From Rhodanobacter fulvus Jip2 (lineage in GTDB: Bacteria; Pseudomonadota; Gammaproteobacteria; Xanthomonadales; Rhodanobacteraceae): DNA of 64,000 bases. The stretch covers positions 1 through 64,000 of the forward strand of contig NZ_AJXU01000051.1 in the NCBI RefSeq assembly GCF_000264315.1, in the 5' to 3' direction. The notes below the pieces were generated by a model. The model was given only the letters and a program-made list of their open reading frames with translations, did not search any database and was not told where the DNA came from. Position 1 is the first letter of the stretch, and every line of letters starts with the position of its first letter. The translations under genes were made by a program, and so were the position numbers. Below, piece after piece: positions 1-64,000 of the stretch.

Positions 1-25
1 AGGGATTAGGGATTAGGGATTCGGC
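1..25. repeat. Tandem heptamer repeat, three AGGGATT units
   Basis: Three back-to-back copies of AGGGATT open the window. Together with the C-rich stretch at 81-112 they form an imperfect inverted pair around a core of about 55 bp. A similar pair lies at 35848-35876 and 35931-35960. This looks like a dispersed intergenic element rather than a gene. The left edge is cut by the window. Confidence 0.6.
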
Positions 26-80
26 GCAGTCGTGGCTTCTGCGGAAGCGTGTCGCGCACTCCGGTCGCGACCTGCCGTTG

Positions 81-112
81 CCATTCCCTATTCCCGATTC
101 CCGATTCCCTTC
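81..112. repeat. GGGAATCGGGAAT-type repeat at the 3' end of lolD
   Basis: On the minus strand this reads as repeated GGGAATC/GGGAATA units. The last codons of lolD and its TAG stop lie inside the repeat, so the residues KGIGNRE are repeat-encoded. The same unit supplies the C-terminal tail of ccmE at 35848-35876. Confidence 0.65.
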
Positions 113-810
113 TCCACCAACACGCCGTTGTGCAGCACCAGCGTGCGATCCATCCGCGCGGCCAGGCGCGTGTCGTGGGTGACCAGGATGAAGCTGGTGC
201 CGATCTCCTGGTTGAGCTCCAGCATCAAGCCGTAGACCTGCGCCGCGTTGTCTTCGTCGAGGTTGCCGGTGGGCTCGTCGCCCAGCACGCAGGCCGGTCG
301 TGTCACCAGTGCGCGCGCCACCGCGCAACGCTGGCGTTCGCCACCGGAAAGCTCGGAGGGTTTGTGCTGCAGGCGCTTGCCCAGCCCCACCCGCTCCAGC
401 AGCGCGGCCGACTGGCGTTGCGCATCGGCAATCGCGGTGCCGCGAATCAGCAGCGGCATGCAGACGTTTTCCAGCGCGGTGAACTCGGGCAGCAGATGAT
501 GGAATTGATAGATGAAGCCCAGCGAGCGGTTGCGTACGCGGCCACGCTCGGCATCGGACAGCGTGGACAGCAGGCGGCCTTCCACTTCCACCTCGCCTGC
601 GCTCGAGGTATCGAGCCCGCCGATGATGTGCAGCAGCGTGCTCTTGCCCGAACCGGATGCGCCCACGATCGCCATGGTCTGGCCGCGTTTCAGTTCAAAG
701 CTGACGTCGCTCAGCACGTCGGTGCGCAAGCCGCCTTCCTCATAGGTCTTGGCGACGTGGCTGGCGCGCAGCACGTTTTCAGTCGTGGAATTCATGACGG
801 CCTTATTCAT
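88..810 (-). CDS. lolD: LolD, ATPase of the lipoprotein-releasing ABC transporter
   Basis: Cytoplasmic ATPase that powers release of outer-membrane lipoproteins from the inner membrane to LolA, working with the LolC/E-type permease encoded just upstream. The 240-residue protein has a Walker A (GASGSGKST, about residue 50), a Q-loop followed by [14 protein letters not shown] (typical of LolD), the signature LSGGERQR (about 155) and a Walker [13 protein letters not shown]. The ATG at 810 overlaps the lolC stop (803-805), so the two genes are translationally coupled. A second in-frame ATG at 795 gives an MNSTTEN start and is equally plausible. The last residues and the stop codon are encoded by a dispersed repeat. 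Confidence 0.95.
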
Positions 811-2044
811 AGCGCAGCGCCTGCGCCGGTTGCGTGCGCGAAGCGCGCCACGCGGGATACAAGGTGGCCAGCAGCGAGAACGTAAACGTGAGCAGGGCGA
901 CCCAGCCCACGTCGTGCCAGTCCAGCCGGCTGGGGACTTCGCTGATGTAATAAACGTCGGGCGACAGGAAGGTCACGTGGAAAGTGTGCTCGATCCACTT
1001 GATGATGCCGGGCAGCTTCCACGACAGCAGCGAGCCCAACCCCACGCCAAAACCGATCCCCACGAAACCCACCAACACGCCCTGCACCATGAACATACCC
1101 ATGATGCTGCGCGGCGTGGCGCCCAGCGTACGCAGGATCGCGATGTCGGCCTGCTTGTCGGTGACCAGCATCATCAGCATCGAGATCAGGTTGATCACCG
1201 CCACCAGGATGATCAGCGACAGGATGATGAACATCACCATCTTCTCCATCGACAGCGCGGCGAACAGGTTCGCGTTGGTATCCATCCAGGTTTGCACCCG
1301 GTACACCTGGCCCAGTTGATCGGCCAGTTCGCGTGCCACCGGCCGGGCATTGAAAAGATCGTCCAGCCGCAGCCGGATACCGGTGGGGCCGGTGAGGCTG
1401 TTGAGCTTTTCCGCGTCGCTCATGTTGACCAGCGCCAGGCCGGAATCGAACTGCTCCATGCCCAGCTCGAACACGCCTGCGACATGGAAACCGCGCATGC
1501 GCGGCACGCCGCCCATCGGCGTGGCGCGCAATTCCGGCACCGCCATGGTGACGCGGTCGCCCACGTTGACGCCCAGCGTCATCGCCAGCTCCTTGCCCAG
1601 CACGATGTTCCAGCTGCCCGGCTTCAGCGCATCGAGCGAGCCTTCCACCATGTGCTTGTCGATATCGACCACCTTGGGTTCCAGCGCGGGCTCGATGCCG
1701 CGCACCAGCGCGCCGCTGGAACGCCGGGCCAGCAACATGGCCTCGCTTTCCACGTAGGGTGCAGCGCCCAACACATGCGGATTGGCGGTGGCGACTTTCA
1801 GTGCGCGCGGCCAGTCCTCCATGCTCTGGTTCACACCGGACACGGTGGCGTGCGAGATAGCGCCCAGGATGCGCGCGCGCATCTGGTAGTCGAAGCCGTT
1901 CATCACCGACATCACCGTGATCAACGCGATCACGCTGATCGCGATGCATACGATCGACACGGTGGAGATGAAGGAGATGAACTGGTTGCGTCGCTTGGCA
2001 CGCGTATAGCGCAGGCCGATGAAGAGTTCGAGCGGTCGGAACAT
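803..2044 (-). CDS. lolC: LolC/LolE family lipoprotein-releasing permease
   Basis: Inner-membrane permease subunit of the Lol system, which extracts mature lipoproteins and passes them to the periplasmic chaperone LolA. The 413-residue product has the family layout: one N-terminal membrane segment (about residues 25-50, after [16 protein letters not shown]), a periplasmic domain of about 220 residues, then three C-terminal hydrophobic segments (about 270-400). Only one permease gene accompanies lolD here, whereas E. coli has lolC and lolE on both sides. A second permease may lie elsewhere, or this could be a LolF-like homodimer; the sequence alone does not decide. It overlaps lolD at its 3' end. 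Confidence 0.92.
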
Positions 2045-2173
2045 GGCAACCTGATTCGTGGGAGCGGCAGGGAAAGCCGATACGGACGGCCGCCGGAACG
2101 GTATACGTTAGCGCATGGCGCGCAGCGGCGGCAGGGGCGCCGAAACCCGGCGCTGCGACACGTTGCGCGCCAG

Positions 2174-2611
2174 TCAGATTCGCGGCAGTGCTTCGCCAGG
2201 CTGTACGGTGGCCAGACGCATCCGCAGCCGACGGCGAATGTCGCGATCGGTGTTGTCCGGCGCCAGCAGCAGGATCTGCATGCCGCGTTCCTCTGCCCGC
2301 AAACGCAGCAGGATGAAGCCACCGAGCACGCGGAACGACGCCAGCGTGGCGGCGATGTCCTCGTGGTCGGCGGTGCGCAAGGTCCAGCCGCCCTCGGCGT
2401 CCCAGCCTGCAGCTGCCAGCGGCGATTGCGCCGCGCGGCGCAGGTTTTCCCAGGTCGCGACCGCCACTGCGGCGATCAACACCAGCTTCAGGCCGATGGC
2501 CAGACCCGAAAGCGCCACGGCGACCGCCGCCAGTGCCGCCACCACCATCAGGCAGCGTCGCAGCAGCCGCGATGGTGCGTATTCAAAGCCGATGGCGGGC
2601 GCGGATGTCAT
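2174..2611 (-). CDS. ygfX: YgfX/CptA-like inner-membrane protein
   Basis: Small membrane protein of the YgfX (CptA) family, usually encoded directly downstream of sdhE (cptB); in E. coli the pair has been described both as a toxin-antitoxin pair and as a flavinylation-related unit. From the ATG at 2611 the protein is 145 residues: a basic N-terminus (SRLLRRCL), a hydrophobic hairpin at about 20-55, and a soluble C-terminal part with the family-like FRVLGGFILLRLR. The start codon lies inside the sdhE reading frame (29-bp overlap). An upstream start at 2650 is possible but lies deeper in sdhE. The function in this organism is inferred from family and position. Confidence 0.75.
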   Translation of the reverse strand: MTSAPAIGFEYAPSRLLRRCLMVVAALAAVAVALSGLAIGLKLVLIAAVAVATWENLRRAAQSPLAAAGWDAEGGWTLRTADHEDIAATLASFRVLGGFILLRLRAEERGMQILLLAPDNTDRDIRRRLRMRLATVQPGEALPRI

Positions 2612-2822
2612 CGATGATCGCCTGCCAGTCCGCCCGCTCGGGCCGGGCATGGCCCATCACCCAATCCCACAGGTCCGGATCCTGCACGTCGAGCAGTTCG
2701 TCGAACGCCTGCTGTTCGGCCTCGCTGGCGCTGTCGAAGCGTTCGTCCAGCCAACCGCCCAACAACGCATCCAGCTCGCGGGTGCCGCGACGGGCGCGCC
2801 ATTGGAGTCTGCCCTTATTCAT
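2583..2822 (-). CDS. sdhE: SdhE, succinate dehydrogenase flavinylation factor
   Basis: SdhE (YgfY/CptB, the Sdh5 family) promotes covalent attachment of FAD to SdhA. From the ATG at 2822 the protein has 79 residues, normal for the family. It begins MNKGRLQWRARRGTRELD, which contains the conserved RGxxE motif near residue 12, followed by FDELLDVQDPDLWDWVMG, typical of the helical bundle. It lies downstream of sdhB in the same direction, separated by hairpin repeats, and overlaps ygfX. The longer frame back to 2864 adds a glycine/arginine-rich stretch not seen in the family, so the internal ATG is preferred. Confidence 0.93.
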   Translation of the reverse strand: MNKGRLQWRARRGTRELDALLGGWLDERFDSASEAEQQAFDELLDVQDPDLWDWVMGHARPERADWQAIIDDIRARHRL

Positions 2823-2849
2823 ACCAACTCCGCGCGCAGCGCCTCGTTT

Positions 2850-2959
2850 GCCTCCTCTCCCCACCGGGGAGAGGATTGAGGAGAGGGCGCTTCAATGAAG
2901 ATACTCAGCGAAGCCACCATCGCCTCCTCTCCCCACCGGGGAGAGGATTAAGGAGAGGG
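2850..2959. repeat. Two copies of a 38-bp hairpin repeat between sdhB and sdhE
   Basis: Copies at 2850-2887 and 2922-2959 differ at one base. Each contains the dyad CCTCTCCCC-A-CCGGGGAGAGG and so can fold into a GC-rich stem. A degenerate third hairpin lies at 3045-3066. On the minus-strand transcript these hairpins separate sdhB from sdhE and could act as a processing, stabilising or attenuating element. They resemble repeats common in Xanthomonadaceae intergenic regions. Confidence 0.75.
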
Positions 2960-3044
2960 GGACAACCTTGCGCCGAGCCATCATCAAAAACTCCCTGTGA
3001 TCACCTTCCCCGCGAGCACCCGCCCCTCATCCGCCATCCGGGCA

Positions 3045-3066
3045 CCTTCCCCAGAGGGGAGAAGGG
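3045..3066. repeat. Degenerate third hairpin of the sdhB-sdhE intergenic array
   Basis: CCTTCCCC and GGGGAGAAGG form an imperfect stem just downstream of the sdhB stop codon. It may act as the sdhB transcript end or a 3' stabiliser. No long T-run follows on the minus strand, so it is not a clear intrinsic terminator. Confidence 0.4.
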
Positions 3067-3078
3067 ACTATCTGCCGA

Positions 3079-3867
3079 TCAAGCGCTGCGCCGCTCCACC
3101 ATCAGCTTCTTGATCTCCGCGATCGCCTTGGCCGGGTTCAAACCCTTGGGGCAGGTGCGCGTGCAGTTCATGATGGTGTGGCAGCGGTAGAGCTTGAACG
3201 GGTCTTCCAGGTCGTCCAGGCGTTCGCCGGTGGCTTCATCGCGGCTGTCGACGATCCAGCGGTAGGCCTGCAACAGGATGGCCGGGCCCAGGTACTTGTC
3301 GCCGTTCCACCAGTAGCTCGGGCAGCTGGTGGAGCAGCAGGCGCACAGGATGCATTCGTACAGGCCGTCGAGCTTCTTGCGCTCTTCGGGCGACTGCAGG
3401 CGCTCGCGATCGGGGGCCGGACTCTGCGTGCGGATCCACGGCTTGATCGAGGCGAACTGGGCGTAGAAATGCGTGAGGTCGGGCACCAGGTCTTTCACCA
3501 CCGGCATGTGCGGCAGCGGGTAGATCTTCACGTCGCCGCCGCCCTTGCCCGCATCGGCGATGGCGCAGGTGCAGGCCAGCGTATTGGTGCCGTCGATGTT
3601 CATCGCGCAACTGCCGCAGATGCCTTCGCGGCACGAGCGGCGCAGGGTCAGCGTGGGATCGATCTCGTTCTTGATCTTCAGCAGCGCGTCCAGAACCATC
3701 GGACCGCACGCGGCCAGATCGACCTCGTAGGTGTCGATGCGCGGGTTCTCCCCGTCATCCGGCGACCAGCGGTAGACGCGGAAGGTGCGCGGCTTCTTGG
3801 CATCCTTGGCCGGGTAATGTTTGCCCGGCTGGATCTTTGAGTTCTTCGGTAGCGCGAATTCAGCCAT
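3079..3867 (-). CDS. sdhB: Succinate dehydrogenase iron-sulfur subunit SdhB
   Basis: Iron-sulfur subunit of complex II; it carries electrons from the SdhA flavin to the membrane quinone site. All three cluster motifs are visible: the [2Fe-2S] site CREGICGSC followed by LAC (about residues 75-100), the [4Fe-4S] site [12 protein letters not shown] (about 170) and the [3Fe-4S] region [17 protein letters not shown] near the C-terminus. From the ATG at 3867 it is 262 residues; the longer frame to 3897 adds ten residues ([10 protein letters not shown]) and is less likely. It follows sdhA in the operon. Confidence 0.97.
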
Positions 3868-3948
3868 GTCCTCGACCCTTCCATTCGGCAGCCGCAACGA
3901 TTATCGGGCTGCGCAACGTGTGATGTGGTGCCACCTGCAAGCGCAGGA

Positions 3949-5736
3949 TCAGTAAACGCGTTTCGCCGGCGGCACGGCCTTGACCTCGTCGGTCATCGGG
4001 TTCATGTGCACCGGGCGGAAATCGAAGCGCGATTTGCCCGCCTCGTCGACCCACACCAGCGTGTGCTTCATCCAGTTGGCGTCGTCGCGCTCGGGGAAAT
4101 CCTCGCGCGCATGCGCGCCGCGGCTTTCCGGTCGCTGCTCGGCCGAATGCATGGTGGCCACCGCCTGCGCCAGCAGGTTGGAAAGCTCCAGCGTCTCGAC
4201 CAGGTCGGAGTTCCACACCAGCGAGCGATCGCTGACCTTCACGTCCTGGAACATGTCGAACACTTCGGAGATCTTCTGCTTGCCTTCGGCCAGCGTTTCG
4301 CCGGTACGGAACACCGCCGCATCCTTCTGCATCGTGCGCTGCATGGCCATGCGGATCTGCGCCGTCGGCGTGCCGCCATCGGCGTTGCGCAGCGCGTCGA
4401 AGCGCGCCAGCGACTTGTCCAGCACGTTGGTGGGCAGATCCTTGTGCGCGGCGCCGGGCTCGATCAGTTCGGCGCAGCGATGTGCCACCGCGCGACCGAA
4501 CACCACCAGGTCCAGCAACGAGTTGGAGCCCAGCCGGTTGCCGCCATGCACGGAGACGCAGGCCGCCTCGCCGATCGCGAACAGGCCCGGCACGATCGCA
4601 TCAACGTCGTCGCCGCGCTTCTGCACCACTTCGCCGTGGTAGTTGGTGGGGATGCCGCCCATGTTGTAGTGCACGGTGGGCAGCACCGGGATCGGCTCCT
4701 TGGTCACATCCACGCCGGCGAAGATGCGCGCCGATTCGGCGATGCCCGGCAGGCGTTCGTGGATGACCTCGGGGCCGAGGTGCATCAGGTTGAGGAAGAT
4801 GTGGTCCTTGTGCTCGCCCACGCCGCGACCTTCGCGAATCTCGATCGTCATGGCGCGGCTCACCACGTCGCGCGAGGCCAGATCCTTGGCATTGGGCGCG
4901 TAGCGCTCCATGAAGCGCTCACCGTCGGAGTTGGTGAGGAAGCCGCCTTCGCCACGCACGCCTTCGGTGATCAGGCAGCCGGCGCCGTAGATGCCGGTGG
5001 GATGGAATTGCACGAACTCCATGTCCTGCAGCGCCAGACCCGCGCGCAGCACCATGCCGCCGCCGTCGCCGGTGCAGGTATGCGCCGAGGTGGCGCTGAA
5101 ATACGCGCGACCGTAACCACCCGTGGCCAGCACCACGGCCTGGCCGCGGAAGAAATGCAGGGTGCCTTCATTCAAGTCCAGCGCCAGCACGCCGCGGCAG
5201 ACGCCCTCTTCGTCGAAGATCAGGTCGATCGCGAAATACTCGACGAAGAACGTGGCGTCGTGTGCCAGCGCCTGCTGGTACAGCGTATGCAGAATGGCGT
5301 GGCCGGTACGGTCCGCCGCGGCGCAGGTGCGCTGCGCGGTGCCCTTGCCGTAATGCGTGGTCATGCCGCCAAACGGGCGCTGGTAGATCTTGCCTTCCTC
5401 GGTGCGCGAGAACGGCACGCCGTAATGCTCAAGCTCGATCACCGCCTCGGGCGCGTGCTTGCACATGTATTCGATCGCGTCCTGGTCGCCCAGCCAGTCG
5501 CCGCCCTTGACGGTGTCGTAGAAATGGAAACGCCAGTCGTCCTCGCCCATGTTGCCCAGCGCGGCGGAAATGCCGCCCTGCGCGGCTACCGTGTGCGAGC
5601 GGGTGGGAAACACCTTGGTGATGCAGGCGGCCTTGAGGCCCTTCTCGGCCAGACCGAAGGTGGCGCGCAGGCCCGCACCGCCGGCGCCGACCACGATCAC
5701 GTCATAAAGGTGTTGCTGGATCTTGTAGCTTTCCAT
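3949..5736 (-). CDS. sdhA: Succinate dehydrogenase flavoprotein subunit SdhA
   Basis: Catalytic flavoprotein of complex II; it oxidises succinate to fumarate and feeds electrons to SdhB. The 595-residue protein starts with the FAD-binding [11 protein letters not shown], has the His-FAD attachment region [18 protein letters not shown], the active-site [15 protein letters not shown] region, the capping domain, and the C-terminal [19 protein letters not shown]. The length is typical. It lies between sdhD and sdhB, in the classical order sdhC-D-A-B. SdhE and SdhAF4-like genes in the same operon fit assembly of this flavoprotein. Confidence 0.98.
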
Positions 5737-5761
5737 GAAATGGTGGCCTCGCGTATTCGTC

Positions 5762-6166
5762 TTAAGGGGTCAGCGCAATGCGCAGTACGGCCAGCACGCT
5801 GGCGAGCGCGCCGAGCGCGGCGAGGAACTTGATCGCCACCAGCAGCACCACTTCCTTCCAGCGGGTGTGCACGTAATCTTCCACCACCACCTGCAGGCCC
5901 AGCACCGCATGCCAGAACATGGTGAGCACGAACGCGATCAGCAGCAGCGCATTCCAGGGCTGCGCCACCGCCGCCCGCGCGCTGGCGTAATCGGCATGCA
6001 GCAGGCCGAGTACCAGGATCACGAACCAGATGCCCAGCCCCACCAGCGCCGCAGCGGTCACCCGCTGGGTCCACCAGTGACCCACGCCGTACTTGGCCGA
6101 GCCCAGACCGCGTGCAGCCTTCAGCGGATGGCGGCGATCCTTCACGACGTCACTCTTCGCGTTCAT
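5762..6166 (-). CDS. sdhD: Succinate dehydrogenase membrane anchor SdhD
   Basis: Membrane anchor subunit that, with SdhC, forms the quinone site and binds heme b. From the ATG at 6166 it is 134 residues with three hydrophobic segments. The segment [17 protein letters not shown] carries the histidine and the Asp-Tyr pair expected for the heme ligand and quinone site. The start overlaps the sdhC stop (ATGA at 6163-6166). The open frame extends upstream to 6379, but that part is only the shadow of sdhC. Confidence 0.92.
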
Positions 6167-6558
6167 GCCGCACCTCCGGCCGTCAGCACATAAGCCCAGA
6201 CCAGCACGGTCAACACGATGCTGCCCACCGCCGACAACCAGCTCGAGCGCACGAACTGCACGATCTCGTAGCCGGCGCCCGCATCCTGCAGCAGGTGACG
6301 AATGCCGTTGCACAGGTGATAGAACAGCGACCAGCTCCAGCCCACCAGCAACACCAGGCCGAGCGGACTGCCGGCGCAACTCTTGAACTGGTCGAAGCTC
6401 TGCTCACCCCCGGCCAGCGCCAGCAACCCCCAGACCACCAGCAAGCTGCCAACGGACAAGGCGATGCCGGTGGCGCGATGCAGGATGGAGCTGACCATCT
6501 GCACTTGCCATCGATAGACCTGGATATGGGGAGAGAGCGGTCGTTGCATATCTGCCAT
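6163..6558 (-). CDS. sdhC: Succinate dehydrogenase cytochrome b556 subunit SdhC
   Basis: Membrane anchor of complex II. The 131-residue protein begins MADMQRPLSPHIQVYRW, typical of SdhC. It contains SILHRATGIAL (the conserved Ser/Arg of the quinone pocket) and FYHLCNGIRHLLQDAG, whose histidine is the expected heme b ligand. Three membrane segments are visible. The open frame continues upstream to 7005, but family alignment and the in-frame ATG at 6558 fix the start. It lies 76 bp after the sdhAF4 stop and overlaps sdhD by 4 bp. Confidence 0.93.
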   Translation of the reverse strand: MADMQRPLSPHIQVYRWQVQMVSSILHRATGIALSVGSLLVVWGLLALAGGEQSFDQFKSCAGSPLGLVLLVGWSWSLFYHLCNGIRHLLQDAGAGYEIVQFVRSSWLSAVGSIVLTVLVWAYVLTAGGAA

Positions 6559-6634
6559 GGCGGCTATCCTGTGTGGAATCGCTGATGTCCGTGCCGTACC
6601 GCCGCTGCCAGCGGCGACAACGCCACAGCGGAAT

Positions 6635-6799
6635 TCAGAAGTCGATGCAGCGCCCGTTCTTTTCCCAATCGCCGTAGCGGGTGGGATCCGGTGCCGGCGG
6701 TTCCGGCGGGGCCTTGTCCGCATCCGGTTTCGCCGGCACGGTTGCCTCCGCCGGAGCGGATGCAGGTGAGGACGGTGCTGGGGAATGGGTTTCGGACAT
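6635..6799 (-). CDS. SdhAF4-like (DUF1674) succinate dehydrogenase assembly factor, 54 residues
   Basis: A short gene at the head of the sdh operon. The minus-strand frame from the ATG at 6799 to the TGA at 6635-6637 reads through an Ala/Pro-rich N-terminal half and ends PTRYGDWEKNGRCIDF. That C-terminal block (RYGDWE-GR--DF) is the signature of the DUF1674/SdhAF4 family, whose eukaryotic members bind flavinylated SDHA and promote its pairing with SDHB. In the compact protein only the last 20 or so residues look conserved. It is 76 bp upstream of sdhC and co-oriented, so it is probably the first gene of the operon. The role in bacteria is inferred from family and context. Confidence 0.85.
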   Translation of the reverse strand: MSETHSPAPSSPASAPAEATVPAKPDADKAPPEPPAPDPTRYGDWEKNGRCIDF

Positions 6800-6919
6800 G
6801 GTCGTCTTGTTAGCCAGCGAAGGTTAATACTTGCGCAAAACCAGCACAACCTGGACCTCTGCCCCGCATCACGGGCGAACGCTTGTGCCGCGCACCGTAC
6901 GCCCACACATCGACGACCT

Positions 6920-7732
6920 ATGCCATCCAATACCCGCGACGCCCAAACCCTGTTGATCGAAGGCCCTGATGCGGTTGCATTTGCGCATGCGCAATTCAGC
7001 AGCAAGGTGAATGAACTGGCCGTTGGCCGATGGGCGTTCGGTGCGTGGCTCGACCCGCAGGGACGCGTGCGCGCCCTGTTTCACCTCGCCCGCATCGCTG
7101 ACGACAAACTGCTTCTGCTGTTGCGCGGCGGCAAGGCAGCGGACATGGCCGATGGCCTGCGCCGCTTCGTCTTCCGTTCGCGCGTAACGCTTCGCGAAGC
7201 ACCTGCCGCCACCTTGGCCACCGGCGAAGCACGGACGCTGCACGATGTTCATATCGAAGGCGAGACCCTGTCGCTGGGCTGCGGCTCGCACGCCTTGCAC
7301 ATCGCGCCATCCACTACGGCCGGCGACACGCAATGGCAATCCATGCAGTTGAAGCTTGGCTGGCCGTGGTTACCCGATGAGGCCCTGAACAAATGCCTCG
7401 CGCCGATGTTGTCGCTGCAGCGGCTGCAAGCGGTCGCCGTCGACAAGGGCTGCTACCCCGGACAGGAAATCGTGGCCCGACTCCATTTTCGCGGTGGTTG
7501 CAAACGCCACCTCTGCAGCGTCACGGCATCGCGCGCCATCGCACCCGGCGAAACATTGCGTCGTGGCGAGCAGGAAGTAGGCATCGTGCTGAACGTCGTC
7601 AGCGACAACACCATCGAAGCACTGGTCGTGCTCAGCGATGACGTCGTCGATAACGCCACCGACAACAACATCGTGCTGCGGAATGGCGACGCCTCATTAC
7701 TGATGACAACCATCGAACGCTGGCCCGCCTGA
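6920..7732 (+). CDS. ygfZ: YgfZ, folate-binding Fe-S cluster repair/assembly protein
   Basis: YgfZ/GcvT-fold protein needed for the activity of certain Fe-S enzymes; it binds folate. From the ATG at 6920 (MPSNTRDAQTLLIEG) it has 270 residues, shorter than E. coli YgfZ (about 326). The diagnostic YgfZ motif is present as DKGCYPGQEIVAR (about residue 174) with the key cysteine. The C-terminal EEVGIV-type barrel is reduced. The gene is divergent from the sdh operon, with the two start codons 121 bp apart, so it shares a promoter region with the Fe-S enzyme complex II. The frame extends upstream to 6785, but that part overlaps the sdhAF4 start region. Confidence 0.88.
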   Translation: MPSNTRDAQTLLIEGPDAVAFAHAQFSSKVNELAVGRWAFGAWLDPQGRVRALFHLARIADDKLLLLLRGGKAADMADGLRRFVFRSRVTLREAPAATLATGEARTLHDVHIEGETLSLGCGSHALHIAPSTTAGDTQWQSMQLKLGWPWLPDEALNKCLAPMLSLQRLQAVAVDKGCYPGQEIVARLHFRGGCKRHLCSVTASRAIAPGETLRRGEQEVGIVLNVVSDNTIEALVVLSDDVVDNATDNNIVLRNGDASLLMTTIERWPA

Positions 7733-8188
7733 AACATCAGCCGTCCAGACGTCTATTTGCATTTTTCAACGATGTAGACGGAATGTGAGGACACGCTGAA
7801 CGGAACACTCCGGCACTTGCCTTTAGTGAAATCCGCCACTAGGCTCCGCCGATCGATTATCGCGGCATCCGGAAAACGGGATGCCGATGTACGCGACGAA
7901 CCGGATGAATCCGGATCGGCGCGACCCGGCCAAAAACCGGATGGAATACCCAGCTGACGCCACAGCTGGCAGTTGCAGGCAACACGGCCCTACGGCACGC
8001 GCAGCGCCATTGCAGCACTCACCGATCGGCATGACCCCGCCGCTCGACCCGCCACAAACCCGTGGCAAAACGTTCAACCGCATACACCGGTTGGCGATCA
8101 ATCCAGGTGGAACGGCCTGCCAGCCCGTCCACCGCAACGGCGTGTCAGGCCTGAATGGCTGCGCGTACAGCACGTTGGAGGCAGATCC
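7733..8188. other. 456-bp intergenic region, no convincing gene; hairpin-rich
   Basis: No ORF here has a family resemblance; overlapping frames on both strands (7881-8192 plus, 7823-8173 minus) look spurious. The central part, 7863-7983, folds into a run of short perfect hairpins and is listed separately. A ribosome-binding site (GGAGG, about 8178) ends the region just before the hydrolase gene. Confidence 0.6.
7863..7983. ncRNA. Candidate structured RNA or leader: run of perfect short hairpins
   Basis: The following stems are seen directly: CGGCATCC/GGATGCCG (7863-7870 with 7879-7886), CCGGAT/ATCCGG (7901-7906 with 7909-7914), CCGG/CCGG (7926-7929 with 7937-7940), CCAGCTG/CAGCTGG (7950-7956 with 7963-7969) and GTTG/CAAC (7972-7975 with 7980-7983). 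The strand is not certain; on the plus strand it would be a 5' leader of the cell-wall hydrolase. I could not match it to any riboswitch consensus I know, so only structure is claimed. Confidence 0.35.
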
Positions 8189-8623
8189 ATGAAACTTTCC
8201 ATGCTGTTGTGGTTCACCAGCTTGTTACCGCAACCCGTTGCGGACCAGGCTTGCCTGGCGACCACCGTCTATCTGGAAGCACGCAGCGAACCGACGCTCG
8301 GCCAGCTCGCGGTCGCCGAAGTCGCCATGCGCCGGCGCGAACGCGGACGCTGGGGCGACACCGTGTGCAAGGTCGTAACGGCACCTCACCAATTCGCCAC
8401 CACCACGACGCCGGGTTCATTCGACATCACCAACCTGGAAGCCTTCCACAAGGCATGGCAGATTGCCGGTCGCTCGATCCAGAACTGGCAGCTGCCCGTT
8501 GCCGAACGAAAGATGCTGGTGCCGCGTGCCGACCATTTCGCTACCGTCGCCATCACGCCGACATGGTCGGTCAACCGCGCAGGCACAACCATCGGCGAGC
8601 ATCGCTTTTACGCCGTCAACTGA
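8189..8623 (+). CDS. SleB-like cell wall hydrolase (Hydrolase_2)
   Basis: Predicted exported cell-wall hydrolase of the SleB/CwlJ lytic transglycosylase-like family. From the ATG at 8189, preceded by GGAGG, the 144-residue protein has a short hydrophobic N-terminus. It is followed by CLATTVYLEARSEPTLGQ, the conserved block with the putative catalytic glutamate of the YxEARgE motif, and then VAEVAMRRRERGRWGDTVCKVV and HQFA, which match the family. It is a minimal catalytic domain without a peptidoglycan-binding module. The long hairpin-rich upstream region may regulate it. Confidence 0.85.
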   Translation: MKLSMLLWFTSLLPQPVADQACLATTVYLEARSEPTLGQLAVAEVAMRRRERGRWGDTVCKVVTAPHQFATTTTPGSFDITNLEAFHKAWQIAGRSIQNWQLPVAERKMLVPRADHFATVAITPTWSVNRAGTTIGEHRFYAVN

Positions 8624-8645
8624 CACTGCGAGCCGCACCCGAAAC

Positions 8646-8671
8646 AAAAGGCCCTCGAATGAGGGCCTTTT
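8646..8671. terminator. Bidirectional intrinsic terminator
   Basis: AAAAGGCCCTC and GAGGGCCTTTT pair across a GAAT loop, with T-rich flanks on both strands. It lies between the convergent hydrolase gene (ending 8623) and the glycine-zipper gene (ending 8717), so it can stop transcription from both sides. Confidence 0.85.
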
Positions 8672-8678
8672 GCGTTTC

Positions 8679-8702
8679 GGACGTCCAGACGTCTGGACGT
8701 CC
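8679..8702. repeat. 24-bp perfect palindrome made of three 8-bp palindromes
   Basis: The octamer GGACGTCC occurs on either side of AGACGTCT. Each unit is itself a palindrome and so is the whole. It sits just inside the 3' flank of the glycine-zipper gene, next to the terminator. The core GTCCAGACGTCT also appears at 7743-7754 after ygfZ. Confidence 0.7.
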
Positions 8703-8716
8703 ATACAACAGGACGA

Positions 8717-9199
8717 TTACAGACGGTAAACGTGATCGCCACGCACCTGTACGTAATCACCGTTGCGCACGTCCGGGTTCTCCCGCTGCGTAACCGTGGC
8801 GTACTGGCCATTGTCCAGCCGCACCACGATGCGATAGGCCACATCGCCACTTCCATTGCGCTTGCCAACCTGGTTGCCGACAACGCCACCAGCCACTGCG
8901 CCGGCCACCGTCGCCGCCTTGCGGCCATCACCCTTGCCGACCTGGTTGCCCAGCACGCCGCCAGCGACCGCACCGATCACGGCACCCAGCGTACCGCCGC
9001 TGCTGTTGCCCTGGGTGTAGACCTGCTGCACTTCCTGCACCACGCCGCAGTTGTTGCAGCGCGCGTTTCTGCTTTGCCCGGTTGGCTGCCCCTGATAACC
9101 GTAGTTGCCGCTGTTGTTGTAGGGGGTGGCGCATCCAGCCATTGCGAGACCGCCAGCCATGGCCACTGCCAGCGCCAGTTTGCTCGATAGTGCATTCAT
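8717..9199 (-). CDS. Glycine-zipper 2TM lipoprotein (SlyB-like)
   Basis: Predicted outer-membrane lipoprotein. Starting at the ATG at 9199, preceded by GAGGAG, the 160-residue protein has a signal peptide ending in the lipobox MAGC. A Gly/Asn-rich linker follows, then two glycine-zipper hairpins (GAVIGAVAGGVLGNQVGK and GAVAGGVVGNQVGK, about residues 70-110), then a small C-terminal domain ending in GDYVQVRGDHVYRL. This is the layout of the Rick_17kDa/SlyB family. Such proteins are linked to envelope integrity and stress. A paralogue lies directly upstream. A GTG start at 9208 is possible but less likely. Confidence 0.85.
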   Translation of the reverse strand: MNALSSKLALAVAMAGGLAMAGCATPYNNSGNYGYQGQPTGQSRNARCNNCGVVQEVQQVYTQGNSSGGTLGAVIGAVAGGVLGNQVGKGDGRKAATVAGAVAGGVVGNQVGKRNGSGDVAYRIVVRLDNGQYATVTQRENPDVRNGDYVQVRGDHVYRL

Positions 9200-9248
9200 G
9201 TCGATCACTCCTCAGGGAAAAGCCATCCGATCGATGATTTCGATCGAC

Positions 9249-9839
9249 TCAGCGGGCGTCGGAAACCGCCGTCACACCCTCCTCCACTTTCACGCGATCG
9301 CCCGGATCGTGATCCATGCGAACGGTGCGGGTAACACCTTTGTATTCGTAGCGCACGTCATAGCCCACCAGCTTGGTGCTGGAGTTGTTGACGGTGTCGC
9401 AGTGCCGCTCCACGGTGGACGTGGTGTTGGCGTGCTGACGACTGGCCTGAATGCGATTGCCGGCGTAACCACCACCGATCGCACCCGCCACCGTCGCCAG
9501 TGTCTTGCCCTTGCCGCCACCAACCTGGTTGCCCAGCAGGCCACCAGCCACGGCACCGATCGCGGTGCCCGCAATGCGATGCTCATCCTTGGGCGGCGTG
9601 GTTTGGGTAACCACTTCGTCCTTGCATACCTGCTTGGGGTTGTTGACGGTCTTGCGTACCGGATCGACGCTCACCACCCGCGCATAATTGTCCGCCTCCG
9701 CCGGAGCCGCGGCGCCGCTGGCTGCCGTGCCGCCGTCAGCGGACGTGCCCGCGTCGGCATTGCGATTGCAGGCGGACAGGCCCAGCGACAACGCCGCAGC
9801 CATGCCGATAGTCAGTGCATTGATCGTCAAACTTTTCAT
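9249..9839 (-). CDS. Glycine-zipper lipoprotein, paralogue of the downstream gene
   Basis: A 196-residue predicted lipoprotein, MKSLTINALTIGMAAALSLG then the lipobox LSAC. After a low-complexity Ala/Gly linker it carries a glycine-zipper pair (GTAIGAVAGGLLGNQVGGG and AGAIGGGYAGNRIQ) and a C-terminal domain with RHCDTVNNSSTK and YEYKGVTRTVRMDHDPG. The zipper block is clearly similar to the gene at 8717-9199, while the flanks differ. The ATG at 9839 is preceded by GGAGAGGG. The open frame runs upstream to 10253, but the signal peptide fixes the start. Confidence 0.85.
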   Translation of the reverse strand: MKSLTINALTIGMAAALSLGLSACNRNADAGTSADGGTAASGAAAPAEADNYARVVSVDPVRKTVNNPKQVCKDEVVTQTTPPKDEHRIAGTAIGAVAGGLLGNQVGGGKGKTLATVAGAIGGGYAGNRIQASRQHANTTSTVERHCDTVNNSSTKLVGYDVRYEYKGVTRTVRMDHDPGDRVKVEEGVTAVSDAR

Positions 9840-10025
9840 CAGACCCTCTCCTCTGTTTGAACGGTTGTTTTCGAACGACTGTCCTGAACGACGATCCCCG
9901 GGGACGCCCATGCGTCGCCATAACCGTGTTTCCATTGAACATTGAATCAACTGAATCGGGGCTAGCTTGCACCCCTGCCTCATTTTCACATCGAATTCGC
10001 AGTTCGGGCCCTTCTGGATAAAACC

Positions 10026-10805
10026 ATGATCGAAATTGTGGACAGCCACGCACATCTGGATGACGGACGATTCAAATCCGATCTCGATGCGGTCATGGCG
10101 CGGGCCACCGAAGCCGGTATTGCCCACGTCGTGATACCCGCCACCGACACAACCAGCTGGCCGCACATCCACGACCTGTGCAGCAACTACCCGCAGACAC
10201 ACTCCGCCTACGGCCTGCATCCCATGTTTCTTACCGAGGATGCGCCCGCGCATGTGGACGCACTGTCTTCATGGCTGGACGACCATCACGCCATTGCCGT
10301 GGGGGAAATCGGCCTGGATTTTCACGTCGAGGGCATCGACCACGATCTGCAGCGGCGCATCTTTGCGCGCCAGCTTGACATCGCGCGCACGCGCGACTTG
10401 CCGGTCATCGTGCACGCGCGCGGCGCGCTGGAGGAAGTGATCCTCACCCTGCGTCGCGTCGGCGGCCTGCGCGGCGTGGTGCACAGCTTTTCGGGCAGCG
10501 AGCAGCAAGCCCGGCACTTGTGGGACATCGGCTTCCACCTCGGCATCGGCGGCCCGGTGACCTATGAACGGGCACAACGCCTGCGCCGCATGGTCAGCCA
10601 CATGCCACTGGAGTTCCTGCTGCTGGAAAGCGACGCCCCCGACCAACCCGATGCGGCGCATCGGGGGCAGCGGAACGAGCCGGCGCGGGTCGCGGACGTC
10701 TTGCGCTGCATTGGCGGGCTGCGCCACGAATCCGAAGCGGATATCGCCGCTGTCACCACCGCCAACGCACGCCGGCTGTTCGGCTTCGCGCGGCACGGCG
10801 CCTGA
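10026..10805 (+). CDS. tatD: TatD-family metal-dependent hydrolase / DNase
   Basis: TatD-fold hydrolase (TIM barrel, two metals) of the family with reported 3'-5' exonuclease activity. The 259-residue protein shows the metal-binding SHAHLD at the N-terminus, GEIGLDFH (about residue 97), VIVHARGALEEV (about 130), VVHSFSGSEQQ (about 155) and the C-terminal LLLESDAPDQPD with the conserved aspartate, followed by NEPARVADVL. The length is typical. It is monocistronic, just upstream of the MarR/efflux operon, with a promoter between the two. Confidence 0.9.
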   Translation: MIEIVDSHAHLDDGRFKSDLDAVMARATEAGIAHVVIPATDTTSWPHIHDLCSNYPQTHSAYGLHPMFLTEDAPAHVDALSSWLDDHHAIAVGEIGLDFHVEGIDHDLQRRIFARQLDIARTRDLPVIVHARGALEEVILTLRRVGGLRGVVHSFSGSEQQARHLWDIGFHLGIGGPVTYERAQRLRRMVSHMPLEFLLLESDAPDQPDAAHRGQRNEPARVADVLRCIGGLRHESEADIAAVTTANARRLFGFARHGA

Positions 10806-10814
10806 CCGGTGCGT

Positions 10815-10874
10815 TTGCACCGATTCGCCACACCTTGCTATGTTTACTTCACCGATGAAATATCCGCTGGTGAA
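10815..10874 (+). promoter_or_regulatory. Promoter and overlapping inverted-repeat operator of the MarR efflux operon
   Basis: A sigma70-like promoter reads -35 TTGCAC (10815-10820), an 18-bp spacer, and -10 TATGTT (10839-10844). Immediately downstream is the inverted repeat TTCACC (10848-10853) and GGTGAA (10869-10874), which covers the expected transcription start and ends at the marR ATG (10875). This is the usual layout for autorepression by a MarR protein. The operator assignment is inferred. Confidence 0.55.
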
Positions 10875-11399
10875 ATGGCCAAGCTGACAACATGCATTGA
10901 TCTGATGGACGAAGGCATCGACCGCGTCAGCCAGATCATCCCCACGATGCCAGCCGCCGAGGCGCGGTTGTGCCGGCTGCTGCTGATGGTGGGGGAAGGG
11001 ATCGACCAGGAGCTGGCGTTCAAGCTCAAGCCGCACAAGCTCAACCACAGCGAGTTCCTGACCTTGATGATCCTGTACAGCCGGCCCGACGGCAGTTCCA
11101 CGCCGGGCGAACTGTGCGAGTTCGCGACTCAGGGCGCCACCAACATGACGCGCATCGCCAACGCATTGGCCAGGCGCGGCCTGATCACCCGCGGCGCCAG
11201 CGCGGCGGATCGACGGCGCGTGGTGATCCGCATCACCGCCGCCGGCCGGCGTTTCGTGAAAGAGATGCTGCCGCCGATGTTTCCCCGCATCGACACCATG
11301 TTCGACAACTTCAGCGCCACCGATAAACGCCACCTCGACCGCCTGTTGCGCAAACTGGCCGGCAACCTCGACCGGTTGAGCGAGCACTCCCATCCATGA
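10875..11399 (+). CDS. MarR-family transcriptional regulator (EmrR-like)
   Basis: Winged-helix repressor of the MarR family, first gene of an efflux operon. From the ATG at 10875 the protein has 174 residues. The wHTH is visible as GELCEFATQGATNMTRIANALARRGLITR followed by the wing SAADRRRVVIRITAAG (about residues 80-130), with a C-terminal dimerisation helix. The next genes encode an outer-membrane channel, a HlyD-like adaptor and a 14-TM exporter, so it probably senses a drug or phenolic ligand and represses this operon. The frame can be extended to a GTG at 10809, but that would lie within the promoter. Confidence 0.88.
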   Translation: MAKLTTCIDLMDEGIDRVSQIIPTMPAAEARLCRLLLMVGEGIDQELAFKLKPHKLNHSEFLTLMILYSRPDGSSTPGELCEFATQGATNMTRIANALARRGLITRGASAADRRRVVIRITAAGRRFVKEMLPPMFPRIDTMFDNFSATDKRHLDRLLRKLAGNLDRLSEHSHP

Positions 11400-11409
11400 A
11401 GGACATTCG

Positions 11410-12900
11410 ATGAAGCATGCCCTGCTCCGCGGCCGGCCATTGCTGACCGCGACGATCGTGCTGGCGCTGGCCGCGTGTGCGCGGGCGCCCGCGAAACTGG
11501 ATCACCCCGTATTGCGCGACGACGTACCGCTGGCCGGCCTGAACGCACCCGCCCGCGCCGGTTGGCCCGCGGCACAGTGGTGGCGCCATTACGACGATCC
11601 CCAGCTGGATGGCCTGATGGATCGGGCGCTGCAGCAGTCGCCGGACATCGCCCTGGCACAAAGCCGCGTGCAGAGCGCCCAGGCATCGGTGCGACTGGCG
11701 GCCGCGCAGATGGGCTTGTCGATCAACGGCAACGCGCAGGTATCGCGCCAGCGGATGAGCGAGCACGGGTTGATTCCCGCCGAGTTTCTGGGTTTCACCT
11801 GGTACAACCAGGCCGACATCGGGCTGCAGCTGCAATACGATTTCGACTGGTGGGGCAAGAAGCGCGCCACGGTGGAAGCGGCGCTGGATCAGGCACACGC
11901 CGCGGAAGCGCAGCGCAGCGCCGCCGCGCTGGCGATCCAGTACGCCGTCGCCGATACCTACTTCGGCTGGCAGGCCGATCAGGCCCGGCTGCAGTTGATC
12001 GATCGACTGCTCGCCACCCAGCAGCAACTGGCGCAGATCGCGCAATTGCGCGTGACCCAGGGCGTGGATCTCCCCGACGAAGCACAGCGGGCGCAGGCGC
12101 AAGTGGCCGCCATCCGCGGCATGCGCATTGCCATCGATGGCTCGGCGCAGATCCGCAAGGTGGCCCTGGCTGCCTTGCTGGGAGTCGCCCCTGAGCAACT
12201 GCCCGAACTGCGTCCGCGCCCGTTGCCCGGCGTGGTGCGTGGCATCCCCGCCGATGCCCGCCTCGACCTGATTGCCCGCCGACCGGATATCGCGGCCAGC
12301 CGATGGCAGGTGGAAGCGGCGCTGAAAAATACCGATGCGGCGCGTGCCGCCTTCTTTCCGGATATCGGCATTACCGCCATGGCCGGGTTGTCCAGCATCG
12401 ACATGGGCAAACTGCTCACGGCCGGAAGCCGCACGTTTGCGCTGACGCCGGCGCTGCACCTGCCCATCTTCAACGGCGGCTCGTTGAAGGCCAATTACGG
12501 CTTGAGCAAGGCCCAGCTCGACAGCGCGGTGGCGCAGTACAACAGCACCGTGCTGGCCGCCGCGCGCGAAGTGGCCACCCAGGCCCTGAGCGCCGAACAG
12601 ATCGCCGCGCGACGACAGGCCCAGCAGGCCGAGGTGGATGCCAACCGGCAACTGCTGGCCAACGCCGAGGCCCGCCGCCGCCAGGGCGTGCGCGATGCCC
12701 GCGAAAGCCTCGCCGCGGAAGCGCAACTGCTGCAACAGCGTGATGCCGCCGTGCAATTGCAGGCGCAGGCATTGAGCAACGACCTTGCACTGATCAAGGC
12801 CCTGGGTGGTGGTTACCGGCGTACCGACACACCCACCACCGCCTCGCATGCCGCCCCCATTTCCCCCGTTACCGGAGCCGCCGATCATGAGCGCCACTGA
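11410..12900 (+). CDS. NodT-family outer-membrane efflux lipoprotein (OMF)
   Basis: Outer-membrane factor of a tripartite exporter; it forms the TolC-like channel. The 496-residue protein starts with a signal peptide with lipobox-like ALAAC, then the OMF motif WPAAQWWRHYDDPQLDGLMDRAL, two repeated helical/strand OEP domains, and a second-half motif RRPDIAASRWQVEAAL typical of NodT/OprM lipoproteins. It starts 10 bp after marR, and its end overlaps the adaptor start by 14 bp. Together with the next two genes it forms an EmrAB-TolC-like system. Confidence 0.92.
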   Translation: MKHALLRGRPLLTATIVLALAACARAPAKLDHPVLRDDVPLAGLNAPARAGWPAAQWWRHYDDPQLDGLMDRALQQSPDIALAQSRVQSAQASVRLAAAQMGLSINGNAQVSRQRMSEHGLIPAEFLGFTWYNQADIGLQLQYDFDWWGKKRATVEAALDQAHAAEAQRSAAALAIQYAVADTYFGWQADQARLQLIDRLLATQQQLAQIAQLRVTQGVDLPDEAQRAQAQVAAIRGMRIAIDGSAQIRKVALAALLGVAPEQLPELRPRPLPGVVRGIPADARLDLIARRPDIAASRWQVEAALKNTDAARAAFFPDIGITAMAGLSSIDMGKLLTAGSRTFALTPALHLPIFNGGSLKANYGLSKAQLDSAVAQYNSTVLAAAREVATQALSAEQIAARRQAQQAEVDANRQLLANAEARRRQGVRDARESLAAEAQLLQQRDAAVQLQAQALSNDLALIKALGGGYRRTDTPTTASHAAPISPVTGAADHERH

Positions 12901-14083
12901 GTCCGACAAGTCCCCCGCGGCCGACGACAGCGGCATGGCGGCCACCGACCCGCGCAAACGCCGTCGCGTGCTGCTGATCGTCGCTGGCCTGTTTGTGCTG
13001 GCCGCCGTGGCGTGGTTCCTGCTGTGGCTGCTGGTGCTTTCCAAGCGGGTCAAAACCGACAACGCCTACGTCGGCGGCAACCAGGTGGCGATATCGGCGC
13101 AGGTGCCGGGCACCGTGGTGGCGATCCTGGCCGACGACACGCAGCGGGTGGAAGCCGGCCAGGTGCTGGTGAAACTGGACAGCACCGACGCGGAAGTCCG
13201 GCTGCAGCAGGCACGCAGCGCATTGGCGCAGGCCGTGCGCGGCGTGCGCCAGCAGACCAGTTCGGCCAGTGGCGCCGACGCCCAGCTCGCGGCTCGCCGG
13301 ATCGACCTGAAGAAAGTCGAAGCCGATCTTCAACGCCACCTGCCGCTGCTGGCCGCGCACGCCGAATCGCCCGAGGTCGTGCAACACCTGCGCGACGGCG
13401 TGGAGCAGGCCCGCGCCGCCGTCACCGCAGCGCAGGCGCAGGCGGACGCGGCGCACGCGGCGATCGAAGGCACCGATGTGGCGAAAAACCCCGCCGTGAT
13501 GCAGGCGCGCGCCAATTTCCGCGCCGCGTGGGTGGCGGCGCAACGCAATGCCATCTACGCGCCGGTGTCCGGCTACGTGGCCCAGCGCAGCGTGCAGCTT
13601 GGCAACAGCGTGCAACCGGGACAGCAATTGATGACGGTGGTGCCGCTGCACAACCTGTGGATCGAGGCCAACTTCAAGGAAAGCCAACTGGGCCACATCC
13701 GCATCGGGCAGCCCGCCACCATCGAATCGGATACCTACGGCAGCGACGCGGAATTCCACGGCAAGGTGGTCGGCCTGGGCGCCGGCACCGGCAGCGTGTT
13801 CTCGCTGTTGCCGGCGCAGAATGCCACCGGCAACTGGATCAAGGTGGTGCAGCGCGTGCCGGTACGCATCTCGCTGGACAACAACGAACTGGACAAGCAC
13901 CCGCTGCGCATCGGCCTCTCCACCACGGTTACGGTGGACATCACCCATGACGATGGGCGAGTGCTGGCGGCGGCGGCGAACCAGCCGGTGGCGCAAACCA
14001 CCGTCTATGAGCAGATGGCGAGCAAGGCCGACGCGGAAGCCGAACAGGTCATCCGCGCCAATCTTCCCGACGACATCCACTGA
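12887..14083 (+). CDS. emrA: HlyD/EmrA-family membrane fusion protein
   Basis: Periplasmic adaptor linking the inner-membrane exporter to the outer-membrane channel. From the ATG at 12887 it has 398 residues: a cytoplasmic basic stretch (DPRKRRR), one membrane segment (LLIVAGLFVLAAVAWFLLWL), the biotinyl-lipoyl half motif KTDNAYVGGNQVAISAQVPG, a long helical hairpin, then NAIYAPVSGYVAQRSVQLGNSVQPGQ and LWIEANFKE, all hallmarks of EmrA. The open frame goes back to 12806 but overlaps the OMF gene heavily; family comparison supports the later ATG. Confidence 0.92.
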   Translation: MSATESDKSPAADDSGMAATDPRKRRRVLLIVAGLFVLAAVAWFLLWLLVLSKRVKTDNAYVGGNQVAISAQVPGTVVAILADDTQRVEAGQVLVKLDSTDAEVRLQQARSALAQAVRGVRQQTSSASGADAQLAARRIDLKKVEADLQRHLPLLAAHAESPEVVQHLRDGVEQARAAVTAAQAQADAAHAAIEGTDVAKNPAVMQARANFRAAWVAAQRNAIYAPVSGYVAQRSVQLGNSVQPGQQLMTVVPLHNLWIEANFKESQLGHIRIGQPATIESDTYGSDAEFHGKVVGLGAGTGSVFSLLPAQNATGNWIKVVQRVPVRISLDNNELDKHPLRIGLSTTVTVDITHDDGRVLAAAANQPVAQTTVYEQMASKADAEAEQVIRANLPDDIH

Positions 14084-14097
14084 ACCGGGCCGACCGC

Positions 14098-15654
14098 ATG
14101 GCCGCCACACCCAACGATGACGCACCACCGCTGAAGCCGCTGCAGGGCGGCGCGCTGGTGCTGCTGACCATCGCCGTCGCCTTCAGCACCTTCATGGAGG
14201 TGCTGGACATGACGATCGTCAACGTCTCCGTGCCGCACATTGCGGGCAGCCTGGGCGTGAGCCCCAGCGAGGGCACCTGGACCATCAGCTCCTACGCGCT
14301 GGCCAGCGCGATCATGCAGCCGCTCACCGGCTGGTTGGCGCGCCGCTTCGGCGAGGTGAAGACCTTCGTCGGCTCGGTGTTGCTGTTCGTGCTGTTCTCG
14401 ATGCTGTGCGGCCTGGCCACCAGCATGCCGATGCTGGTGATCTGCCGGTTGATGCAGGGCGCCGGTTCCGGCCCGATGGTGGCGCTGTCACTGTCGCTGC
14501 TGCTGGCCAGCTACCCGAAGGCGAAACAGGGCATCGCGCTGGCCTTGTGGGCGATGACGGTGGTGGTGGCGCCGATCTTCGGGCCGATCCTGGGCGGCTG
14601 GCTCACCGACAATTTCTCGTGGCCGTGGATCTTCTACATCAACGTACCGGTGGGTGCGCTGGCGGCGATCATCACCTGGACATTGCTGCGCAAGCGCGAG
14701 ACCAAGACCTTCAAGATGCCGATCGACGTGATCGGGCTGGTGCTGCTGGTGGTGGGCGTGGGCGCGCTGCAGTTCATGCTGGACAACGGCAACGACAACG
14801 ACTGGTTCGCCTCGCCGATGATCCTGGCGCTGGGCATCACCGCGCTGGTGTGCCTGACGTTCCTGATCGTGTGGGAGCTGTACGCCAAGCATCCGGTGAT
14901 CGAGCTGTCCCTGTTCAAGAGCCGCAACTTCACCGTGGCGGTGGTGGCGCTGTCGCTGGGCATGATGGCGTTCTTCGGCATCAACGTGGTGTTTCCGCTG
15001 TGGCTGCAGATCACGCTTGGCTATACCGCCACCTGGGCCGGGCTGGCCAGCGCGCCGGTGGGCGTGCTGGCGTTTCTGATGGCGCCGATCATCGGCGCCA
15101 ATATCCAGCGGCTGGAACTGCGTGCGGTGGTGACGTTCGCGTTCATCGTGTTCGCGGCCACCTCGTTCTGGTTCGCCAGCTTCGACAGCTCGGCCTCGTT
15201 CTCCACCCTGGTATGGCCGCGCTTCGTGATGGGCATCGGCATTGCGTGCTTCTTCATCCCGCTCAACCAGATGTATCTGTCGGGACTGGGGGCGGACCAG
15301 ATTGCCAGCGCGTCGGGCCTGGCCAACTTCTGCCGCACGCTGGGCTCCAGCGTGTCCACCGCGGCCACGGTGACGCTGTGGCAGCACCGCGGCGACTACC
15401 ACCACGCCGTACTGACAGAGCACATCTCACCGGCCGCGCCGGCGGCCGACAGCTTCCTGCAGCAACTGCAGCACGGCGGCTTCTCCCTGCCGCAAAGTCT
15501 GGGCGTGGTCGAGCAGCTGATCAACCGCGAAGCGCTCACCCTGGCGGTCAACGATGTGTACCTGGTGTGCGCCGTGATGTTCGTGGCGATGATCCCGCTT
15601 CTGTGGCTCGCCAAGCCGCCTTTCGGCAACGCCAGCGGTGCCGCAGGTCATTGA
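14098..15654 (+). CDS. emrB: EmrB/QacA-family (DHA2) drug exporter
   Basis: Proton-driven major-facilitator exporter with 14 predicted membrane segments, the energising pump of the tripartite system. The 518-residue protein has the DHA2 motif FMEVLDMTIVNVSVPHIAG in TM1, the loop GWLARRFGEVKTF (motif A-like), and PIFGPILGGWLTDNFSWPWIF (motif C-like). It ends KPPFGNASGAAGH. The ATG at 14098 lies 14 bp after the adaptor stop. Substrates cannot be told from sequence; EmrB relatives export hydrophobic drugs, uncouplers and phenolics. Confidence 0.93.
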   Translation: MAATPNDDAPPLKPLQGGALVLLTIAVAFSTFMEVLDMTIVNVSVPHIAGSLGVSPSEGTWTISSYALASAIMQPLTGWLARRFGEVKTFVGSVLLFVLFSMLCGLATSMPMLVICRLMQGAGSGPMVALSLSLLLASYPKAKQGIALALWAMTVVVAPIFGPILGGWLTDNFSWPWIFYINVPVGALAAIITWTLLRKRETKTFKMPIDVIGLVLLVVGVGALQFMLDNGNDNDWFASPMILALGITALVCLTFLIVWELYAKHPVIELSLFKSRNFTVAVVALSLGMMAFFGINVVFPLWLQITLGYTATWAGLASAPVGVLAFLMAPIIGANIQRLELRAVVTFAFIVFAATSFWFASFDSSASFSTLVWPRFVMGIGIACFFIPLNQMYLSGLGADQIASASGLANFCRTLGSSVSTAATVTLWQHRGDYHHAVLTEHISPAAPAADSFLQQLQHGGFSLPQSLGVVEQLINREALTLAVNDVYLVCAVMFVAMIPLLWLAKPPFGNASGAAGH

Positions 15655-15744
15655 CCAACCACCAATTGCTGCGCTCGGCAAGTGCAACATGGACCAGCCC
15701 GTTGGAACTGGTGCAATGCAATACCTTCTGTTAGCTTGTCCCGC

Positions 15745-16245
15745 ATGGCACAAACCAAACGCATCATCAAGAAGTATCCGAATCGTCGCTTGTACGACAC
15801 GGAAATTTCCAGCTACATCACGCTGGAAGAGATCCGCCAGTTGGTGCTCGACAATGAGGATTTCGAGGTTCGCGACGCCAAGAGCGGCGAGGACCTGACC
15901 CGCTCGGTACTCCTGCAAATCATCTCCGAGCACGAGGACAAGGGCCAGCCGATGTTGTCGCCCGAGCTCCTCAGCCAGATCATCCGCTTCTACGGCAATT
16001 CGCTGCAGGGCTTCATGGGGCCTTACCTGGAGCGCAGTCTGCAGGTGTTTCTCGACCAGCAGACGCAGTTCCGCAGCCAGCTCAACAGCCTGATGGGGCA
16101 AACGCCCTGGAACACCCTGAACGACCTCACCGAGCGCAACATGGCCGCGTGGAAGGCGATGCAGGAAGGCCTGATGAACACCGCCGCGCAGGTCGTCCCG
16201 ACCCCGCCCGGCAGCACCGGCCGCGGCAGCAAGAAAGCCGGCTGA
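15745..16245 (+). CDS. phaR: PhaR, polyhydroxyalkanoate synthesis repressor
   Basis: DNA- and PHB-binding repressor that controls phasin and PHA genes. From the ATG at 15745 (166 residues) it starts AQTKRIIKKYPNRRLYDTE, the diagnostic PHB_acc_N block, followed by the SSYITLEEIRQLVLDNEDFEV region. Then come PHB_acc repeats with FYGNSLQGFMGPYLERSLQ and a C-terminal Gly/Lys-rich tail. The next gene is an acetoacetyl-CoA reductase, so the pair points to PHB metabolism. No PHA synthase is in the window. Confidence 0.93.
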   Translation: MAQTKRIIKKYPNRRLYDTEISSYITLEEIRQLVLDNEDFEVRDAKSGEDLTRSVLLQIISEHEDKGQPMLSPELLSQIIRFYGNSLQGFMGPYLERSLQVFLDQQTQFRSQLNSLMGQTPWNTLNDLTERNMAAWKAMQEGLMNTAAQVVPTPPGSTGRGSKKAG

Positions 16246-16356
16246 TCCGTGTCACCTGCGCGGCGCGCCACGCGTGCCGCGCACCCGATTTCCCCTATCG
16301 CAACTGCAGCATGATCCGTGCTGCTTTGCGGCATGATCACGCGTGGAAAGCACCCC

Positions 16357-17118
16357 ATGAACGAAGCGACCTCCCCGAAACGCGTTGCGCTGGTCACCGG
16401 CGGCATCGGTGGCCTGGGCAGTGAAATCTGCCGCCAGTTGGCGCAGGCGGGTCGGCGGGTGATCGCCGTCGACCTGGCCGCGCGCGACGAGCGCATTGGC
16501 GCTTTCCGTCAGGAAATGGCCGACGTCGCCGATACGGTCACGTTCGAGCCGGGCGACATCAGCGACTTCGACAGTTGCCAGCAGTTGATCGCCCGCATCG
16601 AGCAACAACATGGCGGCGTGGACATCCTGGTCAACGCCGCCGGCATCACCCGCGATGCCAGCCTGCGCAAGATGACGCCGCAGCAATGGCATGAATTGAT
16701 GCAGGTGAATCTCGACGGCGTGTTCAACATGTGCCGCAACACGATCGAGGGCATGACCACGCGTGGCTTCGGCCGCATCGTCAACATCAGCTCGGTCAAC
16801 GGCCAGACCGGCCAGTTCGGGCAGACCAATTACTCGGCCGCGAAAGCCGGTGTGCACGGCTTCAGCATGGCATTGGCGCGCGAGACGGCGCGCAAGGGCG
16901 TCACCGTCAACACGGTATCGCCCGGCTATTGCGATACGCCGATGGTGGCCGCCGTGGCTGCAGAGGTACGCGCGCAGATCATCGCCGGCATCCCGGTGGG
17001 CCGGCTCGGTTCGCCCGCCGACATCGCCCGCGCCGTATGCTTCCTGGCCGCCGACGACGCCGGCTACATCACCGGCGCCAACCTGCCGGTGAACGGCGGC
17101 TATTTCATGAGCTTCTGA
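16357..17118 (+). CDS. phaB: Acetoacetyl-CoA reductase (PhaB-type SDR)
   Basis: NADPH-dependent short-chain dehydrogenase that reduces acetoacetyl-CoA to (R)-3-hydroxybutyryl-CoA for PHB synthesis. The 253-residue protein has the Rossmann TGGIGGLGSEICRQLA, NAAGITRDASLRKM, the catalytic serine region IVNISSVNGQTGQFGQTNYSAAKAG with the YxxxK pair, and the C-terminal GYITGANLPVNGGYFM, all matching PhaB more than generic FabG. It follows phaR in the same direction. An upstream start at 16318 is less likely. Confidence 0.88.
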   Translation: MNEATSPKRVALVTGGIGGLGSEICRQLAQAGRRVIAVDLAARDERIGAFRQEMADVADTVTFEPGDISDFDSCQQLIARIEQQHGGVDILVNAAGITRDASLRKMTPQQWHELMQVNLDGVFNMCRNTIEGMTTRGFGRIVNISSVNGQTGQFGQTNYSAAKAGVHGFSMALARETARKGVTVNTVSPGYCDTPMVAAVAAEVRAQIIAGIPVGRLGSPADIARAVCFLAADDAGYITGANLPVNGGYFMSF

Positions 17119-17228
17119 GATCCGCGCCGCTGCCTGCGGGCGGCCGTACGAACGGGATTGGCCAGCGCGGCATTGCAGTCTGATCGCGCTTGCGGAACAG
17201 TGGGCGGATTCCCTCCACGGATCGCAGC

Positions 17229-18632
17229 ATGTCGCAACACCCCATCACCCTCATCGGCGGCGGCCTGGTCGGCGCGCTGCTGGCGCAGCAACTGGCGCAG
17301 CGCGGGTTTGCGGTCGATGTGTTCGAGAAGCGGCCCGATCCGCGCCATGCCGGCTTCGCCGGTGGTCGCTCGATCAACCTGGCGCTGGCCGAACGCGGTC
17401 TGCACGCCTTGCGCAGCACCGGGCTGGCTGACGACGTGTTGCAGCGCGCGGTGATGATGCGCGGACGCATGGTGCACGACCGCGATGGCCAGCACAGCCT
17501 GCAGCGCTATGGCATCGACGACAGCGAAGTGATCTGGTCGGTCTCCCGCGGTGCGTTGAACACCTTGCTGCTGGACGCGGCGGAAGCCGCTGGCGCGAAG
17601 TTCCATTTCGATCAGGCGCTCACCACCGCGGACTTCGACCGACAGCGCATCCGGCTGGCGGACGCCGACGGCGTCGAGCGCGAACTGTCGGCGGGCCTGC
17701 TGATCGGGGCCGATGGCGCCGGCTCGGCCTTGCGCGCCGCGATGAACGCCCACACGCCGCTGGGCGAGCGGGTCGAGCCGCTGGATCATGGTTACAAGGA
17801 ACTGGAAATCCCGCCCGCAAGCGACCTGCCCGCTGCCGTGCTGCAAGCCGGCGGTGGTCGCGACGGTTTCGCGCTGGAGCCGAACGCATTGCACATCTGG
17901 CCACACGGCAGCTACATGTGCATCGCGCTGCCGAACACCGAACGCAGCTTCACCGTCACCCTGTTCCTGCCGAATCGGGGTGTCGCGCCAAGCTTCCCCA
18001 CCCTGCCCGATGCCGCGGCGGCCGCGGCGTTCTTCTCGGAACAATTTCCCGGCCTGCTGCCGCTGATGCCGCGTTTCGCCGAGGATTTCGAACACAACCC
18101 CATCGGCACGCTGTCCACGCTGTACCTGGAACGCTGGCATCTCGACGGTCGCGCCCTGCTGATCGGCGATGCGGCGCACGCAATCGTGCCGTTCCACGGC
18201 CAGGGCATGAATTGCGGTTTCGAGGACACCGTGGTGCTGGCCAATCTGCTGGCCGAAGCACGCGGCGACCACGCCGGGGCATTCGCCGAGTTCCAGCGCC
18301 AACGCCAACCCAACGCCGACGCCATCGCCCACATGGCGCTGGAAAACTACATCGAAATGCGCGACTCGGTGGCCGATCCGCATTATCTTGCCAAGCGTGA
18401 GCTCGGCGCGCTGCTGGCCGCACGCATTCCCTCCCACTACATGGCGCGATACCGCATGGTGACCTTTACCCATCTCCCTTATGCCTATGCACTCGAACGT
18501 GGTCGCGCGCAGGACCAACTGCTTGAGCAGTTGCTGCGCGATACCCCGGACGTGGCGACGATCAACATCGATACCGCCGCGCAGCGCTTCGTTTCCACAC
18601 TGGCACCGCTACCGGAGCTGCGTCATGGATGA
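17229..18632 (+). CDS. kmo: Kynurenine 3-monooxygenase
   Basis: FAD-dependent hydroxylase converting L-kynurenine to 3-hydroxykynurenine, a step in tryptophan catabolism and in the tryptophan-derived NAD route used by many xanthomonads. From the ATG at 17229 (467 residues) it shows the GxGxxG FAD motif LIGGGLVGALLAQQLAQRG, the family-specific RSINLALAERGLHAL, and GDAAHAIVPFHGQGMNCGFED, the second FAD motif of KMO. The C-terminal helix reads YRMVTFTHLPYAYALERG, as in KMO. The gene ends 8 bp inside the following ORF. Other kynurenine-pathway genes are not seen in the window. Confidence 0.93.
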   Translation: MSQHPITLIGGGLVGALLAQQLAQRGFAVDVFEKRPDPRHAGFAGGRSINLALAERGLHALRSTGLADDVLQRAVMMRGRMVHDRDGQHSLQRYGIDDSEVIWSVSRGALNTLLLDAAEAAGAKFHFDQALTTADFDRQRIRLADADGVERELSAGLLIGADGAGSALRAAMNAHTPLGERVEPLDHGYKELEIPPASDLPAAVLQAGGGRDGFALEPNALHIWPHGSYMCIALPNTERSFTVTLFLPNRGVAPSFPTLPDAAAAAAFFSEQFPGLLPLMPRFAEDFEHNPIGTLSTLYLERWHLDGRALLIGDAAHAIVPFHGQGMNCGFEDTVVLANLLAEARGDHAGAFAEFQRQRQPNADAIAHMALENYIEMRDSVADPHYLAKRELGALLAARIPSHYMARYRMVTFTHLPYAYALERGRAQDQLLEQLLRDTPDVATINIDTAAQRFVSTLAPLPELRHG

Positions 18633-19032
18633 GGTCCTGCTCGAAGCTTTCCGCTCCACCGCCTACCACATGTGCATCGACACAGTGAATTGGGCAACGG
18701 TACGCGTCGACCTGCCGTTGCCCGGCACGCTGGCCGACGTGGTCGGCATGCGCTCGTGGGCCTTCATTACGGCATGGAACCCGCAGGCACGCCGTCGCTC
18801 ACCGGAAGAAAACCTTGCCGCACAGCACGCATTGCTGGATGCGTTGCAAGGCCAGCCCGATGCCAGCGTCTACCCCGCTATCGGGGTCGGCACCAGCGGA
18901 TGGATCGAACCGACCCTGTTCGTGATCGGGCCCGACGTGACCGTGCTGGACAGCCTGGCACGGGAACACTCGCAACTGGCGTATGTGCACGGCCAGACGG
19001 GCAGCCCCGCCCAGCTTCGATTGCTGGAATGA
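18625..19032 (+). CDS. DUF3293 family protein
   Basis: A 135-residue soluble protein of unknown function. It contains the DUF3293 features SWAFITAWNPQARRRSPEEN (about residues 35-55) and a C-terminal half with VGTSGWIEPTLFVIG and LAREHSQLAYVHG. The ATG at 18625 overlaps the end of kmo by 8 bp, which suggests translational coupling, but no functional link to kynurenine metabolism is known to me. Confidence 0.8.
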   Translation: MDEVLLEAFRSTAYHMCIDTVNWATVRVDLPLPGTLADVVGMRSWAFITAWNPQARRRSPEENLAAQHALLDALQGQPDASVYPAIGVGTSGWIEPTLFVIGPDVTVLDSLAREHSQLAYVHGQTGSPAQLRLLE

Positions 19033-19089
19033 CCCGATGGCGATGGTGCGGCTAACTTAAGGCGGCGGTGATACTTGATCAGCGTTGCC

Positions 19090-20295
19090 TTAATGCACCA
19101 GTTGGTTGATCTCCATGATCGGCAACAGGATGGCAAGAACGATTATCAGCACCACGCCACCCATCACCAGGATCATCACCGGTTCGAGCAAGGTCAGCAG
19201 GACCGCCAGGCGCCGTTCGAGCGTTTGTGTTTCAAGCTGTGCGGCGCGCTCGAGCATCGGCTCGAGCTTGCCGCTGGCTTCCCCGCTGCCGACCAGGTGC
19301 AGCATGAGCGGTGGAAAAATGTGCGTCGCCGCCAGCGCACGGGCCAGGCTTTCGCCCTCGCGCACACGCTCGATGGCCGCCCTGATACCGTCGTGCATGA
19401 CCCGGTTGGACATCGCGCGGGCACCGTAATCGAGCGCCGCCAGCAACGGCACGCCACCACCGACCAGAATTGCCAGCGTGCTGGCAAAGCGTGAGGTGTT
19501 CAGCCCGCGAACCACCGGACCGAACCAGGGCAGACGCAACACAAGGGCATGCCAACGACGCTGACAGCGCTCCAGCCGCAGCGCAAGACGCGCGCCCATT
19601 GCCATGCAAAGGCACGCGCCGGCAAGCCAGGGCCCCGCGCCGCGCAGGAAATCGGAAACGGCGATCAAGCCGCGCGTAAGCAGCGGCAGGCTTTGCCGCG
19701 ATTGCTGAAAGACCTGCACGATCTGCGGCACCACGTAGACCAGCAAGCCGGTGACCACGCAGATGGCGACGAAAGTGACCAGCATCGGGTAAAGCAGCGC
19801 GAGGCTGGTTTTCTGATGCAGCGCCTGGCGGGCGTCCAGGTAATCGGCAAGATGTTGCAGCACCACCGGCAGTGCACCGGATTCCTCGCCACCGCGCACC
19901 AGCGCCCGGTAGTAGTCCGGGAAATTCCGGCCGTAGATGCCCAATGCTGCGGCCAGTGAAAGACCGCCGGTGACCTCGGCCTTGACGCCACCGAGCACCT
20001 CGCGCGTCCGCGGCGCGGTGACTTCCTCGATCAAGGCCGTCAGCGCGTGTTCCATGGTCAGCCCTGACGCCAGCAGCATGGCCAACTGACGTGTCAGCAA
20101 GCTCAGTTCGGCGGCGGGAATGCTGCGCGACCACAGCGACGCGGCACGCTCCCGATTGCGCACCCGATCGATGCGCTCCGGATAAAAGCCCTGCGCGCGC
20201 AACTGGGCACGCGCCTGACGCGGCGAATCCGCTTGCAGCACGCCGGAGCGTGAGCGGCCAGCAACGTCGAAAGCTCGATAGTGAAACGCCTCCAT
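19090..20295 (-). CDS. gspF: GspF, type II secretion inner-membrane platform protein
   Basis: Polytopic inner-membrane protein that sits at the base of the type II secretion pseudopilus and couples to the GspE ATPase. The 401-residue protein has the N-terminal YRAFDVAGRSRSGVLQADSP, two related T2SSF domains (about residues 65-190 and 270-390) with LTRQLAMLLASGLTMEHAL in the first and FASTLAILVGGGVPLLAAL in the second, and three long hydrophobic segments. It is the last gene of the gsp operon, 3 bp after gspE. Confidence 0.96.
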   Translation of the reverse strand: MEAFHYRAFDVAGRSRSGVLQADSPRQARAQLRAQGFYPERIDRVRNRERAASLWSRSIPAAELSLLTRQLAMLLASGLTMEHALTALIEEVTAPRTREVLGGVKAEVTGGLSLAAALGIYGRNFPDYYRALVRGGEESGALPVVLQHLADYLDARQALHQKTSLALLYPMLVTFVAICVVTGLLVYVVPQIVQVFQQSRQSLPLLTRGLIAVSDFLRGAGPWLAGACLCMAMGARLALRLERCQRRWHALVLRLPWFGPVVRGLNTSRFASTLAILVGGGVPLLAALDYGARAMSNRVMHDGIRAAIERVREGESLARALAATHIFPPLMLHLVGSGEASGKLEPMLERAAQLETQTLERRLAVLLTLLEPVMILVMGGVVLIIVLAILLPIMEINQLVH

Positions 20296-20298
20296 GCG

Positions 20299-21774
<1,476 letters not shown>

Positions 21775-21781
21775 GCGCGAC

Positions 21782-23884
21782 TCATTGCGGGTTGCCCGCA
21801 GCGCCCGCCGCGACGGGCAGGTTCGGCAGCAGTGGAAGCGGATCGTTGCGATGCATTGCACCGGGCACGGGATCGGCACGCAGTTGTTCGCCGCGGATGT
21901 AGTCGTAGCGCTCGCCGGTCAACGCGTCGGCACCCCGCGAATCACGCAGGATGGTCGGACGCAGGAATACCATCAGGTTGGTCTTGGTGCGCGAATGGTT
22001 GTTGTAGCGAAACAGGCCACCCAGCAACGGGATGCTGCCCAGCACGGGTACCTTGGACACGCCGCCGTTGACTGCGTCCTGGATCAGGCCGCCCAGCACG
22101 ATGATCTGTCCGTCGTCCACGAGCACCGTGGACTCGATCGAGCGCGTATTGGTGATCACCCCGGCCGGATTGGCGGTGTCGGCCACACTCGAAACTTCCT
22201 GGTAGATCTGCAGGCGCACGACGCCACCTTCGGATATCTGCGGGCGGATCTTCAGGGTCAGGCCGACGTCCTTGCGCTCGATGGTCTGGAACGGCGACGG
22301 CGTCGTCGCCGCCCCCGAGACCGCGTATTGGCCGGTGATGAACGGAACATTCTGACCGACCACGATCTTTGCCTCCTCGTTGTCGAGGGTCAGCAGGGTT
22401 GGCGTGGACAGGATGTTGGCGTTGCTGTCGGTTTCCAGTGCGCGTGCGAGCAGACCCAGGTTGAGAATCTGCACGCCACCGACCGTGACGGTTCCGCGCA
22501 TCGTGCCGATATTCAACCCGGGACCGGCACTGGCCGGGTTTTGCGCGATGCCGATGATGTTCTGGCCGGCGCCACCGAAACTGGTGCCACCGAATACTTG
22601 TGTGCCGGATTTACCGATACCACCGAGATCCTGCCACTGGATGCCAAACTCCCCGGCTTTGCTCGCGGTGAGTTCGACGATCAGCGCCTCGACATAAACC
22701 TGCAACCGGCGCGCATCGAGCTTCTCCACCACGGCGCGCAGGTTGTTGTAGATCGCATCCGGCGCCGTGATGATGATCGAATTGGTGGCCGCGTCGGCCT
22801 GGATGATGCCCGCTGCGCTGACCGCCGGCGGCGACGCGGCATCGGCCATGACCGGCATGCCGCTGCCGCCGGCCGGCGTCTGCAAATCGCTGGCGAAACT
22901 CATGCCGGCACCCGCGCCCGTTGCGGCCGTGTCCGCCGGTGTGGACGTGCCCGTTGCCTGTGCCGACGATGACGCATTACCTGTATGGATGCCGCGCAGG
23001 GTTTCGGCGAGCTTCACCGCCTCGGCATTTTTCAGGTAGACCACGTGCACGTTGCCGGCAGCGCTGGTCGGCGAATCAAGCATCGCCGCGAACTGCCGGA
23101 TCTGGGCAAGCCGTGCGGGATCTGCCGCGCGCACCAACAGGCTGTTGGATCGGGCATCGGCGATGACCGCGATGCGCTGCGTGGGATCGGTGCCCTGCAG
23201 TGTCTGAACGGCTTGCGGGGCCGGCGCAAACAGGTGGTTGATGGTCCGCGCCGCATCCAGCGCGGAGGCGTGGCGCAAGACGATCATCGCCGCGCCCGCA
23301 TCCTCCGGCTGATCGATCGCCGCGATGATGCCGGCCAGTCGTTCGAGGTTGCTGGCGTAATCGGTGATGATCAACGTGTTGCTGTTCTGCAGCGCCGTAA
23401 TGGTGTTGTTGGGCGCCACCAAAGGGCGCAGCGTGGGCACCAGTTGTGCCGCCGATTGATGGGTCAGAGTGAATACCCGCGTCTGTATTCCGTCGTGGGC
23501 GGCGGGCTGGCCGGCCACCGCATTGCGGTGCAGCTTGGCGTTGGCTTCCGGCAGAATCTTCACCAGGTTGTGGTCTTCCACAGCAGTGAAGCCCTGCAAC
23601 CGCAACGCCGACAGAAACACGTCATACACGGCGGTACGCGCTACCGGTTGGGCCGAGATGATGTTGACCGTGCCCTTGACGCGCGGGTCGAGCACGAAGT
23701 TCTTGCCGGTGACTTCCGCCATCGCCTTGACCACGCCCTCGATATCCGCATTGACGAAATTGAGCGTGACGGTTTGGTCCGGCGTCAGCGCCGGGCTTGC
23801 CGACGCGGGCACGGCCGCACCCGCCACTGCGGTCTGGGCAGCAAGCAAAGCCACAGCAACCATCTGCAGCCAGTAATGTTTCAT
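21782..23884 (-). CDS. gspD: GspD, type II secretion secretin
   Basis: Outer-membrane secretin that forms the exit pore for folded exoproteins. From the ATG at 23884 (700 residues) it has a signal peptide ending near VAGAA, the N0 domain ([20 protein letters not shown]), N1-N3 ring domains ([20 protein letters not shown]-like and [19 protein letters not shown]), a Gly/Ser/Ala-rich spacer inside N3, and the secretin core with [18 protein letters not shown] and [13 protein letters not shown]. No lipobox is seen, so it may use a different pilotin strategy. A GTG start at 23896 is possible. Confidence 0.96.
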
Positions 23885-23918
23885 GCGGATCGACACGGGA
23901 TGGATGGCCTGCGATGTT

Positions 23919-24389
23919 TCATCGGGCGGGAGGGTTCGTGGTGATGACGGGAGTCGCGACCGAACGCGGCCATGCCAACGTTTCGCGCGCCCCGTTGCGG
24001 CGCAGGATTACCTGCCCGGGATGCACGCCTTCGACGCGGATGCCCGGGGCAAGATCCTCGCCGGCGCGCACGAGTCGGGTCTCTTTCGCGCCGAGCTGCA
24101 GCAGCGCATAGCCGGAACCCGCCGGCGCCCCCGCCATGACGCCCAGCAAGGTGATCGCCAGCGCGGTCGGCGCGCTCGGATGGGCGTCACCTTGCACCGC
24201 GCCAAACAGATCGCCCGCGGCGAGCAGGCGGCCGGCCGGCTCGGCAACGTCCATCGCTGGCGGCAGCGGCGACGGCGCAAACCATGCCCAGGTCCAGTAC
24301 GCCCACACGAAACCAGGCAACGCCAGCGCACCGACCTTCATCGTGAAGACGATGGACGTTTGCGCGAGTCTGGATCGTCCGAACGGCAC
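23919..24389 (-). CDS. gspC: GspC-like type II secretion inner-membrane protein (short)
   Basis: Bitopic protein that links the inner-membrane platform to the secretin through its HR domain. The 156-residue product has one membrane segment (ALALPGFVWAYWTWAWF) and an HR-like domain (LFGAVQGDAHPSAPTALAITLLGVMAG to YALLQLGAKETRLVRAGEDLAPGIRVEGVHPGQVILRRNGARETL). It ends there, without the coiled-coil or PDZ part found in 270-300-residue GspC proteins. A GTG start at 24389 is supported by an upstream GAGGGA; an ATG at 24341 is the alternative. It lies between gspN and gspD, right where a GspC is expected. Confidence 0.82.
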   Translation of the reverse strand: MPFGRSRLAQTSIVFTMKVGALALPGFVWAYWTWAWFAPSPLPPAMDVAEPAGRLLAAGDLFGAVQGDAHPSAPTALAITLLGVMAGAPAGSGYALLQLGAKETRLVRAGEDLAPGIRVEGVHPGQVILRRNGARETLAWPRSVATPVITTNPPAR

Positions 24390-24459
24390 GGATGGCTTCC
24401 CTCTGGTGACATGGGTTGGATGGTGGCGGCAACGGACGGGTTCCCGTGGCGCGTGTCCG

Positions 24460-25266
24460 TCACCGGCTTTTTGAGGTTCCCCGTGGGGATACGTTGCCGA
24501 GCGGAGGGCCGAATTGCAGGGCGAAATCGCCGTTGCCGCGTTCGATGGCGATCAGCCGCAGCAACGGCGCAAGTTGCGCCTTGTGGCTGGTGTCGACGCG
24601 TGCAGTGACGGAATACTCCGGCGGCGTCCCGCCGCGCCATGACCCGCTACCGCGCAGTTGCAACGGGCCGCTGTGGGTGCGCAAGCTCGTGTTCAACGCG
24701 CCGGCCACGCTGTCAACGCGAAGCTCGTACGTGCCCAGCGGCGCCACCGTGGTCAAGGCGGAGCTGGCGTCTTTCCAGGTCACGACGGCGTCCGCCGAAA
24801 CAGCATCGCCCGCGCGCTTGAACCGGGCGATCCGGACGACGACATCGCCGCGCAAGCCCAGCGGCGCCATGCGCGGCACCGCCAGCCCGAGCGCCGCCGC
24901 CGGCATCGAGAAATTCGCGCCGGCGACGTCGATGCCTTGCACGGAAAGGTGCAGCGGAAAGTCGGCGGCGTGGTCGATGCTCACCTGGTAGTCGAGCCGC
25001 CCACGCCACAGCGAGCGCGGCTGCAACACCCAGCTCACGGCCTTGCCGATACCGACGTGCCTGGTCGGATCGCGAATCTCGAGCCGGCCACTGCCGGACC
25101 ACAGCGTGCCCTGCGCCTGTGCCAACCGCAGCACACCGTGCGTTGCGCGCTGCAAACCACGATCGACGAGCGTGGCCGGCGCCAGCATGATCAGAAACAC
25201 CCCATACGCCGCCAGCACCACGCTGCCGCTGACGATGCCGTTGCGCCATGTCCGCAGCCGCTTCAT
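24460..25266 (-). CDS. gspN: GspN, type II secretion protein N
   Basis: Inner-membrane-anchored periplasmic accessory protein of the type II system. The 268-residue protein has an N-terminal membrane segment (GIVSGSVVLAAYGVFLIMLAPA), then a mostly beta-structured domain including LAQAQGTLWSGSGRLEI, the typical T2SSN motif, and a second repeat WRGGTPPEYSVTARV. The ATG at 25266 overlaps the gspM stop. In Xanthomonas XpsN substitutes for or complements GspC; here both genes are present. A 70-bp gap separates it from gspC, the widest spacing within the operon. Confidence 0.88.
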   Translation of the reverse strand: MKRLRTWRNGIVSGSVVLAAYGVFLIMLAPATLVDRGLQRATHGVLRLAQAQGTLWSGSGRLEIRDPTRHVGIGKAVSWVLQPRSLWRGRLDYQVSIDHAADFPLHLSVQGIDVAGANFSMPAAALGLAVPRMAPLGLRGDVVVRIARFKRAGDAVSADAVVTWKDASSALTTVAPLGTYELRVDSVAGALNTSLRTHSGPLQLRGSGSWRGGTPPEYSVTARVDTSHKAQLAPLLRLIAIERGNGDFALQFGPPLGNVSPRGTSKSR

Positions 25267-25766
25267 CGGCGCGACCGTTCGATGGTGGCGCTGACGCTTA
25301 CCTGTCCTGGCGCGTCCTGCGATTCAATCCGCACCCGCGCAAAGCGCAGATGCTGCGCGCGCATGTTGTCTGCCCACACCAGCCACTGGGCGAAGGCGAC
25401 GTGGCCGAACACCAGCTTCACCTGGTCCGCATCCACCCGCTCGATGCTTGCCAGCGACGAGCTCAGCCCGTCGGCGTCCACCTGCCGCTGCACCAACTGA
25501 CGCAGGTCTGCTGGCGCCGGGGCGGGCGCTGGCGCCGCGCGAAGCTGCATGATTTCCTCTGCCTGCCGCTCCTGGCGAATGACCTGCGCCTGCAGTTCGA
25601 TCACTGCCGGCCGCAGCTTCGCCCGCGCATGCGTCGCCGACAGCAGCAACCACACGTACAAGCCCAGCCCGAGGCACACCGCCACCGCAACCATCAGCCG
25701 GCGTTCGGATGGCGAATGCGATGCCCACCACTGACCGGACCCGTGTTTCCAGGCGAGCTTTTTCAT
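25263..25766 (-). CDS. gspM: GspM, type II secretion protein M
   Basis: Bitopic inner-membrane protein of the assembly platform, partner of GspL. 167 residues: a short cytoplasmic tail, one membrane segment (RLMVAVAVCLGLGLYVWLLLSA), a helical stretch with QVIRQERQAEEIMQLR, an Ala/Pro linker and a C-terminal ferredoxin-like domain ending ASIERVDADQVKLVFGHVAFAQWLVW. It overlaps gspL and gspN by 4 bp each, so translation is coupled. Confidence 0.88.
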   Translation of the reverse strand: MKKLAWKHGSGQWWASHSPSERRLMVAVAVCLGLGLYVWLLLSATHARAKLRPAVIELQAQVIRQERQAEEIMQLRAAPAPAPAPADLRQLVQRQVDADGLSSSLASIERVDADQVKLVFGHVAFAQWLVWADNMRAQHLRFARVRIESQDAPGQVSVSATIERSRR

Positions 25767-26971
25767 GGCGACCTCAGCGTCAACGTCACCGTGCCGCGGT
25801 TGGCGCTGCGTGCCGCCGGCACCATCTCGACGGCAAATCCGGCGTCCATCAAAAGCTGCTGAGTCCGGCGCGCAAGCACGTCATCGAGTGCCGTCCATTC
25901 CAGCGTCATGCGCCCGTTCTCATAGGACAGTGCGTGCAATGGCGCGGTCGGTGCGGCGGCGAGCACCGCCGAAACCTTGCCGAGCATGATCGGGAAATCG
26001 CCGGCATCGGGTTGGTTGGCGGCGTGTCGCGCCCGCGTCAGTTGCCGGCGCATTTGCAACACGGGGTCGGCCACCGCAACGGCATCGGGAAACAGCGCGC
26101 GAAAGCGCGCTTCCATTTGTTGGCGCAGCTGTTGTTGTTCACTGGCCAGACGCATCCGGTCGCCAAGCAATGCCGCCGAATGCAGCAACAACGCCACCAG
26201 CAGCATCCAGCCGATCGGGCGCCAGCGAACAACCATCGCGGCGGAGGGATACCAGCGCCGGCGCCGCTGATCGAGTCGAGCCCCGACGGGCACCGCCGTT
26301 GTGTGCCAATCCTGTGCGACAGCGATCCGCAGGCTCACGCCCAGCTCGCTCTGCCACGCCTCCAGATCGGGCTTCGCCGCGGGCGCCGTCAGATACAGCG
26401 CAATGGTGGTGGGCACGATGGCGTGTGCCCGCGCTTCCGCCAGCCATTGTTGCAGCGCCAGCGGCGGCGTATGCCGGTCGCCACAATCGGTGGCACCGCC
26501 TTCGAACTCACCGATCCGCACATGGCCTTCCTGACCGTTCCAGCACAGACTCCACTCGCCATGTTGCAGCGGCAGCATCAGCGTCTCGCAATGCACGCTG
26601 TCGACCGTGATGCCGGCGGCGGCGAGCGCATCACGCCATGCCTGCAACCGCAACCGATCCACCACCGCCAGCACATCCTCGCCATCCCGCCGCCCCAGGA
26701 TGCTCACCTGGGCGGCATCCGGGTCCGAAGCCAGTCGTTCCTCGACCGCGTAAGCCAGCAGCGCGGCGGATCGGCGGTTGCCTGTCGACGGCAGTCGCGC
26801 GCTCACAAGCAACACGTCGCTGGCAGCGAGCACCAGCTCGATCCGCGCAGCACCCTGCGGCAGTTGGGCCAGCGCGCCCACACCAGGATGCGCACCAGCA
26901 TCGTTGAACAGCACCCATCGGCACGACACGGGTACCGCCGACAGCGAACAGAAGATGCGCAGCAGGTTCAC
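25763..26971 (-). CDS. gspL: GspL, type II secretion protein L
   Basis: Inner-membrane protein whose cytoplasmic actin-like domain binds GspE and whose periplasmic ferredoxin-like domain binds GspM. The 402-residue protein has a cytoplasmic part of about 235 residues (with LAYAVEERLASDPD and LSVALQDW-type motifs), one membrane segment (GWMLLVALLLHSAALLGD) and a C-terminal domain containing LHALSYENGRMTLEWTALDD. Translation starts at a GTG (26971) that overlaps the gspK stop. Confidence 0.9.
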   Translation of the reverse strand: MNLLRIFCSLSAVPVSCRWVLFNDAGAHPGVGALAQLPQGAARIELVLAASDVLLVSARLPSTGNRRSAALLAYAVEERLASDPDAAQVSILGRRDGEDVLAVVDRLRLQAWRDALAAAGITVDSVHCETLMLPLQHGEWSLCWNGQEGHVRIGEFEGGATDCGDRHTPPLALQQWLAEARAHAIVPTTIALYLTAPAAKPDLEAWQSELGVSLRIAVAQDWHTTAVPVGARLDQRRRRWYPSAAMVVRWRPIGWMLLVALLLHSAALLGDRMRLASEQQQLRQQMEARFRALFPDAVAVADPVLQMRRQLTRARHAANQPDAGDFPIMLGKVSAVLAAAPTAPLHALSYENGRMTLEWTALDDVLARRTQQLLMDAGFAVEMVPAARSANRGTVTLTLRSP

Positions 26972-27888
26972 GGGTATTTCCGCCAGACGACATCAGGCCA
27001 GTCCGTCGCACGGGTTCGCGCCAGCAGCAACTGGCCGCGGGCCTGGGTCTTGCCGTAGCTCACCCGCACGCTGACCAGGAAGTAGTCGCTGCCAACACGA
27101 ATGTCCGCGGCCGGCACGACAGCGTCCTTGCCGAGCTGACTCAGGAAGTCGGCGTTGTTGCGATAGAAAACGCTGTCGCGGCGCGCCACCAGCATGCGCG
27201 CCGACGCCAGGTCCAGGCCGTCGACCACCGCCGCCAGCACCTCGGCCGGCGCCGTGTTGACGTTGAGCGCAGTAGTGCCGGGCAACGCCGTCACAAACGG
27301 CGCCAGTCGCGCACGCACATCACCGTCGAAACCGCGCACCAGCGCCAGTTCATCCAGGTTGATCAGCGGCCGATTGGCGGCCAGATAGGGATGACCAGGC
27401 GATGCGTAATACGCGTCCTCCGCGCCGCCTGCCGGCTGCGGGACATCATCGGCATCAAGCCAATCGGCCATGGTGCCGGCCAGCTCCACCGGCAGGCCGA
27501 GGATCGACAACAGGCGCTGGAAACGCGCGTACTGGGTGAGATCGAGCTTGCCGTGGCGGATCAGGTTGTTGAGGTTGAACAAGCCTTGCTGGTCCTCGAT
27601 GCGACCGCCGAGTTCGCCGTTCTCGAACGGTATCGACGGCAGCTGCAAGGCCCACGGTTCCCCGGCATGATCGATGACGCCGCTGCTGCGACGATCGTCA
27701 TACAGCAGCGCCCGGGCCCAGTCGCCGCCGGCATCGACCAGCTCCCGTGCCTCCACCTGGTCGGCAAGCAGTTCGGCCTGGCGCGACCAGGTACTCAAGG
27801 CAACCAGCATCGCCGCTGCCGCCACCGCCGAAAACGTCATGATCGCCATCGCCATGAGCAACGCCGCGCCACGCTCATGCCGGCTCAT
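26968..27888 (-). CDS. gspK: GspK, type II secretion minor pseudopilin
   Basis: Minor pseudopilin at the pseudopilus tip, part of the GspI-J-K complex. From the ATG at 27888 it has 306 residues. The leader MSRHERGAALLMAMAIMTFS shows the prepilin cleavage site after the glycine, followed by the hydrophobic helix. The protein then contains QQGLFNLNNLIRHGKLD, YYASPGHPYLAANRPLINLDELALVRGF and TALNVNTAPAEVLAAVVDGL, all GspK hallmarks. The longer frame to 28110 is the gspJ shadow. It overlaps gspJ by 4 bp. Confidence 0.95.
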   Translation of the reverse strand: MSRHERGAALLMAMAIMTFSAVAAAAMLVALSTWSRQAELLADQVEARELVDAGGDWARALLYDDRRSSGVIDHAGEPWALQLPSIPFENGELGGRIEDQQGLFNLNNLIRHGKLDLTQYARFQRLLSILGLPVELAGTMADWLDADDVPQPAGGAEDAYYASPGHPYLAANRPLINLDELALVRGFDGDVRARLAPFVTALPGTTALNVNTAPAEVLAAVVDGLDLASARMLVARRDSVFYRNNADFLSQLGKDAVVPAADIRVGSDYFLVSVRVSYGKTQARGQLLLARTRATDWPDVVWRKYP

Positions 27889-28475
27889 GCGTGCAGCGCG
27901 AACACGCGCACCACGGTTTCGCCGGAGTCGAACTCGATTTGCAAACGCACCGCCAGCGGCAGCGCCGGGTCGCTCGACATCGTTGGCCATACACGGCTCC
28001 AGATCAGCGCCGAGCCCATGTATTGCAGGTCGAAACGGCGCACGTCCTCCAGCACCACGTAACGCGCCGGCTGCGCGGCGCCGGCAAGATCCAGCCCCGG
28101 CCAGATCCACAACTCGACCTGGTGGTTACCGTTGATGCCATAGCCGACGCGGCGCGGGGTGTCGATGCCGTCGGTCCCGGCGAAACGACTGAACTCCACC
28201 CGCGGCGCGCGCACGGCATCGGCCCGACCCAGCCACGCCGGAATGATGCCCGACGGCTTGCGCACCGGACGTGGTGCGGCCAGCCGCAGGTCGCCTTCGA
28301 AGCGGGTGAAGAACGCCACGGTCTGTCGCCACCGCGTGGACTCCGTCTGGATGTGGTCGCGCGATGCCACAACCACACCGAGCCCGCGGTAAGCCATCAG
28401 CGTGAGCAGCGAAAGCACCAGCAGCGCCGTCAGCAACTCGATCAGGGTGAATCCATGGGCTTTGTCGGCGATCAC
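27885..28475 (-). CDS. gspJ: GspJ, type II secretion minor pseudopilin
   Basis: Minor pseudopilin of the tip complex. 196 residues, starting at a GTG (28475) that overlaps the gspI stop (GTGA). The prepilin leader HGFTLIELLTALLVLSLLTL carries the G/F cleavage point and the Glu at +5. The body contains ESTRWRQTVAFFTRFEGDLRLAAPR, WLGRADAVRAPRVEFSRFAG and QPARYVVLEDVRRFDLQYMG, consistent with GspJ. Confidence 0.94.
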   Translation of the reverse strand: MIADKAHGFTLIELLTALLVLSLLTLMAYRGLGVVVASRDHIQTESTRWRQTVAFFTRFEGDLRLAAPRPVRKPSGIIPAWLGRADAVRAPRVEFSRFAGTDGIDTPRRVGYGINGNHQVELWIWPGLDLAGAAQPARYVVLEDVRRFDLQYMGSALIWSRVWPTMSSDPALPLAVRLQIEFDSGETVVRVFALHA

Positions 28476-28867
28476 CGTCCACCTCCCGCAGGGTTCGTCA
28501 CGAAGCCCACCGCATGCGCGAGAAAATGAGCCGGTTGTGCCGGTACGAAGACGAACACGTCGACGCGCCGAAACGTCGGATTCGGCGTCGTGGATACCTG
28601 TTCACTCCAGCCGAGGTCGATATCGCCCTGACGCTGGACACCCGACTGTTCACCCACCGGCAACCAGTCGCCACGCGCGTGATGTTCGGCCAGGCGATCG
28701 GCTGCGACCCAGCCGGCAAACAGCCGGGTGCGCAATTCGCCGAGGTAATTCGTGCCTTGCGCGGCCACCCGCAGCGCGGCCAGCAGCGATACCGCGACGA
28801 TGGTCATGGCCACCAGCACTTCGATCAGGGTGAACCCGCGCGCGTTACTTCGCCGCCATGTCGCCAT
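28472..28867 (-). CDS. gspI: GspI, type II secretion minor pseudopilin
   Basis: Minor pseudopilin. From the ATG at 28867 (131 residues) the leader is MATWRRSNARGFTLIEVLVA, with the G/F prepilin cleavage site. It is followed by MTIVAVSLLAALRVAAQGTNYLGELRTR, typical of GspI. It overlaps gspH by 23 bp and gspJ by 4 bp. Confidence 0.94.
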   Translation of the reverse strand: MATWRRSNARGFTLIEVLVAMTIVAVSLLAALRVAAQGTNYLGELRTRLFAGWVAADRLAEHHARGDWLPVGEQSGVQRQGDIDLGWSEQVSTTPNPTFRRVDVFVFVPAQPAHFLAHAVGFVTNPAGGGR

Positions 28868-29366
28868 AGGTTTTCCCCAGCCCCGGCGCAATACGCAAAT
28901 CACCCACCGGAGAGGCCGCCACGCCGTAGTGCTCGTCGGCCAGCGTCAGATCCATCGAGAACGCGGACATCGAACCACCGGCGGGAAACTGCAGTCGCAG
29001 GGTCGCTTGTGGCGCGCCGGCCTCATTGCGCAATTGCGAAATCACCATGGCATGCGGCAGTCGACGCGCGCGCAGCACGTCGTCATCGCGAATCTCCGAC
29101 CACACGTCATTCCTGCCCAGACGCGAGAATTCATAACGAAAGCCATCGGACGTCCAAACGATGGCGGCACCGGTGATGCGCGCCTCCTGCCCGGCAAGCT
29201 CGAACAGCTGCGCCAGCCGCTCGGCTTCGACGCGCAGCACGTCGCGATGGCCAGGCTGCAGCCGGGCACCGACCGTGCCCGCCAGGATGCCCATGATCAG
29301 CACCACGACCAGCATCTCCACCAGAGTGAAGCCGCCTGCATCACGGCAGACCGTCGCCTTGAGCAT
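28845..29366 (-). CDS. gspH: GspH, type II secretion minor pseudopilin
   Basis: Minor pseudopilin linking the GspG fibre to the tip. From the ATG at 29366, preceded by GAGGAG, it has 173 residues. The leader ends GGFTLVEMLVVVLIMGILAG, and the body has AERLAQLFELAGQEARITGAAIVW, the GspH pattern. An upstream extension to 29459 overlaps gspG and lacks a leader. Confidence 0.94.
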   Translation of the reverse strand: MLKATVCRDAGGFTLVEMLVVVLIMGILAGTVGARLQPGHRDVLRVEAERLAQLFELAGQEARITGAAIVWTSDGFRYEFSRLGRNDVWSEIRDDDVLRARRLPHAMVISQLRNEAGAPQATLRLQFPAGGSMSAFSMDLTLADEHYGVAASPVGDLRIAPGLGKTYGDMAAK

Positions 29367-29379
29367 CTGCGTGCGCTCC

Positions 29380-29814
29380 TCACAACATCCACGATCCAAG
29401 GTCGGCATCGTTGCCCTCACCACCTGGGGCACCGTCGGCGCCGAGTCCGTAGACATCAATTTCCCCGTGCATGCCGGGGTTCAAGTATTGGTAGGGATGG
29501 CCCCAGGGATCGCTGGGCAAACGACCGACGTAGCCCTCGGGTTTCCAGTTGGGCGGAACGGGATCGAATTCCGGTCGGCTCACCAGCGCCTGCAGGCCCT
29601 GTTCGGTCGTCGGATAGCGCTGGTTGTCCAGCCGATAAAGCTGCAACGCCTGCATCAAACTGGCAACGTCCTGGCGCGATGCGGTGACGCGCGCCTCGTC
29701 CGGCCGACTCATCACCTTGGGCACCACCAGCGCCGCGAGGATGCCGAGGATCACCACGACCACCATCAATTCCAGCAGCGTGAAACCACGTTGGGATGGA
29801 GCATGGATCGACAT
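29380..29814 (-). CDS. gspG: GspG, type II secretion major pseudopilin
   Basis: Major pseudopilin that polymerises into the piston-like pseudopilus. The 144-residue protein has the leader SQRGFTLLELMVVVVILGIL and the conserved PKVMSRPDEARVTASRQDV. It then has YRLDNQRYPTTEQGLQALV and the calcium-loop region YVGRLPSDPWGHPYQYLNPG. It is the first gene of the operon, so the promoter should lie in 29815-30227. The prepilin peptidase gspO is not in the window. Confidence 0.97.
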   Translation of the reverse strand: MSIHAPSQRGFTLLELMVVVVILGILAALVVPKVMSRPDEARVTASRQDVASLMQALQLYRLDNQRYPTTEQGLQALVSRPEFDPVPPNWKPEGYVGRLPSDPWGHPYQYLNPGMHGEIDVYGLGADGAPGGEGNDADLGSWML

Positions 29815-30227
29815 GGTGGCGTCACCCTGAATGCGCGGTAGGAGTACGGCCGGGACACGCGATCGCGTTGAGCATGGATGCGACCCGGTGGGTTATGTCC
29901 TGAGATGCACGCCGTCGCGCCCAGGTTCCCCGAAACGCAAACATGTCTCGACCCAGCGCGAAAACAATTCACTCCAGACAACGCGCACCGCGTCGACTGA
30001 CGCGACAACGGGAACCTTCCCTGTGCCGCTGCGTCTGCTGGTGAACAGGGGGCGATAAATCCGACGCCAGGGGAATGCCGTTCGGAAGTCGCGCCACGTG
30101 TGTCACACGGATTCGTCCGCACGTCGAAATTTTTTCATGAGGCCAGCAGGTATCGGCTGGCTGGGTTGCTGCGGCCGCAAGAAATGTTTCGTCCTGACTG
30201 ATCGCGTCCAATAGAGAGGGAAAGCAA
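29815..30227. promoter_or_regulatory. 413-bp divergent regulatory region between gspG and the cytochrome gene
   Basis: No supported ORF. It must hold the gsp operon promoter on the minus strand and the cytochrome promoter on the plus strand, but I could not assign clear -35/-10 boxes. The dyad CGTGTG-T-CACACG at 30097-30109 is the clearest operator-like element. A GAGAGGG ribosome-binding site precedes the plus-strand ATG at 30228. Confidence 0.5.
30097..30109. promoter_or_regulatory. Operator-like dyad CGTGTG-T-CACACG
   Basis: A perfect 6+6 inverted repeat with a one-base centre, 119 bp upstream of the cytochrome gene start. It resembles part of a CRP/Clp half-site arrangement but does not match TGTGA-N6-TCACA spacing. 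Its role as a binding site is a guess. Confidence 0.3.
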
Positions 30228-31835
30228 ATGAGCAGATACATGCGAAAGAAATGGTTGCCGGGGGCCTTGTCCGTCGCGCTCGGCGTCGGCCTCGCCGGTT
30301 GCGGCGGCTCCGGTCACAACGGCCAGGCGTCGGATCCCACGGCCCCGCAAGCCCCCGCCCTCAAGGTGGTTTCCACCATGCCCGCCGACGGCGCCACCGA
30401 CGTGCTGAACACGGCCGAGGTCAGCGCCACCTTCGACCAGTCGATCGATACCGCGACACTCAAGAACGCAAACTTCAGCGTGAACTGCCCGGCCGACGCG
30501 GAACCGTTTGGCTCGGTCGTCTACGACGACGCCACCAGAAAGGCGACCTTCGTGCGCATTACCGAGTCACCCACCAATCTGCCGCAGTCCGAGGTGGCCG
30601 AACCGATGCAGGCGGGTGTCACCTGCACGGCAACCATCACGACTGGCGTCAAGGGATCCGACGGTGCGGCGCTGGCGGCGAACTTCGAGTGGACGTTCTC
30701 CACCGTGACGGACACGGCGTTCCTTGATGAGGGCAAACGGATTTTTCGCTTTGACACGTTCGGCGATGAAACCACGTGGACTGACACCTTGAGGATGAAC
30801 GAGGTCATCCAGACTGCCGTTGACCCGACAACGGCGCTGGCGGTCGGCCTGAAGGTCGACGCCGAGGCGCTGCCGCAAGCGGTGGTTGATGGCATCGTGG
30901 ACAAGAGCATCAGCTTGACCGACCCGCAAACCACGCTCGCCCTGATCAGCCTCGACGCGGTGGTGGGCATCAAGGGCACGGTGACGACCGCCGCCGACGG
31001 CAAGATGACGCTGACGCGCGTCGGCATCACCTGTGCGCTGTGCCACTCCACCGTCGACAATTCATTTGACCACGGCATCGGCAAGCGGCTTGACGGCTGG
31101 CCGAATCGCGACCTGGACCCAGGCTTCATCATCTCCCTGTCGCCGGCACTCACCGCCGAACAAAGGGCAGTCTACAAATCGTGGGGGCCGGGCTTCTACG
31201 ATCCGCGCTTCAACATCGACGGGCTGAATGGCCCGCAGGTGATCACGCCGGCGTATGGCTTGCAGAATATCCACAAGATCATCGCCACCGGCGACGGTGA
31301 CGACCTCGCCTACTGGAACCGCTATGTCGGCGTGACCCAGATGGGCGGCCATGGCAACTTCACCGACGCGCGCGTGGGCGCGGGCATAGACATCACCAAC
31401 GGAACCGACGACCTGATAACGGCCAAGTTGCCCGCGTTGCAGGCCTATCAGCTATCCATCGCAGCACCGCCTGCGCCCGCGGGCAGTTTCGATACAGCCG
31501 CCGCCACGCGTGGCAAGGCGCTTTTCGAAGGCAAGGCCGGTTGCAGCACCTGTCACAGCGGCCCGGAATTCACCGACGCCAACGAGCGCCTGCACAGTCC
31601 GAGTGAAGTGGCCAGCGAACCCGAGGCGCCCGGTGTGACGAGCTATGCCTCGCGTACGGCGACCAGGATGTACCGCACGGCCCCGTTGAAGGGTGCATGG
31701 CAGCATCCGCCGTACTTCCACAATGGTTCGGCCGACACGCTGGTGGACGTGGTCAACAGGTACAACGCCAAGCAGTCGCTTGGCCTGACCGGCCCGGAAG
31801 TCGAGGATGTCGCGCAATACGTGAAGTCGCTCTAG
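30228..31835 (+). CDS. Lipoprotein with N-terminal Ig-like domain and C-terminal di-heme cytochrome c region
   Basis: Predicted exported lipoprotein of 535 residues. The signal peptide ends GVGLAGCGGSG, a plausible lipobox. Residues about 40-165 look like an Ig-like Big_5 domain (VVSTMPADGATDVLNTAEVS to FEWTFSTV). The rest resembles cytochrome c peroxidase-type or di-heme cytochromes, with two CxxCH motifs: CALCH (about residue 268) and CSTCH (about 440). The terminal part, TAPLKGAWQHPPYFHNGSAD, is like MauG/CcpA family proteins. The substrate is unknown. It is monocistronic, next to an ECF sigma gene, and followed by a strong terminator. Confidence 0.75.
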   Translation: MSRYMRKKWLPGALSVALGVGLAGCGGSGHNGQASDPTAPQAPALKVVSTMPADGATDVLNTAEVSATFDQSIDTATLKNANFSVNCPADAEPFGSVVYDDATRKATFVRITESPTNLPQSEVAEPMQAGVTCTATITTGVKGSDGAALAANFEWTFSTVTDTAFLDEGKRIFRFDTFGDETTWTDTLRMNEVIQTAVDPTTALAVGLKVDAEALPQAVVDGIVDKSISLTDPQTTLALISLDAVVGIKGTVTTAADGKMTLTRVGITCALCHSTVDNSFDHGIGKRLDGWPNRDLDPGFIISLSPALTAEQRAVYKSWGPGFYDPRFNIDGLNGPQVITPAYGLQNIHKIIATGDGDDLAYWNRYVGVTQMGGHGNFTDARVGAGIDITNGTDDLITAKLPALQAYQLSIAAPPAPAGSFDTAAATRGKALFEGKAGCSTCHSGPEFTDANERLHSPSEVASEPEAPGVTSYASRTATRMYRTAPLKGAWQHPPYFHNGSADTLVDVVNRYNAKQSLGLTGPEVEDVAQYVKSL

Positions 31836-31867
31836 ACGACTGCCGACGTGCAACCGCGGGGAGGGGA

Positions 31868-31898
31868 ATGGGGGCGACCTTGTACGGGTCGCCCCCAT
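31868..31898 (+). terminator. Intrinsic terminator-like hairpin after the cytochrome gene
   Basis: ATGGGGGCGACC (31868-31879) pairs perfectly with GGTCGCCCCCAT (31887-31898) across a 7-base loop, followed by TTTCG. The hairpin is symmetric, so it may also serve the convergent ECF sigma gene ending at 31944. Confidence 0.75.
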
Positions 31899-31943
31899 TT
31901 CGCGCACACAAGTTCAGCGTGGACTGCCGTTTTGCACCGTGGA

Positions 31944-32741
31944 TCAGCCCTCACCCGGGCAACGGGAGCCCGACGGGGCCAGAACGAGCGATTCGACATC
32001 AGGCCGTGCCACACGCAAACGATCGCCGAAGCCAGGAGTGGCTTCTCCCACGAGCCGTGCCATCACCGCTTTCGTCAACCAGGCGCAGCGCACACCCAGG
32101 AACGGAAAGGTTTCCGACAGCATGTTGCCGAGCGTCTTGTACAGCGATTTGCACAGCAACCGGCGCGCCCTGAACAGCCGCGTCTTTACGGTTTGCGGCT
32201 TGATCGACAACCGGGCAGCGGTTTCCTCCACGCTGCACTCCTCGATCGCGCGCAACGTGAAAACCTGGCGATACGGGTCTGGCAGATGATCGATCGCGCG
32301 TTTCAGCAAACGGCGAACTTCGACCTGGGCCGCGAGCGAAACGGGATCGCCGTGCGCGGACCGGGACGGGCCAACCCAGTGCGGATCCACGGACGACGCG
32401 TCGATCTGTTCAACCCCGACCATAGCATGCCGTTTGCGCAAATGGCTGCGCGCCTCGTTGAGCACGATACTGACCAGCCAGGTACGCAAGGGCGCATCAC
32501 CGCGGAACGAATCAAGCCGGTGATAGGCCCGCATGAAAGACTCCTGCACGACGTCCTCCGCTTCTGCAGCGTCATCGACCACACCGTGCGCGATACGATG
32601 CAATTGGGGGCCATAGCGCTGCACGACGTGCCGAAACGCCTCACGGTCACCGCTTCTCACCAATGCAACCAGCGCGACGTCGTCCAGCGCGGGGGTATGG
32701 GTCGATATGACGTTTGCGGGCGGTGGCTCGGCTTGCTGCAT
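31944..32741 (-). CDS. ECF-type RNA polymerase sigma factor
   Basis: Extracytoplasmic-function sigma factor. From the ATG at 32741 (265 residues), region 2 is seen as ALVRSGDREAFRHVVQRYG and DAEDVVQESFMRAYHRLDSFRG (region 2.4 DNA contact), then a linker, then region 4 HLPDPYRQVFTLRAIEECSVEETAARLSIKPQTVKTRLFRARRLL. A C-terminal extension of about 65 residues follows region 4. No anti-sigma gene is adjacent. The frame can start at 32795 instead. It is divergent from ccmA, and its regulon cannot be told from the sequence. Confidence 0.85.
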   Translation of the reverse strand: MQQAEPPPANVISTHTPALDDVALVALVRSGDREAFRHVVQRYGPQLHRIAHGVVDDAAEAEDVVQESFMRAYHRLDSFRGDAPLRTWLVSIVLNEARSHLRKRHAMVGVEQIDASSVDPHWVGPSRSAHGDPVSLAAQVEVRRLLKRAIDHLPDPYRQVFTLRAIEECSVEETAARLSIKPQTVKTRLFRARRLLCKSLYKTLGNMLSETFPFLGVRCAWLTKAVMARLVGEATPGFGDRLRVARPDVESLVLAPSGSRCPGEG

Positions 32742-32962
32742 GCTGCGTTGGATGCGATGGTGGCCCCGGCGGTTCCGCCATCGTTCCACCACCATCGCGG
32801 ATGCTCGCTTTCATCGAGCCGGATTCGCTTGCCACGGTCCCGGCCTCGACGTGCCGGGCCGGATCGGATCGATCACCAGACAGCCGTTCCTCGCTCTACC
32901 GTCGCGCTAGCGGCACTGCGCCGCATGGACAAGCGGCCACGCCATTGCGGACAATCACGGGG

Positions 32963-33598
32963 ATGACTGCCGTCCGTACCGTTGTGCCCCTGCTCGAAGC
33001 GCGGGCCGTGAGTTTCCAGCGCCAGGACGAACCGGTGTTCGCGCCGCTGGATTTCCGGCTGCACGAGGGTGAACTGGCCCTGGTGGAAGGCGACAACGGC
33101 AGCGGCAAGACCACCCTGCTGCGCATGCTCGCCGGCCTGCTCCATCTGGGCGCCGGCGATTTGCTGTGGCGCGGCGAAGCGCTGCAGCGCGACCTTTGCG
33201 CCGGCGACATCCTGTTCCTCGGCCACCAGCTCGGCCTCAAGGCCGACCTCAGCCCGCGTGAGAACCTGCGCGTCGCCACCGGCCTGCATGGCACGCGCGA
33301 AGGCATGGACAGTGCGTCCCTCCTCGCCGAGATCGGCCTGCGTGGTTATGAGGACGAACCCGTGCGCCGCCTGTCGGCCGGGCAGAAGAAGCGCGCGGCG
33401 CTGGCCCGGCTGGCGATGCTGCCCGCCACGCTTTGGCTGCTGGACGAACCCTATGCGAACCTCGATCGCGCCGGCATCGCGCTGGTGAACGACATGCTGG
33501 AGCGTCACACCAATGGCGGCGGCGCCGCCATGGTCACCAGCCACGGCACGGTGAGCTTTCACGGCGGCGAGCCGCGACGGATCCGCATGCATGGCTAA
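32963..33598 (+). CDS. ccmA: CcmA, heme-exporter ATPase for cytochrome c maturation
   Basis: ATPase of the CcmABCD complex, which releases holo-CcmE from CcmC-heme. From the ATG at 32963 (211 residues) it has the Walker A EGDNGSGKTTLLRMLAG, signature RLSAGQKKRAALARL, Walker B LWLLDEPYANLD and the His switch TSHG. It is short, as expected for CcmA. It is the first gene of an intact ccmABCDEFGHI cluster. The open frame extends back to 32714 over the sigma-factor gene region and is not used. Confidence 0.93.
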   Translation: MTAVRTVVPLLEARAVSFQRQDEPVFAPLDFRLHEGELALVEGDNGSGKTTLLRMLAGLLHLGAGDLLWRGEALQRDLCAGDILFLGHQLGLKADLSPRENLRVATGLHGTREGMDSASLLAEIGLRGYEDEPVRRLSAGQKKRAALARLAMLPATLWLLDEPYANLDRAGIALVNDMLERHTNGGGAAMVTSHGTVSFHGGEPRRIRMHG

Positions 33599-33622
33599 TG
33601 CACAGCACATCATGCGCGGGCT

Positions 33623-33715
33623 CCTCCCCCTGCAAGCAGGGGGAGGCTGGGAGGGGGTCAAGCTTTGCGGAAAAGCTCTACCCCTCCCCAGCCCTCCCCT
33701 GCGAGCAGGGGAGGG
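33623..33715. repeat. Nested palindromic element between ccmA and ccmB
   Basis: Three hairpins nest in about 93 bp. CCTCCCCCTGC/GCAGGGGGAGG lies at 33623-33646 and CCCTCCCCTGC/GCAGGGGAGGG at 33692-33715. The region between them also folds, CTGGGAGGGGGT with ACCCCTCCCCAG, closing on AGCTTT/AAAGCT. The element separates ccmA from ccmB within the operon and is of the same general kind as other repeats in this window. Confidence 0.75.
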
Positions 33716-33724
33716 AGCAAAGCC

Positions 33725-34411
33725 ATGAGTCGCGCAACCCTCACCACCGCCTGCGCCGCGATGCTGCGACGCGACCTCACCCTCGCCTGGCGCCGCCGCG
33801 GCGACATCGCGATGCCAGTGCTGTACGCGTTGATCGTCACCATGCTGTTCCCGTTCGCGCTGGGGCCGGAGGACACCTTGCTGCAGCGGATCGCCGGCGG
33901 CGTGGTGCTGGTCACCGTGTTGCTGGCGATGCTGCTGGCGCTGGATGCGATGTTCGCCAGCGACATCGAGGACGGTTCGCTGGAACAACTGGTGCTGGCA
34001 CCGCAGCCGCTAGCGCTGATGCTGGGCATGAAGATCCTGGCGCACTGGGTCACCATCGCCCTGCCGCTGATCGTGATTTCGCCGCTGATGGCCGCGCTGT
34101 TGCACCTGCCCGCATCGGTCATTCCGGTGCTGTTGCTGGCCTTGCTGCTGGCCACGCCATTGCTCAGCCTGCTGGGCGCGGTGCTGGTTGCGCTGACGGT
34201 CGGCACCCGACGCTCTGGTATGCTGCTCGCCTTGATGTTGCTGCCTTTGTGCGTGCCGGCCGTGATTTTCGCCGCGGGCGCGGTAGCTGCCGCCCAGCAG
34301 GGTCTGCCCTGGCTGGCACCGATCAGCTGGCTTGCCGCCGCACTCGTATTGGCCGTGGTACTGGCGCCGCTGGCCTGCGCCGCCGCCCTTCGCATTGCCC
34401 TGGATTCGTGA
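33725..34411 (+). CDS. ccmB: CcmB, heme-exporter permease
   Basis: Membrane subunit of the CcmAB transporter-like complex. From the ATG at 33725 (228 residues) it contains MLRRDLTLAWRRRGDIAMPVLYALIV, a typical CcmB start, the conserved DIEDGSLEQLVLAPQPL, and six hydrophobic segments. The next gene, ccmC, starts 5 bp after its stop. A hairpin element separates it from ccmA. Confidence 0.93.
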   Translation: MSRATLTTACAAMLRRDLTLAWRRRGDIAMPVLYALIVTMLFPFALGPEDTLLQRIAGGVVLVTVLLAMLLALDAMFASDIEDGSLEQLVLAPQPLALMLGMKILAHWVTIALPLIVISPLMAALLHLPASVIPVLLLALLLATPLLSLLGAVLVALTVGTRRSGMLLALMLLPLCVPAVIFAAGAVAAAQQGLPWLAPISWLAAALVLAVVLAPLACAAALRIALDS

Positions 34412-34416
34412 TCCCT

Positions 34417-35175
34417 ATGGCTAACTGGGTCCCCCTCTGGTTGCACCGGCTCAGCTCGCCGCCAACCTTTTATCGCTTCGCCGGAATGCTGCAGCCGTGG
34501 GCGATGACGCTGGCCCTGCTGCTGGGCGCGATCGCGCTTTATGGCGGCCTGGTGCTGGCGCCCGCCGACTACCAGCAGGGTGACGCCTACCGCATCATCT
34601 TCATCCACGTGCCCAGCGCGTGGATGAGCATGTTCATCTACGCAGTGATGGGCGTGGCGTCGTTCATCGCGCTGGTGTGGCGGATCAAGCTGGCCGAAGT
34701 GGTGGCGATGGAGTCGGCGCCGATCGGCGCGGCGTTCACCTTCATCACCCTGGTCACCGGCTCGCTGTGGGGCAAGCCGATGTGGGGCACCTGGTGGACC
34801 TGGGATGCGCGGCTCACCTCCGAGCTGGTGTTGCTGTTTCTGTTTCTCGGCGTGATCGGTCTCTACCGCGCCTTCGAGGATCGCCGCCAGGGCGCGCGCG
34901 CCGCCGCCTTCCTGGCCATCATCGGCATCATCAACGTGCCGATCGTGCATTTCTCGGTGAACTGGTGGAACACCTTGCACCAGGGCAGCACGGTCAATGT
35001 GTTCGGCAAATCCACCATGTCCTGGGACATGCTGTGGCCGCTGCTGACGATGACGCTGGCCACCAAGTTCTATTACGCCGCCAGCCTGTTCCGGCGCGCG
35101 CGCACCGATTTGCTTTCACTGGAAGGCGGCAAGGACTGGGTGCGACAAATTGCCCAGGACGAGGACGCGCGATGA
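34417..35175 (+). CDS. ccmC: CcmC, heme-handling protein of cytochrome c maturation
   Basis: Heme-handling protein that loads heme onto CcmE. From the ATG at 34417 (252 residues) it has six membrane segments and the tryptophan-rich WWD signature WGTWWTWDARLTSELVL. Flanking histidines are present in HVPSAWMS and IVHFSVNWWNTLHQG, as in the family. It overlaps ccmD by 4 bp (ATGA). Confidence 0.95.
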   Translation: MANWVPLWLHRLSSPPTFYRFAGMLQPWAMTLALLLGAIALYGGLVLAPADYQQGDAYRIIFIHVPSAWMSMFIYAVMGVASFIALVWRIKLAEVVAMESAPIGAAFTFITLVTGSLWGKPMWGTWWTWDARLTSELVLLFLFLGVIGLYRAFEDRRQGARAAAFLAIIGIINVPIVHFSVNWWNTLHQGSTVNVFGKSTMSWDMLWPLLTMTLATKFYYAASLFRRARTDLLSLEGGKDWVRQIAQDEDAR

Positions 35176-35399
35176 ATGCCGTGCAAAGCTTTCTGGCGAT
35201 GGGCGGCTATGCCGCCTATGTGTGGCCCGCCTACGCGGTGTTCTTCATCGTGCTGATTGCCGACACGATCGCGCCGCGCCTGCGCCGGCAGCGCCTGCTG
35301 CGTGAACTTCGCGCCCGGTTTGCCCGTCAAAGCGCCCGCCAGCCGCACGTCGGCAACGGTTCCTCTCCCACTCCACCAGCCGCCATCGACGGTCAGTGA
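35172..35399 (+). CDS. ccmD: CcmD, small membrane protein of the CcmABC complex
   Basis: A 75-residue membrane protein that stabilises the CcmABC-CcmE complex. It starts [21 protein letters not shown], the diagnostic GGYAxYVWPAY motif, followed by a hydrophobic helix and a basic stretch ([18 protein letters not shown]). The ATG overlaps the ccmC stop. Confidence 0.92.
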
Positions 35400-35404
35400 G
35401 CCTC

Positions 35405-35881
35405 ATGAATCCCACCCGCAAGCGCCGACTCACCATCGTTGTACTGGTTGCCGTGGCCGCCGCCGTGGCCGCCGGCCTTGGCGTGTACGCGCTGCAAAAC
35501 AACATGAATTACCTGCTGACGCCCAGCCAGGTGCAGTCGGGACAGGCGGCGAGCTACAAGACGTTCCGCCTGGGCGGCATGGTCAAGGCCGGCTCGATCC
35601 AGCGCAGCAGCGATTCGTTGAAGGTGACCTTCACCGTGGTCGACGCCGGCGGCGCCATGCCGGTCGAATACACCGGCATCCTCCCCGACCTGTTCCGCGA
35701 CAACCAGTCGGTCATCGCCACCGGCCACATGTCCAGCGCCCGCTTCATCGCTACCGAAGTGCTGGCCAAGCATGACGAGACCTATATGCCCAAAGAGCTG
35801 AAGGACGCCATGGCCAAAGCGCATGAAGGAAAGCAGGTCGAAGACGCGGGGAATGGGGAATCGGGAAGGGGGAATCGTTGA
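35405..35881 (+). CDS. ccmE: CcmE, periplasmic heme chaperone
   Basis: Heme chaperone that binds heme covalently and passes it to CcmF/H. From the ATG at 35405 (158 residues) it has a basic N-terminus ([10 protein letters not shown]), one membrane anchor and the OB-fold domain. The heme-binding motif [14 protein letters not shown] carries the covalent His and the nearby Tyr. The last 10-12 residues ([10 protein letters not shown]) are encoded by a dispersed GGGAATC repeat and so are probably not functional. A GTG at 35396 would overlap ccmD. Confidence 0.94.
35848..35876. repeat. GGGAAT-type repeat at the end of ccmE
   Basis: G-rich repeat with GGGGAATGGGGAATCGGGAA overlapping the ccmE stop region. 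It pairs as an inverted copy with 35931-35960 across a core of about 55 bp, matching the layout seen at the left edge of the window. Confidence 0.65.
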
Positions 35882-35930
35882 AGCATGAAAACCACGATCC
35901 CTGCCGCTAGGTCACGATACAGCGCGACTT

Positions 35931-35960
35931 CCGATTTTCCATTCCCCATTCCCCACTCCC
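35931..35960. repeat. Inverted partner of the ccmE-end repeat
   Basis: C/T-rich copy with ATTCCCCATTCCCC just upstream of the ccmF start (35971). Together with 35848-35876 it makes an inverted-repeat-flanked insert between ccmE and ccmF. Confidence 0.6.
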
Positions 35961-35970
35961 GGCCCCAAGC

Positions 35971-37947
35971 ATGACCCCAGAACTCGGCCAACTCGCGCTC
36001 ATCCTCGCCTTGTTGCTGGCCCTGGCGCAGGGCATCTTGCCGCTGATCGGCGCCTGGCGCGGCAATCGCGCCTTGATGGCGGTGGCGCGCCCGGCCGCGG
36101 CGGGACAGGCGGTGTTCGTGGCGATCGCGTTCGGCATCCTGGTGTGGGCGTTCCTTCGCTTCGATTTCTCGGTGCAGTACGTGGCCGACAACTCCAACCT
36201 GGAATTGCCGTGGTATTACCGCATCGCCGCGGTGTGGGGCGCGCACGAGGGTTCGCTGCTGTTGTGGATCATGATCCTCAACGTGTGGACCGTGGCGCTG
36301 GCGGCATTCAGCCAGAAACTGCCGGAAGTTTTCGCTTCGCGCGTGCTGGCGGTGATGGGGCTGATCGCGGTGGGTTTCCTCGCCTTCATCATCTTCACCT
36401 CGAATCCGTTTGCACGGCTGTTGCCGATGCCCGGCGACGGTGCGGATCTGAACCCAGTGCTGCAGGACCCGGGCATGACGTTCCATCCACCGATGCTGTA
36501 CATGGGTTACGTGGGCTTCTCGGTGGCATTCGCGTTTTCGATCGCGGCCTTGCTGGGTGGTGAGCTGGAACAGGCCTGGGTGCGCTGGGCGCGGCCGTGG
36601 ACGAACGTGGCATGGGCTTTTCTCACCTGCGGCATCGTCGCCGGCAGCTGGTGGGCATATGCCGAGCTGGGCTGGGGCGGTTGGTGGTTCTGGGATCCGG
36701 TGGAAAACGCCAGCTTCATGCCCTGGCTGGTCGGGCTGGCGCTGATCCACGCGCAGGCGATCACCGAAAAGCGCGGCAGCCTGCGCGCGTGGACGATCCT
36801 GCTGTCGATCTTCGCGTTCTCGCTGAGCCTGCTGGGCACGTTCCTGGTGCGTTCGGGCGTGCTGACCTCGGTGCACGCCTTCGCCTCCGACCCGCGCCGC
36901 GGCGTGTTCATCCTGGCCTTCCTGACCATCATCGTCGGCGGCTCGCTGTTGCTCTATGCGCTGCGCGCGCCCAAGGTCGCCGCGGGCAAGCCGTTCAACC
37001 TGCTGTCGCGCGAAACGGCGATGCTGATCGGCAACCTGATGTTCGCGGTGGCGGCGGCGATGGTCTTGCTGGGCACGCTGTTCCCGCTGATCGGCGATGC
37101 GCTGCACATGGGTCGCATCTCGGTGGGCCCGCCCTACTTCGGTTTCCTGTTCCCGCTGCTGATGCTGCCGGTGGTGCTGCTGTTGCCGTTCGGCCCGTTC
37201 CTGCGCTGGGGCAAGGGCGATGCCGATGCGCTGAAAAGCATGCTGCTGCGCGTGACCGTCGCCGCCCTGGCCTGCGCCATCGTGGCGGCGTTCTTCGTGG
37301 ACGGTCACATGAAGGCGATCGTGGGCGTGGCCGCGGCGGTGTGGATCGGCGTGGGCGTGCTGTTGTACGCATACAAGCGCTGGCGCGAAGTGCCGCGCGG
37401 TCGCCGCTATCCGGCCGAGATGGCCGGCATGCTGCTGGCGCATTTCGGCGTGGCGGTGTTCGTGGTCGGCGTGCTGCTGTCCGAATCGCTCAGCGTCACC
37501 AGCGACGTACGCATGGCGCCGGGCCAGACCCAGCACATCGGCAGCTACGATTTCCGTTTCGATGGCGCGCACCGCACCACCGGGCCGAACTGGCGCGCCG
37601 ACCAGGGCGTGGTCACGGTCACCCGCGACGGCAAAGACATCGCCGTGATGCATCCGCAGAAGCGCACCTATCCGCGCGGCCAGGTACAGACCGAATCGGC
37701 GGTGGATGCCGGCATCACCCGCGACCTGTACGTGGCGCTGGGTGAACCGATGGACGCGGGCAATATCGAAGGCGCCTGGTCGCTGCGGCTGTACTACAAG
37801 CCGTTCGTGCGCTGGATCTGGGCCGGCGGCTTGCTGATGATGCTGGGCGGCTTTGTCTGCGCCGCCGACAAGCGCTTCCGCCTCAAGCGCACCGTCACCC
37901 GTGCGGAGCCGGCCATCGAAACGCGCCTGCAGGAAACCCGCGCATGA
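35971..37947 (+). CDS. ccmF: CcmF, heme lyase component
   Basis: Large polytopic membrane protein that, with CcmH/I, attaches heme to apocytochromes. The 658-residue protein has the WWD signature WAYAELGWGGWWFWDPVENA, conserved histidines, the IWGAHEGSLLLW-type motif (VWGAHEGSLLLWIMIL) and the C-terminal VRWIWAGGLLMMLGG. The length is typical. It ends in a 4-bp overlap with ccmG. Confidence 0.96.
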   Translation: MTPELGQLALILALLLALAQGILPLIGAWRGNRALMAVARPAAAGQAVFVAIAFGILVWAFLRFDFSVQYVADNSNLELPWYYRIAAVWGAHEGSLLLWIMILNVWTVALAAFSQKLPEVFASRVLAVMGLIAVGFLAFIIFTSNPFARLLPMPGDGADLNPVLQDPGMTFHPPMLYMGYVGFSVAFAFSIAALLGGELEQAWVRWARPWTNVAWAFLTCGIVAGSWWAYAELGWGGWWFWDPVENASFMPWLVGLALIHAQAITEKRGSLRAWTILLSIFAFSLSLLGTFLVRSGVLTSVHAFASDPRRGVFILAFLTIIVGGSLLLYALRAPKVAAGKPFNLLSRETAMLIGNLMFAVAAAMVLLGTLFPLIGDALHMGRISVGPPYFGFLFPLLMLPVVLLLPFGPFLRWGKGDADALKSMLLRVTVAALACAIVAAFFVDGHMKAIVGVAAAVWIGVGVLLYAYKRWREVPRGRRYPAEMAGMLLAHFGVAVFVVGVLLSESLSVTSDVRMAPGQTQHIGSYDFRFDGAHRTTGPNWRADQGVVTVTRDGKDIAVMHPQKRTYPRGQVQTESAVDAGITRDLYVALGEPMDAGNIEGAWSLRLYYKPFVRWIWAGGLLMMLGGFVCAADKRFRLKRTVTRAEPAIETRLQETRA

Positions 37948-38486
37948 GTCGGCTGCTGCCCTTCATCGGCTTCATGTTGCTGGCCGCGCTGTTCGGTTTC
38001 GGCATCTGGTGGAACACCCAGCACGACCCGAATGCCATCCCCACGCCGCTGCTGGACAAGCCGGCTCCCGCGTTCAACCTGCCCAAGCTGTACGAGCCGA
38101 CGCAGACAGTGAGCAAGGCCGACCTGCTGGGCAAGCCCTACCTGCTCAATGTGTTCGCCAGCTGGTGCATCGAATGCGGCGTGGAGCACCCGGTGCTGCA
38201 GGCCGAAGGTCCGACGCTGGGCGTGCAACTGGTGGGCTACAACTACAAGGATGCCCCGGCCGATGCCAAGCGTTGGCTGGCCGAACACGGCAGCCCGTAT
38301 GCCCTGGTGATCGCGGACGAACCCGGTCAGACCGCGATCGATTTCGGCGTTTACGGCGCACCGGAAAGTTTCCTGATCGATGCGCAAGGCGTCATCCGCT
38401 ACAAGCACATCGGGCCGCTTACGCCGGAGGTGGTGGCGAAGGAATTGAAGCCGGCCATCGCGGCGCTGCGCAAGGAGACACCGTGA
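37944..38486 (+). CDS. ccmG: CcmG (DsbE), thioredoxin-like reductant of apocytochrome c
   Basis: Membrane-anchored thioredoxin that keeps the apocytochrome CxxCH reduced. 180 residues: an N-terminal anchor (LLPFIGFMLLAALFGFGIWW), NVFASWCIECGVEHPVLQ with the CxxC active site (Cys-Ile-Glu-Cys), and the cis-proline region YGAPESFLIDAQGVIRYKHIGPL. It overlaps ccmF at the start; its stop overlaps the start of ccmH. Confidence 0.95.
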   Translation: MSRLLPFIGFMLLAALFGFGIWWNTQHDPNAIPTPLLDKPAPAFNLPKLYEPTQTVSKADLLGKPYLLNVFASWCIECGVEHPVLQAEGPTLGVQLVGYNYKDAPADAKRWLAEHGSPYALVIADEPGQTAIDFGVYGAPESFLIDAQGVIRYKHIGPLTPEVVAKELKPAIAALRKETP

Positions 38487-39028
38487 TGCGCCTTTCGTCC
38501 TGTGGGAGCGGCTTCAGCCGCGATGCCTTTTGTCGGAGCACGCAAGGAGCATCGCGGCTGAAGCCGCTCCCACAGGGGTTTCTGCTGCGACTGCTGCTGG
38601 TCATCCTGTTCGCGTTTGCCGGCACGTTGCACGCGCAGGCGATCGAGCCGATGCCGTTCGCCAACCACGCGCAGGAGTTGCGCTTTCAGCACCTCACCCA
38701 TGAGCTGCGCTGCCCGATGTGCCAGAACGAGACATTGGCCGATTCCAACGCGCCGATCGCGCGTGACCTGCGCAACCAGATCTTCAAGATGATGCAGCAG
38801 GGCAAGAGCGACGACGAGATCAAGCAATACCTGGTGGCGCGGTATTCCAAGTTCGTGCTGTACGACCCGCCACTGACACGCGGCACCTGGCTGCTGTGGT
38901 TCGGTCCGCTGCTGATCCTGCTTGGCGGTGCCGGCGTGGTGCTGGTGGCGATACGCAAACGCGGCCGCATGCCGGCCAATGGATCGTCGGGGCCGCGCCC
39001 CTCGATCGACAACGGGGATGATTGGTGA
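38486..39028 (+). CDS. ccmH: CcmH, with a repeat-encoded insertion in its signal peptide
   Basis: Membrane-anchored thiol-reducing subunit of the heme lyase. The mature domain is normal: ELRCPMCQNETLADSNAPIARDLRNQI with the LRCxxC pair, YLVARYSKFVLYDPPL, then a C-terminal membrane segment. The 180-residue reading frame is unusual at its N-terminus: MRLSS is followed by 26 residues encoded by a perfect inverted-repeat REP element (38499-38576) and only then by the hydrophobic core FLLRLLLVILFAFAGTLHAQA. No other in-frame ATG/GTG/TTG exists after the repeat, so the start at 38486 must be used. Removal of the 78 bp restores a standard signal peptide. Confidence 0.93.
   Translation: MRLSSCGSGFSRDAFCRSTQGASRLKPLPQGFLLRLLLVILFAFAGTLHAQAIEPMPFANHAQELRFQHLTHELRCPMCQNETLADSNAPIARDLRNQIFKMMQQGKSDDEIKQYLVARYSKFVLYDPPLTRGTWLLWFGPLLILLGGAGVVLVAIRKRGRMPANGSSGPRPSIDNGDDW
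38499..38576. repeat. REP-like element: perfect 27-bp inverted repeat inside ccmH
   Basis: The arms at 38499-38525 and 38550-38576 are exact reverse complements, with a 24-bp loop. The core GGAGCGGCTTCAGCCGCGA is the well-known REP-type sequence of many Pseudomonas/Xanthomonadales genomes, usually intergenic. Here the 78 bp equal 26 codons and keep the ccmH frame open. Confidence 0.93.
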
Positions 39029-40074
39029 AAATCGCTTTCTACATTGCTGCCGCGGCGATGATCGCCGTGGCGCTGGCGGTATTGCTGCTGCCATTGATGC
39101 GACACGGCCGCACGTCCACCAGGCCACGCGCGGTTTTCGCACTGGCCCTGATCATCGCGCTGGCGCTGCCACTGGGCACTGCCAGCCTGTATCTGATGGT
39201 GGGAACGCCGGTAGCGCTCAATACCATCCAGGCCCAGGCGCCGGTCAGCATGGAGCAGGCACTGGTGCAATTGCGCACGCACCTGACCGAGCAGCCCGAT
39301 GACGTGCGGGGCTGGATGGTGCTGGCGCAGACCAACAGCATGCTGCACAGCCCCGCGGATGCGCGCGACGCCTACGACCACGTGCTCAAGCTCGCGCCCA
39401 ACAATGCCGAGGCCATGGTCGGCTGGGTCGAGGCCGACTCGATGGCGCGCAGCGATCACCGGATCACCGGCCGCGCGCTGGAGTTGCTGAAACACGCCGT
39501 ATCGCTGCAGCCGGACAGCCAGCGCGGCCTGTGGTTGCTCGGCATCGGTCAATTCCAGCAAGGTGACTACAGCAACGCCGCCGCCACCTGGCGCGTGCTG
39601 CAGCCGCAGCTGGAGCCGGGCTCGAAGGTGGCCGAAGCGGTAGCCATGCAGATCGGGGTAGCGCAATCCCGCGCCGGAAAATCGCCGGCCGGCGCGTCTT
39701 CGGTCGGCGCCGCGGCAGCCGCGCAGGAACCCGGATTGCGGGTGCAGGTGTCGCTGGCACCGGCGCTGAAAAAGAAGCTGAAACCCGGCGACGTGTTGTT
39801 CGTCTATGCCCGCGCCGCAGGCGGTCCACCGATGCCGCTGGCTGCCGTCAAGCGCGACGCCGCCAAACTGCCACTCGAAGTCACCCTGACCGACGCCATG
39901 GCGATGACGCCCGCCGCGCGGCTGTCGTCGGCGGCCAAGGTGGAAGTGGGCGCGCGCATCAGCCACGACGGCCAGCCCATTGCCCGCGAAGGTGACCTGG
40001 AAGGCAGCGCCGGCATCGTCGAGGTGAATCGCCGCACGCCGGTCACCCTCGTCATCGACAAGGTGCATCCATGA
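39025..40074 (+). CDS. ccmI: CcmI (CycH), TPR apocytochrome chaperone
   Basis: Periplasmic apocytochrome c chaperone. The 349-residue protein, from a GTG at 39025 that overlaps the ccmH stop, has a membrane segment near each end of its first 60 residues and a TPR region (QALVQLRTHLTEQPDDVRGWMVLAQTNSML to YDHVLKLAPNNAEAMVGW). It ends with a C-terminal domain rich in beta strands (LRVQVSLAPALKKKLKPGDVLFVYA to ARLSSAAKVEVGARISHDGQ) as in other proteobacterial CcmI. It ends in a 4-bp overlap with metX. Confidence 0.9.
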   Translation: MKIAFYIAAAAMIAVALAVLLLPLMRHGRTSTRPRAVFALALIIALALPLGTASLYLMVGTPVALNTIQAQAPVSMEQALVQLRTHLTEQPDDVRGWMVLAQTNSMLHSPADARDAYDHVLKLAPNNAEAMVGWVEADSMARSDHRITGRALELLKHAVSLQPDSQRGLWLLGIGQFQQGDYSNAAATWRVLQPQLEPGSKVAEAVAMQIGVAQSRAGKSPAGASSVGAAAAAQEPGLRVQVSLAPALKKKLKPGDVLFVYARAAGGPPMPLAAVKRDAAKLPLEVTLTDAMAMTPAARLSSAAKVEVGARISHDGQPIAREGDLEGSAGIVEVNRRTPVTLVIDKVHP

Positions 40075-41213
40075 ACGGCCCCGGCACCGCGCACGACGCG
40101 CGCCGCTACTTCGCCCTGCCCTCGCCGTTCCGCATGAAGCGTGGCGGCGAACTGCACGGCGCCAGCGTGGCCTACGAGACCTGGGGCGAGCTGAATGCGG
40201 CGCGTGACAACGGGCTGCTGATTCTCACCGGGCTGTCGCCCAGCGCCCACGCCGCCTCGTCCGTCGACGATCCCGCGCCCGGCTGGTGGGAAGGCATGAT
40301 CGGGCCGGGCAAGGCGATCGACACCACCCACTGGTTCGTCATCTGCGTGAACTCGCTGGGCAGCGACAAGGGCTCGACCAGCCCGGCCTCGATCGATCCG
40401 GCCAGCGGCGAACCGTACCGGCTGAACTTCCCCGAGCTGGCATTGGAAGATGTTGCCGAAGCCGCGCACGCCACCGTCAACAGCCTGGGCATCGAGCAAC
40501 TCGCGTGCCTGATCGGCTGCTCGATGGGCGGCATGAGCGCGCTGGCCTACATGCTGCTGCACCCGGGCGGCGCGCGCGCGCACATCAGCGTGGACACCGC
40601 TCCGCAGGCGCAGCCGTTCGCCATCGCCATCCGCTCGCTGCAGCGCGAGGCGATCCGGCTGGACCCGCGCTGGGACGAGGGCCGCTACGACATCCACGCC
40701 CAGGACGGCGACCGTTACCCCGACATCGGCATGAGCATCGCCCGCAAGCTGGGCGTGATCACCTATCGCTCGGCGATGGAGTGGAACGGCCGCTTCGCCC
40801 GCATCCGGCTCGATCCGGAGCAGCGGGACGACGACCCGTTCGGCCGCGAGTTCCAGGTCGAGTCCTATCTTGAAGGGCACGCGCGGCGCTTCGTGCGCCA
40901 CTTCGATCCCAATTGCTACCTCTACCTGTCGCGCGCCAGCGACTGGTTCGACATCGCCGAATACGGCAATGGCAGCGTGCACGAAGGGCTGCAGCGCATC
41001 CGCATCGAGCGGGCGATGGTGATCGGCGTCAGCACCGACATCCTGTTTCCGCTGGAGCAGCAGGAGCAGATCGCCAAGGGCCTGGAGGCGGCCGGCGCCA
41101 CGGTGGATTTCGTGGCGCTGGACTCGCCGCAGGGGCACGACGCGTTCCTGGTCGACATCGAAAACTACAGCCGCGCCATCGGCGGCTTCCTCGATCGATT
41201 GGGCGCGGATTGA
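40071..41213 (+). CDS. metX: MetX-family O-acyltransferase (homoserine O-acetyl- or serine O-succinyltransferase)
   Basis: Alpha/beta-hydrolase acyltransferase that activates homoserine (methionine) or, in many Xanthomonadales, serine (cysteine). The 380-residue protein has the nucleophile elbow LIGCSMGGMSALAYM (about residue 148) and the catalytic Asp/His region VIGVSTDILFPLEQQEQIAK and GHDAFLVD. The oxyanion block LTGLSPSAHAAS and SLGSDKGSTSPASIDPASG matches the Xanthomonadales branch reported to act on serine, so serine O-succinyltransferase is a real alternative. It overlaps ccmI by 4 bp, an unusual pairing. Confidence 0.88.
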   Translation: MNGPGTAHDARRYFALPSPFRMKRGGELHGASVAYETWGELNAARDNGLLILTGLSPSAHAASSVDDPAPGWWEGMIGPGKAIDTTHWFVICVNSLGSDKGSTSPASIDPASGEPYRLNFPELALEDVAEAAHATVNSLGIEQLACLIGCSMGGMSALAYMLLHPGGARAHISVDTAPQAQPFAIAIRSLQREAIRLDPRWDEGRYDIHAQDGDRYPDIGMSIARKLGVITYRSAMEWNGRFARIRLDPEQRDDDPFGREFQVESYLEGHARRFVRHFDPNCYLYLSRASDWFDIAEYGNGSVHEGLQRIRIERAMVIGVSTDILFPLEQQEQIAKGLEAAGATVDFVALDSPQGHDAFLVDIENYSRAIGGFLDRLGAD

Positions 41214-41227
41214 CCCGCTGACGGGGC

Positions 41228-41256
41228 TCGACCGCGCCCATCGAACCCGGCATAAT
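41228..41256 (+). promoter_or_regulatory. Promoter of the tRNA-Leu gene
   Basis: TCGACC (41228-41233) as -35, a 17-bp spacer, and CATAAT (41251-41256) as -10, 14 bp before the tRNA 5' end. The position and spacing fit a sigma70 tRNA promoter. Confidence 0.6.
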
Positions 41257-41269
41257 GCGTCGCTCACAT

Positions 41270-41355
41270 GCCGGTGTGGCGGAATGGTAGACGCGGCGGA
41301 CTCAAAATCCGCTGGCAGCGATGTCGTGTAGGTTCGAGTCCTATCACCGGTACCA
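41270..41355 (+). tRNA. tRNA-Leu (anticodon CAA)
   Basis: An 86-base class II tRNA. The acceptor arm GCCGGTG pairs with CACCGGT (one G-U), the anticodon arm is GCGGA-CTCAAAA-TCCGC with anticodon CAA, there is a long variable arm, the T arm holds GTTCGAGTC, and the CCA end is encoded. It lies between metX and the prophage-like region and is a plausible phage attachment site. Confidence 0.95.
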
Positions 41356-41386
41356 ACACTTTGCGCGGTTTTCGATGGTCGGATTT

Positions 41387-41424
41387 CGGTCCGCAATTCT
41401 GGAACCGGTCCGCAATTCTCGAAC
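41387..41424. repeat. 19-bp tandem direct repeat downstream of tRNA-Leu
   Basis: Two adjacent 19-bp units, starting at 41387 and 41406, share CGGTCCGCAATTCT; they differ at one position (GGAAC versus CGAAC ends). Such direct repeats near a tRNA 3' end can be integrase arm sites, but no integrase is in view. Confidence 0.6.
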
Positions 41425-41429
41425 AACTG

Positions 41430-41451
41430 GCCCGCCTTGTGCGGGCTTTTT
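41430..41451 (+). terminator. Intrinsic terminator after tRNA-Leu
   Basis: GCCCGC and GCGGGC form a stem with loop CTTGT, followed by TTTTT. It is about 75 bp after the tRNA end and oriented to stop plus-strand transcription. Confidence 0.85.
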
Positions 41452-41546
41452 GTTGCCCCAGTCATCGGCCCGCGCCTGAACGCTGGTCGCCGAAACTGAC
41501 TCTCGCCGGATGAGGCCTGACGGCTGGGGCGTGACCAGTGTCCCGC

Positions 41547-41590
41547 GGCGTCAGCCTCAGCGCTGTCAGGCGAAGACGCCTCGCGGCGTC
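41547..41590. repeat. Two CGCGGCGTCAG repeats and alternative hairpins before the lipoprotein gene
   Basis: CGCGGCGTCAG occurs at 41544-41554 and 41582-41592. GGCGTC at either copy can pair with GACGCC at 41575-41580, giving two mutually exclusive hairpins upstream of the lipoprotein start. Whether it acts as a leader switch is unknown. Confidence 0.35.
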
Positions 41591-41631
41591 AGAATAGGCT
41601 ACGCTTGACCCTCGGAATGAGGAGCGAAAGG

Positions 41632-43104
41632 ATGCGGTACAAGGCGTGCGGTTGCGTGGCTATGCTGTTGCTTGCTGGATGCAATGAACCGCCCCGGGAT
41701 GCATTTTTCACACTGTCATCCCTGCCCCAGGAACCGGCTACGCAGGCACCTTTCCGCATCTCCGAGACGACCGGCGCTCCGGTGCTCACCAGGGGACCAG
41801 CGGGAGCCTGGGATTCCGTCGACGTGCTTAACCCCTCGGTGATCCGCTTCAAGGGGAAGCTGCTCAATTTCTATTCGGGCTTCGACGGCGAGTCTTGGCG
41901 GACCGGGCTGGCCACGTCAGACGACGGTATGCATTGGGCGAAGTTCGGCGGAAACCCGGTGCTCTCGCCCGGCCATTCGTGGGATAGCCAGTACATCGCT
42001 GCCAACGGCGCAGCGATCGCCTGGAAGGGGCGGATTCTGTACCTCTACCAAGGGCAGGACGCGCAGGGCATCACCCGGATCGGACTCGCCACCACGAGCG
42101 ATGGTGAGCGGCTGGCAAAGGCGAATCGCCCCGTGCTGGATGTGGGGCGCCCGCATGCCTGGGACGGCAAGGCTGTTGGCGACCCGTACGTGATCGTGCG
42201 GGGTAGCAAGCTTTACCTGTATTACCTCGGTATGGATGAGCACAACATCCAACGCCTCGGCGTGGCCATGTCCTCCGATGGAGAGCGCTGGACGAAGTTC
42301 GCAGGCAACCCCATCCTCGACGTGGGAGCCGCCAGCACGTTCGACGAGAACGGCTTGGGTGAGCCCAGCGTGGTGTTCTCCGCGCCCTTCTACTACATGA
42401 TTTACACGGGACGCAGCGCGAGCGAATCACGCGACCTCGGCTATGCGATATCGAGCGATGGCGTCAGCTGGAAGAAAATGTCCACCGCGGGTGTCTTCAC
42501 CGACAGAAAGGGCTGGAACGACAAGGTCATTTGCGACAGCACGATTCTGGGCAATGACGACGGCAGCTTCACCGTTTGGTACGGCGGTGGCGACGTAGCG
42601 CGCCCGGATGAACGAATCGATGGGCAGATCGGGCGTTTCAGCCTTACCCTCGCGCCGCCGTACGTTGCGGACGGCTTCGACGCATCCGTCGACTATCTTG
42701 CCGCCGGCCTGCGCAGCACGTCGATACTGCGTGGTTCATGGGTGGCTGATGGCGGTTCTGCATGGGTTGGGCCGGATGCATCCGCTCGCATCTGGAGCCT
42801 TCCGGGCGACGGGCAGTCCATTGACATATCGGGGTGGATGCCCGTGTCGCTCTATCGCAAGGCGGGCATAGACGCGCCCATTTCTCTGCGCGCCACGATC
42901 AACGGCAAGCAGGTAGCGGAAAAGTCGTTCACCAGTGACGAGCTCTTCCATATCCGCGTGTTGCCCAAACAGCTGCAGGGCATGACGGCCCCACTGTTCG
43001 TCGAACTGCAAACGGATCATTCGTTCACGCCGAGCACATTCTCTAGCAGCCCCGACACGCGCGCCTTGTCGCTCAAGGTGTCGCGCGTCGGACTGTCGCG
43101 ATAG
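41632..43104 (+). CDS. Lipoprotein with five-bladed beta-propeller (GH43-like) and C-terminal beta-sandwich
   Basis: Predicted 490-residue lipoprotein. The ATG at 41632 has GGAG upstream; the signal peptide ends LLLAGC, an ideal lipobox. Residues about 50-330 contain repeated propeller blades (NPSVIRFKGKLLNFYSGFDG, TSDDGMHWAKFGGNPVLSPG, SSDGERWTKFAGNPILDVG, SSDGVSWKKM). The GDPYVIV and GLGEPSVVF motifs could hold acidic residues of a glycosidase site, but the first blade has NP where active GH43 enzymes have DP. The C-terminal 150 residues resemble a carbohydrate-related sandwich (PGDGQSIDISGWMP, SSSPDTRALSLKVSRVGL). It is the only plus-strand gene beside the prophage tail genes; a surface or superinfection role is inferred. 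Confidence 0.65.
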   Translation: MRYKACGCVAMLLLAGCNEPPRDAFFTLSSLPQEPATQAPFRISETTGAPVLTRGPAGAWDSVDVLNPSVIRFKGKLLNFYSGFDGESWRTGLATSDDGMHWAKFGGNPVLSPGHSWDSQYIAANGAAIAWKGRILYLYQGQDAQGITRIGLATTSDGERLAKANRPVLDVGRPHAWDGKAVGDPYVIVRGSKLYLYYLGMDEHNIQRLGVAMSSDGERWTKFAGNPILDVGAASTFDENGLGEPSVVFSAPFYYMIYTGRSASESRDLGYAISSDGVSWKKMSTAGVFTDRKGWNDKVICDSTILGNDDGSFTVWYGGGDVARPDERIDGQIGRFSLTLAPPYVADGFDASVDYLAAGLRSTSILRGSWVADGGSAWVGPDASARIWSLPGDGQSIDISGWMPVSLYRKAGIDAPISLRATINGKQVAEKSFTSDELFHIRVLPKQLQGMTAPLFVELQTDHSFTPSTFSSSPDTRALSLKVSRVGLSR

Positions 43105-43108
43105 CCGA

Positions 43109-44014
43109 TTAGGCGTATTCGTAGACGATGCAGATGCCCGGGGCGCCATTGCCGCCCGCCCTCGCGGCGCCACCGGCGACTGTCGTTGCGCCAGAGCCTC
43201 CGCTTCCGGGTGTCGTGGCCGCATTGCCGTTGGCGGTGGCGTTGATCGATGCGTTAGCGCCGGCACCGAAGAACGAGGCACCACCGGAGCCGGAGATGAC
43301 ATTGCCGCCCGTGGTCATGAATGCTGTCGCGCCAAAGCCACCGGAGGCGTTGAGGATGTTTCCGCCGATGCCGACGCCACCCCCGTTGGCATAGCCCGTG
43401 ATGAAGGGGAAGCTGATTTGAGCGGCGGTTGCGCCGCTGCCACTGCCACCCGGTGCCGACAGAAGCGCGCCGAATGATGATGCGCCTCCATTGCCGCCAG
43501 CGCCGCCGGTGGTGCCGGTACCGCCAGCGCCTACGGTGATCGTCACTCCGGAGAAGCCGGTGGTTAGGCGGCTCTTGGCGTAGCCGCCAGCGCCACCACC
43601 AGCGCCTGCGGAAGCCTGCGATGCTGAGCACGCCGCCGTGCCGCCACCGGCGCCACCGGCACCAGAAAGTTCGACTATGACGCTCTTGGTGCCAGGTGTC
43701 GGCGTGTATGTACCGCTTGCCGCGAACTTCTGCACACCGATGAGGCGGCCCGTGGTGGCCTTCTTCAGGTTGTCAAGAAGCGTTGCCGTGGTGCCATCGT
43801 CGATGGCGTCTTCACCCGTGTTGTCGACGATGAACTGAGCGATCACGGCGGCCATGAGAGTGGCTTGCCGCAAGGTCTTGTTTACCGCTGCCGATGAAGC
43901 GACGCCCTGGGTGTAGCCGGTATCGGTGGCTGACGCCGCGGCATATTCCGCCTGCGTCAGCACGTTGGCATCGCTGGCGGCCGCGAACGTCAGGAAATCG
44001 TTTTGAATGGGCAT
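43109..44014 (-). CDS. Glycine-rich phage tail fibre / receptor-binding protein
   Basis: Last gene of the tail module. From the ATG at 44014 it has 301 residues: an N-terminal part of about 100 residues, with TQAEYAAASATDTGYTQGVASS and DDGTTATLLDNLKKAT as in phage tail-collar or fibre proteins, and then a Gly/Ala/Ser-rich adhesin region (SGAGGAGGG, GVTITVGAGGTGTTGGAGG, and so on) that ends GICIVYEY. Such glycine-rich sandwich tips, as in T4-like gp38 adhesins, bind receptors, and their loops vary between phages. No chaperone gene follows; the next gene is the plus-strand lipoprotein. Confidence 0.8.
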   Translation of the reverse strand: MPIQNDFLTFAAASDANVLTQAEYAAASATDTGYTQGVASSAAVNKTLRQATLMAAVIAQFIVDNTGEDAIDDGTTATLLDNLKKATTGRLIGVQKFAASGTYTPTPGTKSVIVELSGAGGAGGGTAACSASQASAGAGGGAGGYAKSRLTTGFSGVTITVGAGGTGTTGGAGGNGGASSFGALLSAPGGSGSGATAAQISFPFITGYANGGGVGIGGNILNASGGFGATAFMTTGGNVISGSGGASFFGAGANASINATANGNAATTPGSGGSGATTVAGGAARAGGNGAPGICIVYEYA

Positions 44015-44076
44015 GATGGCTCCGGGCACAAAAAAGGCGCCTTATGGCGCCCGCGGAAGGTGGCTTGGTTACGGGT

Positions 44077-44640
44077 TCAAGGAAGGACGTAGATGACGCG
44101 CACACCCATGGGTTTGATGGGCAGATAGCCGCCGTTGATAATCGCCTTGTAGATAGCCGGAAGGCCTGCCCCAGCGATGGTGATGGTCATCGTCATGTTC
44201 TGATTGTCGGTGATGCTTGCCGTGAGTCCGACGGGTCCGAAAATCTTCTGCAGGATGGTGACGGTTTTCTCCATCGACCCATCCCAGTGATTTGCCTCAA
44301 TCTTGGCGCGCAAGAGCAGGCGAAACGTCGTGTCGTCCAGCTCGGTGACGCCGCTCGATGGGTCTCCGACGCGCTTCCACACTCCCTCATCCCAGCCCAC
44401 GCCATCCGTATCCCACGAGAAATAGACGTCATCGATGGGGGATGTGAGGCCCCTGGATTGCCCGACCCATTCGCCAACAGCATCGAGCTGGACCCCGGAC
44501 GCCTCGTCCAGATCGAATAGTTGAGGAAGCGCCATAGCGAAATCGGTGAGCGACTGCGCTGAACCCGTCATCGCCTCAACCAGCGCCATGAACTTCGGCC
44601 TATCGGCATGCTCCGATGTGATGCGGTCGGTGTAGGCCAT
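44077..44640 (-). CDS. DUF2612 phage baseplate protein
   Basis: Baseplate-associated protein, 187 residues from the ATG at 44640. It contains LFDLDEASGVQLDAVGEWVGQSR and WKRVGDPSSGVTELDDTTFRLLLRAKI, characteristic of DUF2612. It is probably the baseplate-to-fibre connector, equivalent to P2 gpI in position, since it sits between gpJ and the fibre gene. Its start and the gpJ stop are 3 bp apart. Confidence 0.85.
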   Translation of the reverse strand: MAYTDRITSEHADRPKFMALVEAMTGSAQSLTDFAMALPQLFDLDEASGVQLDAVGEWVGQSRGLTSPIDDVYFSWDTDGVGWDEGVWKRVGDPSSGVTELDDTTFRLLLRAKIEANHWDGSMEKTVTILQKIFGPVGLTASITDNQNMTMTITIAGAGLPAIYKAIINGGYLPIKPMGVRVIYVLP

Positions 44641-44642
44641 GG

Positions 44643-45827
44643 TCAACTCACTGCGAGGGTGATGTGGCTTTCATCGGTGGTCAGCGCTTCGTTGTAAGCG
44701 ATATCCACATCAGCCTGCGCCGGGGTTTCGCTATCTCGACTCAAGGTCAGTGACGTGACACGAAACGTCATGGCGCCCGGCACGCTCTTCACTGCCTCCA
44801 TGCAGTTGTCCCAGCCCATGGACCCGGCGTCGCCGCCGCCAATGCTCACGCTGTTGATGTAGGCGATCAACGCCTGCACGGCGGCGGCGCCAGTTGTGCT
44901 TGAGTAGCCAGCCAGGGCCTTGATCGAAATCACCGAACTGACGACCACCTCAGATGGGCGGCTGAAGTGAATGGTCTGGCTGTTTCCGTAGACGTTGGTG
45001 ATCGTCTCGCTGGTGGTGCCGAAGGTGCCGGTTCCCGGGGTCTTCTTCGCCGCGATCGTAGCTGCGATCGTTTGCGAGTCGCCGCCTTCGACCACAACGG
45101 CAATGGAGTTGGCGCTGATGCCGCGGCTATCCGTGCTGCTGGTGTCGTTCTCGTACGGCCGGTAGCGCGTGACGCCCGGCACGTTCGCCACGGCGCCGAT
45201 CAGCCCATCAAGCACCGTCAGCGATGGCAGCGCGGTTGATATCGCCTGCACGGCACGTAAGTCGGCATCCGATTGCACCGGCGCGCCAGGCGCCGCGCTT
45301 GAGGCGTTGGTTACCGTCTGCCAGCCTCGCTTCGGCGTGGCAATGGTGGTCACCGTGTAGGGGTTGGCCTCGATGTCGCCGGCAGCCTGCGCCGTCGCGG
45401 TCACCGTGATGGTGCCGGCGCCAGGGATCGTGACCGTAGCCGGCAGGTTCCAGGTGTTGCCGTTCGCGTCCTGCACGGAACCGTTGATGATGGTTGTTCC
45501 GACGGTTCCGCCGATCTGCACGTCGACCGTCGAAAAGGTGGACACGTTCCGCACGATGCCGTTGATTTTGACATTTGACGACAGCGCGTCACCCACGGCC
45601 GTAGAGGGCGAAAAGCTCCGGTAGGCCGCGACGCACGCGCTCCCCATGTCGTAGAACGCCTCGGCCAGAACCGCCTGGAACTGGCCGTCCTGAGAGTCTG
45701 GATCGACATAGACATCGGCGCCGAAAATCTGCTGATAGCGGCCGCGGATGAAGCTGAGAATGTCCGCATAGCTTGGCGCGGTCACGCCATTGGGCCCGAT
45801 GATGGGGGCAACGGTGGTAATGGTCAC
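44643..45827 (-). CDS. Baseplate J-like wedge protein
   Basis: Baseplate wedge subunit of the gpJ / T4 gp6 family. 394 residues with the conserved N-terminal DILSFIRGRYQQIFGADVYVDPDSQDGQ and DMGSACVAAYRSFSPSTAVGDAL, a central PGAPVQSDADLRAVQAI, and a C-terminal adapter region. A GTG start (45827) overlaps the stop of the gp25-like gene. Confidence 0.92.
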   Translation of the reverse strand: MTITTVAPIIGPNGVTAPSYADILSFIRGRYQQIFGADVYVDPDSQDGQFQAVLAEAFYDMGSACVAAYRSFSPSTAVGDALSSNVKINGIVRNVSTFSTVDVQIGGTVGTTIINGSVQDANGNTWNLPATVTIPGAGTITVTATAQAAGDIEANPYTVTTIATPKRGWQTVTNASSAAPGAPVQSDADLRAVQAISTALPSLTVLDGLIGAVANVPGVTRYRPYENDTSSTDSRGISANSIAVVVEGGDSQTIAATIAAKKTPGTGTFGTTSETITNVYGNSQTIHFSRPSEVVVSSVISIKALAGYSSTTGAAAVQALIAYINSVSIGGGDAGSMGWDNCMEAVKSVPGAMTFRVTSLTLSRDSETPAQADVDIAYNEALTTDESHITLAVS

Positions 45828-46165
45828 AGCGTGGCCTCGATGGTGGTTTCGCCGTAGATCGTGGTGACGGCTGCCGTGACGGTCAGTGCCCGGGTGTTAC
45901 GGTCGAGCTGGCTGTCGTAGGCGTCGATGGACAGCATGCCCGTGGTTTTCAGGATGCGGGACTTCAGCACCGCGTCGTAGGCGCCCTGCGTGTACTTGCC
46001 CAGTACCTGCGTTCGCCACGGCGTGCCCTCGCTGGTGTTGAGCCACCACTCGCCAGTGATCAGCGCCAGGCGGGTCTTGATGGCCTGGCCCACAGCCTGT
46101 GGCGAGTTGGCGAGGAACGCATTCAGGGTGTAGTCGCCGGAGGTGTCGAGCTGTCGATAGCGCAT
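45824..46165 (-). CDS. gp25/gpW-like baseplate wedge protein
   Basis: A 113-residue protein, MRYRQLDTSGDYTLNAFLAN, with VGQAIKTRLALITGEWWLNTSEGTPW, as in small phage wedge proteins that nucleate the sheath (T4 gp25 type). It is placed directly before gpJ, the usual order. The family assignment is by pattern and position. Confidence 0.75.
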   Translation of the reverse strand: MRYRQLDTSGDYTLNAFLANSPQAVGQAIKTRLALITGEWWLNTSEGTPWRTQVLGKYTQGAYDAVLKSRILKTTGMLSIDAYDSQLDRNTRALTVTAAVTTIYGETTIEATL

Positions 46166-46213
46166 GGTGGCTCCGGAAATGAAAAACCCGCCACGTGGGC
46201 GGGTTGGATTCGG

Positions 46214-46510
46214 TTACTGGTGGAATCGTTGCATCAGCTCTCGACCTACAGGGGAGTTGATCGGGATCACCTCATCATGGCCGCATGACTGGCAGACCTC
46301 GCGTTTCTCCCTCGCGCGAAACAGGTAGAAAATGAGTCCAAGGCCCATGCTGACGATGATGAAAAGGAACCACGCCAGGCCCATGCTTCCGCCGCGAGCG
46401 ATCGCCGGCTTACCGACGTGGCCGCAATAGCGGCAAATCTTCTTTGTGGGCGATGATCCGAACAGCGTGAGGATCACGAGTACCACGCAGATCAAAAACA
46501 CAATTTCCAT
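46214..46510 (-). CDS. Small membrane protein with zinc-ribbon cysteines
   Basis: From the ATG at 46510 the 98-residue protein has two hydrophobic segments (EIVFLICVVLVILTLFG and LAWFLFIIVSMGLGLIFYLF) and two CxxC pairs (CRYCGH and CQSCGH) that could form a zinc ribbon. It has its own ribosome-binding site (GGGGAGGG upstream) and interrupts the spike-wedge gene order. It looks like an inserted cargo gene (moron), not a structural protein. I do not recognise its function. Confidence 0.6.
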   Translation of the reverse strand: MEIVFLICVVLVILTLFGSSPTKKICRYCGHVGKPAIARGGSMGLAWFLFIIVSMGLGLIFYLFRAREKREVCQSCGHDEVIPINSPVGRELMQRFHQ

Positions 46511-46537
46511 TCGCCAACCCTCCCCAGATGCCACTCA

Positions 46538-47221
46538 TCATGGCACTGGCGGCCCTGACGTTCCACCACCCGACATCACAGCCGAATGGGTGTGAGTCTT
46601 GAGGCTGACGGTACCGGCGAGCACATCCGTTACTGCCGTGACGGTAGCCGGTGACGTGACATTGCCGGCGGCGTCGATCGTGACGCCATTGAGGTTGATT
46701 CCACCAGGAGCCACCACGTTGACCATCTGGCCGTCAGGGTTGATCTCCACGTATGTGGCGCCGTCATCGCTGCGCAACTGCGTCGTGCTGGCCGCCGGCT
46801 GCGCCAGCTTGCGCGCCTTGGATCGGACGCCCACGAACGCGAAGGCGTCGTTCATGGCGTGCCTGTGATCGGGCATCGCCTCCTGCACGCCGCCGTATTC
46901 CAACCACGCATCGATGCCACGCGCCGCGAACACCAGCAGGCATTCGTCACCCTCGGTCACCGGGAAGGTCAGCGTGCAGCCGCCGCCACCGGGAAAGCAT
47001 ACGGGCACGTCCACCAGCAGCGCGCGCGCCGCGGTTGACGTGCTGCCATCGGGCGCCGTGATCCTGGCCTTGATGGCCGGCTGCACCTGGGCCAGCGAGG
47101 TGTCCGGGTCGAAGCTGACGATGACGCCCGGGAGCGCCGTCCACGTGTCCACGAGCGCGCTGGCCGCGGATGCCTGAAGGGTGGCCAGCAGATCGTCGAA
47201 GCGTTGCGGGTTATCGAGCAT
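46538..47221 (-). CDS. Phage spike / baseplate protein V (Gp138-like)
   Basis: Central spike or puncturing protein. 227 residues: an N-terminal OB-like domain (ALPGVIVSFDPDTSLAQVQPAIKARI, then FPVTEGDECLLVFAARGIDAWLEYGG), a beta-helix-like middle (TYVEINPDGQMVNVVAPGGINLNGVTIDAAGNV) and the C-terminal tip SLKTHTHSAVMSGGGTSGPP. The HxH pair there fits the metal-binding apex of phage spikes. It overlaps the hub gene by 11 bp. Confidence 0.87.
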   Translation of the reverse strand: MLDNPQRFDDLLATLQASAASALVDTWTALPGVIVSFDPDTSLAQVQPAIKARITAPDGSTSTAARALLVDVPVCFPGGGGCTLTFPVTEGDECLLVFAARGIDAWLEYGGVQEAMPDHRHAMNDAFAFVGVRSKARKLAQPAASTTQLRSDDGATYVEINPDGQMVNVVAPGGINLNGVTIDAAGNVTSPATVTAVTDVLAGTVSLKTHTHSAVMSGGGTSGPPVP

Positions 47222-48158
47222 CGGGGACGGCTTCCGTGGTGACCGCCGAGAGCGATGGCGAGGCCAGGTTCACGCAGATGATTTCAGTCACCCAGTCGTC
47301 GCCTCGGGTATCACCAACGTGGGTCACGCAAGCTGCTTTGTAGCTGCCGTCGGCGCTGACGTCAGGGACGTAGACGTATTCATTGCTCCGAAAAGCATCC
47401 TGTCTCACCTTCACTTGCGCGTCGCTCCCATCCAGAAGCTGCTTGTTGTCGACCTTGATCATCATGCCGGCGCGGATCTGCGGGCGCAGAAGGCAGGAGA
47501 TGATGACGCCGTCGACCGTCTGGTCCGGCACACTCAACAGGCCGTTGCCAGAATTGAGCATGGGCACCTCGCCCGGCAGTGTGGCGCCCTTTTCCAGGAA
47601 GGTGAGCTTGTTGTCCTCGATGTACCAGTCGCAGTTCTGGTTATTGGCCAGCATGGTCAGCTGGGCGCTCACCATGCCGTCCAGCTGCTTGCCGCGCAGC
47701 CCCTTTTCGGTGCTGAAGGACGGCTTGTTACCGCCCGTTACACCATAGGCTCCCAGCGCGCCCAGCAATGCGTTGTACACGTCGTCCCACGTCCACCCGG
47801 CCACCAGCGTGGTGCTGATCACGCCGTAATTGTGCGCCTGGTCCGCATCCTGTGCGGTGATCTCGATGAAGGTGTCGGTGTCGTAGCGTCCGCGCCGCGT
47901 CATCACGATCTGACCCTCGAAGATGGTCGACGGCCCCGGATCGATGTAACCCGCTTGCAGCACCACCTGGGTGAACTCATTGATGATCCTGGCCATCTTC
48001 TCGGCGGCGAGGTTGTAGACCCGGATCAGCGCGTATTTCGGCGTGTTGATGGTGGCGTTTCGCACCTCGAACGTGACGCGCAGCTGCGATAGATCCAGCC
48101 CATCTCCCGCATCGGTACCCACCTTGAGCGACAGCGCTCGTCCAAACTGGCTAGGCAT
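47211..48158 (-). CDS. Phage baseplate hub protein
   Basis: Predicted baseplate hub (gp27/gpD-like in position). 315 residues, with FEVRNATINTPKYALIRVYNLAAEKMARI and VVLQAGYIDPGPSTIFEGQIVMTRRGRYDTDTFIEITAQDAD. These match the hub proteins of myoviruses with this gene order. It lies between the plug and spike genes and overlaps both by a few bases. Confidence 0.8.
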   Translation of the reverse strand: MPSQFGRALSLKVGTDAGDGLDLSQLRVTFEVRNATINTPKYALIRVYNLAAEKMARIINEFTQVVLQAGYIDPGPSTIFEGQIVMTRRGRYDTDTFIEITAQDADQAHNYGVISTTLVAGWTWDDVYNALLGALGAYGVTGGNKPSFSTEKGLRGKQLDGMVSAQLTMLANNQNCDWYIEDNKLTFLEKGATLPGEVPMLNSGNGLLSVPDQTVDGVIISCLLRPQIRAGMMIKVDNKQLLDGSDAQVKVRQDAFRSNEYVYVPDVSADGSYKAACVTHVGDTRGDDWVTEIICVNLASPSLSAVTTEAVPDAR

Positions 48159-48465
48159 CGTCGGTCACGTAGTAGAGATGGGCAGACGCTCCCAGGTTGT
48201 CGAAGGTGGGCGCCGCGAAGGGGTTGCCATCGGACAGCACAACAAGCTTCCCGGGAATGCCCAGATAGACGTATTGAGCCAACAGATCGACGCCCGTCAC
48301 CAGCGGCACGCCGGCCACGAGCATCGTTCCATCGATGAGCGCAATGTCCATGAACCAGCCGAAGGGCTCGCGCCAGGACACCGCCATCCGATACGCCCGC
48401 CCGGACAGGGTGATCTGGAACGACTGACTCTGTGCGGTCAGTGGAATCTCAAGTACCTGGCTCAC
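48151..48465 (-). CDS. Baseplate plug protein (Pam3 gp18-like)
   Basis: 104 residues, MSQVLEIPLTAQSQSFQITLSG, with WREPFGWFMDIALIDGTMLVAGVPLVTGVDLLAQY and LGIPGKLVVL. This matches the small baseplate plug family seen in contractile phages with DUF3383 sheaths. Translation starts at a GTG overlapping the stop of the Dit-like gene. Confidence 0.78.
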   Translation of the reverse strand: MSQVLEIPLTAQSQSFQITLSGRAYRMAVSWREPFGWFMDIALIDGTMLVAGVPLVTGVDLLAQYVYLGIPGKLVVLSDGNPFAAPTFDNLGASAHLYYVTDDA

Positions 48466-49064
48466 AGCAAGCCCTCAAGAAAGCCGCCGACCTGGTAGAG
48501 CCCCGATTCCTTCGGTTGCACGGGTTGCTTCATGCCCTGGTCGACTGACTCGGCAGTTTTCTCCGGCTCCTGCTGCTGCGTCACGGGCGCCAGTGTCGTG
48601 GTGGCGGTCTCCACGATGATCACTTGCCGCATGCCCACTTCGATCACTAGCGTGCTATTGGTCTTGGCGTCGGTCACGGTATCGAGGCTCACGATCACCA
48701 TGTTGTCGTAGGTGCGTTTTCCAGTAACCACACCCAGCGGCGAGCGCTGGTTCATCAGCTCCAACAGGGCCGGATAGGCATCCTCGGCGTTGTTCGATGA
48801 TCCACCGACATCGAAGAACGAGGCAGCATCGCTCCAGCCGATCGTCATCAGCAGTTCGGACGGACGCGAAAAGGCGTGATCGGTAACCGGTGCGCCGCTG
48901 TCGATCGGGTGATCGGTCAACGCCACCTCGTCGCGGTGATGCTCCTGAATTGTCACCTGCGGCACGATGTAACTGATCGACCGCCGGGTATGCAGGAACA
49001 CATCTTCCAACTGGCCGAGCGCGCCGACAGCGCCCGCCTTAACCAGGCCAGACAGCGTGCTCAT
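48462..49064 (-). CDS. Dit-like phage tail/baseplate protein
   Basis: 200 residues. The N-terminal part has VTIQEHHRDEVALTDHPIDSGAPVTDHAF and SRPSELLMTIGWSDA, followed by YPALLELMNQRSPLGVVTGKRTYDNMVI, the typical pattern of the Dit-like N-terminal domain that caps the tail tube. A Gln/Glu/Pro-rich C-terminal tail follows. It overlaps the tape-measure stop by 4 bp. Confidence 0.82.
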   Translation of the reverse strand: MSTLSGLVKAGAVGALGQLEDVFLHTRRSISYIVPQVTIQEHHRDEVALTDHPIDSGAPVTDHAFSRPSELLMTIGWSDAASFFDVGGSSNNAEDAYPALLELMNQRSPLGVVTGKRTYDNMVIVSLDTVTDAKTNSTLVIEVGMRQVIIVETATTTLAPVTQQQEPEKTAESVDQGMKQPVQPKESGLYQVGGFLEGLL

Positions 49065-50902
49065 GACGCCGCCGGCATCAGGTTGCGGGCAGCGCGCTTG
49101 TTCACCCCATCCTGCCGGCGTGCCACTTCTTGGCCTGCGGCCTGCGCATCCTTGGCCCCGTAGATGTTGATGTTCGTCTCCTGCTGAAGTGTCCGGCTTG
49201 AGGCGCTGGCACCGGTCGCGGCCTGGCGGTACATGTCGGACGAATACGGATTCTGACCGTTCTCGTGGCTGACGATGCCGCGCATCAGGCCCTGCATCAC
49301 GGACGGGTCTTGCAGGTTGAGCTTGGTGCCCGGCGCCACGCCAAGCGCCTTGGCGAGGCTGGCGGCATAAGCGCCCGTGTCGTTCTCGCTGGCCGGCGCG
49401 TACTTGGCCACGATCGCGTTGATCGTGTCGGTGCCGCGGCTGCCGTACAGCGACAACTGCTGCGCCAGCGCATTCAAGCCGGCCTGCGGCGTACCGAACG
49501 CCGCAAAGCGCGCATTGGGTCCGGATTCCAGCGAGGCGCCGCGCTGACCGGCGTAGTTGAGGTTGCCGGGGTTGTTATTGCGGATGCCGCGCGGGCCGGC
49601 GCTCGCCTCCGGATCGGTCAGGTACTGATCGGGAATCTTCTCCCCGGTGCGCGGATCGTAGCCGGCACCGTAGGCCAGGCTCTGGAGCAAGCGGTGGATG
49701 GCGCTGCCACGCTGGCGCTGGTCGTTCGCCGTCGATCCATTCTCGATCTCGGCGGCCTTTTTCGCGGCGAATCCACCCACCGCGTCGCCTGCGGCTTTGC
49801 GCCACTTGTTGAGGGTCTTCAGCGCTTCGATCAGCACGTTCACGGCGCCGACGGCCAGGTCGATCTCGGTCTTCCAGTTTTTCCAGTCGATCAGGCTTTT
49901 GCCGCCCTCCTTCCAGGTCTTGTAGTCATCGAACAGCGCAAGGATGGCCAGCCCGAGCGTGATGACTCGGCCAATGGGTGAGGCAGCGAACAGCGCGTTC
50001 ATCACCTTCCAGATCGCCACGATGGCAATCACCCCTTTCAGAAACCCTTGTGTTTCCGGATCAAGGCGGCGGTAGGCATCGGCAAGGTTCCCGAAAATCT
50101 CCACGGCACGGGTGATGATCGATGTCACGAGGTGACCGAACGCGGCCAAGCCCTGCACGATCTTGTCGATCACCCGGCTGATCAATCCGCCGTTGTGCTC
50201 AATCCATCGGCGCGCCTTCTCGATGACAGGGGTCAGCGTGCCGGCGAAGGCCGTGAAGAACTTCTTGCCAAGGATGTCGACATAGCTACCCAGGCCGCGC
50301 AGCTGCACCATGAAGCCGTGCGAGGTCTTCGCCGCCCCCTCGGAGTCGTAGCCCACGGCCTTGGCCATGCGCTTGTACTCGTCGGAGAACTTGCCCACCC
50401 CGCTGCGCAACGCGATCAGCGTCTTTTCGTCGATCCCCAGCACCTGCGCATACCGCGCCGCCCGGTAATACGGCATCTTCGCCAGCCGCTGGCCAATGTC
50501 GGCCATGATCTCGCTGGTGTCGCGCATCTGGCCGTTGGCGTCACGGGTCTGCACGCCCAGCGCCTTGATCCACGACTCGCCGCCCGGCTTCTCACGCATG
50601 AAGCGCGCGATGCTCTCGATGGCGTTCAACGCACCGTCAGCGGAACCGCCTAGATCGGCCACGGCGTACTGCATCGCCTGGATGCCGCGCACCGACGCCT
50701 GCGAGCGCTGCGAGGCGAAGAACATCCGCTCCATCGCATTGGTGGCAGCCACGGTACCGGCCACCAGCGCAGTCAGGGCCACGCCCAGCCCGGCCACCAC
50801 CTTGGTGGATTTCTCCACGCCGCGCACGAACTGGCGCTCTTGGGTGCCGTTTACCTCGTAGCCAAGGCTGACGAGAAACTCTCGGATGACGGACGATTCC
50901 AT
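49061..50902 (-). CDS. Tail tape measure protein with C-terminal peptidoglycan-active-like domain
   Basis: A 613-residue tape measure. The N-terminal half is helical, with a hydrophobic stretch (VVAGLGVALTALVAGTVAATNAME) and further membrane-like helices at about 325-370. Residues about 470-560 form a domain (GPRGIRNNNPGNLNYAGQRG, RFAAFGTPQAGLNALAQQL, YAPASENDTGAYAASLAKAL) like the GIRNNNPGN-type domain found in lytic phage structural proteins, which are thought to cut peptidoglycan during DNA entry. The ATG (50902) overlaps the TAA of the frameshifted chaperone frame, which supports that frame being translated. Confidence 0.85.
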   Translation of the reverse strand: MESSVIREFLVSLGYEVNGTQERQFVRGVEKSTKVVAGLGVALTALVAGTVAATNAMERMFFASQRSQASVRGIQAMQYAVADLGGSADGALNAIESIARFMREKPGGESWIKALGVQTRDANGQMRDTSEIMADIGQRLAKMPYYRAARYAQVLGIDEKTLIALRSGVGKFSDEYKRMAKAVGYDSEGAAKTSHGFMVQLRGLGSYVDILGKKFFTAFAGTLTPVIEKARRWIEHNGGLISRVIDKIVQGLAAFGHLVTSIITRAVEIFGNLADAYRRLDPETQGFLKGVIAIVAIWKVMNALFAASPIGRVITLGLAILALFDDYKTWKEGGKSLIDWKNWKTEIDLAVGAVNVLIEALKTLNKWRKAAGDAVGGFAAKKAAEIENGSTANDQRQRGSAIHRLLQSLAYGAGYDPRTGEKIPDQYLTDPEASAGPRGIRNNNPGNLNYAGQRGASLESGPNARFAAFGTPQAGLNALAQQLSLYGSRGTDTINAIVAKYAPASENDTGAYAASLAKALGVAPGTKLNLQDPSVMQGLMRGIVSHENGQNPYSSDMYRQAATGASASSRTLQQETNINIYGAKDAQAAGQEVARRQDGVNKRAARNLMPAAS

Positions 50903-51131
50903 TACTTCGATGCCTCTTCGGCCAGGGTGCGGTTGTCGTCCATCACGTCGAGCGCATCGTTCATCAGAGCGATGTCCGCGAGGTCAAGGGTGCAGTCGAG
51001 CAAGCTTTCGTAGCGGCACATGCCCTTGATCACGGGGCGAAGAAGCCAGTCTTCGCCACCGGGAAGGGTTCGCCAACGGCTTACGGCTGGGGCGCCTGCG
51101 GGGCTTGCGAGTCGCTGATAACGCTCTGTGG
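50902..51131 (-). CDS. -1 frameshift extension of the tail assembly chaperone (gpGT-like)
   Basis: After the T7 slippery run at 51132-51138, the -1 frame stays open for 76 codons. It begins STERYQRLASPAGAPAVS, continues through LPGGEDWLLRPVIKGM and ends NRTLAEEASK, with TAA at 50902-50904. It has no start codon of its own and no ribosome-binding site. It ends exactly where the tape-measure gene begins (TAATG overlap). Position and structure match the T part of lambda-type G/GT chaperones. The fusion product would be 118 + 76 = 194 residues. Confidence 0.85.
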
Positions 51132-51485
51132 AAAAAAACGCCCCAGGTTCTCCATGATCACCTTGCCGAGAATCTGCAGCAGCTCCGGCAACTCGATGTC
51201 ATCGAACATCAGCGTGGCGTTGGTATCCACCGCGGTCCAATTGCTGCCCTGCTTGCGCTGCACCACGCCGAGACAGGTGTGCACCACCCAGTCGAAGTCA
51301 TCCTCGGGCAGGCCGGCAATGGCATCGGCCATCGGCCCGGCGTAATCCACGATTGTCTTGGCGCCTTGCTGCTGGGCCTTGACGATGCTGCCCAGGGCCG
51401 GCGCGGCGCGGCGGACCAGGTGCAGCTGCTTGAACGTGTCGAGCTTGCGGCTGGAGTACTCGTGGCCGTTGATTTCGAAGTTCAT
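51081..51485 (-). CDS. Tail assembly chaperone, gpG-like
   Basis: Zero-frame product of 134 residues, MNFEINGHEYSSRKLDTFKQLHLVRR through DDFDWVVHTCLGVVQRK and LPELLQILGKVIMENLGRFFPQS, ending SQAPQAPQP. It is placed directly upstream of the tape measure, as tail assembly chaperones are. Codons 117-118 (TTT TTT), preceded by CGT, form the slippery run. The start overlaps the tube gene stop (ATGA). Confidence 0.88.
   Translation of the reverse strand: MNFEINGHEYSSRKLDTFKQLHLVRRAAPALGSIVKAQQQGAKTIVDYAGPMADAIAGLPEDDFDWVVHTCLGVVQRKQGSNWTAVDTNATLMFDDIELPELLQILGKVIMENLGRFFPQSVISDSQAPQAPQP
51132..51138 (-). other. Programmed -1 ribosomal frameshift site (T TTT TTT)
   Basis: The minus-strand run of seven T is phased as X XXY YYZ in the chaperone zero frame (codons CGT TTT TTT CCA). 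A slip of -1 joins the zero frame to the downstream open frame ending at 50902. The location, 51 bp before the zero-frame stop, is the classic place in tail chaperone genes. Confidence 0.85.
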
Positions 51486-51940
51486 CAGAAGGCGTCCGCG
51501 AGGCTGCCCAGCAGCTGGTCGATCTTGATCACGTCGAACACCCACTCCATCGTGCCGCCCTCGTTGGCATAGGTGTTGGTCGGCTGGCGCTTGAACGCGG
51601 CGCCACGGCCGACGATGGTGTCGCCGCTGACGGGGTTGGTGATGGTGATGACGTTCTGTCCGTGCAGGCGGGAGCTGATGGTCTGGGCATTGTAGGCCAC
51701 CGATAGCTTGGCGTTGGCCGGCGAGGTCTTGAGCAGCCGCACGGTGATCTGGCCGGACTTGTCGCCCATCAGGTTGTGCATGCCGTTGCCGTCGGCGCCC
51801 ATGGTCATGACGTTCTTGTCGTTGGCCATTTCCACGGTGATGCCCTCGGCGGCATTGCCGACACCGGCGCCCAGGTCGATGACGCCGGTGACGCCGGCAA
51901 GCGTCGCGTTGACGTCGAGAAACGAGTAGGTCTGAGACAT
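51485..51940 (-). CDS. Tail tube protein (DUF3277)
   Basis: 151 residues, MSQTYSFLDVNATLAGVTGVIDLGAG, with EGITVEMANDKNVMTMGADGNGMHNLMGDKSGQITVRLLKTSPAN, the DUF3277 pattern, followed by GTMEWVFDVIKIDQLLG. It follows the sheath gene, as a tube gene does in contractile tails. Confidence 0.9.
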   Translation of the reverse strand: MSQTYSFLDVNATLAGVTGVIDLGAGVGNAAEGITVEMANDKNVMTMGADGNGMHNLMGDKSGQITVRLLKTSPANAKLSVAYNAQTISSRLHGQNVITITNPVSGDTIVGRGAAFKRQPTNTYANEGGTMEWVFDVIKIDQLLGSLADAF

Positions 51941-51955
51941 GGCGTGAAGCTCCTT

Positions 51956-53419
51956 TTATCGGTTCACGTTGATGAGGACATCGGCGCTGTGAACCGCACC
52001 GGCGAGCTTGAGGGCAATCTGGATCGGCGGCGCCTTGCGGGCCTCGCGGTCGGCCTGGCTCTGCGTGGCGATCTTCGGCGCGTAGACGTAGAAGCCGGTC
52101 GAGAGCGTGTCGCCCTGGCTCAGCGAACCGAAGCCCGCGGCATTCCACACGCCCGGCGCGACCAGGCCATTCGTCACCGACTGGTCGAGCGTGCGGTTGA
52201 TCGTGGTGACCAGCTGGTTCACGCCGGCATCCGTCTGCGGGATCTTCGGGTTCGTGTAGAGCAGGTTGTAAACCGCCGTCTGCACGGCGTTCTGCAACCA
52301 GGCCAGCCCGTGCACCTCGTCGAAGTAGTAGCCATTGGCCACCACGCCCTGCTGCAGGATCGCTGTCGCGTTGTTGTACTTCACGAACACGTTGCCGTGG
52401 TTCGCGTTGATGGCGGCGGCCTGCGAGGCGGAAATGTCTTCCGCGACGACGCCCGGCTCCTGCTTGAACTTGAGCGTGATCGTGGTGTTGGAGCCGTCGA
52501 AGTTGACGGTGAAGGCGCGCCCGAACGCCGACGCGGCGGCATACGGGTTGCTGGAGCTGTACTGCCAGAAGGTGCGCTGGTATTTCAGCTGCGCGAGGCG
52601 GTAGCCCAGCGAGGTTGTTTGCCCGGTCACCAGCTCCTGCGCATCCTGCGACGTGACGCCATACACCCGGGAGGTGCCGACACCTTCGATGAAGGCGGCA
52701 ACCGCCAGCACATCGTCATCATCGACACCCGCCGCAGCAACCACCAGGCCGTACCAGTCCGACGACTTGTCGGCCAGGTCGGCCACGGCATCGACCAAGG
52801 TTTCCGCCGCGACGCCAGCGACCGGCGCCTCCGCCTGTGAGGCCTGCATCTTGAGCAGGCTGGCCACGGCGCCGTCAGCCGCTGCGGTGATCGTGCTGGT
52901 GATGCCCGTGGTGGCGCTGACGATCTCGAAACGCGCCGCCGCGGCATTCCAGGTCACCGTGCCCGCGCTGGTCAACGCAGTGGTCAGCGTGCCAGCCACC
53001 GCGTTCAGATTGTCGTCGTCGCTGAAGTCGAGCGCGGTGAGGTTCTTTACCGTCCCGTTGATGGACAGGCTGAGCGTACCGGAGGTGATCGCCTGGAATG
53101 GGCCGATGGCCTGATCAGCCAGCGTCAGCACGCCGCCCCGAATCGACGCACTGGTCGCGCTCTGGGCCCACTCGCCCAGGTAGGCCAGCGAAGGCTGCGG
53201 GCTCTGCGCGAAGAACAGCGCGGCGGCCTTGTACTCCGGCGCGGTCGTGCCGAAGTCGACCGCAATGTCGTCGAGATTCGTGTAGGCGCGAAGCCGTTCG
53301 GCGGTCGTGACGATGCCGGACGATCCAAGAATCAGGATCGAGCCGAAGTTGCGCTCTGCCGCCGCCGTCGGCGAGAGGCTCACCGTGACGTTGACGACGC
53401 TGCTGACGGAAAGGGTCAT
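51956..53419 (-). CDS. Contractile tail sheath protein (DUF3383)
   Basis: 487 residues. N-terminal LSVSSVVNVTVSLSPTAAAERNFGSILILGSS, a central domain with SSDWYGLVVAAAGVDDDDVLAVAAFIEG, and the C-terminal AILQQGVVANGYYFDEVHGLAWLQNAVQTAVYNLLY and IPQTDAGVNQLVTTI, all DUF3383 hallmarks. It is the sheath that contracts around the DUF3277 tube. Its presence shows that the phage is a myovirus. Confidence 0.92.
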   Translation of the reverse strand: MTLSVSSVVNVTVSLSPTAAAERNFGSILILGSSGIVTTAERLRAYTNLDDIAVDFGTTAPEYKAAALFFAQSPQPSLAYLGEWAQSATSASIRGGVLTLADQAIGPFQAITSGTLSLSINGTVKNLTALDFSDDDNLNAVAGTLTTALTSAGTVTWNAAAARFEIVSATTGITSTITAAADGAVASLLKMQASQAEAPVAGVAAETLVDAVADLADKSSDWYGLVVAAAGVDDDDVLAVAAFIEGVGTSRVYGVTSQDAQELVTGQTTSLGYRLAQLKYQRTFWQYSSSNPYAAASAFGRAFTVNFDGSNTTITLKFKQEPGVVAEDISASQAAAINANHGNVFVKYNNATAILQQGVVANGYYFDEVHGLAWLQNAVQTAVYNLLYTNPKIPQTDAGVNQLVTTINRTLDQSVTNGLVAPGVWNAAGFGSLSQGDTLSTGFYVYAPKIATQSQADREARKAPPIQIALKLAGAVHSADVLINVNR

Positions 53420-53430
53420 GGGTGAATCCT

Positions 53431-54024
53431 CTAGGGTTGGCCGTCTGTCACGGCGAAGTCGACGGAAGTGCTTCCATCCGAAACGTTGCCGTCAGCGGAC
53501 TGGAGGTTGCGGATGTTGTAGGTACGTGCGACGGCGCGGCGGAAGGTCAGCAGCAGGTCGTAGCGCCTGATCCACTGCTGATTGGCGAGGTCGGGCGCAT
53601 TCCTCAGGATGCCGGCGGACACGAACGACACGCCCGCCAGCGCCAGCGTGTCGCGGTTCTGCGCGATCTGCAGGCCGTCGCGCAGGCGCAGACCGTTGGC
53701 CTGGCCCTGTGGGCCGTAGAAGCTGGCCATCACCTCGATGTCCTCGTGGCGCAGCAGGTTGTCGATGCCCTCGCCATCCAGCCCGGGCGAATGGCTGATG
53801 GCGGCGTTGGCGTCAGGTGTCGTGGTGGTGATCCCGATCGCGCACCAGTTCACGCTGGCCGCGGGGATCGGTGGCGGGTTGGTCTGCCAGCGTGGACGCA
53901 CGAGGCCGGCCGCAATCCCGGCGATGCCGACGACCATGCCGGTGAAGATGTCCTCCAGCGCGTCATCGGCCACCACGGTGCCGGTCGGCGCCAGATAACC
54001 GGCCGTGGTCGAGTCATTGGCCAT
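53431..54024 (-). CDS. Phage neck terminator / tail completion protein
   Basis: 197 residues from the ATG at 54024. Contains DDALEDIFTGMVVGIAGIAAGLVRPRWQ, CAIGITTTTPDANAAISHSPG and EDIEVMASFYGPQGQANGLRLRDGLQIAQNRD, typical of the neck terminator (gp12-like) family next to DUF3383 sheaths. It overlaps the preceding neck gene by 11 bp. Confidence 0.8.
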   Translation of the reverse strand: MANDSTTAGYLAPTGTVVADDALEDIFTGMVVGIAGIAAGLVRPRWQTNPPPIPAASVNWCAIGITTTTPDANAAISHSPGLDGEGIDNLLRHEDIEVMASFYGPQGQANGLRLRDGLQIAQNRDTLALAGVSFVSAGILRNAPDLANQQWIRRYDLLLTFRRAVARTYNIRNLQSADGNVSDGSTSVDFAVTDGQP

Positions 54025-54397
54025 CGGCGCCACCACTGAGCGGCATCAGGTCGCAATGCGCGCAGATGAAGCCCTCGCCGTATCGGCTGTAGTCGTCGAT
54101 CGACACCACGGTGTACTGGCGCCCATTCCAGGTCACCGCATCCGCCTCGCGTCCCTCGCCGCCGGAGGTGAGCCGGGTACCCGTGTGCACCAGGATCGAC
54201 CCGACGACGCGCTGGCCCTCGGCGATCAGGTCGCGGTTGCGCCCCTTGTCGCTGGTGACGACGCCGCAGATCGGCGTGGTGCTTTCGCTCGTCTGCCCGC
54301 GGCCATTGCCATCTATCGTCACCGCGCGCACGGTCAGCCTCAGCTCGTCGGCGAAGTCCTCGTCGTCAAGAACATCAGAGACGTCAAGCAGCGGCAT
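54014..54397 (-). CDS. Phage head-tail connector protein
   Basis: 127 residues, MPLLDVSDVLDDEDFADELRL, with STTPICGVVTSDKGRNRDLIAEGQRV and DAVTWNGRQYTVVSIDDYSRYGEGFICAHC. The position between the gp10-like and terminator genes, and the shape, fit a head-tail joining protein. The family call is by position plus the WNGRxYxV pattern. Confidence 0.68.
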   Translation of the reverse strand: MPLLDVSDVLDDEDFADELRLTVRAVTIDGNGRGQTSESTTPICGVVTSDKGRNRDLIAEGQRVVGSILVHTGTRLTSGGEGREADAVTWNGRQYTVVSIDDYSRYGEGFICAHCDLMPLSGGADGQ

Positions 54398-54896
54398 CGG
54401 TTTGGCCCTTGTGGCGAATCACATACGTGAATGCGTTGCGGTACTGCCCGGTGTCGAGCAATGGCGTCGTGCCGGTACGCCCTCGCTCCAGGCGCCGACG
54501 GATCGTCACCTCCGACAATTCCGGCTCGACGCCGTCAGTGATCGTCTGCCGCACATAGTTGACCGCCACCAAGCCGGCCTTGTGCAGGCTGATATGCGCG
54601 GAACCGCGCTGCCCCGCCATCTCGTCGGACATGCCATCAGCCATCAGTGCCGTGGCTTGCTTCGTGGCGGCAAGCACGCCGGGAATCAGTGCCGGGCGCG
54701 CCGGAATATTGGCCGCCGGCGCGCCAAACTCGTGGATGTAACCCAGATCCGCGTTCGAGATGCCGACCTCGCCCGGCCGCGCCGTGTGGTAGTACGGGAT
54801 GCCGACCAGCAGGTTCTCGCGCGTTGCCCGCTTGATGGCGGCCAGGACGCTACGCAGTTCGTCTTTCTTGACCTTGATGCCCGTCAGAATTGCCAC
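54384..54896 (-). CDS. HK97 gp10-like / minor tail completion protein
   Basis: 170 residues starting at a GTG (54896). Contains VLVGIPYYHTARPGEVGISNADLGYIHEFGAPAANIPARPAL-like sequence, in which IHEFG and IPARPFL-type motifs mark gp10/minor tail Z family proteins, and ends LLDTGQYRNAFTYVIRHK. It overlaps both neighbours. Confidence 0.82.
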   Translation of the reverse strand: MAILTGIKVKKDELRSVLAAIKRATRENLLVGIPYYHTARPGEVGISNADLGYIHEFGAPAANIPARPALIPGVLAATKQATALMADGMSDEMAGQRGSAHISLHKAGLVAVNYVRQTITDGVEPELSEVTIRRRLERGRTGTTPLLDTGQYRNAFTYVIRHKGQTDAAA

Positions 54897-55285
54897 GGCA
54901 GCACCGTCGAGTTACCCATCACGTGCATCGGACCGGCCCCGGCCATCTGGATCAGCCAGTACAACTCCACGCCGTAGGGAGAGCCGTTGAAGTAGGCCGC
55001 ATCCTTGTACGTGGTGGCGCTGACGTCGTAGGAAACGGAAACCCTGTCCACCGACTTGGCCGACACCACGCCCTTGACGCCGCCGCTCGATCCGCCCGAC
55101 TTGCCCTGCATCGACAGCGCATGGGCGACCGCGAGCATCGCCACATAGCCCTGCAGGTCGCCCCACGGGTCATCCCCGTAGAGCTTGTCTGCCAGTGAGC
55201 CTTGAAACGACACTCTCGCGTCCGGGTAGACGCTCAGGTCTGCGAAGGCCGGAAACGTATCCCGGAACAGCGAGAGGTCGAACAT
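54884..55285 (-). CDS. DUF4054 head completion/adaptor protein
   Basis: 133 residues, MFDLSLFRDTFPAFADLSVYPD, with YVAMLAVAHALSMQGKSGGSSGGVKGVVSAKSVDRVSVSYD and the C-terminal SPYGVELYWLIQMAGAGPMHV, all DUF4054 features. Probably the first adaptor ring below the portal. The ATG overlaps the previous stop (ATGA). Confidence 0.88.
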   Translation of the reverse strand: MFDLSLFRDTFPAFADLSVYPDARVSFQGSLADKLYGDDPWGDLQGYVAMLAVAHALSMQGKSGGSSGGVKGVVSAKSVDRVSVSYDVSATTYKDAAYFNGSPYGVELYWLIQMAGAGPMHVMGNSTVLPWQF

Positions 55286-55575
55286 CAGCCCGTGCTCTTG
55301 CCGGTGGTGGTCTTGCCCTTGGCCGCTTCCTTGCCCTTCGCCTCGTTCTCGGCCGCTTCCCTCTCGGCAGCGGCGGCCTTCTCGGCCTGTTCCGCCGCCT
55401 CGCGCGCCTCGTTCTCGGCCGCTTCGCCGTCATCCGTTGCGCCGACAAGGTGAGCCTGCACGAACCAGTGGCTGGCGACGTCCTTGTCGACGGTCTGCTC
55501 GCCGGCCGGGAGTTCCAGCACGGTGCCATCGTCCTTGTTCAGGGTAATGGCGCGCGAAAGGTTGATCTTTGCCAT
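55285..55575 (-). CDS. Small phage structural protein with Ala/Glu-rich tail
   Basis: From the ATG at 55575, 95 residues. The first 50 (KINLSRAITLNKDDGTVLELPAGEQTVDKDVASHWFVQAHL) look like a small globular domain that often follows major capsid genes. The rest is a charged Ala/Glu/Lys-rich helix-like tail. Precise function not recognised. Confidence 0.65.
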   Translation of the reverse strand: MAKINLSRAITLNKDDGTVLELPAGEQTVDKDVASHWFVQAHLVGATDDGEAAENEAREAAEQAEKAAAAEREAAENEAKGKEAAKGKTTTGKSTG

Positions 55576-55585
55576 GTCGTTCTCC

Positions 55586-56620
55586 TCAGATGCCATCCAT
55601 GTAGGCGATGGTTTCGGTGTAGGGGAACTCGACGGCGCCCAACTTGCCGTAGTAGTCGGTGGTCTGGAAGATGCCCTTGACCTGCAGCATCGTGCGCTGC
55701 AGCGGTACCACCGGCAGGCGCACCAGGTCCTCGCGCTTGGTGTAGGCCACCATGCGATTGGTCCCGCTGGCGCCCGCGCCGGTCAGCCACTTCACCGGCA
55801 GGATGCGCAGCGGCACGCCGTTCTGCGCGTTGGACAGCGAGTTCTCGGCCAGGTAGTTCAGGATCGAGCGGCTACCCGCGGTGGAGATCAGCTGCGCGTT
55901 GATGTACGAGAAGTTCGCCGGCGGCAGGCGAATCTCGGTGGGTACGTATTTGTAGCCCGACGCGGCCCACGCGGCGTTCAGCACCGCATTGACGTCTGCC
56001 AGGATCTCGGTCGGCGTCTTGTTCGCCCACAGTGGCGACGAGGCCGCACCGTTGGGCGCATTCGACGTGGACACGTTCGGGTTGTTGAACAGGCCGGAGA
56101 CGCCGAGTTGCGTGTCGCCGATGTAGGTCTGCTCGTCCAGATCCATGTTCCATTTCAGGTTCATGGCGTTGGCCTTCTGCAAGTCGATCGGCCGACCCAC
56201 TTTCTGGCTGGCGGCCAGTTCGAACACCGACCACTGCAGCGACATGCCCCATGGGGTCAGTGGCATGAACTGCTTCTGCAGATCGACCGAGACGGTCGGC
56301 AGCGCATCGGCCACCGTCGAGATGAAGCTCTTCTTGCTGCCCGACGACGTGCCCGGGTTGGCGCCGTAGTTGATGCGCGCGAAGCTCGACACCTCGTCGG
56401 CCAGCGTCACATCCGAGCGGATGTCGATGTCGCGCGACCAGGTGAACTGCACCAGCGGTTCATACAGGCGCTGGTCGAAACGCTCCAGTTCGCCCATCAG
56501 GAAGGCGCCAGCCGAGTCGATGGTGGCCGCATCCAGGGTGAGGCCCTGCATCTGCGAGGGGTCGGCCGCGTGGTCCGCGGTGAAGGCCCGGACGGACCGG
56601 GGGAGGATCAGCTGCTTCAT
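55586..56620 (-). CDS. Major capsid protein (DUF2184-like)
   Basis: 344 residues from the ATG at 56620. Contains VSSFARINYGANPGTSSGSKKSFISTVADALPTV, GMSLQWSVFELAASQKVGRPIDLQKANAM, EQTYIGDTQLGVSGLFNNPNV and the C-terminal YTKREDLVRLPVVPLQRTMLQVKGIFQTTDYYGKLGAVEFPYTETIAYMDGI. These match DUF2184/linocin-type HK97-fold capsid proteins. It is next to the cement and DUF2213 genes. Confidence 0.9.
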   Translation of the reverse strand: MKQLILPRSVRAFTADHAADPSQMQGLTLDAATIDSAGAFLMGELERFDQRLYEPLVQFTWSRDIDIRSDVTLADEVSSFARINYGANPGTSSGSKKSFISTVADALPTVSVDLQKQFMPLTPWGMSLQWSVFELAASQKVGRPIDLQKANAMNLKWNMDLDEQTYIGDTQLGVSGLFNNPNVSTSNAPNGAASSPLWANKTPTEILADVNAVLNAAWAASGYKYVPTEIRLPPANFSYINAQLISTAGSRSILNYLAENSLSNAQNGVPLRILPVKWLTGAGASGTNRMVAYTKREDLVRLPVVPLQRTMLQVKGIFQTTDYYGKLGAVEFPYTETIAYMDGI

Positions 56621-56694
56621 GGGGTAGGTCTCCGAATCGCGGCCACAAAAAAACCGCCTCAAGGGCGGCCCGGTGGTGACGCTGTGGGTAGGGG

Positions 56695-57186
56695 TCAGAT
56701 GTTGTAGGCGATCTCGGCGACACCATCGGCATCGGCGGCGGTCTGGAACGTGGCGCCAGCGATCACCACGGTGTTGGTGCTGTCGGCAACGGCCTCGATA
56801 CCGCCGACAGGCTTGCCCGTGGCCGGCGTGGCGACACGCATGTACACGACACCCTGCGGCGCGGCGGTACCGGCGTTCACGTGCACCAGCATGTAGCCGC
56901 GGCGCATCACGCTGACGGTGCCGCTGGTGGGCGGCGTTGCCCCGCCGAAGTCACCGGGGAAGGCGAAGTCCTGCGACGGGAAGGGGCGCACCAGGAAGCC
57001 ATACACCACCGAAGCGGCGTCGGAGGCGGCAATGGCGTTGACCTTGCCGGAAACCATCTTCACCGGCACGCCGTAAGCGGTCGGGGCGGCGGCAGAGTTG
57101 ACCATCTGCGGCTCGTTGGTGTGGACGTGGGGCCGGCTCAGCACGCCAGGGGCGCCGAACGGCAAGCTCTTGAGATAAGCGGTCAT
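56695..57186 (-). CDS. Structural cement protein (DUF2190/Gp24-like)
   Basis: 163 residues, containing VKMVSGKVNAIAASDAASVVYGFLVRPFPSQ and GTVSVMRRGYMLVHVNAGTAAPQGVVYMRVATP. This is the pattern of capsid decoration or cement proteins found beside the DUF2184 capsid gene. Confidence 0.82.
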   Translation of the reverse strand: MTAYLKSLPFGAPGVLSRPHVHTNEPQMVNSAAAPTAYGVPVKMVSGKVNAIAASDAASVVYGFLVRPFPSQDFAFPGDFGGATPPTSGTVSVMRRGYMLVHVNAGTAAPQGVVYMRVATPATGKPVGGIEAVADSTNTVVIAGATFQTAADADGVAEIAYNI

Positions 57187-57208
57187 GGTGATTCCTCAGT
57201 GAGTGCCG

Positions 57209-57907
57209 TTATGCGGCCTTGGTGTTGTGCACTTTGGCGATGCCCTGCTTCATGCGTTCGATGGGGTTGAGGGGCGGCTTGTAGCCCTCGGGCTTGTTGC
57301 CGGTGGTGAGTGCGTTGTTCTGCATCGCGCGCACCGCGGCGGCGGCGTTGAAGATGCCGTCGATGGTCGGCGCATCCATGCCCTCGGTGTCCAGCGTGCG
57401 ACCGGCGAGGATGATGTCGATGGAGGCCTTGCCGTCACCGGCGTAGGACTTGGCCAGAACGGCACGCTGGCAGCCGCACAGCGCGGCGGCGCAGTCGGCG
57501 GTAGCGGTGGCATCGACCGTGGGCATGGTGAAGCCAGGGGCCAGAATCTCGGCTTTGCTGGCGATGTCCTGCGCACGGCTGGCCGGGTACAGCGTCACCA
57601 GCTCGGCGTCGGCCGTGGCGGCCTGTTCCTTTGCCTTCTCGGCGGCAGCGGCGGCTTCCGCGTCGGCGGTGGCTTTCGCCTGCAGGCCGGTCTCGATCGC
57701 TTCCACGCGCTCGCCCAGCTTGGTGATGATCGCCAGCGTGGCCGCATCCAGCGTCACCGCCTGGGTGTCGCCGGTGGGCTTCGCTGCGGCCGCCAGTTCG
57801 GCGTCGCGTTCGGCCTCGGCCTGGGTGATCAGGGCAGCGGCGCCGTCGGCGTCACCGGTGCGGATTTTCTCGGCAATCGCCGCTTTCAGCTTTTCGAGCC
57901 AGTTCAT
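57209..57907 (-). CDS. Predicted nested scaffold protein inside the DUF2213 gene
   Basis: In-frame internal start at 57907: MNWLEKLKAAIAEKIRTGD is preceded by GAGG and eight bases to the ATG. The 232-residue product would be the coiled-coil scaffold without the protease, as with lambda C/Nu3 or gp21-type gene pairs. The Ala/Glu/Lys composition (EAAAAAEKAKEQAATADAE) fits. Translation is inferred from the Shine-Dalgarno sequence, not shown. Confidence 0.55.
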   Translation of the reverse strand: MNWLEKLKAAIAEKIRTGDADGAAALITQAEAERDAELAAAAKPTGDTQAVTLDAATLAIITKLGERVEAIETGLQAKATADAEAAAAAEKAKEQAATADAELVTLYPASRAQDIASKAEILAPGFTMPTVDATATADCAAALCGCQRAVLAKSYAGDGKASIDIILAGRTLDTEGMDAPTIDGIFNAAAAVRAMQNNALTTGNKPEGYKPPLNPIERMKQGIAKVHNTKAA

Positions 57908-58450
57908 GGTCAGTTCCTCATCTCCGATGGCACAGCGCGGTCCGCATCGCCCTTTCGGGACCACGGCCACATGGTTGACAACAATGTTGGTCTGCCGGCC
58001 TCTGCCGGGCGCGTCCTGGGTGTAACTCGCCTCGTACCCGATCGAGACCTCTTCGGCCTGGCCCGACGTGATGGCGTCGATGGTGGGTCGGTCAAAGATG
58101 GTGAGGTCGGCCAGAATGACGTCGTCATCCGAGCCGGTACCGCGGCGCGCGTTGCTCATGTGCCCGCGCATCACGGTGGCGTAGTTGTCGGCGGTGACCT
58201 TCAGGCCGGGCGGATGCTTGAACGTGACCGGCTTGCCTTCGCAGCTGGACAGCGTGATCTCGCTAAAGAGGTCGTCAGCCGTGCGAGTCACGCGGATGAA
58301 GCCGTCGTCGCCGGTCTGCAGCGGCACCTCGCCACGCCCGTACAGCAACTCACCGATGCTGGCCACCGGCACGTCGTGGCAGATCAGGAAGCCTTCGGGC
58401 GTCAGCGAGCGGCGCGGGCCGAGCTTGTGGGTTGTGTAGGCTCGCGCCAT
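57209..58450 (-). CDS. DUF2213 prohead protease-scaffold protein
   Basis: 413 residues. The N-terminal half (GPRRSLTPEGFLICHDVPVA to VNHVAVVPKGRCGPRCAI) is DUF2213, a family predicted to be a capsid maturation protease. The C-terminal half, from residue 182, is Ala/Glu-rich and helical, like a scaffold, and ends in a conserved tail. An internal ATG at 57907 with a good ribosome-binding site could give the scaffold alone. Confidence 0.88.
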   Translation of the reverse strand: MARAYTTHKLGPRRSLTPEGFLICHDVPVASIGELLYGRGEVPLQTGDDGFIRVTRTADDLFSEITLSSCEGKPVTFKHPPGLKVTADNYATVMRGHMSNARRGTGSDDDVILADLTIFDRPTIDAITSGQAEEVSIGYEASYTQDAPGRGRQTNIVVNHVAVVPKGRCGPRCAIGDEELTMNWLEKLKAAIAEKIRTGDADGAAALITQAEAERDAELAAAAKPTGDTQAVTLDAATLAIITKLGERVEAIETGLQAKATADAEAAAAAEKAKEQAATADAELVTLYPASRAQDIASKAEILAPGFTMPTVDATATADCAAALCGCQRAVLAKSYAGDGKASIDIILAGRTLDTEGMDAPTIDGIFNAAAAVRAMQNNALTTGNKPEGYKPPLNPIERMKQGIAKVHNTKAA

Positions 58451-58534
58451 GTCAGGACTCCGGGTAATAAAAAGCCCGCACTGGGCGGGCTTCGGGTGAA
58501 TGTGTTGTGGCCGGTGCTGGGCGCTTGACTCGAG

Positions 58535-58738
58535 CTATACGCGGCAACGCCAGGGCGCAGGCAGTTCGCACCACCCTATAACGCCATGAAGCTGATCTTC
58601 GGAAAACGAGGCCTCGCGCCACACCTCGCCGTAAAGCGCCCCAACAACCCATCCGCCCTCATGCAACACGAGGATCGGCATGCCCTGATCCGGAGCCTTT
58701 TCGCCAACTTCGTAGAATGTCAGGTCGATGCTTTTCAT
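58535..58738 (-). CDS. Small phage protein of unknown function
   Basis: 67 residues, MKSIDLTFYEVGEKAPDQGM, with ILVLHEGGWVVGALYGEVW and ending VIGWCELPAPWRC. The layout recalls DUF551 phage proteins (W..LP ending) but the match is loose. It lies between the DUF2213 and Mu F-like genes. Confidence 0.55.
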   Translation of the reverse strand: MKSIDLTFYEVGEKAPDQGMPILVLHEGGWVVGALYGEVWREASFSEDQLHGVIGWCELPAPWRCRV

Positions 58739-58771
58739 GCGTGCATGCTACTTCTAGCGCTGGAGGATGTC

Positions 58772-59551
58772 TCAATTCACTCCAGGGATTCGTGGCTTCG
58801 CCCAGCAGCGGCATCGATAGATGCAGCCCGCGTGCGCCCTCGCTCCATTGCGTGTGTCGGCGATGGGCGGGTCATCCCAGCGGATGATTTTTCCACTCAA
58901 TCGCCTGTGATCAGGGCGCACGTCCGTGTCGCCCGCCGTGATCCAGTCGTACTCAACAGAGCCAACGAACATGGAGCGCGCCTGCACAAGCCCGGTCTGC
59001 GCCCGGCTCACCTCAGTGACGGCAATCAGGTTGGCCCGCGATTTCGTGACCTCACCGGTGCGCATGATCTCGGCCGCGACGTCCTTCGCCCGCGTGCCAC
59101 CCACCACCGCCTCCATCGCCAGTTTCTGCACCCGCTCCGCCGCGTCCGTGGGCAGGCTGCGGATCAGTGCCACTTGCCGCGCCTGAATGTCCCGGAAGGC
59201 TTCACCGGTTGGCGCGTGCAGGATCTCGTCCATCAGGCCGCGTCCGATTTCCTCGCTGCGGCTCATCCATTCCTGCCGGTCCAGCCGGTCCACGTCCAGG
59301 ATCATGCGATCGGCGACGGATCCGGCCCAGCTTGTCAGCGTGCTGGCGTAGCGTTGAAGCGTCTCGACGATGCGCGGCGTCACCTCGGCGGGGTCGGTGT
59401 CCTCGCCGAACTGGCCGCGCACCAGGTCATCAATCTGCCGCGCCACCTTTCGCAACTGGACGGCGTACCACCGCTCAGCGCTGCGTGCCCTTGGTTCCTT
59501 CCAGACCTGGTTCGTCCTCCGGTCCAGCGTTAGGAATGGTCGGAGGGTCAT
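58772..59551 (-). CDS. Phage head morphogenesis protein, Mu F-like minor head protein
   Basis: 259 residues. The N-terminal helical part is followed by the Mu F/SPP1 gp7 C-terminal domain: NLIAVTEVSRAQTGLVQARSMFVGSVEYDWITAGDTDVRPDHRRLSG-like sequence with HxxLxG and the cysteine/histidine end HAGCIYRCRCWAKP. It is a minor head protein injected or bound near the portal. It overlaps the portal gene by 77 bp. Confidence 0.87.
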   Translation of the reverse strand: MTLRPFLTLDRRTNQVWKEPRARSAERWYAVQLRKVARQIDDLVRGQFGEDTDPAEVTPRIVETLQRYASTLTSWAGSVADRMILDVDRLDRQEWMSRSEEIGRGLMDEILHAPTGEAFRDIQARQVALIRSLPTDAAERVQKLAMEAVVGGTRAKDVAAEIMRTGEVTKSRANLIAVTEVSRAQTGLVQARSMFVGSVEYDWITAGDTDVRPDHRRLSGKIIRWDDPPIADTRNGARAHAGCIYRCRCWAKPRIPGVN

Positions 59552-60905
59552 TCTCGGCGTCCTCGATGTCTTCTTGCGTGATCGTGCTGCCGTAGCCGGT
59601 GATTTCCGACGCCTTCTGCAGCTCCTTCAGCGCCGTTGGGCGCATCAGGATGCCGCCAGACGACAGGCTGCCGATGGCCGTGGCCACCTTGCCGAAGATC
59701 TCCGCGCCCTCGGCCTCGCTCAGCGGGTCGAGCGGGTTGAAGTCGAAGCCGAAACCATCTTCCGGCGGGCGGCCCAGCTCCGAGCGGTGGAGGATGTCCA
59801 GCAGCACGGCCAGCGGCGTGCGGAACTTGCGCTCCTGGTTCTGCCGGATCATGGAGTAATGCATTTCCATGTCGGTGTCGCCGGTGGAATTGAGGCCGCC
59901 CGGCGACTGGCTGAACAGGCGCACCATGGGAATATCCGTCACCGCCGCGAATTGCTGCGAAAACTGATTCATCAGGTCGTCCAGACCGGCGAACGTGTAA
60001 GTATTCGTTTCGAAATCGTCGTCACCATCCAGCACCGTCAGACCTTCGATCGTCTGCGCCACGCGCATGAACTCGACCTGGTTGTACAGGCCGCGCTTGA
60101 GCTGGTCCGGGCCGGCCAGAATCTCGCGCAGCTGCTTGATTTTCAGCGTGCGCAGATGCGCCTTGTGGATCAGCTGCGCCGCGCCGGTGGTCGCTGAGTC
60201 GAAGGCGATCAGGCGGTCGAACCACTGCTCGATGTAGCTCTGTCCCCAGCCCATCTCGGTGTAGGCCTGCCGGAAGGGAAGCTCGGCGCCGACGAAGCGC
60301 GCCAGACGCGTGTAGTGGATGCGTCGGCCCTGCAGCGGCGAGCCGTCCAGGATCACGTCGTAATAGAGCGGCTTTCCCAGCTCCGGGCCGAACTCGGTCA
60401 CCACCTCCGTCAATGCCGGGGTGAGCTGCCAGCGGTCCATCGTGTAGACGCCCTTGAACTGGCCCGGCCGGATCGAATCCAGGCGCAGCGGCTGGCTCAT
60501 ATCCTGCCCGTCGATCAGGTAGACCGTGACCGCGCCACCGTACAGCCGTGCCCAGCGGACGCCGTCACCCAGCGCGTCCCACAGACCCATGCGGTTCATG
60601 GCCTCGGTCAGCTTGCGATGGTCGTCTGGGTCCGCGTCGGAACTGAGCTCGATACCCTCGCGCGTCATGTCGTCCGGGATGATGTCGATCGCCTTGCGCA
60701 GAATGCCGGACGTTCGGTACATCCATTCGAGCTGGCGGTAGTTGCGGGTTCGGAACGTGAAGTCGTAGGTCGCTCCGCCCTGCAGGTTGGACGCGTTGGC
60801 GCCCATCTTCGCCGCGAAGTTGGCGAAGCTGTCGCCGGTCGGCGTGGCCTGCACCTCTCCCGCCGGCGCGGATTTGTTGGCGCTGCGGCGGTTGCGTCGG
60901 CTCAT
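59475..60905 (-). CDS. Phage portal protein (DUF1073)
   Basis: Portal ring subunit. 476 residues: N-terminal NYRQLEWMYRTSGILRKAIDIIPDDMTREGIEL, the classic DUF1073 motif; central RRIHYTRLARFVGAELP; and the stem/wing region FSQSPGGLNSTGDTDMEMHYSMIRQNQE, with the conserved LFGQSPGGLNATGE-type turn. The length is normal. Some databases label this family as anti-CBASS Acb1-like; there is no fused phosphodiesterase domain here. Confidence 0.9.
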   Translation of the reverse strand: MSRRNRRSANKSAPAGEVQATPTGDSFANFAAKMGANASNLQGGATYDFTFRTRNYRQLEWMYRTSGILRKAIDIIPDDMTREGIELSSDADPDDHRKLTEAMNRMGLWDALGDGVRWARLYGGAVTVYLIDGQDMSQPLRLDSIRPGQFKGVYTMDRWQLTPALTEVVTEFGPELGKPLYYDVILDGSPLQGRRIHYTRLARFVGAELPFRQAYTEMGWGQSYIEQWFDRLIAFDSATTGAAQLIHKAHLRTLKIKQLREILAGPDQLKRGLYNQVEFMRVAQTIEGLTVLDGDDDFETNTYTFAGLDDLMNQFSQQFAAVTDIPMVRLFSQSPGGLNSTGDTDMEMHYSMIRQNQERKFRTPLAVLLDILHRSELGRPPEDGFGFDFNPLDPLSEAEGAEIFGKVATAIGSLSSGGILMRPTALKELQKASEITGYGSTITQEDIEDAENDPPTIPNAGPEDEPGLEGTKGTQR

Positions 60906-60923
60906 TGAATCGTGTCCGGTGAG

Positions 60924-62519
60924 TCAGGCGGCCAATGCTGCCCAAACGTCCAACGCCCGATGACCGGGCTGGAACAGGATCATCACCGTGTCTGCATGAT
61001 TGGGTGACCGGCTGCCTTCCGGCGCCTTGTCGATCACAATCTTGCCGACCGCGTTGATGGTGTACGTCGGCTGCGACAGCTCCGACACCAGCTTCACTCG
61101 CTCCGGCAAATCACCGGGGATGACGATCAGATCATCCATGCTGTAATCCATGCCCTCGACCACGGCACGGTAGGTTTTCTGAAACCGTGTACGCAGAGAC
61201 CACCACGCCTGCGCCTTGGCGTTGGCGAAGAAGTCCTTGTTCTTCCGCTCCTTCACCATCTCGCCCTCGGGGTCGTAGACGGCACCAGAGCCGCGGAACG
61301 GGCTTACTCGAATCACTGAGCTGCCCTTGTTCACCCGCTGCTCGTTGATGACGCGAGAGTCACCACGGACGCCAGCGCCGAGACCATCAGCGTCGTACAT
61401 GAAGGCCGCCACGCCACGGTCGTCACTGATTCGAAATGCGCGTTGCACGGTGCCGAAGATGTCGTCACCTTTGCCTGACCACGATTCCAGATGTTCGATC
61501 CGAACGCCCCGCGAAACGCCGAAGGCATTGAGGTCAACACCTTCATCAGCAACGTCCAACGCGCCGCCGAGCGCGCCGGTGATCTCGATGCCAAGCTTCT
61601 TGTCCGCATCTATCGCCGCCTGCACCCATGCCGAAGGAATCAGCACGCCTTCAACCGACGCCGAATAATCGATGTCGATTTCCTGGGCCACCGTCACCGG
61701 GTCAAGGCGCTCAACCTGCTTGTCGTACCACGCTTGATCCTTTCGCGGATCGTCGCGCCAGTGAAACGTGAATACCTTGACCTTGCCGCCGTGGCGCCGC
61801 TCCGCAAACGAGTTGGCGCGCCCGTTTGGCGTACTGATGTCCTGCCGGCAGTTCGTCGTCTGGGAGAGCGAGGCGTCCACCAGTTGCGGGCGAGCAAGGA
61901 ACGCCGATTCGTCAACGATGTAGAAGCTGGCGCGACCACCGCGGCCAATGCCGTCACCCGCCTCGCCGCTCAAGATCGAGCCGGATTCCGGAAACTGCAG
62001 CTTCATGTAGCTGGCGTGCAACTTGCGATCCCAGCCGCCGCGAAACTCCGCCGGGAGATTCTGCAGGAAGATGCGGCCTTTCTCGAACAGTGAATCGGGA
62101 TCACCGATTACATCGACGTACTCTTCTTTCCGCGAACCGCAGCCAACGGATATTTGCGGCTGGAACAAGCAGACCGTGCACGACATCGACATCGTGAGCC
62201 AGGACATACCCATGTCGCGGGTCTTTTCGGTGATGCCATCCTCTTGGGCCTTCCACCGCTCCATGAACCATGCCACCCACTCCTCTTGGCGGGGGAATAG
62301 CAGGAACGGCACCAGCGTCGGCAGACCACGTTCTGCATTTCGCGGATCGAACGTCACGCCCCAGTCGATGATGAACTGCGCCGGGTTGTCCCTGTAGAAC
62401 GCCTTCATGCCGGGAATGACGCCCGGGTTCTTGCGGATCCGCTGCAGCCGCTCCACGCGCCATTCGAAAGCGGCCAGATAGTCGGGGCGCTTGAAATCGA
62501 ACGCGAAGGGAATCGGCAT
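60924..62519 (-). CDS. terL: Terminase large subunit TerL
   Basis: DNA-packaging motor, 531 residues. ATPase part: a Walker A-like ITEKTRDMGMSWLTMSMSCT and the Walker B FYIVDESAFLAR. The motif ISTPNGRANSFAER follows. The nuclease part has GGALDVADEGVDLNAFG and AAFMYDADGLGAGVRGD, with the acidic metal-binding residues. The ATG at 62519 overlaps the terS stop (TAATG). Confidence 0.93.
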   Translation of the reverse strand: MPIPFAFDFKRPDYLAAFEWRVERLQRIRKNPGVIPGMKAFYRDNPAQFIIDWGVTFDPRNAERGLPTLVPFLLFPRQEEWVAWFMERWKAQEDGITEKTRDMGMSWLTMSMSCTVCLFQPQISVGCGSRKEEYVDVIGDPDSLFEKGRIFLQNLPAEFRGGWDRKLHASYMKLQFPESGSILSGEAGDGIGRGGRASFYIVDESAFLARPQLVDASLSQTTNCRQDISTPNGRANSFAERRHGGKVKVFTFHWRDDPRKDQAWYDKQVERLDPVTVAQEIDIDYSASVEGVLIPSAWVQAAIDADKKLGIEITGALGGALDVADEGVDLNAFGVSRGVRIEHLESWSGKGDDIFGTVQRAFRISDDRGVAAFMYDADGLGAGVRGDSRVINEQRVNKGSSVIRVSPFRGSGAVYDPEGEMVKERKNKDFFANAKAQAWWSLRTRFQKTYRAVVEGMDYSMDDLIVIPGDLPERVKLVSELSQPTYTINAVGKIVIDKAPEGSRSPNHADTVMILFQPGHRALDVWAALAA

Positions 62520-62998
62520 TATTTCTCGCCCGACATCACCTGCTGGTAGATGCGCGCGGCCTCGATGGGGTCGGTGGTGGTGGTGCTGATGGACTGGATC
62601 GGACCGCCGCCCGGGCCGGTGTGCTCGGTCTGGTTCTTCTGCTTCCAGTTTTCCTTGTCCCGGTTGCAGAGATAGAAGATCGCCGCCGCGGTGTCCGGCG
62701 GGTAGTGCTTGACCGTCTGAACGCGCGTCACCTTCCCGTTGCTGCAGAACACTTCCTCCGCCGGATGGCTGTAGCCAACCGCGCGCAGGTAGAGCGAGCG
62801 CTTCACCCGTTCGTTGGCCGGCGCCTTGCCCACCTTCAGTGCCTTGGCGAAGGCGGGGTGATCGAGCTTCCAGCGGTAGATCGTTCGGTCGCTCACGCCG
62901 AAGAACAGGGCGATCTCGACGTCCGTGGCGCCGAGCGTGGCGGCAAGCTTCTTCGCCTGCGCCACGTACTCGGGTTTGAAAGCGGTTGGCCTGGCCAT
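62519..62998 (-). CDS. terS: Terminase small subunit TerS
   Basis: DNA-recognition subunit of the terminase. From the ATG at 62998 (159 residues) it has a helix-turn-helix: LGATDVEIALFFGVSDRTIYRWKLDHP, followed by VKRSLYLRAVGYSHPAEEVF and YPPDTAAAIFYLCNRDKENWKQK, the signature of many phage TerS. The open frame to 63124 continues upstream but lies within the neighbouring gene. Confidence 0.92.
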   Translation of the reverse strand: MARPTAFKPEYVAQAKKLAATLGATDVEIALFFGVSDRTIYRWKLDHPAFAKALKVGKAPANERVKRSLYLRAVGYSHPAEEVFCSNGKVTRVQTVKHYPPDTAAAIFYLCNRDKENWKQKNQTEHTGPGGGPIQSISTTTTDPIEAARIYQQVMSGEK

Positions 62999-63000
62999 GA

Positions 63001-63297
63001 TTACGTACTCACCCGAAGCGACGCCTCGCGCGTCAGATGCACGCCGGCCGTGCTGACGATCGAGACGCTGATGATGTAGTGCTTGCCGGGCGCGCCATTG
63101 CCCAGCGTGAACTGCACGGCGCATGCCGTGCGCGCACCGTTGACGACCGTACCGGCGCCCACGTCGATGCTTTCGGGATTCAGATGCACGCCTTCCACGC
63201 TCGCGATGGTCTCGCCCAGGCCCAGCACGTTCGAGAAATCCGCGACGAATGGCACGTTCTCGTCCAGCGGATTCATGGGCGAAAGACCGGTGAACAT
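63001..63297 (-). CDS. Phage fibre-tail adaptor-like small protein
   Basis: 98 residues: MFTGLSPMNPLDENVPFVADFSNVLGLGETIASVEG, a middle Val/Gly-rich part, and YIISVSIVSTAGVHLTREASLRV. The pattern (ETIASV and YxISVxIxTxxGxxxxRE) matches the family of small phage fibre-adaptor Ig-like proteins encoded near fibre genes. Confidence is moderate because the family is short and diverse. Confidence 0.6.
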   Translation of the reverse strand: MFTGLSPMNPLDENVPFVADFSNVLGLGETIASVEGVHLNPESIDVGAGTVVNGARTACAVQFTLGNGAPGKHYIISVSIVSTAGVHLTREASLRVST

Positions 63298-63310
63298 CAG
63301 GCGTCTCCGG

Positions 63311-64000
63311 TCAGGCGGCGAAGCGCGCCGCGCGTTGGTCTGGGGCGATGGTGGCGGTGCGCTGCTCAGCTGCGAACAACGCCGTGCGGTTGGGTTCGGT
63401 GATCAGGATGCCGCTGCGTGGCGTGAGCGAGCCGGCGACGAAAGCTGCCGATGCACCCGATACCGTGACATCACGCGACACCGCCATCTCGCCACACGCG
63501 GCCGCGATGCGCGCTCCACCCAGGGTTGGCAAGACGGCGCTCAACGCATCGCCGTGCAGCGCGGTGATGGCTACGCCGGTCAGGCCCACGCTGACGTTGT
63601 GCCCCGCCACGGCCGTCAATGTGCCGGTGTTGGTGGTGGACCGCTGCCCGGTGGTTGCTGTCGAATGTGCGGGCGCCAGCGTGCCGCGATCCGCCGTTGC
63701 CGACAGGCCGGCAAGCGCCACGGAAACGCTGTGGTCGGCTACGGCCGTCGGCGCACCCAGGGCATACGTCGCATCCTGCCCAGTGACCGCCGCGGTGTGC
63801 TGCGCGGCCACCGTGCCCATCTGCACCGACATCGATGCACCCGACAGGGCCACGCGCACCTCCGGCACGGCGCTGACCGCACCGGCTGATGCGGTGGCCG
63901 CCTGCCCGTCGAGGTGCGTCGACGCGGATGCCGCAACACTGCCCGACAGTACTGCCGTGGAGCGGCCAGCAAGCCCGGCAGCGAAGCCCGGCAGCACGTC
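63311..64000 (-). CDS. Repeat-containing phage fibre-like protein, cut by the right window edge
   Basis: At least 228 residues; the frame is open to the window edge, so the true start may lie outside. The protein is made of tandem modules of about 22 residues, in which the pattern (V-ALSG-S-G-) recurs: VALSGASMSVQMGTVAAQ, VALAGLSATADRGTLAP, VGLTGVAITALHGDAL. A Ser/Thr/Ala-rich composition and Gly turns give a beta-structured fibre. The C-terminal end is RTATIAPDQRAARFAA. It is probably a virion fibre or decoration protein. Confidence 0.6.
   Translation of the reverse strand, partial: DVLPGFAAGLAGRSTAVLSGSVAASASTHLDGQAATASAGAVSAVPEVRVALSGASMSVQMGTVAAQHTAAVTGQDATYALGAPTAVADHSVSVALAGLSATADRGTLAPAHSTATTGQRSTTNTGTLTAVAGHNVSVGLTGVAITALHGDALSAVLPTLGGARIAAACGEMAVSRDVTVSGASAAFVAGSLTPRSGILITEPNRTALFAAEQRTATIAPDQRAARFAA

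Follow-up and report, generated by a model that had tools for sequence, protein, structure and literature searches.

The tail assembly chaperone gene of a prophage in Rhodanobacter fulvus Jip2 very probably yields two forms of its product through a -1 programmed frameshift of the lambda G/GT type. The sequence, the phase of the slip site, the conservation of that site and of the -1 frame, and the domain families on either side of it are observed. Coordinates throughout are those of the window, the whole 64 kb stretch of DNA that was analysed, and its relevant features are the following.

51081..51485, minus strand: tail assembly chaperone, zero frame, short form of 134 aa (open reading frame; PF21822, phrog_1688; AF2 model)
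51132..51138, minus strand: slippery heptamer T TTT TTT (in zero-frame phase; the homologous codon is the slip site in relatives)
50902..51132, minus strand: -1 extension, 76 codons plus stop, C-terminus of the predicted 194-aa product (PF21829, phrog_4364)
51150..51153, minus strand: possible stimulator (a lead only), an SD-like GGAG lying 11 nt before the slip run
51109..51126, minus strand: small hairpin predicted 5 nt downstream of the run (not better than shuffled sequence)
49061..50902, minus strand: tape measure protein gene, its start overlapping the extension stop (TAATG; phrog_2276, E 2e-131)
51485..51940, minus strand: structural protein of the tail tube type, encoded immediately upstream of the chaperone (PF11681 KPP10_Orf10, E 2.3e-49)
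51956..53419, minus strand: tail sheath protein (phrog_205, E 6.8e-132; PF11863 DUF3383)

Locus layout and the two reading frames

Read as an open reading frame, the chaperone zero frame runs on the minus strand from an ATG at 51485 to a stop ending at 51081. Seven T at positions 51138-51132 are read in this frame as CGT TTT TTT, which puts T TTT TTT in zero-frame phase near the stop, as the original prediction had proposed; the distance of 51 bp that it gave counts the stop, with 48 nt lying between the run and the stop codon itself. From 51132 the -1 frame continues for 76 codons without a stop, up to a TAA at 50904-50902 that overlaps the ATG of the tape measure gene at 50902, and slippage at the run would join 118 zero-frame residues to these 76. 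The open stretch, its end at the tape measure start, the length of the fusion and the peptides that had been quoted for it were all confirmed on re-reading. The window holds two A/T runs of at least seven, one of which is the slip run. The other, at 56647-56653, lies near the 5' end of a listed capsid ORF with a TTG start, and by eye the likely true start of that ORF (MKQL) falls after the run.

The chaperone gene is placed between the genes for the tail tube and the tape measure, the identity of the tube following the annotation of Burkholderia phage Magia (putative tail tube protein). Further contractile-tail neighbours comprise a Dit-like protein, a hub-type protein and a protein with a GpV apex motif, and the tail genes belong to a contractile-tailed prophage.

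Conservation of the offset, the slip site and the -1 protein

Relatives came from three sources: named phage records, IMG/VR contigs (of 271, the best 80 were taken) and genomes belonging to the host class and genus. Of the 103 loci obtained, one (L004) was dropped, having no extension match at E <= 1 and a weak genome match, and among the remaining 102 are the locus of the window itself and an IMG/VR copy identical to it; 82 are distinct in sequence. Setting aside L032 and L055 left 80, which were reduced to 45 representatives under 80% identity, and L055, in which the stop lies further on, was added back as a 46th in the codon, SD-like and T-run counts. Because the loci were found through the extension, its presence in them is by selection, whereas its frame relative to the chaperone was not selected. 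At E <= 0.001, a search of 369 genomes from the host class for DUF6889, the family to which the extension belongs, gave matches in 2 (with only one over the family cut-off), and a search of 45 genomes from the genus likewise gave 2, the window's own genome included in both counts.

The extension lies at -1 to the chaperone in 101 of the 102 loci (81 of the 82 distinct ones). In the one exception, L032, the chaperone frame is broken upstream, and the junction still reads G GGA AAT with a -1 offset. A strong heptamer is found 27-66 nt before the zero-frame stop in 39 of the 45 representatives, compared with 0.36 expected from how often these heptamers occur in phase in the rest of the genes (3 of 5192 positions); out-of-phase heptamers occupy 6 of 1170 positions in the same stretch. 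L055 has C CCT TTT at the homologous codon, 96 nt from its stop, which brings the canonical sites to 40 of 46. Counting the first heptamer where several overlap, the sites in the 45 representatives are G GGA AAT (13), C CCT TTT (8), T TTT TTT (6), A AAT TTT (4), T TTT TTC (4), G GGT TTT (2), T TTT TTA (1) and C CCT TTC (1). The six sites among the 46 that are non-canonical have only N NNT TTT, namely G CCT TTT (2), G GAT TTT (2), T GGT TTT and T CCT TTT; at these the UUU in the A-site can re-pair and the P-site codon cannot do so fully.

The slip sites align to a single position of the protein, following a conserved L-G type motif. The Phe codon after this motif is TTT in 40 of 46 loci, where the codon usage of the individual loci would predict 15.2, and since the Phe was chosen by the protein alone the comparison is not circular. 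Downstream of the zero-frame stop, the -1 frame has a pn/ps of 0.37, and the two remaining frames have 1.26 and 1.48 (990 representative pairs, gap-aware; these values supersede an earlier version that ignored gaps, with 0.84 in frame and 1.11 and 1.07 in the shifted frames). Judged by this substitution pattern, the extension evolves as a protein in the -1 frame. The DNA of the window is 65% GC, so the openness of the -1 frame alone is weak evidence, and it is the conservation of the heptamer and of the encoded protein, in the counts and ratios just given, that lifts this frame above chance. Conservation of the -1 frame across related phages had been put forward as a check on the original prediction, and together with a match to DUF6889 in all 45 representative extensions (E <= 0.01) the common offset and the recurrent heptamer support the lambda G/GT logic that it invoked.

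The same comparison bears on two readings in which the ribosome need not slip. Homopolymers are prone to sequencing error, and the count of seven T comes from the assembly sequence; were the true run T8, chaperone and extension would form one continuous ORF. Such an error, which had been named beforehand as a possible flaw, has next to no probability, because another genome of the same genus (L005) carries T TTT TTT at the same codon. The same heptamer also occurs there in four more diverged representatives, L012, L038, L052 and L060, and diverged phages retain the -1 offset with quite different heptamers. A homopolymer run at the site could allow RNA polymerase to add or drop a U, giving mixed mRNAs some of which encode the fusion. 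Seven T is shorter than the Tn, n > 8, given for transcriptional realignment (PMC3711429), and T7 is present at the site in only 6 of 46 representatives (the window among them), with T6 in 12 and T5 or shorter in 28; at the same codon relatives have, for instance, G GGA AAT or C CCT TTT. The variation of the heptamer between lineages argues against transcriptional slippage, which we regard as extremely unlikely, as it does against sequencing error.

Domain families and the start codons of the extension

The two parts of the predicted fusion belong to separate families. The chaperone matches Pfam PF21822 Phage_TAC_15 (E 5.2e-29; 101.8 bits against a curated cut-off of 22) and the tail assembly chaperone family phrog_1688 (E 2.8e-32), and Phage_TAC_15 was matched at E <= 0.01 by all 37 of the aligned homologues, the chaperone alignment having taken in 37 of the 45 representatives. 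The extension matches Pfam PF21829 DUF6889 (E 2e-17; 63.1 bits against a curated cut-off of 23.9) and phrog_4364 (E 1.7e-19), both of which are listed as of unknown function in their libraries. These matches place DUF6889 and phrog_4364 as the C-terminal domain of a predicted frameshift-made tail chaperone. The AF2 model of the chaperone has a mean pLDDT of 89.7, and that of the extension alone, with a mean of 79.0, consists of two helices with the first 20 residues poorly modelled. Foldseek searches of both models against the PDB returned no match at E <= 0.001, and in a profile search of the sequences of solved structures there was no hit below E 0.05 for the chaperone and none up to E 1 for the extension.

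The DUF6889 model, of 40 positions, aligns only from residue 39 of the extension. In the alignment, conservation of the extension begins earlier, with R7 and then from residue 23 on, so that the match leaves out the conserved LPGGEDWLLRP part (residues 23-33). The match starts one residue past an internal Met, which suggests that the Pfam family may derive from ORFs whose start was placed at that Met.

It was claimed originally that the extension has no start codon, and this proved incorrect: the window has six in-frame starts, the first being GTG 51033 at codon 34, followed by ATG 51021, TTG 51003, ATG 50964, GTG 50946 and ATG 50943. The extension might accordingly be a separate small gene translated from a start of its own (GTG 51033 and ATG 51021 are examples), and its initiation might be coupled to termination of the chaperone. 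The position of the Pfam match relative to the internal Met would fit such a gene, as would the one or more start codons that 20 of the 45 representatives have in the open -1 frame ahead of the core. Annotators have also called it in this way, with a separate ORF over part of the extension listed in 8 of the 18 annotated phage records that carry it, nothing beyond the chaperone end in another 8, and a joined product in 2 (3 further records without annotation stand outside the 18). However, the first in-frame start of the window comes after the whole LPGGEDWLLRP block, and therefore translation from any of the six would remove this block entirely. By eye, none of five of these starts has a well-placed Shine-Dalgarno sequence, and at ATG 51021 an AAGG lies only about 2-3 nt away. 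In 30 of the 45 representatives no ATG, GTG or TTG lies between the slip and the LP of the core, and in 16 of the 45 the stretch free of such codons reaches ten codons past the beginning of the core; when the whole open -1 frame upstream is included, 25 of 45 still have no start before LP. A -1 offset in all but one of the loci, with slip sites enriched at one codon, is unexpected for an independent gene. We therefore consider a separate gene very unlikely and retain the -1 frameshift as the very probable source of the extension.

Proposed mechanism and candidate stimulators

In the proposed mechanism, most ribosomes would terminate at 51081 and release the 134-aa short chaperone. A minority would move back by one base on T TTT TTT, the tRNAs in the P-site and A-site re-pairing on UUU, and would continue in the -1 frame, producing a protein of 194 aa with DUF6889 in its last 76 residues. 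By analogy with lambda gpG and gpGT, many copies of the short form would coat the tape measure protein, while a few copies of the long form would recruit the tail-tube subunit through the extension. For lambda, binding of the extension to the major tail protein and of the short part to the tape measure is described in PMC5009743; for the prophage these binding roles, as well as the slippage itself and its efficiency, are inferred.

The features around the site may include a stimulator. Downstream RNA structure is often, though not always, part of -1 frameshift sites. Plain folding of the 45, 60 and 80 nt after the slip run of the window gave z-scores of -0.59, +0.46 and +0.32, no better than shuffled sequences, and a 70 nt stretch gave +1.16; the 45 nt fold, at -8.8 kcal/mol, contains the small hairpin listed above. 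Across the 45 representatives there is a slight signal, with a mean z of -0.72 and 7 values below -2 after the slip, compared with means of -0.11 (1 below -2) and -0.08 (3 below -2) for control stretches. Among relatives with the same T run, a 10-bp hairpin is predicted for L060, 7 nt downstream of the run (z -1.78), and the folds of L005, L012 and L038 have z-scores of -0.39, +0.32 and -0.15. The hairpin of L060 implies that structure may be lineage-specific.

Upstream of the slip, the GGAG of the window is a possible stimulator. Of 46 representatives, 16 have an SD-like tetramer ending 6-14 nt upstream of the slip, as do 5 of the 6 members of the TTTTTTT group, and the background rate is 10% in 5028 in-phase windows taken from the rest of the gene. 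This enrichment could also be explained by amino-acid constraint, because the tetramer often falls, by eye, in the codons of a recurrent QD/KD pair.

Comparison with described systems and prophage surroundings

In lambda the G/GT gene sits before the tape measure gene, and its slip heptamer is G GGA AAG. The T TTT TTT of the prophage differs from this heptamer, and no relation of the prophage proteins to solved structures was detected in sequence or fold. In lambda, -1 frameshifting yields gpGT at a low level alongside gpG, an arrangement described in PMC5009743 as widely conserved in long-tailed phages.

Closer counterparts are found in Burkholderia phage Magia (MT701587) and Klebsiella phage Mulock (MN098327), the records of which annotate a joined frameshift product; for the homologous gene of Magia, a programmed translational frameshift is stated in the phage's paper (PMC7883833). 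Both phages have a homologous chaperone and extension, a -1 offset and a gene order as in the prophage, with extensions that are 58% (Magia) and 38% (Mulock) identical to its own. At the homologous codon, where the prophage has T TTT TTT, Magia has C CCT TTT and Mulock has G GGA AAT overlapping A AAT TTT and T TTT TTG. A paper on a related set of Bordetella phages names a tail assembly chaperone, with the word frameshift appearing once, in its reference list (PMC10269795). In Klebsiella phage ST16-OXA48phi5.2 (L023 1567-1719) the separate ORF of the extension is annotated as 'NTP pyrophosphohydrolase', probably a wrong name.

More distant or diverged cases share the layout of a chaperone followed by an open -1 frame. 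For Pseudomonas phage Adele, a conserved -1 frameshift, giving TAC-N and TAC-NC, and a GTTTTT motif are described in the Vandenendeviridae, the motif being reported in the Andersonviridae as well (PMC12846349). Going by that description, on which the comparison with Adele is based, a chaperone is likewise followed by a -1 extension up to the tape measure gene; the phage families are different and the T-rich site is another one. ORF13 of Pseudomonas phage KPP10 (genus Nankokuvirus) also matches Phage_TAC_15 (E 9.2e-25) and has an open -1 frame past its stop, but the extension there, ORF14, is of another family, phrog_4625 (locus L108 4661-5289). Its last 150 nt contain no canonical heptamer, and by eye the T-rich site is G GTT TTT. 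Edwardsiella phage vB_EpM_ZHS (L104 1486-2165) is a diverged case in which the -1 frame carries DUF6889 (E 3.4e-9) and the extension is annotated as a separate hypothetical protein; here too no canonical heptamer occurs in the last 150 nt, with G GAT TTT as the site by eye.

The 6 of 46 sites that lack X XXY YYZ indicate that the simple two-tRNA rule is not universal in this set. One reading is that across Phage_TAC_15 chaperones P-site re-pairing is optional, some lineages frameshifting at a fixed codon with only the A-site UUU re-pairing fully, which would make the classical two-tRNA rule dispensable; the lineages with G CCT TTT, T CCT TTT, T GGT TTT and G GAT TTT, and KPP10 with G GTT TTT, would then be of this kind. 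We put this forward as a conjecture that is more probably wrong than right by a good way. PRFect lists looser motifs, including twofour and twoonefour (PMC10885494), whose names suggest that the six non-canonical sites fall under them. The different heptamers that occur naturally at this one codon offer a ready test set for slip-site rules.

The frameshift is ordinary in kind, and the picture of how phage tails are built is unchanged by it. The modest addition is that DUF6889 is probably the frameshift-made C-terminus of the chaperone; no paper tying this family to a chaperone frameshift was found in the literature searched, and correct annotation of the extension would help.

The prophage surroundings gave several further observations. 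A 28-base exact repeat of the 3' end of tRNA-Leu (caa) occurs at 41328-41355 of the window and at 88312-88339 of the contig, about 47 kb apart and on one strand, and the two copies are most likely the attL and attR of the prophage. The IMG/VR contig L024, of 46,533 bp, has an identical extension. Between the tRNA and the tail genes, and on the plus strand opposite to the latter, a gene at 41605-43104 matches GH130 (E 2.2e-10) and the N-terminal part of GH32 (E 1.4e-9) and has, by eye, a lipoprotein-like start; this glycoside hydrolase-like gene is possibly prophage cargo.
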